Source: Candidatus Latescibacterota bacterium
Lineage (GTDB): Bacteria > Latescibacterota > UBA2968 > UBA8231
DNA length: 18,036 bases
Assembly: GCA_003529325.1 (NCBI GenBank)
Contig: DPVW01000501.1
Coordinates: 7,790-25,825, forward strand
Reading direction: 5' to 3'
This document shows positions 1 to 18,036 of the stretch, in pieces. The number at the start of each line of letters is the position of its first letter. Position 1 is the first letter of the stretch. A model generated the notes under the pieces. The model was not told the origin of the DNA. It did no database searches and was given only the letters and a program-made list of their open reading frames with translations. The translations under genes and the position numbers were made by a program.

Positions 1-1
1 G

Positions 2-271
2 GAGATGCGGACACTCCGTGATGCACCGCAGCACCGGGACATGCTGGCCGCCCTGAGAGAGTTGGGGGTACCGGTGGACGGAATGTCCATGCAGTTTCCG
101 GCGATACTGACCGTCGCCGGGGAGACGACTCCCTGCGCGCTGATGGAGCAGCAGCAAGAAGGTCTGCTCGCCTCCCTGGATGCAGATATGCGCGGCGGCG
201 TCTTCGGTCCAGTGCAGCGCACGGGGTGCATTCAACGGGGTGACCGTATCACCGTGTTAGCAGCCAGTTGA
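2..271 (+). CDS. MOSC-domain protein, C-terminal part (5' end outside window)
   Basis: The frame is open to the left edge, so this is the last 90 or so residues of a longer protein. The Met at position 5 is probably internal, because GGAG abuts it with no spacing. The fragment matches the end of a MOSC (molybdenum cofactor sulfurase C-terminal) domain. It has a conserved-type cysteine in TTPCALME (about residue 44 counted from that Met), then GLL, then RGGVFGPV and GCIQRGDRITV, which resemble the usual RGGV.A.VL..G.I..GD.V ending. MOSC proteins are thought to handle sulfur or Mo-cofactor-related substrates, but most lack a defined reaction. It ends 88 nt before the kinase start, and I see no terminator between them. 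The family call rests on a short stretch, so confidence is moderate. Confidence 0.55.
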   Translation, partial: EMRTLRDAPQHRDMLAALRELGVPVDGMSMQFPAILTVAGETTPCALMEQQQEGLLASLDADMRGGVFGPVQRTGCIQRGDRITVLAAS

Positions 272-359
272 CGACTTCCATCGGGGCAGCGGCCGGCCCT
301 TTCGATCGGCACCAACGTTGCCAACGGAGCGACTATGTCAACGGGTTGCCGGACTGAGC

Positions 360-1277
360 ATGGCGCGAATCCATGTTGCCGGAAATTCGGTGCTCGACGT
401 CATCGTGCAGGGTCGAGCGCCTGCTGGTCCGGTGGTGGATGGCTGGGGCGCCAATGTGAACGTGCTCACCGAACCGGTTGTGGCTGCCCTTGGCGGCTGC
501 GGCGCGGCGTCAGCGTATGTGCTGGGTCGACTCGGGCACTCGGTGACTCTGTCGACGAATATCGGCGATGATGCCTTTGGCTCTCTGATACAGAGTTGGT
601 TGCATGCTGCCGGGGTCGTGCTGCGACCACCGGCCGATCCCAGCGTGGCGTCGGCGACGCATCTGATCTATGTGCTCGGCAGCAACCGTCAGTCCTCGTA
701 CTGGCAGGGCAACCGTGTCGACTGGAAGGCAGGGTTTGCTGCCGATGCACCAGAGTGGTTTGTCGCCACCGGATATGGGGCGGTGGTCGCCGAGGATGTG
801 CAACAACTGATCCCTGTTTGTGCACGTCTGCGAGTGGCCGACACGCGGGTTCTGTTCGATCCCAGTCCGTGGTTCGCCGATCGCGTATCGGTGGCTGAGA
901 TGTTGGCCTTATGGACCGAGATCGATGTGCTGACGGGAACACAGGATGAGTTGAGTCACTGGCTTCCTGGCATCGACGATGCACTGGCTCTGGCACAGGC
1001 GGTGGTCGACCACGGGCCATGGCTGGCTGTCGTAAAGTGTGGTCCAGAAGGTGCCGTCTGGGCTACCGACGAAGAGGCAGGCGTGGCACGGGCGCAGGCG
1101 GTTCGTGGTAGCAGCGTCGGTGCCGGGGATTGTTTTAATGCTCGTCTCATCGACGGATTGGCCCGCGGCGAGGTGCCCGGTGCAGCAGTCGCTGCGGCTG
1201 TCCGCATGGCATCAGACCTCGTGCGCGAGGGTCGGGGTGTGCTGGGAGTATTACCACCTGAAGGAGGCGGAAGATAA
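360..1277 (+). CDS. PfkB-family carbohydrate kinase
   Basis: This is a cytoplasmic sugar or nucleoside kinase of the ribokinase/PfkB fold, about 305 residues, which is normal for the family. The N-terminal signature is GGCGAASAYVLGRLG (about residues 45-59). The C-terminal signature is SVGAGDCFNA, with the anion hole and catalytic Asp in GAGD at about 254-257. A KCGPEGAVW strand lies near 226-234. I chose ATG 360 (MARIHVAGNS) because the family begins with this strand. A TTG at 318 in the same frame would add 14 residues and has no ribosome site. The substrate is not identifiable; 2-keto-3-deoxygluconate, a pentose or a nucleoside are all possible. The stop overlaps the sulfatase start as TAATG, so the two are probably translationally coupled. 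Confidence 0.85.
   Translation: MARIHVAGNSVLDVIVQGRAPAGPVVDGWGANVNVLTEPVVAALGGCGAASAYVLGRLGHSVTLSTNIGDDAFGSLIQSWLHAAGVVLRPPADPSVASATHLIYVLGSNRQSSYWQGNRVDWKAGFAADAPEWFVATGYGAVVAEDVQQLIPVCARLRVADTRVLFDPSPWFADRVSVAEMLALWTEIDVLTGTQDELSHWLPGIDDALALAQAVVDHGPWLAVVKCGPEGAVWATDEEAGVARAQAVRGSSVGAGDCFNARLIDGLARGEVPGAAVAAAVRMASDLVREGRGVLGVLPPEGGGR
1261..1267 (+). promoter_or_regulatory. Strong Shine-Dalgarno site for the sulfatase, inside the kinase gene
   Basis: AAGGAGG lies within the last codons of the kinase gene, 9 nt before the sulfatase ATG at 1277. It fixes that start and supports coupled translation across the TAATG overlap. Confidence 0.8.
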
Positions 1278-2746
1278 TGTCGAAGCAACCACCGAATGTC
1301 ATCGTCATCATGGCGGACCAGCAGAAGGCGACATCGAGCCACCTGTGGGGGAACACGTTCTGCGAGACGCCGGCACTGGCGGCACTGGCGGAGGATGGGG
1401 TGTTATTCGATTGCGCCATTACGCCGCACCCGCTCTGCGGGCCTGCACGACAGTCGCTGTGGACGAGCCAGTTCCCGCACTCACACGGGGGTCGACGCAA
1501 CCAGACTCTGATGTCGCCGGATAATGTGCATGCCTTCCAGATCTGGAAGGAAGCGGGATTCCATAATGGCCTTATCGGCAAGAATCACTGTTTCGAGACA
1601 GATCAGGACCTGGCTCTATTCGATACCTGGTGTGAGGTCGGCCACGGCGGCATCACCGAACCGAGTACCAAGGGTATGGAGTGGTTTCGCCCCCGAGCCG
1701 GAATCGATGCTGCCCATGCGGCGCGAAAGAACATGATCCCACAGAGTCCGCGGTTCTCCTATGCCACAAACGACCTGCCACTGGAGGACAGTGGCACAGG
1801 GCTCGTCGCTGGTCAGACCGTGCGCTTTCTCGAACAGCACCGCGACGATCCCTTCGCATTGTGGGTTTCATTCCCCGATCCGCATGAACCCTGGGTTTGC
1901 CCGCAATCGTACGCCGACATGTTTTCCGCGGATCGTATCGACGTGCCGCCCTGGCGCAGGGACGAGTTTGACGATCCCGCGACGGTGCCGGAGCGTAACA
2001 GGGTACTGAATCAGATCCTCGGTTTCGCCGAGGATGCACCTGAGGATGTGTTTGGTGTGCAGGGCGTCTATTATGGCATGATCAAGTATCTCGACGATGG
2101 TCTGACGCAGATCACGGCCGCCCTCGACAGACTGGGTCTGCGGGAGAATACGATCGTAGTATACTGCTCCGACCATGGCGACTTCATGGGCGAACATGGA
2201 ATGCAATGCAAGGGCGGTGTGTTCTACGATTGCCTTACACGGGTGCCGCTGGTGGTGTCGTGGCCGGGCCAGATCACCGGTGGTGTGCGTGAAGACAGCC
2301 CGGTAAATCTGATCGACATCGTACCTACCCTGCTTCGACTTCAGGGGCTGGATGTGCCCCGCTCCATGCACGGCGCGCCATTGCCATCGGCGACGGACGC
2401 CCCATCCAGGCAGGTGACCTTCAGTGAATATGGCGCCGGGGGCCCTGCCTTTACGATGGCCGACCTGGAACAGATGGAGCAGCCATACGGGCGCCGGGCC
2501 TTGATGAAGTCGCTGCAGTGGCGCGAGGCTGAAGGCCGGCGCAAGATGGCACGTACGCGAGAGTGGAAGTATGTGCACGACCCGATGGGGGATCTGGATG
2601 AACTCTATGATCTCAAGAGCGATCCCTGGGAGTTGATGAATGTCGCCCATCTAGTAGAGCACACGGAAGTGATCGCTGAGATGCGTCTGCATCTGGCGGA
2701 TTGGAGTATCAACACAGAGGACGCTCACGCCGTGCCGATGCCCTGA
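1277..2746 (+). CDS. Sulfatase, formylglycine-dependent (type I)
   Basis: This is a 489-residue hydrolase of the alkaline phosphatase/arylsulfatase superfamily, expected to remove sulfate esters. The sulfatase signature is LCGPARQS, and Cys54 in C-x-P-A-R is the residue that a formylglycine-generating enzyme would oxidise. Metal and active-site motifs follow the family order: ADQQ (14-16, the DQ form instead of DD), GKNH (101-104), DPHEPW (201-206), CSDHGD (297-302) and K312 in CKGG. No signal peptide is visible, so it may act in the cytoplasm or use another export route. The combination of MADQ and DPHEPW resembles choline-sulfatase-like and heparan N-sulfatase-like groups, but the substrate cannot be fixed. 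No maturation enzyme lies in the window. Confidence 0.92.
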   Translation: MSKQPPNVIVIMADQQKATSSHLWGNTFCETPALAALAEDGVLFDCAITPHPLCGPARQSLWTSQFPHSHGGRRNQTLMSPDNVHAFQIWKEAGFHNGLIGKNHCFETDQDLALFDTWCEVGHGGITEPSTKGMEWFRPRAGIDAAHAARKNMIPQSPRFSYATNDLPLEDSGTGLVAGQTVRFLEQHRDDPFALWVSFPDPHEPWVCPQSYADMFSADRIDVPPWRRDEFDDPATVPERNRVLNQILGFAEDAPEDVFGVQGVYYGMIKYLDDGLTQITAALDRLGLRENTIVVYCSDHGDFMGEHGMQCKGGVFYDCLTRVPLVVSWPGQITGGVREDSPVNLIDIVPTLLRLQGLDVPRSMHGAPLPSATDAPSRQVTFSEYGAGGPAFTMADLEQMEQPYGRRALMKSLQWREAEGRRKMARTREWKYVHDPMGDLDELYDLKSDPWELMNVAHLVEHTEVIAEMRLHLADWSINTEDAHAVPMP

Positions 2747-2798
2747 CACGGTGCCCCGCATTCACTCGACGATAAACACCAGAGGACAAGGACGGATC

Positions 2799-3815
2799 AT
2801 GGCGAAGAGGATCAAGGTTGGCGTCATCGGCCTGGGCTGGCCTGGACGTGAACATCTAAAGGGTTATCTGAAGTCGGCACGCGCAGAGGTCGTTGCCGTG
2901 TGCGACGCCAACGAAGAACTCGCCGGCAACATCGCCAAAGAACACGACATCCCGTCGGTTTATGCTGACCACAAGGTGATGTTCAAGGCTTCTGATGTGG
3001 AAGCGGTCAGTGTCTGCCTACCCAACTTCCTGCACGCCCCTGTCACCCTCGACGCCCTGCGCGCAGGCCGTCACGTGATCTGCGAGAAGCCACCCGCCCT
3101 CGATGCAAGACAAGCTCGTCGTATGGCTGATGCGGCAAAGAAGGGCGGTCTGACGCTGATGTATGCGCTGTGCCAGCGTTTCACCGGGGCAGCGAAACTG
3201 GTGAAGGACTACGTCGACAAAGGAGAACTGGGGGAGATCTACTTCGGCCGTGCCGTCTATCACCGACGCCGAGGCATCCCTCTGGGTACGGGCGCGTGGT
3301 TCACGGACAAGAAACGCTCTGGTGGGGGTGCATTGATTGATATCGGCGTGCACGCGCTGGACTGCGCCTGGTGGATGATGGGTTCACCGAAACCGGTGTC
3401 GGTGAGTGGGAGCGCCTATCACAAGTTCGCTGACGTGTTGCCGAAGGGGACACACTTCGACGTCGATGACTCCGCCTTTGGCCTCATCCGCTTCGATTCG
3501 GGAGCGACGTTGATATTGGAGTGCAGCTGGGCACTGAATCTGTCCGGTGGTAGTGTCACGCAGATCGCCGGCACCAAGGGCGGTGTCGAGATGAACCCGT
3601 TGAAAATTCTGACGGAGCGTGACGGCGTGCAGGTCGATATCACCCCACACGTACCGGATGCCGACGCCTTCGGTGGACAGACCGATCACTTTCTCGCGTG
3701 TGTACAGACGGGACGGACGCCCCTGATGGGGGCCGAAGAGGGTGTGCGGTTGATGCAGATGCTGGACGGGATCTACAAGTCGGCTGCAACGGGGCGTGAG
3801 GTGCGCATCAAGTAG
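2799..3815 (+). CDS. Gfo/Idh/MocA-family NAD(P)-dependent oxidoreductase
   Basis: This is a 338-residue sugar dehydrogenase or oxidoreductase. The N-terminal Rossmann fold carries the dinucleotide loop GLGWPG (residues 11-16). The EKP motif is at 96-98 with the catalytic-type Lys97. The second-domain signature GGGALIDIGVHALD (about 175-188) includes His185 and Asp181. I chose ATG 2799 because an AGAGGACAAGG purine stretch precedes it and the protein then begins MAKRIKVGVIG, as is usual. A GTG at 2751 in frame would add 16 unlikely residues. It starts 52 nt after the sulfatase and likely shares its transcript. It probably oxidises or epimerises a sugar released by the cassette; the substrate is unknown. 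Confidence 0.9.
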   Translation: MAKRIKVGVIGLGWPGREHLKGYLKSARAEVVAVCDANEELAGNIAKEHDIPSVYADHKVMFKASDVEAVSVCLPNFLHAPVTLDALRAGRHVICEKPPALDARQARRMADAAKKGGLTLMYALCQRFTGAAKLVKDYVDKGELGEIYFGRAVYHRRRGIPLGTGAWFTDKKRSGGGALIDIGVHALDCAWWMMGSPKPVSVSGSAYHKFADVLPKGTHFDVDDSAFGLIRFDSGATLILECSWALNLSGGSVTQIAGTKGGVEMNPLKILTERDGVQVDITPHVPDADAFGGQTDHFLACVQTGRTPLMGAEEGVRLMQMLDGIYKSAATGREVRIK

Positions 3816-3852
3816 GCACTTGTGCGGAGTTTTGGAGAGGCGTGTTCTGGGT

Positions 3853-3882
3853 TTGACATTTCTAAAGTGCGCCGGCTATACT
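3853..3882 (+). promoter_or_regulatory. Sigma-70-type promoter of the thrS leader
   Basis: A perfect -35 hexamer TTGACA (3853-3858) is followed after 18 bp by TATACT (3877-3882), five of six matches to the -10 consensus. Transcription would begin near 3888-3890, about 65 nt before the leader ORF. It is the best promoter match I found in the window and starts the thrS leader transcript. Confidence 0.8.
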
Positions 3883-3954
3883 TAATCAGATTTACTGCAG
3901 GGCCAGATTCACCGTCCACGAAAAAAATTAAGTGCAGAATCGGAGTCAACTCGG

Positions 3955-4095
3955 ATGTCAATCGACCGGATGGTACCGGTTGCCGGAAAGGGCCAGCTGC
4001 AAAGCGCCCTGTGCCGGATGACGTCCACCCCTACGACCACACCGCTCCCCACGGGTACTCGTGGCGGAAAAGCGATGGTGGAGTTTCCGGGGTAA
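3955..4095 (+). CDS. Thr/Pro-rich leader peptide (46 aa)
   Basis: This short ORF has a GGAG ribosome site at 3942-3945, 9 nt before ATG 3955, and stops at TAA 4093-4095. Residues 23-35 read TSTPTTTPLPTGT: seven Thr (codons at 4021, 4027, 4033, 4036, 4039, 4051 and 4057) and three Pro (4030, 4042 and 4048). Both amino acids match the synthetases encoded downstream, ThrRS and ProRS. In-frame ATGs at 3970 and 4018 are alternative starts that keep the same Thr/Pro run, but their ribosome sites are poorer. Its likely role is to let a translating ribosome report Thr-tRNA and Pro-tRNA supply, as thrL, ilvL and pheM do in Escherichia coli. The peptide itself probably has no function. It is not a domain of any family I know. 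Confidence 0.7.
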   Translation: MSIDRMVPVAGKGQLQSALCRMTSTPTTTPLPTGTRGGKAMVEFPG

Positions 4096-4137
4096 GACCC
4101 GATCTCGAACGAACTTTGACGAGAAGCCCGCTGTCGA
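4071..4137 (+). promoter_or_regulatory. Candidate antiterminator pairing (segments 2 and 3)
   Basis: CGATGGTGG (4073-4081), just downstream of the Thr/Pro codons, can pair over nine contiguous positions, three of them G-U, with CCGCTGTCG (4128-4136) in the 5' arm of the terminator. The same segment can instead pair upstream with codon-region bases: CCAC 4037-4040 with GTGG 4078-4081, and GCT 4044-4046 with AGC 4071-4073. That gives mutually exclusive 1:2, 2:3 and 3:4 pairings. A ribosome stalled at 4033-4059 would free segment 2 and favour readthrough. The pairings were found by eye, without energies. Confidence 0.45.
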
Positions 4138-4163
4138 CTGACATATCGACAGCGGGCTTTTTT
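4124..4163 (+). terminator. Intrinsic terminator upstream of thrS (attenuator)
   Basis: A perfect 14-bp stem (4124-4137 with 4146-4159, GC-rich AAGCCCGCTGTCGA and its complement) with an 8-nt loop is followed by six T residues (4158-4163). It lies between the strong promoter and thrS, 28 nt after the leader ORF stop and 28 nt before the thrS GTG. It would block thrS transcription unless antitermination occurs. Confidence 0.9.
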
Positions 4164-4191
4164 CATGCGATCGGAAATGGGAGTTAGAGAC

Positions 4192-6117
4192 GTGAAAATT
4201 CAGATACGAGAAGGTGAAGTGCTCGATTATGAGGGAGGCGGCAATCTGCGCGACATCCTCATCGAGCATGACAAGAAGCTGTTGCGCGAATTTATCGCAG
4301 CCACAGATGCTGACAAGAGTCACATCGACTTTCACACGGAGTTGGGCGCCGATGCCGAGGTGGCCCTCATGGCCTGGGACGATCCGGAGGCGGCATGGAT
4401 CTATCGTCACAGCATGTCGCACGTGCTGGCGCAGGCGGTACGCCATCTGTTTCCGGCGGCGAAACTGGCGATTGGTCCAGCCATCGACGAGGGATTCTAC
4501 TACGACTTCGACGTGGAAACGCCCTTCACGCCCGAGGACCTGACGGCGATCGAGAAACAGATGAAGCGGGTGGTGAAGCAGAACCACCGCTTCGAGCGCG
4601 AGGAGATCAGCCGGGAGGAGGCGCGCAGTCGTCTGGCCGTCGACCCGTATAAACTTGAGATCCTCGATGATCTGGAGGAGGACCAGACGCTCACGTTCTA
4701 CAAGGACGGGGACTTCGTCGATCTGTGTCGGGGCCCACATATGCTGAGCACTGGCCAGATCAAGCACTACAAGTTGCTCAGCGTTGCCGGCGCCTATTGG
4801 CGTGGAGACGAGAGTCGAAAGATGCTGCAACGCATCTACGGCACGGCCTTCGTCACGCGCGAGGCTCTCGATCACCATATGAAGATGATCGAGGAGGCGA
4901 AGAAGCGGGATCACCGGCGTCTTGGGCAGGAGTTGGAGCTATTCTTCTTTGACGACGAGGTCGGTCCTGGACTACCCCTGTGGCAACCGAAGGGGACGGT
5001 GTTGATCGACGAATTGGAGAAGCTGGCGAAGGAGACGGAGGCCGAGGCCGGTTATCTGCGCGTACGGACGCCGCATATTGCCAAGGATCAGATGTACCAT
5101 AGGAGCGGTCACCTGCCGTATTACAAGGAGTCGATGTATCCGCCCATGGAGCTGGAAGGGGTGACATACTACCTCAAGCCCATGAACTGCCCGCATCACC
5201 ACAAGATCTTCGATTCACTGCCGCGTTCGTATCGTGACATGCCGATTCGTCTGACGGAGTATGGCACATGTTACCGATACGAACAGTCCGGTGAGTTGTT
5301 CGGTCTGATGCGGGTGCGGTCGATGCAGATGAACGATGCCCACATCTACTGTAGGCTCGATCAGTTCGAGGAGGAGTTTCTTGCCGTCTGCCGGATGTAT
5401 CTGAAGTATTTTGAACTGTTCGGCATCGAAAAATACATGATGCGCCTCTCCACACACTCTCAGGAGGGACTGGGCAAGAAGTACGTCGACCAGCCGGAGT
5501 TGTGGAAGAAGACGGAAGACATGGTACGTCGCACACTCGAGAACGGGGGAATTCCTTACGAAGAGGTCGCGGGTGAGGCCGCTTTTTATGGGCCGAAGAT
5601 CGATGTCGAGATCTGGTCCGCCATCGGCCGTGAGTTCAGCATTGCGACGAATCAGGTCGACTTCGCCGTGCCGGAAAAATTCGGTCTGCATTACACGACG
5701 TCGGCGGGTGGCGAGGAAGTGCCACTCTGTATCCACCGAGCCCCGTTGGGCACACACGAGCGTACGATCGGCTTTTTGATTGAACACTTTTCCGGTGCCT
5801 TCCCGCCGTGGTTGGCGCCGGTGCAGGCCGTCGTCATGCCCATCGCCGAGCGGCACCAGCCGTATGGGGCAAAAGTACTCGAGTCCCTGCGTGCCGCTGG
5901 TGTCCGTGCGGAGTTGGCGCAGGATCAGACGCTGAATTATCGCATCCGTGCGGCGCAGAAGCAGAAGGTGCCGTATATGATGATCCTCGGTGATCGTGAG
6001 GTAGAGGACTCCCAGGTCGCGATTCGACTTCGCTCCGGAGAGAATCTGGATCCCATGGGCGTGGATGCGGCACTGGCGATGATCACTGACAAGATCTCCA
6101 CGCGCGCGATCGACTAG
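4192..6117 (+). CDS. thrS: Threonyl-tRNA synthetase
   Basis: ThrRS charges tRNA-Thr in the cytoplasm. The order is an N-terminal TGS-like domain (about 1-60), an editing domain with H-S-M-S-H (about 73-77) and DLCRGPH (Cys about 179), then the class II catalytic core and a C-terminal anticodon-binding domain. The zinc ligands are visible: Cys about 333 in MNCPHH, His about 384 in NDAHIYC and His about 515 in CIHRAP. From memory, E. coli ThrRS uses 334, 385 and 511. Motif 2 is RYEQSGELFGLMRVR. The start is GTG 4192, with GGGAG 8 nt upstream, giving 641 residues, one fewer than the E. coli enzyme. In-frame ATGs at 4165 and 4177 lie against the terminator and lack a clear ribosome site. It is the first structural gene behind the attenuator. 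Confidence 0.96.
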   Translation: MKIQIREGEVLDYEGGGNLRDILIEHDKKLLREFIAATDADKSHIDFHTELGADAEVALMAWDDPEAAWIYRHSMSHVLAQAVRHLFPAAKLAIGPAIDEGFYYDFDVETPFTPEDLTAIEKQMKRVVKQNHRFEREEISREEARSRLAVDPYKLEILDDLEEDQTLTFYKDGDFVDLCRGPHMLSTGQIKHYKLLSVAGAYWRGDESRKMLQRIYGTAFVTREALDHHMKMIEEAKKRDHRRLGQELELFFFDDEVGPGLPLWQPKGTVLIDELEKLAKETEAEAGYLRVRTPHIAKDQMYHRSGHLPYYKESMYPPMELEGVTYYLKPMNCPHHHKIFDSLPRSYRDMPIRLTEYGTCYRYEQSGELFGLMRVRSMQMNDAHIYCRLDQFEEEFLAVCRMYLKYFELFGIEKYMMRLSTHSQEGLGKKYVDQPELWKKTEDMVRRTLENGGIPYEEVAGEAAFYGPKIDVEIWSAIGREFSIATNQVDFAVPEKFGLHYTTSAGGEEVPLCIHRAPLGTHERTIGFLIEHFSGAFPPWLAPVQAVVMPIAERHQPYGAKVLESLRAAGVRAELAQDQTLNYRIRAAQKQKVPYMMILGDREVEDSQVAIRLRSGENLDPMGVDAALAMITDKISTRAID

Positions 6118-6129
6118 GGGATCCGGGGG

Positions 6130-6843
6130 GTGGCAAGACGGCGGCAGCCCCTGGGCAAGCGGGTGCGTCGACAGGCGGAGATCCTGTGGCGCTTTCGGTA
6201 CCACTTTCTGTGTGCCGTGGGGGCACTGTTGTTGTGGAATACGGTGTTGATCAAGCCCTTCAAGGTGTTCGTGGTGATGGTGCACGAAGTGTGCCACGCC
6301 ACGGCAGCCTTGATGACGGGTGGAGAGGTGATCGAGATCCACACCGCCTGGGAAGAGTCGGGGCACACCCTGACTCGCGGTGGCTGGTCGATGGTCATCA
6401 TCTCCGCCGGCTACGTCGGCTCGGCCCTCATCGGGGCGGCCCTGATCGGTGCCGGTATCCTGCCGCAGTTGCAGCGTTTTCTCGTGTTGCTCGTGGGTGC
6501 GGTGACCATGGGCATGACGATGGCTTTCACGCCCGTCGGTGGCCCGGATTTTCTTCTGGGCATCGTCGGTGGCCTCGCCCTGGTCTGTCTGGCCATGTAT
6601 TCCGCCCGTGCCGGGGCCGCTTGTGCCGTCTGGCTGGGGGTGATGTTGTGTCTGTACAGTGTGCACGATTTCCACAGTGACCTGTGGTTATTTGCTGAAT
6701 ACACCGACGCCGGGATTCTCGCCGCCTACTGGGGCCTGCCATGGTTGGCCTACCCCATCGCCACACTGTGGGTGTGGTTGTCTCTGTGGGTGATGTATCG
6801 CGCCATGGGAGTTGTCATGAAACATGAACCGAGTCAAAGTTGA
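6130..6843 (+). CDS. M50B-like integral membrane metallopeptidase
   Basis: This 237-residue polytopic membrane protein starts at GTG 6130 behind a G-rich stretch, 12 nt after thrS. The zinc-binding HExxH motif is HEVCH (residues 52-56), at the end of a hydrophobic segment (about 27-50). It is followed by ATAALMTGGEV and a glycine-rich segment GYVGSALIGAALIG, as in the peptidase M50B-like group. A later SVHDFHSDLW segment may give a further zinc ligand. Several membrane spans follow. M50 proteases cleave within or near the membrane, but the M50B-like branch has no known general substrate. It sits between two tRNA synthetase genes and overlaps neither, so it should be co-transcribed with them. 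No link to translation is known to me. Confidence 0.8.
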   Translation: MARRRQPLGKRVRRQAEILWRFRYHFLCAVGALLLWNTVLIKPFKVFVVMVHEVCHATAALMTGGEVIEIHTAWEESGHTLTRGGWSMVIISAGYVGSALIGAALIGAGILPQLQRFLVLLVGAVTMGMTMAFTPVGGPDFLLGIVGGLALVCLAMYSARAGAACAVWLGVMLCLYSVHDFHSDLWLFAEYTDAGILAAYWGLPWLAYPIATLWVWLSLWVMYRAMGVVMKHEPSQS

Positions 6844-6865
6844 CGAAGGAAAGAGGTCGAGTACG

Positions 6866-8656
6866 ATGCGAATGAGCCAACTCTTCAGCCAGACCCTGCG
6901 TGAAGCGCCAAACGACGCCGAGGCGATCAGCCATGTGTTGTTGCTGCGGGCGGGTTTCATGCGCCAACTGGCGAGTGGCATCTTCAGCTACCTGCCACTG
7001 GCTCAACGTTCCCTGCGCAAGATCGAACAGATCATCCGTTCGGAAATGGACAACATCGGTGGCCAGGAGATTAGCATGCCGGTGGTGCACCCGGCGGACC
7101 TGTGGCGGGAGACGGGGCGTTATTTCGACATCGATGCCGAGATGAGTCGTTTCCAGGATCGCGGTGATCGCGAGATGGTGCTCGCCATGACCCACGAAGA
7201 GGTCGTCGCCGACCTGGCACGCAAGGAGATCAAGTCATACCGCCAACTACCCCAACTCGTCTACCAGTTGCAGACCAAATGGCGAGATGATCCGCGCCCC
7301 CGCTCAGGGTTGATCCGGGTGCGCGAGTTCATCATGAAGGACTCCTACTCCCTCGACGCGACCGAAGAAGGGCTGGAAAAGCAATATCTCGCCCACTACC
7401 AGGCGTACTTCAACATCTTCCATCGTTGTGGCATTCCGACCGTCGCTGTGGCGGCCGACTCCGGCATCATGGGGGGTAAGGTGTCGCACGAGTACATGTA
7501 TCTCACCGGTGTCGGGGAGGACACCATCGTGCGCTGTTCCGGTTGTGATTATGCCGCCAACGGGCAGGTCGCCGCATTTGCCCGGACGGAACCGGCGGCT
7601 GCCGAGGTAGTGGCGATGGAAAAGATTTCGACACCTGATACGAAGACGATAGAGGAGTTGGCAACGCTGCTCGATATCGAGACCCGGCAGACGGCGAAGG
7701 CCGTGTTCTTCATGGGGCGCTATAAAAAAGAGGAGGGCGAGGGGGACGAGGAGCGCATGATCTTTGCCGTCATCCGCGGTGACCTGGAGGTCAACGAGAC
7801 CAAGGTTGCCAACGCCGCCGGCGCCCTCGGTTTGCGTCCGGCACAGGACGACGAAATCAAGGGGATCGGTGCCGTCGCCGGCTACGCCTCACCGGTTGGG
7901 TTGCAGGATGTTCTCGTCATCGCCGATGAGTCGATCACGACGGCGACCAATCTCGTGGCGGGGGCCAACGAGGAAGGCTTCCACACGAAGAATGTCAACT
8001 ATGGGCGTGACTGGGAGGCGACGCATGTCACCGACATCGCGTCGGCACGAGAAGGGGATACCTGTGCCCGCTGCGGCAAAGAGTTGGCACTGACGAGGGG
8101 CGTGGAGGTGGGCAATATTTTTCAGTTGGGGACGCGCTTCACCGATGCACTCGGTGCGAGTTTTCTCGACGAAAATGGCAAGGCACAGTCCATCATCATG
8201 GGGTCCTATGGCATCGGTGTCGGTCGTCTGCTGGCCTGTGTGGCTGAACATTCACATGACGACGGTGGTTGCGTCTGGCCGATCACGATTGCGCCGTATC
8301 AGGTCCACCTGGTTTCTCTGGCCAAGGCCGAGGGGGAAGCGAGGACGGCAGCCGATACACTCTACGACGAGCTGACAGCGGTGGGTGTGGAGGTGCTCTA
8401 CGATGACCGCAAGGAAAATCCGGGGGTCAAGTTCAAAGATGCCGATCTCATCGGCTGCCCGCTACGAGTTACCGTTGGGGACCGAGGTTTGAAGAATGGC
8501 ATCATGGAGCTGAAGGTGCGCACCGACGATGGCAAAGGCGAGGAGGTGCCCTGCGCCGACATCGTCGCGCAGGTCGAAGCAAAATTGGCGCAATTGCGGG
8601 CGGCTGTAGAGCAGACCGTCGTCGAGGTTGTCTACGCGACTCAGGACTCGGCGTAA
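6866..8656 (+). CDS. proS: Prolyl-tRNA synthetase (bacterial type, with editing insertion)
   Basis: ProRS charges tRNA-Pro in the cytoplasm. The 596-residue length fits the long bacterial form, whose insertion domain (roughly residues 230-390) edits mischarged Ala-tRNA-Pro. Recognisable parts are the start MRMSQLFSQTLREAP, motif 1 around ISMPVVHPADLW, motif 2 FIMKDSYSLD preceded by QTKWRDDPRPRSGLIRVREF, the CSGCDYAAN stretch before the insertion, motif 3 around MGSYGIGVGRLLA, and a C-terminal anticodon-binding domain. I chose ATG 6866 because GAAGGAAAGAGG ends 9 nt before it. An upstream in-frame ATG at 6824 would overlap the protease gene. It lies 22 nt after the protease gene and is the third gene of the attenuated operon. 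Its last 16 nt overlap the convergent dehydratase gene. Confidence 0.96.
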   Translation: MRMSQLFSQTLREAPNDAEAISHVLLLRAGFMRQLASGIFSYLPLAQRSLRKIEQIIRSEMDNIGGQEISMPVVHPADLWRETGRYFDIDAEMSRFQDRGDREMVLAMTHEEVVADLARKEIKSYRQLPQLVYQLQTKWRDDPRPRSGLIRVREFIMKDSYSLDATEEGLEKQYLAHYQAYFNIFHRCGIPTVAVAADSGIMGGKVSHEYMYLTGVGEDTIVRCSGCDYAANGQVAAFARTEPAAAEVVAMEKISTPDTKTIEELATLLDIETRQTAKAVFFMGRYKKEEGEGDEERMIFAVIRGDLEVNETKVANAAGALGLRPAQDDEIKGIGAVAGYASPVGLQDVLVIADESITTATNLVAGANEEGFHTKNVNYGRDWEATHVTDIASAREGDTCARCGKELALTRGVEVGNIFQLGTRFTDALGASFLDENGKAQSIIMGSYGIGVGRLLACVAEHSHDDGGCVWPITIAPYQVHLVSLAKAEGEARTAADTLYDELTAVGVEVLYDDRKENPGVKFKDADLIGCPLRVTVGDRGLKNGIMELKVRTDDGKGEEVPCADIVAQVEAKLAQLRAAVEQTVVEVVYATQDSA

Positions 8657-9615
8657 ACCGCCTCCCGCAGCCCCTTTATGTAGCCCACGGCAAAGAGGCG
8701 GGCAATGCGCAGCTCATCTTCGAATTCGTCGTCGCCCATCTTCGGGTAGTGGTCGGGACGCAGGACCCCCTCGTAGCCGACGTCGCGGTAGGCGCGCAAA
8801 CACTCGACCAGGTCGGATTGGCCATCGTCGTGAAAGGCCTCCTGGAAATGTTCGGGTGTGCCACGCACGTCGCGCATGTGGACGAAGTGAATCTTGCCCT
8901 GGGTGCCGAAGTTGCGGATGACGGCGGGCAGGTCGTCGGTCATGAGGGCGAAGTTTCCCTGACACAGGCCGATGCCATTCGTCGGACTTGGCACCAGATC
9001 GATCATACGCTGGTAGTTGTCCACTGTGCTCATGATACGGGCGACACCGCGGATCGGTGACAGGGGTGGATCATCGGGGTGCATGGCCATAATCACGCCT
9101 GCCTTCTCGGCGACGGGCACTACCTGCTCGAGGAAATACTTCAGATTGTCCCACTGCTCCTCCTCCGTGACGACACCATGTTCGGTCAACTCTTCGCCCG
9201 TCTCCTCATGGTGGTAGGCTGAGACCTTGGCGCCGCCACGTGAAGGCAGATTCCGCCCGGTGCGCATGACACCGAGGATGGGCATCCAACTGCTGCACCA
9301 GACCGGGATCCCCAGTTCGCCCATGTTGCGCAGCATGCGGCAGACGACATCGATTTCTTCGTCGCGTCCTGGCAGGGCGAGTTTGATCTTCTCCATACCA
9401 GGTCTGCCTTCCACGACAGCCAGTTCGACGCCAATTTTCTCGTAGGTCTCCTGCCACTCGCGCAGCCCCGCCAGACTCCAGGGCTGTTCGTCCTCCGGGG
9501 CGTTGGGAATCGTCACCAGACTCTTGTGGCAGACGGCATGGTCGACCCCACACTGTCGCATCAGGGTCCAGGGAAGACCGGTTTCGGGGGGCAGGTTGAC
9601 GGCAATTTTGATCAT
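8641..9615 (-). CDS. Mannonate dehydratase-like protein (UxuA family)
   Basis: This 324-residue TIM-barrel enzyme is related to D-mannonate dehydratase, which converts D-mannonate to 2-keto-3-deoxy-D-gluconate in hexuronate breakdown. Family motifs with metal-ligand candidates are MAMHPDDPPLSPIRG (His179), GLCQGNF (Cys218), HFVHMRDV (His246) and LRPDHYP (Asp288). It is shorter than E. coli UxuA (about 394 residues), so it may be a divergent subfamily with another sugar acid as substrate. The start is ATG 9613-9615, with GGGAG about 10 nt upstream on the minus strand. It converges on proS with a 16-bp overlap and is transcribed away from the RraA-like gene. Confidence 0.8.
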   Translation of the reverse strand: MIKIAVNLPPETGLPWTLMRQCGVDHAVCHKSLVTIPNAPEDEQPWSLAGLREWQETYEKIGVELAVVEGRPGMEKIKLALPGRDEEIDVVCRMLRNMGELGIPVWCSSWMPILGVMRTGRNLPSRGGAKVSAYHHEETGEELTEHGVVTEEEQWDNLKYFLEQVVPVAEKAGVIMAMHPDDPPLSPIRGVARIMSTVDNYQRMIDLVPSPTNGIGLCQGNFALMTDDLPAVIRNFGTQGKIHFVHMRDVRGTPEHFQEAFHDDGQSDLVECLRAYRDVGYEGVLRPDHYPKMGDDEFEDELRIARLFAVGYIKGLREAVYAES

Positions 9616-9664
9616 TGTGTCCAGTCTCCCAGGGGTGGTAGGTGTTTATGGCTGCCGTTCAGGA

Positions 9665-9693
9665 TTGACATGAAGGTAGCCTGTGTCCAACAT
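9665..9693 (+). promoter_or_regulatory. Possible promoter of the RraA-family gene
   Basis: A perfect TTGACA (9665-9670) lies in the divergent intergenic region. At 17-bp spacing the -10 is only CAACAT (9688-9693), three of six matches. It may need an activator. I see no clear matching promoter for the minus-strand gene. Confidence 0.35.
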
Positions 9694-9734
9694 GTGCCGC
9701 GACAACATCCCCAATTCTCGAAAGGCAATAGACC

Positions 9735-10628
9735 GTGCGCTTCGACAATTCTGACGACATCCTGCAACTGACTCCGAAGTGGGAAGGCGACCGTTTCGAC
9801 AATGGCCGACCCCGCGTCCCCGACGAAATTCTCACCCGTATATCGAGGATCGCGATCGAGGAAGCCTGGGGTGTCTGTTGGGGGAAGGACTATAAACACC
9901 AGTTCCAGGGCGAGTGGCAAGTCATCAACCCCAAGGGCAAGACCCTGGCAGGGCGTGCCGTCACCGGGGTGATGGTGCCCAAACGACCGGACCTGCATGA
10001 CACACTGCTCGAACTCGGGCAGAAGGAGGAGGGCCGGGTCGGCTTCTTCAACTCGTGGGTTATCGAGCTGCTGGAGAAGGATGACGTCATCGTCATCGAC
10101 ATGTTCGACAAGGTCTTTCAGGGGACCTACTCCGGCGGCAATCTGACCAATGCTATCGCCGCGCGGGGCGCCAATGGCCAGGTGCTGTGGTGCGGTGTGC
10201 GCGACCTCGAACAGATCATGGACATGGAGGAACTGGTCACCTACCACCGTGGCAACGACCCCACCGCCATCGGCGACGTAACACTTACGGGGATCAACGT
10301 GCCCTGTCGTATCGGCAACGCCATCTGCATGCCCGGAGACGTGGTACTGGGTACCCGGGCGGGGTTGCTGTTCGTGCCACCGCATCTGGCGGAAGAGTGT
10401 TGCACCCGCGCCGAACACGTGCAGTTGCGCGAGATCTTTCAGTTCAAGCGCATCCACGAGGGGGTGTACAATTCGTTCCAGATGGATTCGAAGTGGTCGG
10501 AGGAAATCGAGCAGGACTTCAAGGCGTGGCGGGCAACGGACATGCCGGAGGAATTCCAGCACCTGACCTTCGAAGAGGACAAACCGAAGGACGATCAGGC
10601 GCAGTCGGAGGCTGGGACCAGTCTGTAA
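9735..10628 (+). CDS. RraA-family protein (aldolase/RraA fold)
   Basis: This 297-residue protein belongs to the RraA / 4-hydroxy-4-methyl-2-oxoglutarate aldolase family, long mislabelled as dimethylmenaquinone methyltransferase. The central signature is GGNLTNAIAARGANGQVLWCG followed by VRDLEQI, where Arg156 and Asp157 correspond to the conserved substrate and metal residues. The closing strand INVPCRIGNAICMPGDVVLG, then TRAGLLFVP, is typical. It is longer than the usual 160-230 residues, with extra N-terminal and acidic C-terminal segments. The start is GTG 9735, with AAAGG 9 nt upstream. The family includes aldolases and decarboxylases acting on 2-keto acids as well as RNase E regulators. 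Placement beside a mannonate dehydratase-like gene favours a keto-acid enzyme. Confidence 0.75.
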   Translation: MRFDNSDDILQLTPKWEGDRFDNGRPRVPDEILTRISRIAIEEAWGVCWGKDYKHQFQGEWQVINPKGKTLAGRAVTGVMVPKRPDLHDTLLELGQKEEGRVGFFNSWVIELLEKDDVIVIDMFDKVFQGTYSGGNLTNAIAARGANGQVLWCGVRDLEQIMDMEELVTYHRGNDPTAIGDVTLTGINVPCRIGNAICMPGDVVLGTRAGLLFVPPHLAEECCTRAEHVQLREIFQFKRIHEGVYNSFQMDSKWSEEIEQDFKAWRATDMPEEFQHLTFEEDKPKDDQAQSEAGTSL

Positions 10629-10657
10629 CTGACTCCGGCAGGGGAATTGCGGGTCAG

Positions 10658-10688
10658 ACGCCCCGCGGCAGCAATGCCGTGGGGCGTT
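10658..10688 (+). terminator. GC-rich hairpin, possible U-poor terminator
   Basis: A 13-bp stem (10658-10670 with 10675-10687, one G-U pair) closes on a GCAA tetraloop, 30 nt after the RraA-family stop. Only two T residues follow, so intrinsic termination would be weak. It could instead stabilise the mRNA 3' end. Confidence 0.45.
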
Positions 10689-10762
10689 CGTCAATGGGTT
10701 ACACGCGCACCAACTTATCTTCCCACAGCGTTAATGTCCCCCGGCCTAGAGGAGTTGCTCCC

Positions 10763-11398
10763 ATGCCCATCTTTCGAAGCGGCGACCAAGCCCCGGCCTG
10801 GAGTGAATTGGAGTTCTTTGAGATCGTGCGTCTGGAGCCTGGGCAGGAGCACACTTTTGCCCGGATCGGCGCCAAGGAGAAACTTATCGTCGGTTCAGGG
10901 ACATGTGGGATCTGGAAAAATGGGCAGGATGCCGCACTCGCCGAAGGAGGCGCCAATCTCGATCTCACCACGGACACAGGCACTTTCCGTGTCACCGATG
11001 TGGCCGCGGCGACGACGCTCATTCGCATGTGTGGTCGCTGGGAGGAAGAACTGGGTGGCTCCGGACTATTCGGCTGTGTTGTGAGTGACGAGCCGAAGGA
11101 TGGGGGTGATCGTGTGCAATACCCAAAGCAGACGAACTTCGACAGCCATTTCCATGACTGTGATGAATACTGGATTCTCTTCGAGGGGCGTGGGGAGGTG
11201 TTCAGTGAGGGTTGTCGTTACGCTGTCGGCCCTGGGGATTGTGTGGCCACGGGCATGGGGCATCACCACGACATGCCCATCGTAGACGAAACGATCCACG
11301 CCGTCTACTTCGAGACCACCATGGAAGGGCAGAAGCGCCGTGGTCATCTGTGGGATCACAAACATGGTGCCGCACAACCACAGCAGGACCGAGTCTGA
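10763..11398 (+). CDS. Bicupin protein (KduI/IolB-like N-terminal half)
   Basis: This 211-residue protein has two cupin folds. The C-terminal cupin (about 120-185) shows motif 1 as SHFHDCDEYWILFEG, with metal ligands His129, His131 and Glu135. Motif 2 is GPGDCVATGMGHHH, with the fourth ligand among His167-169. The N-terminal half (about 10-110) has a second cupin-like pattern, FARIGAKEKLIVGSGTCGIW, without metal ligands. It resembles the 5-keto-4-deoxyuronate or deoxyglucuronate isomerase group only loosely. The start is ATG 10763, with AGAGGAG 8 nt upstream; the longer open frame before it has no ribosome site. A sugar-acid isomerase or oxygenase role is possible but unproven. Confidence 0.75.
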   Translation: MPIFRSGDQAPAWSELEFFEIVRLEPGQEHTFARIGAKEKLIVGSGTCGIWKNGQDAALAEGGANLDLTTDTGTFRVTDVAAATTLIRMCGRWEEELGGSGLFGCVVSDEPKDGGDRVQYPKQTNFDSHFHDCDEYWILFEGRGEVFSEGCRYAVGPGDCVATGMGHHHDMPIVDETIHAVYFETTMEGQKRRGHLWDHKHGAAQPQQDRV

Positions 11399-11414
11399 CC
11401 CGCTGTAGGTTAGA

Positions 11415-12857
11415 CTACTTCCGCTCCGCCTCCGGCACGTTGCTGCGCTGCTGGGGTTTGTAACCGATGGACCGGCGTCCGTGGTCGAGGTCATACAGCG
11501 GCCAGTCGCTGTCAGAGACGCCGAAGACGACTTCGTATGCCGAACCGGCATGGGTGATGGCTGACTCGAAGGCGCTGACATTGTCGGCGTGGCCGAGTTG
11601 GTGCGGGTGTTCGGGCAGGTCGCGTTCCAGTTTGAAGTTGCCGATACGGACGCTGGTGAAACGCATGCCATGGCGCCAGGCGTACATATGCCCCAGCCCC
11701 TCGCCGAAGACCTTGCTCATCGTGTAATAGCTCTGTGGCCGCGGGATCATGTCTATGGTTCGTTGCTGGTCTTTTGGGTACGGCCCGAGGATGCCGGCGC
11801 GACTGGCAAAGGCGACGCGGCGCACACCATTCTCACGGGCGGCTTCCATGATGTGGTAGGTGCCGTCGAAGTTGGCCTCCAGCACGTCCTGCCAGGGCGC
11901 GCCACCACTGGGCACACCCGCCAGATGGATCACGGCATCCATGTCCTTCGTCGCCCGCAGGCAGGCGTCGTAGTCGCCGACGCTGGCAACGACGCTGTCA
12001 TCAAGGTCGGGCATCTCGACTTGATCGAAGCCGCGGATCTCGTAGCGATCGCGTAGTCCTGTGGCGAGCACGCTGCCGACGCGGCCGGCGGCGCCGGTGA
12101 TGAGCACTCGCCTCGGTGGGCTGGCGCTCACAGGTTCGGCCGGTTCGCCGCGATCGAAGGAGCGATCCGCCTCAGCCACGTGGGAGACATCCTGTGGTTC
12201 GTAGCCGATGACCCGGCGGCCGTGATCCTTGTCGTACAGATTCCAGTCACTGTCGGAGACGCCGAAGACGATCTCATTCTTGACCCCAGGGTGCGTGACG
12301 GCCGCCTCGAAGACACGCACACAGTCGCCGTGGCTGAGATGGTGGGGGTGTTCGGGGCGATCCCGGTCCGGGCCAAAGTTGCCGATGCGCACCGACACGC
12401 ACTGCATGTCGTGCAGCGAGCTGTACATGAAGCCGAAGCCCTCTCCGAGAACCTTGCTGTTGTCGTAGAGGCCACGCGGGCGTGGGATCATGTCGACGGT
12501 ACGCTGCATGGTATCCGGATAGGCGCCGAGCAGACCGGCGCGGCTGGCAAAGGCGATGCGTCGGACGCCGAGTTCGCGAGCCGCCTCGAAGGCGTTGTAG
12601 CAGCCCACGTAGTTGTTTTTGCGGATCTCCCGCCAGGGGCGGTCCCCGGCATTGCCGCCGAGATGGATGACGGCATCCACACCCTCTACGGCACGACGCA
12701 TCAGGTCGAAATCACCGACATCCCCGACGACGATTTCGTCGGCAGCATCGCCGACATCGAGGATATCCATACCGCGTACGCGGTGGCCATTGGCACGCAG
12801 ACCACGGGAGACGAAGGAGCCGACACGACCGGCGGCACCGGTGACGAGAATAAACAT
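11415..12857 (-). CDS. Fused tandem NAD-dependent epimerase/uronate dehydrogenase-like protein
   Basis: This 480-residue protein consists of two consecutive extended-SDR domains. Domain 1 (about 1-230) has TGAAGRVG at 6-13, FASRAG near 103-108 and Tyr131-x3-Lys135. Domain 2 (about 248-480) has TGAAGRVG at 254-261, FASRAG near 350-355 and Tyr378-x3-Lys382. Both share long matching blocks such as SVRIGNF, PEHPH, VFGVSDSDW and DHGRR.IGY.PQ. The closest family I recognise is uronate dehydrogenase (NAD-dependent uronate to aldarolactone), where FASSN is usual; here Ser-Arg replaces Ser-Ser. Both halves keep the cofactor loop and YxxxK, so both may be active. The start is ATG 12857, with AGGAG 11 nt upstream on the minus strand; an in-frame upstream ATG would overlap the previous gene. 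It follows the phosphoesterase with a 2-nt gap. Confidence 0.85.
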   Translation of the reverse strand: MFILVTGAAGRVGSFVSRGLRANGHRVRGMDILDVGDAADEIVVGDVGDFDLMRRAVEGVDAVIHLGGNAGDRPWREIRKNNYVGCYNAFEAARELGVRRIAFASRAGLLGAYPDTMQRTVDMIPRPRGLYDNSKVLGEGFGFMYSSLHDMQCVSVRIGNFGPDRDRPEHPHHLSHGDCVRVFEAAVTHPGVKNEIVFGVSDSDWNLYDKDHGRRVIGYEPQDVSHVAEADRSFDRGEPAEPVSASPPRRVLITGAAGRVGSVLATGLRDRYEIRGFDQVEMPDLDDSVVASVGDYDACLRATKDMDAVIHLAGVPSGGAPWQDVLEANFDGTYHIMEAARENGVRRVAFASRAGILGPYPKDQQRTIDMIPRPQSYYTMSKVFGEGLGHMYAWRHGMRFTSVRIGNFKLERDLPEHPHQLGHADNVSAFESAITHAGSAYEVVFGVSDSDWPLYDLDHGRRSIGYKPQQRSNVPEAERK

Positions 12858-12859
12858 AT

Positions 12860-14053
12860 CTATGTGGTCTCCTGCGTTGCCGAGGTGAGGGTGAACAGGG
12901 GTGCCTCGGGTGGACAACCGAGACGGAAGGGGAACCAGTGGCCGACGCCGGCGCTGGTATAAAGCTGGGTGGCGCCACCACCGTAGTGGCCCCAGATATA
13001 CTTCTTCGGTAGCCAGCTGTCGAACAGGCTACGTCCGCCAAAACCTAGCTGAAAACCGTGGGTGTGGCCGGACAGGGTCAACTGCACGCCCAGGGGTGCG
13101 GCGGTGTCGAAGGCCTGGGAGCGATGACTCATGAGCAACTGGAAGGCGTCGGCGGGGGCGCCATCGAGGCTCGCTTCCACGGATCTGCGCAGTCTGGCGT
13201 GGGCGGCGGCATCACCGAGAAATCGGGGGTCGTCGGCGCCGGTGACATGCAGCCGTGCGGCACCGACGGGAATCGTGATCCCTTCTTCGACCAGAAGTGG
13301 AATCGACGACTGGTCGAAGCAGGCGCGCACGGCTCGCAAGCCGCGGAAGTATTCGTGATTGCCCAGGGATGCATACGTCCCCAGAGGCGGGGACAACCCT
13401 TCCAGGCGCTGCAAGGTGGCCAGATAGTCGGGCAGATGATCGCAGATATCCCCTGTGACGACGACGAGGTCCGGTTCCAGCGCTGCCGCTCGCTGGAGCA
13501 GGCGTTCCACATCATTGAGGCCAACGTAAGGTCCCACGTGCATGTCGCTGAGTTGCAGGATGCGGAGGCCTTCGAGGTCCGGTGGCAGATCGGGGTATCT
13601 CAGCCGAATGCGCGGGATAGACGGCGACTGCGCTGAGCGGATGGTACCAGCCGCGGCGGCGGTGGCCGACATCAATGGTATTGCGGCGAGTCCGGCACGC
13701 AGGAAGCGGCGACGTTCGGGGTCGGCCGTCAGTTGTACGGGGCGCCTCACGTTCTGCGTGACGTACACTGCTCCACGCAAGATGGCGGCGGCGAGCAGCG
13801 CGAGCAGCAAGGCGCCGAGTTGGGTAAACAGAATGGACGTCAATCCGGCGCCGACGACAATCCACGTTGTCGATTGGTGCTCGTGAGCGGTCCCCCAGAT
13901 CCCCAGACCGATGGCGACGAGGAGGGGGATGGTGAGTGCCGTGTACTTGACCCAACGCCGCCGCCACCAGACGCGATGGGCACTGACGAGTAGGGCCAGG
14001 TCGAGGAGGTACAGCGTACCGATGACGGTCAGAACGAATCCAAAGAAGTGCAT
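12860..14053 (-). CDS. Membrane-anchored calcineurin-like metallophosphoesterase
   Basis: This 397-residue protein has an N-terminal membrane part and a C-terminal dinuclear-metal phosphoesterase domain. Hydrophobic segments lie at about 3-24, 38-54 and 64-93. At 114-136 there is RRRFLRAGL followed by a hydrophobic stretch ending AAAAG, which resembles a twin-arginine signal placed internally. The catalytic motifs are LSDMH (168-172), GDICDH (201-206), GNHEY (231-235), MSHRSQ (308-313) and GHTHGFQ (329-335), the complete set. The YkuE-like branch of this family has Tat signals and acts outside the membrane. The substrate is unknown; envelope lipids or nucleotides are candidates. It starts at ATG 14053, 13 nt after the CPBP stop, without a strong ribosome site, so coupling is likely. 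Confidence 0.88.
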   Translation of the reverse strand: MHFFGFVLTVIGTLYLLDLALLVSAHRVWWRRRWVKYTALTIPLLVAIGLGIWGTAHEHQSTTWIVVGAGLTSILFTQLGALLLALLAAAILRGAVYVTQNVRRPVQLTADPERRRFLRAGLAAIPLMSATAAAAGTIRSAQSPSIPRIRLRYPDLPPDLEGLRILQLSDMHVGPYVGLNDVERLLQRAAALEPDLVVVTGDICDHLPDYLATLQRLEGLSPPLGTYASLGNHEYFRGLRAVRACFDQSSIPLLVEEGITIPVGAARLHVTGADDPRFLGDAAAHARLRRSVEASLDGAPADAFQLLMSHRSQAFDTAAPLGVQLTLSGHTHGFQLGFGGRSLFDSWLPKKYIWGHYGGGATQLYTSAGVGHWFPFRLGCPPEAPLFTLTSATQETT

Positions 14054-14066
14054 AGCGAATGGACGG

Positions 14067-17000
14067 TCAGGCGTCCGCCAGGTTCCGGGCGCGTAGGATC
14101 AGTATCCAAGAGACGACAATCAGAGTCAGTGCGACGCCCAGCCAGATCCATCCCTGCTGACGGATCGACGGCGCCGACTGCTCGATCATGGCGAGGGAGC
14201 CGTCGACGGAGAGGGTCACGAATCCGGTGAGGGCGTAGGCGGCGATGTTGTCACGATATAGCCAAGCCAGTGCCGCCGCCGTAATCGCAGCTGTCAGTAG
14301 AAACCCACCCCAGGAAAAGAAGAATTCCGCTGGTGTGTAGGCGCCGGCGCCGGCGATACAGGCCCCCAGAATCAGCAGCGCCGTGACAACAAAGGATGGA
14401 CGTTTCAAGACCTGCGTGCTGTAGTAGATGACAAACGCCGCCGACAAGGGGGTGGAAAGTCCCCCCGGCACCGCCCGGGCAAGCCCGCCCAGGGAGGGCA
14501 GGAAACCATCTACAGTGGGCAGGGTCGGGCCTGCGGGGACGGCTGCCTCCGGCCAGAGCTGCATGAGCACCTCCATCCAGCGATCGACGGCCAGACCACC
14601 GGCGACGGCAAGACCTGCCAGCAGCACGCCGTCCTTGAACTGAGGCACCAGCGATGTGGATGACAGTTTGCTGACCGTGCCCGGGAACATCGATTCGGCG
14701 AGTCCTACGCTGCCAGCGACGGCGACGCCCAAAATCAACGCACCGAAGAGGATGATCACCGTCTGTGTCAGGGTGAAGATGGCCAGCGGAATTTCGGTGG
14801 TGTAGGCGGCGAAGAAGGTGGGCAGGCCATTGGTGATGCCTACAAAAAAGATCGACGTGCAGGCTGCGCCGATCCACAGAGGTCGAGTCCAGGACAACTC
14901 GCCGGCACGGATGCGGCTGATGACCAGCCATAGAAGATGCAAGGCAATGACGATGATTGTCAGGATCGGCACCCAGCGCAGAATCGTGCGCCAGATGCTG
15001 CCTTCCTCCCGTTCTCGCAACCACTGCTCGGGGAGTTTTGTATAGCGGCGCAGTCCCGCCGGCCGATCCCCGGCGATGTGGACCTCGCAACGGAAGGTGG
15101 ATTCTTCCAGGTTGCGGGGATCCCCCGGCAATGCTTCCCAAACGAACCAGTGGTCACGTCGATTTGGCAGTTTTTCTGAGGAGGACTCCTGCAGGTCGAA
15201 ATCTTTCGGCTCGAGTCCATGCGCCAGCAGTTGGTCCGTAGCCAACTTCCGCGCCTCCGCCTCGCTCAAGTCAGCGCCTGGCGCGTCCTCGGGGAGTTGG
15301 TGCCGCACGGAGTAGACCTCGCCATTCTCCGGACGCAGATAGACGAGCCACTCCTCTTTCTCTTGTTCGCGGTAGAAACGGACTTGCCACAGGGATGGTG
15401 CCAGATCGTCGTCGTAGAGCTGCACCGCGGCTTCCGGGCCTGCAAGAGCATGACGATAGGCGACGTCATTGTGACCCCACTGAGTGAGGTGGGAGACAAC
15501 GGTGTGGAAGCTGTCGACGGCAACGTCGGTGCTCTGCAGGTGGAACCGGGCGCGCGCCAACGCCGCATCGGTGGTGATAGCAAAATCTGTCTCCGGCGAC
15601 CGGCCCGGGGTCTGTAGAGCAAATACGGATAAGCCGGCGAGCACGACGAGCGTTGCCGCTCCCAGGCGCTGGGGGCGCAATGGTTGGTAGAGGGAGATCG
15701 TGCTGACTTCGGCGGTCAGGATCTGTGCTTCCGGACTCAAGTCGGCTCGATCGAGGTCGCGGGGTCGGAGCGCGGGTGGGGCGTCCTCGCGGTTGAGCAG
15801 CGACCCAGGCTCGATGAAGTAGCGCCCCCGCAGGTAGAGGAACACCGCCACCAGCAGTGGGACGAGCATGAGTCCCACGGACACGGCGGCGGACAGCACG
15901 AAGTAGGTGTTGGAGGAGCGCAGCAGGATCAGCGCGGTGTACAGCGCGTCGATCGTGTAGTGCCAGACCAGGGCGGGCAACAACCCCCAACGGATGACGA
16001 CGTAACCCATGACGACGCCCGCCATGCCCACCTCGAGGCCGCGGATCCAAAAGGGTTGCTGTGGATAACCGGCGTGGCCGAATCCCCAAATGAGAGCGGC
16101 GATCAGCACCGCGAGCCAGCGGTGCTTCAGTAGCCGATGCAGAAAGGGGATGGAGAAGGCGCGTGAGGTAAACTCTTCGCTGACTGCGGGCATGAAACCG
16201 ATCAGCAGCACGACAACCCACGGGAAATGGGTGTTGACCATCTCGCGATAGGGGATATCTGCCGGACTCCAGGCGCCGAAGTGATCGGCAACGAGGTAGA
16301 ACAGGGTCTGATAGGCGATGAAAACCGCCGTAAGGGTGAGGCCGATGATCGTGCCGATGAGGAAACGTTTGGTGCGCAGGCCGTCCGGCCGGAACTGCTC
16401 CGAAATGCTGATCTGGTCGCCATACCAGCGGCGGTACTCAGGTTCGCCACTGGCAACGACGAAGGTGATGCCCACGGCAGCTGCCAGGGCGCCGGCCAAT
16501 CCCAAGAGGATGCTCTGGGTAAGGAAGTTGAAGAAAGTGTCCGTCGTGTCGAAACCGTAGATGGTGACGGTCAGGTTGTTGAGATGCGACAGGAAGGTGA
16601 GGACGAAGGCGATGCCGCCGAAGACGAGGGCGGTACGCCAACGCACATCCTGCCCACGGATGGAGGTGACGAGCCGCGAGAGCATGGCGATCGCCGTAAG
16701 AAACATCAGCAACCCGGCGATCAGTCCCGTCACCTGGTTGCTCGAACGCAACTCGGTGTATTGTCGGCGCCAGGATTCGGACACTTTGAGGAACTCGGTG
16801 TAGCCACCGACGAGATCGCCCTGGATCCTGACGCGGTATCGATAGGTGCCTTCGGAAACTTCGAAGCCCGCCAGTTTCCAGGTGAAGAGGTGATCGACAC
16901 GCTGGGGCCGCTGTGTCGTCTCCGCTTCGACGAAATCGAGCCCCCCCATGTCGAGCCCCATCGTCTGTGCCAGGAACTGCTCCGCCAGTCGCCGCGCCTT

Positions 17001-17441
17001 GCCCTGGGTCAGACTGGCGCCACTCGACTCTTCTTCGATGAGGTGCTGAAAGCCGACGAGGTCACCCGTCGTGGTGTGTTCAACGCGGTATTCCTCCTTC
17101 TGGCGTTCGCGGAACCAGCGGTTGCTCCAGCGCCACAGGCGGACGGGGTTGCCGATAATTCTGCTGGCGCCCTCGAGTCCCCGCTCCCGTTCGAGGAAGG
17201 TCTTGGCCTGGTCGTCGAAGTCGAAGACAACCGCCTGGCGGTAGTCGGTCAGATCAAAGCCCCGATGCTCGAGAAAAGCAGCACCGCGCACTCGTGCCTC
17301 ATCCCTTGTGATACGAAAATCGATGGTCGCTTCAGGGAAGGCATCGTAGAAGAAGTGGGTCCCCACCAGCAGGCTCACAATGGTGAGTCCGGCGCAGACA
17401 AAAATCAGGCGGATGTCACGGGTCTGGAGGGATTGTTCCAT
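14067..17441 (-). CDS. Large CPBP-family intramembrane protease with duplicated architecture
   Basis: This is a 1124-residue polytopic membrane protein. After a first membrane span (about 11-33), soluble extracytoplasmic-type segments (about 40-230) precede a multi-span domain (about 235-540). That domain carries the CPBP (Abi/Rce1-like) motifs: SEEFTSR (Glu422, Glu423, Arg427), WGFGH (His456) and HYTID (His494, Asp498). Residues about 595-1120 repeat the plan: a span, a soluble part and more spans. The soluble parts are recognisably homologous (143-226 against 724-810; shared DH.F.W and E.WRR/E.WLR). The second membrane half lacks the EExxxR and histidine motifs, so one active site is expected. 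The family processes prenylated or peptide substrates and bacteriocin immunity factors; this target is unknown. It is first in a three-gene minus-strand run. Confidence 0.82.
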   Translation of the reverse strand: MEQSLQTRDIRLIFVCAGLTIVSLLVGTHFFYDAFPEATIDFRITRDEARVRGAAFLEHRGFDLTDYRQAVVFDFDDQAKTFLERERGLEGASRIIGNPVRLWRWSNRWFRERQKEEYRVEHTTTGDLVGFQHLIEEESSGASLTQGKARRLAEQFLAQTMGLDMGGLDFVEAETTQRPQRVDHLFTWKLAGFEVSEGTYRYRVRIQGDLVGGYTEFLKVSESWRRQYTELRSSNQVTGLIAGLLMFLTAIAMLSRLVTSIRGQDVRWRTALVFGGIAFVLTFLSHLNNLTVTIYGFDTTDTFFNFLTQSILLGLAGALAAAVGITFVVASGEPEYRRWYGDQISISEQFRPDGLRTKRFLIGTIIGLTLTAVFIAYQTLFYLVADHFGAWSPADIPYREMVNTHFPWVVVLLIGFMPAVSEEFTSRAFSIPFLHRLLKHRWLAVLIAALIWGFGHAGYPQQPFWIRGLEVGMAGVVMGYVVIRWGLLPALVWHYTIDALYTALILLRSSNTYFVLSAAVSVGLMLVPLLVAVFLYLRGRYFIEPGSLLNREDAPPALRPRDLDRADLSPEAQILTAEVSTISLYQPLRPQRLGAATLVVLAGLSVFALQTPGRSPETDFAITTDAALARARFHLQSTDVAVDSFHTVVSHLTQWGHNDVAYRHALAGPEAAVQLYDDDLAPSLWQVRFYREQEKEEWLVYLRPENGEVYSVRHQLPEDAPGADLSEAEARKLATDQLLAHGLEPKDFDLQESSSEKLPNRRDHWFVWEALPGDPRNLEESTFRCEVHIAGDRPAGLRRYTKLPEQWLREREEGSIWRTILRWVPILTIIVIALHLLWLVISRIRAGELSWTRPLWIGAACTSIFFVGITNGLPTFFAAYTTEIPLAIFTLTQTVIILFGALILGVAVAGSVGLAESMFPGTVSKLSSTSLVPQFKDGVLLAGLAVAGGLAVDRWMEVLMQLWPEAAVPAGPTLPTVDGFLPSLGGLARAVPGGLSTPLSAAFVIYYSTQVLKRPSFVVTALLILGACIAGAGAYTPAEFFFSWGGFLLTAAITAAALAWLYRDNIAAYALTGFVTLSVDGSLAMIEQSAPSIRQQGWIWLGVALTLIVVSWILILRARNLADA

Positions 17442-17450
17442 ATAGCCGAT

Positions 17451-17478
17451 ATAGTAGGGGACGCCAGCAGCCGGGCAA
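17451..17478 (-). promoter_or_regulatory. Possible promoter for the minus-strand CPBP operon
   Basis: Read on the minus strand, TTGCCC (17473-17478) and TACTAT (17451-17456) are separated by 16 bp, each matching four of six consensus bases. The start site would fall only a few bases before the ATG at 17441, and no Shine-Dalgarno site is visible there, so a leaderless or nearly leaderless mRNA is possible. The match is weak. Confidence 0.25.
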
Positions 17479-17531
17479 GGGATAGTGTAGCTTTAACAGG
17501 CCTGGTGCTTCACTTCTTCACTTAGCTCGAG

Positions 17532-18036
17532 ATGCCGATGAACCATCGTACCGCGCTGTCTGTTGCTGTTCTGATCACCCTGAGTGCTGTCCAGGTGGCG
17601 GCGCAGTTCAAGCCCCTCACGTATCCACCGCGTCATCAATCCTGTCAGTACCGATCTTGAGGTCGCAACGGATAAAAAGGAACGGCGCTACTACATCGAC
17701 CGTGGCCAACGGTCGAGTATCAACAAGGGAGACTTGCGCAACGTATATCGCGAGAAACGGATCGTGCCCGGCTTGCCAGTGGCAATCCGCGTCTTCATCG
17801 GCACCATGCTGATCGAGGCTTCGCAGCAGTCGTCGTCGGTCGGTCGATTCGTCCCGAATGAAAAAGCGATCTCACGTCCGATGATCCGTTACAAGACGGC
17901 GATGAAGAGCGATATCGTCGTCCCCCGTCTCGTCATTGACAACAGTGTTCTTTTCGACTCGGGGATGGCTCTCTGAAGGCGGGGGCGGCAGAAGAGTTTG
18001 CCCAGGTGGCAGAATTCGTGCGCCTGTTTTCGCCGG
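17532..18036 (+). pseudogene. OmpA-type outer membrane/envelope protein, frameshifted and cut by window edge
   Basis: From ATG 17532 (or 17538) a clear signal peptide is read, with a hydrophobic core ending SAVQVAAQ, then FKPLTYPPR, before a stop near 17660. The next frame continues sensibly from about 17632 (VINPVSTDLEVATDKKERR...) through RYYIDRGQRSSINKGD, NVYREK and VLFDSG, and stops at 17974-17976. The first frame then resumes from about 17970 with LKAGAAEEFAQVAEFVRLF to the window end. VLFDSG followed by LKAGAAEEF fits the start of an OmpA C-terminal peptidoglycan-binding domain. The shifts, near 17630 and near 17965, compensate each other. The cause could be a decayed gene, sequencing or assembly error, or, less likely, recoding. 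It is divergent from the CPBP gene, with 90 nt between them. Confidence 0.6.

Follow-up and report, generated by a model that had tools for sequence, protein, structure and literature searches.

How is the threonyl-tRNA synthetase gene thrS controlled in Candidatus Latescibacterota, and does the DNA ahead of it respond to threonine alone or also to proline? We addressed this question in a stretch of 18,036 nucleotides (the window) from a genome of 5.5 Mb in 502 contigs and 85% complete (G000), for which the original prediction had been a ribosome-mediated attenuator with a leader peptide rich in both Thr and Pro. The following features, all on the plus strand, are referred to throughout.

3853..3882, + strand: sigma-70-like promoter, TTGACA-18-TATACT, 11 of 12 consensus matches
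3942..3945, + strand: GGAG, predicted ribosome-binding site of the leader ORF, read directly
3955..4095, + strand: leader peptide ORF of 46 codons, MSIDRMVPVAGKGQLQSALCRMTSTPTTTPLPTGTRGGKAMVEFPG, read directly
4021..4059, + strand: Thr-codon cluster, 7 Thr and 3 Pro over 13 codons, from direct reading and shuffles
4073..4081, + strand: region 2, putative antiterminator 5′ strand CGATGGTGG, 9/9 bases able to pair with 4128-4136
4124..4137, + strand: region 3, terminator 5′ arm, whose core CCGCTGTCG (4128-4136) can also pair with region 2
4146..4163, + strand: region 4, terminator 3′ arm and T run
4192..6117, + strand: thrS, threonyl-tRNA synthetase, GTG start (Pfam PF00587, PF03129, PF07973)
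6130..6843, + strand: M50B-like peptidase gene between thrS and proS, probably in the same operon (PF13398)
6866..8656, + strand: proS, prolyl-tRNA synthetase, start ATG at 6866 or 6824, probably co-transcribed (PF00587, PF04073, PF03129)

The TTGACA (3853-3858) and TATACT (3877-3882) boxes are separated by an 18-nt spacer, and a short translatable ORF, running from the ATG at 3955 to the TAA stop codon at 4093-4095, is present between this promoter and thrS. In the encoded peptide, Thr occupies residues 23, 25, 27, 28, 29, 33, and 35, and Pro residues 26, 30, and 32. Between the leader ORF and thrS there is an intrinsic terminator, in which 4124-4137 pairs with 4146-4159 to form a 14-pair stem with an 8-nt loop, and the T run spans 4158-4163. 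The promoter, the GGAG, the 46-codon ORF whose residues 23 to 35 include 7 Thr and 3 Pro, and the 14-bp terminator with six T ahead of thrS had all been named in the original prediction, and direct reading confirmed each of them. A simple terminator scan missed the hairpin because the full stem has just four T after it; a separately written scan found it. By eye, GGAG(G) and ATGTC occur likewise in loci L004, L005, L006, L036, and L039.

The family sample comprised 25 genomes, and the DNA before thrS was readable in 21 (the contig of G002 starts inside thrS, and thrS was not found in G012, G013, and G019). Loci L001, L052, and L053 were dropped as duplicates of L002, L003, and L004. We called a leader ORF Thr-rich if a stretch of 14 residues held at least four Thr and a terminator lay between the ORF and thrS. 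Such an ORF with an intrinsic terminator is present in 15 of the 21 readable genomes: G000, G001, G003, G005, G007, G009, G010, G014, G016, G018, and G020-G024. Of the pattern that the original prediction proposed to look for upstream of thrS in relatives, the Thr-codon ORF and the terminator are thus conserved in 15/21, and outside the Thr cluster the peptide is variable. The leaders range from 4 to 11 Thr per 14 residues and have both SD-led and apparently leaderless starts, with losses among the relatives. The G007 leader, MAFPTTTTTTRTTAAILSGAMVDY, contains eight Thr, and the g7 leaders have runs of up to ten consecutive Thr. By one ORF count, at least six Thr are found in 11/21 family loci versus 0/105 thrS loci examined outside the family, where the maximum of five is reached in two; these 105 are part of the matches found, 17 of them belong to the same class, and two have less than 150 nt of upstream DNA.

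Each of the 15 leader ORFs has a promoter-like site ahead of it, matching the consensus at 8 to 11 of 12 positions; five of the g7 sites reach only 8. In G003, which belongs to the genus of G000, a segment of about 130 nt that contains codons 1 to 21 is missing, and MTSTPTTT, region 2, and the terminator are retained; its ATG lies 6 nt past the -10 box, so that the promoter is nearly fused to MTSTPTTT (L014). The ATG lies 7 nt past a -10-like box in seven g7 genomes (L007-L013). Translation of the leader peptide is probably leaderless in G003 and in these seven g7 genomes, judging from this spacing.

The six remaining readable loci fall into two kinds. The terminator and region 2 are present without a Thr cluster in 3/21 (G004, G006, and G008; loci L006, L039, and L032), where no 14-residue ORF window upstream of the terminator holds more than 3, 3, and 2 Thr, respectively. 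The leader is absent, by eye, in another 3/21 (G017, G011, and G015; loci L033, L034, and L035). There, a promoter-like site lies directly 5′ of a terminator-like thrS hairpin, and the leader ORF and the antiterminator are gone; since the site abuts the hairpin, the transcript would start with it. Overall, our scan found a hairpin with a T run in 20/21 family thrS loci, missing that of L033.

Is the Thr cluster more than a chance feature of the composition? The 260 nt that precede the terminator were dinucleotide-shuffled 2000 times, and residues were counted in 14-residue ORF windows. For the window leader, at least seven Thr occurred in 1/2000 shuffles, and the Thr cluster therefore exceeds chance; at least three Pro occurred in 1172/2000, so Pro in this leader is not shown to be above chance. 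The test covered 14 leaders, omitting L008, L009, L010, and L013, which are near copies of L007, and L033-L035, which have no leader. Seven gave Thr counts matched in no more than 5/2000 shuffles and three more were below 5%, while L005 (102/2000), L006, L039, and L032 missed that level. Codon positions point the same way. In five close g7 leaders, chosen as the closest set with L011 and L012 left out, the first, second, and third codon positions vary in 0, 0, and 5 columns over the 11 codons of the Thr run, versus 4, 4, and 8 in the other 26 codons, and the length of the run differs by one whole codon. In the two g7 leaders left out, the Thr run is interrupted by Ser, Pro, or Ala. Shuffles, codon positions, and locus counts together identify a cluster of codons for the operon's own amino acid that is kept by selection, and on this comparative reading it is the translated Thr run that selection appears to keep in the thrS leader.

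These results bear on a rival explanation, in which the ORF is a plain upstream ORF aiding re-initiation, or the hairpin merely ends the upstream oxidoreductase gene. A role for leader genes in enhancing translation of the gene that follows has been proposed, according to the available text of PMC4833913. Against this explanation, the Thr codons are preserved through synonymous change, a promoter-like site with 11/12 matches stands between the upstream gene and the hairpin, and the hairpin and region 2 accompany thrS in 18 loci that differ in their upstream DNA. We consider this explanation very improbable.

An attenuator also needs an alternative pairing that excludes the terminator, and we looked for it in the RNA from a mid-run ribosome stall to the terminator loop. 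In the predicted minimum-energy fold, 6 to 9 of the 9 region 2 bases pair with the terminator arm in 15/15 leaders. Region 2, as CGAYGG, AGACGG, or GGATAGCG, is found in 18/18 loci that keep the terminator and the preceding DNA, with a search pattern that was written after seeing the folding results. It starts between 23 nt before and 8 nt after the leader stop codon in 17/17 loci with a named ORF, and this placement is constant despite differing leader frames and peptides. Being so close to the stop codon, region 2 would have a terminating ribosome on or beside it. Sequence reading and comparison of the loci thus show the ORF, Thr codons that are retained from genus to genus, the terminator, and an alternative pairing whose position stays constant.

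The statistics of the pairing itself are more modest. Over the 18 loci, 139/162 cells of the alignment between region 2 and the terminator arm pair in register, and sliding by -3, -2, -1, +1, +2, and +3 gave 89, 53, 66, 34, 49, and 121 of 162; this control is not clean, with the +3 register (121) nearly equal to the true register (139). When the whole region was shuffled, 5 to 356 of 1000 shuffles had as good a duplex energy, depending on the leader. Fisher combination gave 5e-5 over ten leaders and 2e-4 over seven, for related sequences that are not independent; the set of seven leaves out, among others, L014 (318/1000) and L004 (114/1000), both of which are included in the ten. In a motif-centred window the duplex energy beats shuffles at 5% in 10/13 loci, a test that is biased because the motif was chosen first, and in 5/13 loci other leader windows pair equally strongly (6/170 up to 40/182). 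A crude partition-function fold of the window left region 3 unpaired with values of 0.31 with the ribosome stalled, 0.43 with it at the stop codon, and 0.23 without a ribosome, and as a model it barely separates the three states. A protector (1:2) hairpin over the Thr codons has a mean pairing probability above 0.5 in 5/11 leaders. The predicted pairing of regions 2 and 3 is thus well placed and, by these calculations, thermodynamically only moderately special.

Taken together, the Thr leaders in 15/21 relatives, the synonymous changes within the Thr run, and the antiterminator motif support well the central claim of the original prediction, that a Thr leader peptide mediates attenuation by the ribosome. 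Very likely, thrS, and probably the whole thrS-M50B-proS operon, is under a transcription attenuator tuned to charged tRNA-Thr. Transcription would start near 3889, with a ribosome trailing the polymerase through the leader ORF. With ample Thr-tRNA-Thr, the ribosome would run on to the stop codon at 4093, and from there its footprint would overlap region 2 (4073-4081); the masking of region 2 would let the terminator (4124-4159) form, and transcription would stop ahead of thrS. With scarce Thr-tRNA-Thr, the ribosome would be stalled on the Thr codons at 4021-4059, leaving region 2 free to pair with the terminator 5′ arm, and polymerase would read through into thrS. From this arrangement of elements we infer that the ribosome stalls, that it masks region 2 on reaching the stop codon, that starvation evokes the response, and that proS is co-transcribed.

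Control of thrS is known to work by other means, through binding of ThrRS to its own mRNA in E. coli and through a T-box binding tRNA-Thr elsewhere. The E. coli self-regulation is mentioned in the available text of PMC2965389. No T-box appears in the window at the gathering threshold or among the seven matches with E up to 10, nor in five thrS loci of relatives. From the T run to the thrS start there are just 28 nt, which by eye differ in sequence between genera, and this leaves little operator room before thrS. We therefore regard control by a T-box or by ThrRS as extremely improbable. Known RNA families as a whole gave no match at gathering in the window or in the seven relatives' loci scanned; the Rfam Thr_leader covariance model (RF00506) scored 22.5 bits in the window, below its gathering score of 55 (E 0.065).

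A further question is whether one leader could sense both Thr-tRNA and Pro-tRNA and set thrS and proS together. Since this would be a special case of the Thr attenuator, the confidence placed in the two overlaps. The thrS, M50B-like, and proS genes are separated by gaps short enough for one operon, which they probably form. proS may share the thrS transcript, and would then follow the Thr supply. From its first to its last Thr, the run contains Pro codons in 5/5 leaders of genera g1 and g3 (3, 2, 2, 1, and 2), all five of these genomes have proS no more than 0.9 kb from thrS, and the Pro codons are placed where a stall would work. However, Pro counts never exceed those of shuffles at 5% in the 14 leaders (the lowest is 181/2000). 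Outside g1 and g3 there is no Pro inside the Thr run in 9/10 leaders, the exception being one Pro in L011; counted over windows of 14 residues, L011 and L012 have 2 to 3 Pro. Three of the nine leaders with a Pro-free run nevertheless have proS within 0.9 kb of thrS (G020, G023, and G024). Conversely, G018, with proS 1.66 Mb away, has a leader like its neighbours', and G007, with proS on another contig, keeps the Thr leader.

Shuffles, the Pro counts of relatives, and proS linkage all argue against dual sensing, and this part of the original prediction is without support; we judge it unlikely. It is equally doubtful that the g1 and g3 leaders are two-input sensors whose interleaved Thr and Pro codons couple the thrS-proS operon to a shortage of either tRNA, and what positive support there is for Pro sensing in these groups consists in the presence of the Pro codons. 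The comparison across the family in this way corrects the Thr-plus-Pro idea.

Of the 25 family genomes, 12 have proS at most 0.9 kb from thrS and 4 have it at 1.7-3.9 kb; in 4 it is distant or sits on a different contig, and 5 gave no distance. The proS of G016 is split into two pieces in different frames (L153 and L155, covering query residues 1-166 and 167-589), which is a frameshift or an assembly error. As to the origin of thrS, its nearest homologs outside the family among the matches listed are from Bipolaricaulota, with 67% identity, versus at most 47% identity for thrS of the same class as the family. Horizontal transfer of thrS, on the Bipolaricaulota or the family side, is therefore probable. 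Inheritance of the leader with thrS from this nearest outside relative was considered and rejected, as by eye the two Bipolaricaulota thrS genes have a short upstream region and no Thr leader; the upstream region of one, L055, holds 100 N.

Among the closest known systems is the enterobacterial thrL (RF00506), in which a Thr-codon-rich leader ORF is followed by an intrinsic terminator with alternative pairing. The window leader resembles it in all three respects. In contrast, thrL controls thrABC, whereas the window leader would control a synthetase gene and has no Ile codons in its cluster. Ribosome-mediated attenuators of the pheST and trp type are known from Proteobacteria. Attenuation of amino-acid and aminoacyl-tRNA operons was reportedly the subject of a comparative study by Lopatovskaya in 2010, which may include thrS cases.

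In Streptomyces lividans TK24, according to the available text of PMC8079986, a thrL of 18 residues with two Thr and a leaderless start was proposed before thrS, without a clear Rho-independent terminator, and leaders were also predicted before alaS, leuS, and trpS. The S. lividans thrL, as described there, shares with the family leader the proposed control of thrS, and its leaderless start recalls the apparent arrangement in G003 and the seven g7 genomes. The family differs from it in the number of Thr, which reaches 11, in its clean terminator, and in the conservation of an antiterminator motif. The pheST- and trp-type leaders and the S. lividans alaS, leuS, and trpS leaders, the latter as far as that text describes them, likewise set a synthetase or biosynthetic gene by its own amino acid, although amino acid, gene, and lineage differ; the likeness to the thrS leader is functional, with no sequence similarity claimed. 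His leaders precede hisS paralogues of bacilli, and the authors of that work state that, to their knowledge and ermC aside, earlier demonstrations of leader-peptide systems were confined to Proteobacteria and Actinobacteria (available text of PMC2965389).

The original remark that no described case of this pairing was known therefore needs qualifying. Leader-peptide control of thrS as such was already proposed in S. lividans, in the text cited above, and the family case is the clearer one; a joint Thr/Pro leader was not found in a literature search limited to open-licence articles. The Thr leader of the family is far clearer than this single published thrS case that we found, insofar as the available text describes the latter. 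With it, attenuation of a tRNA synthetase by a leader peptide would reach an uncultured lineage outside the usual groups, and the natural variants of the attenuator in the family form a ready set for testing which of its parts matter.

Other genes were searched for amino-acid-rich leaders in seven family genomes. No such leader with a terminator was found upstream of hom, the LeuA-dimer genes, or pheS, or of the PF00133 synthetases (ileS-, valS-, metG-, and leuS-like, typed by N-terminus and length) in the seven genomes, upstream of hisG in 6/7 genomes, or in about 4.5 to 5 kb before ilvC, in which stretches ilvB was not identified; the fragment loci L182 and L189 have little or no upstream DNA. 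Hairpins with T runs and no matching leader precede hom in G024, pheS in G018 and G024, and a LeuA-dimer gene in G005, and those upstream of pheS seem to end the upstream gene. The exception is trpE. A short Trp-leader ORF with a WW motif and 2-4 Trp, followed by a terminator, precedes trpE in 7/7 family genomes searched (loci L209, L207, L206, L208, L216, L217, and L218 in G001, G000, G005, G004, G007, G024, and G018, respectively), as in the G001 leader MTHNRSDNPRRWWWRFWSYETGQRGVHP; L207 and L209 gave no Rfam match. Judging from these upstream regions, leader-peptide attenuators, including that of trpE, appear to be in use in this lineage, which counts in favour of one before thrS as well. 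The trpE genes are themselves of two types among the four proteins checked, with G004 and G001 passing TIGR00564 (NCBIfam trpE, stand-alone) and G007 and G024 passing TIGR01815 (fused TrpE-clade3).
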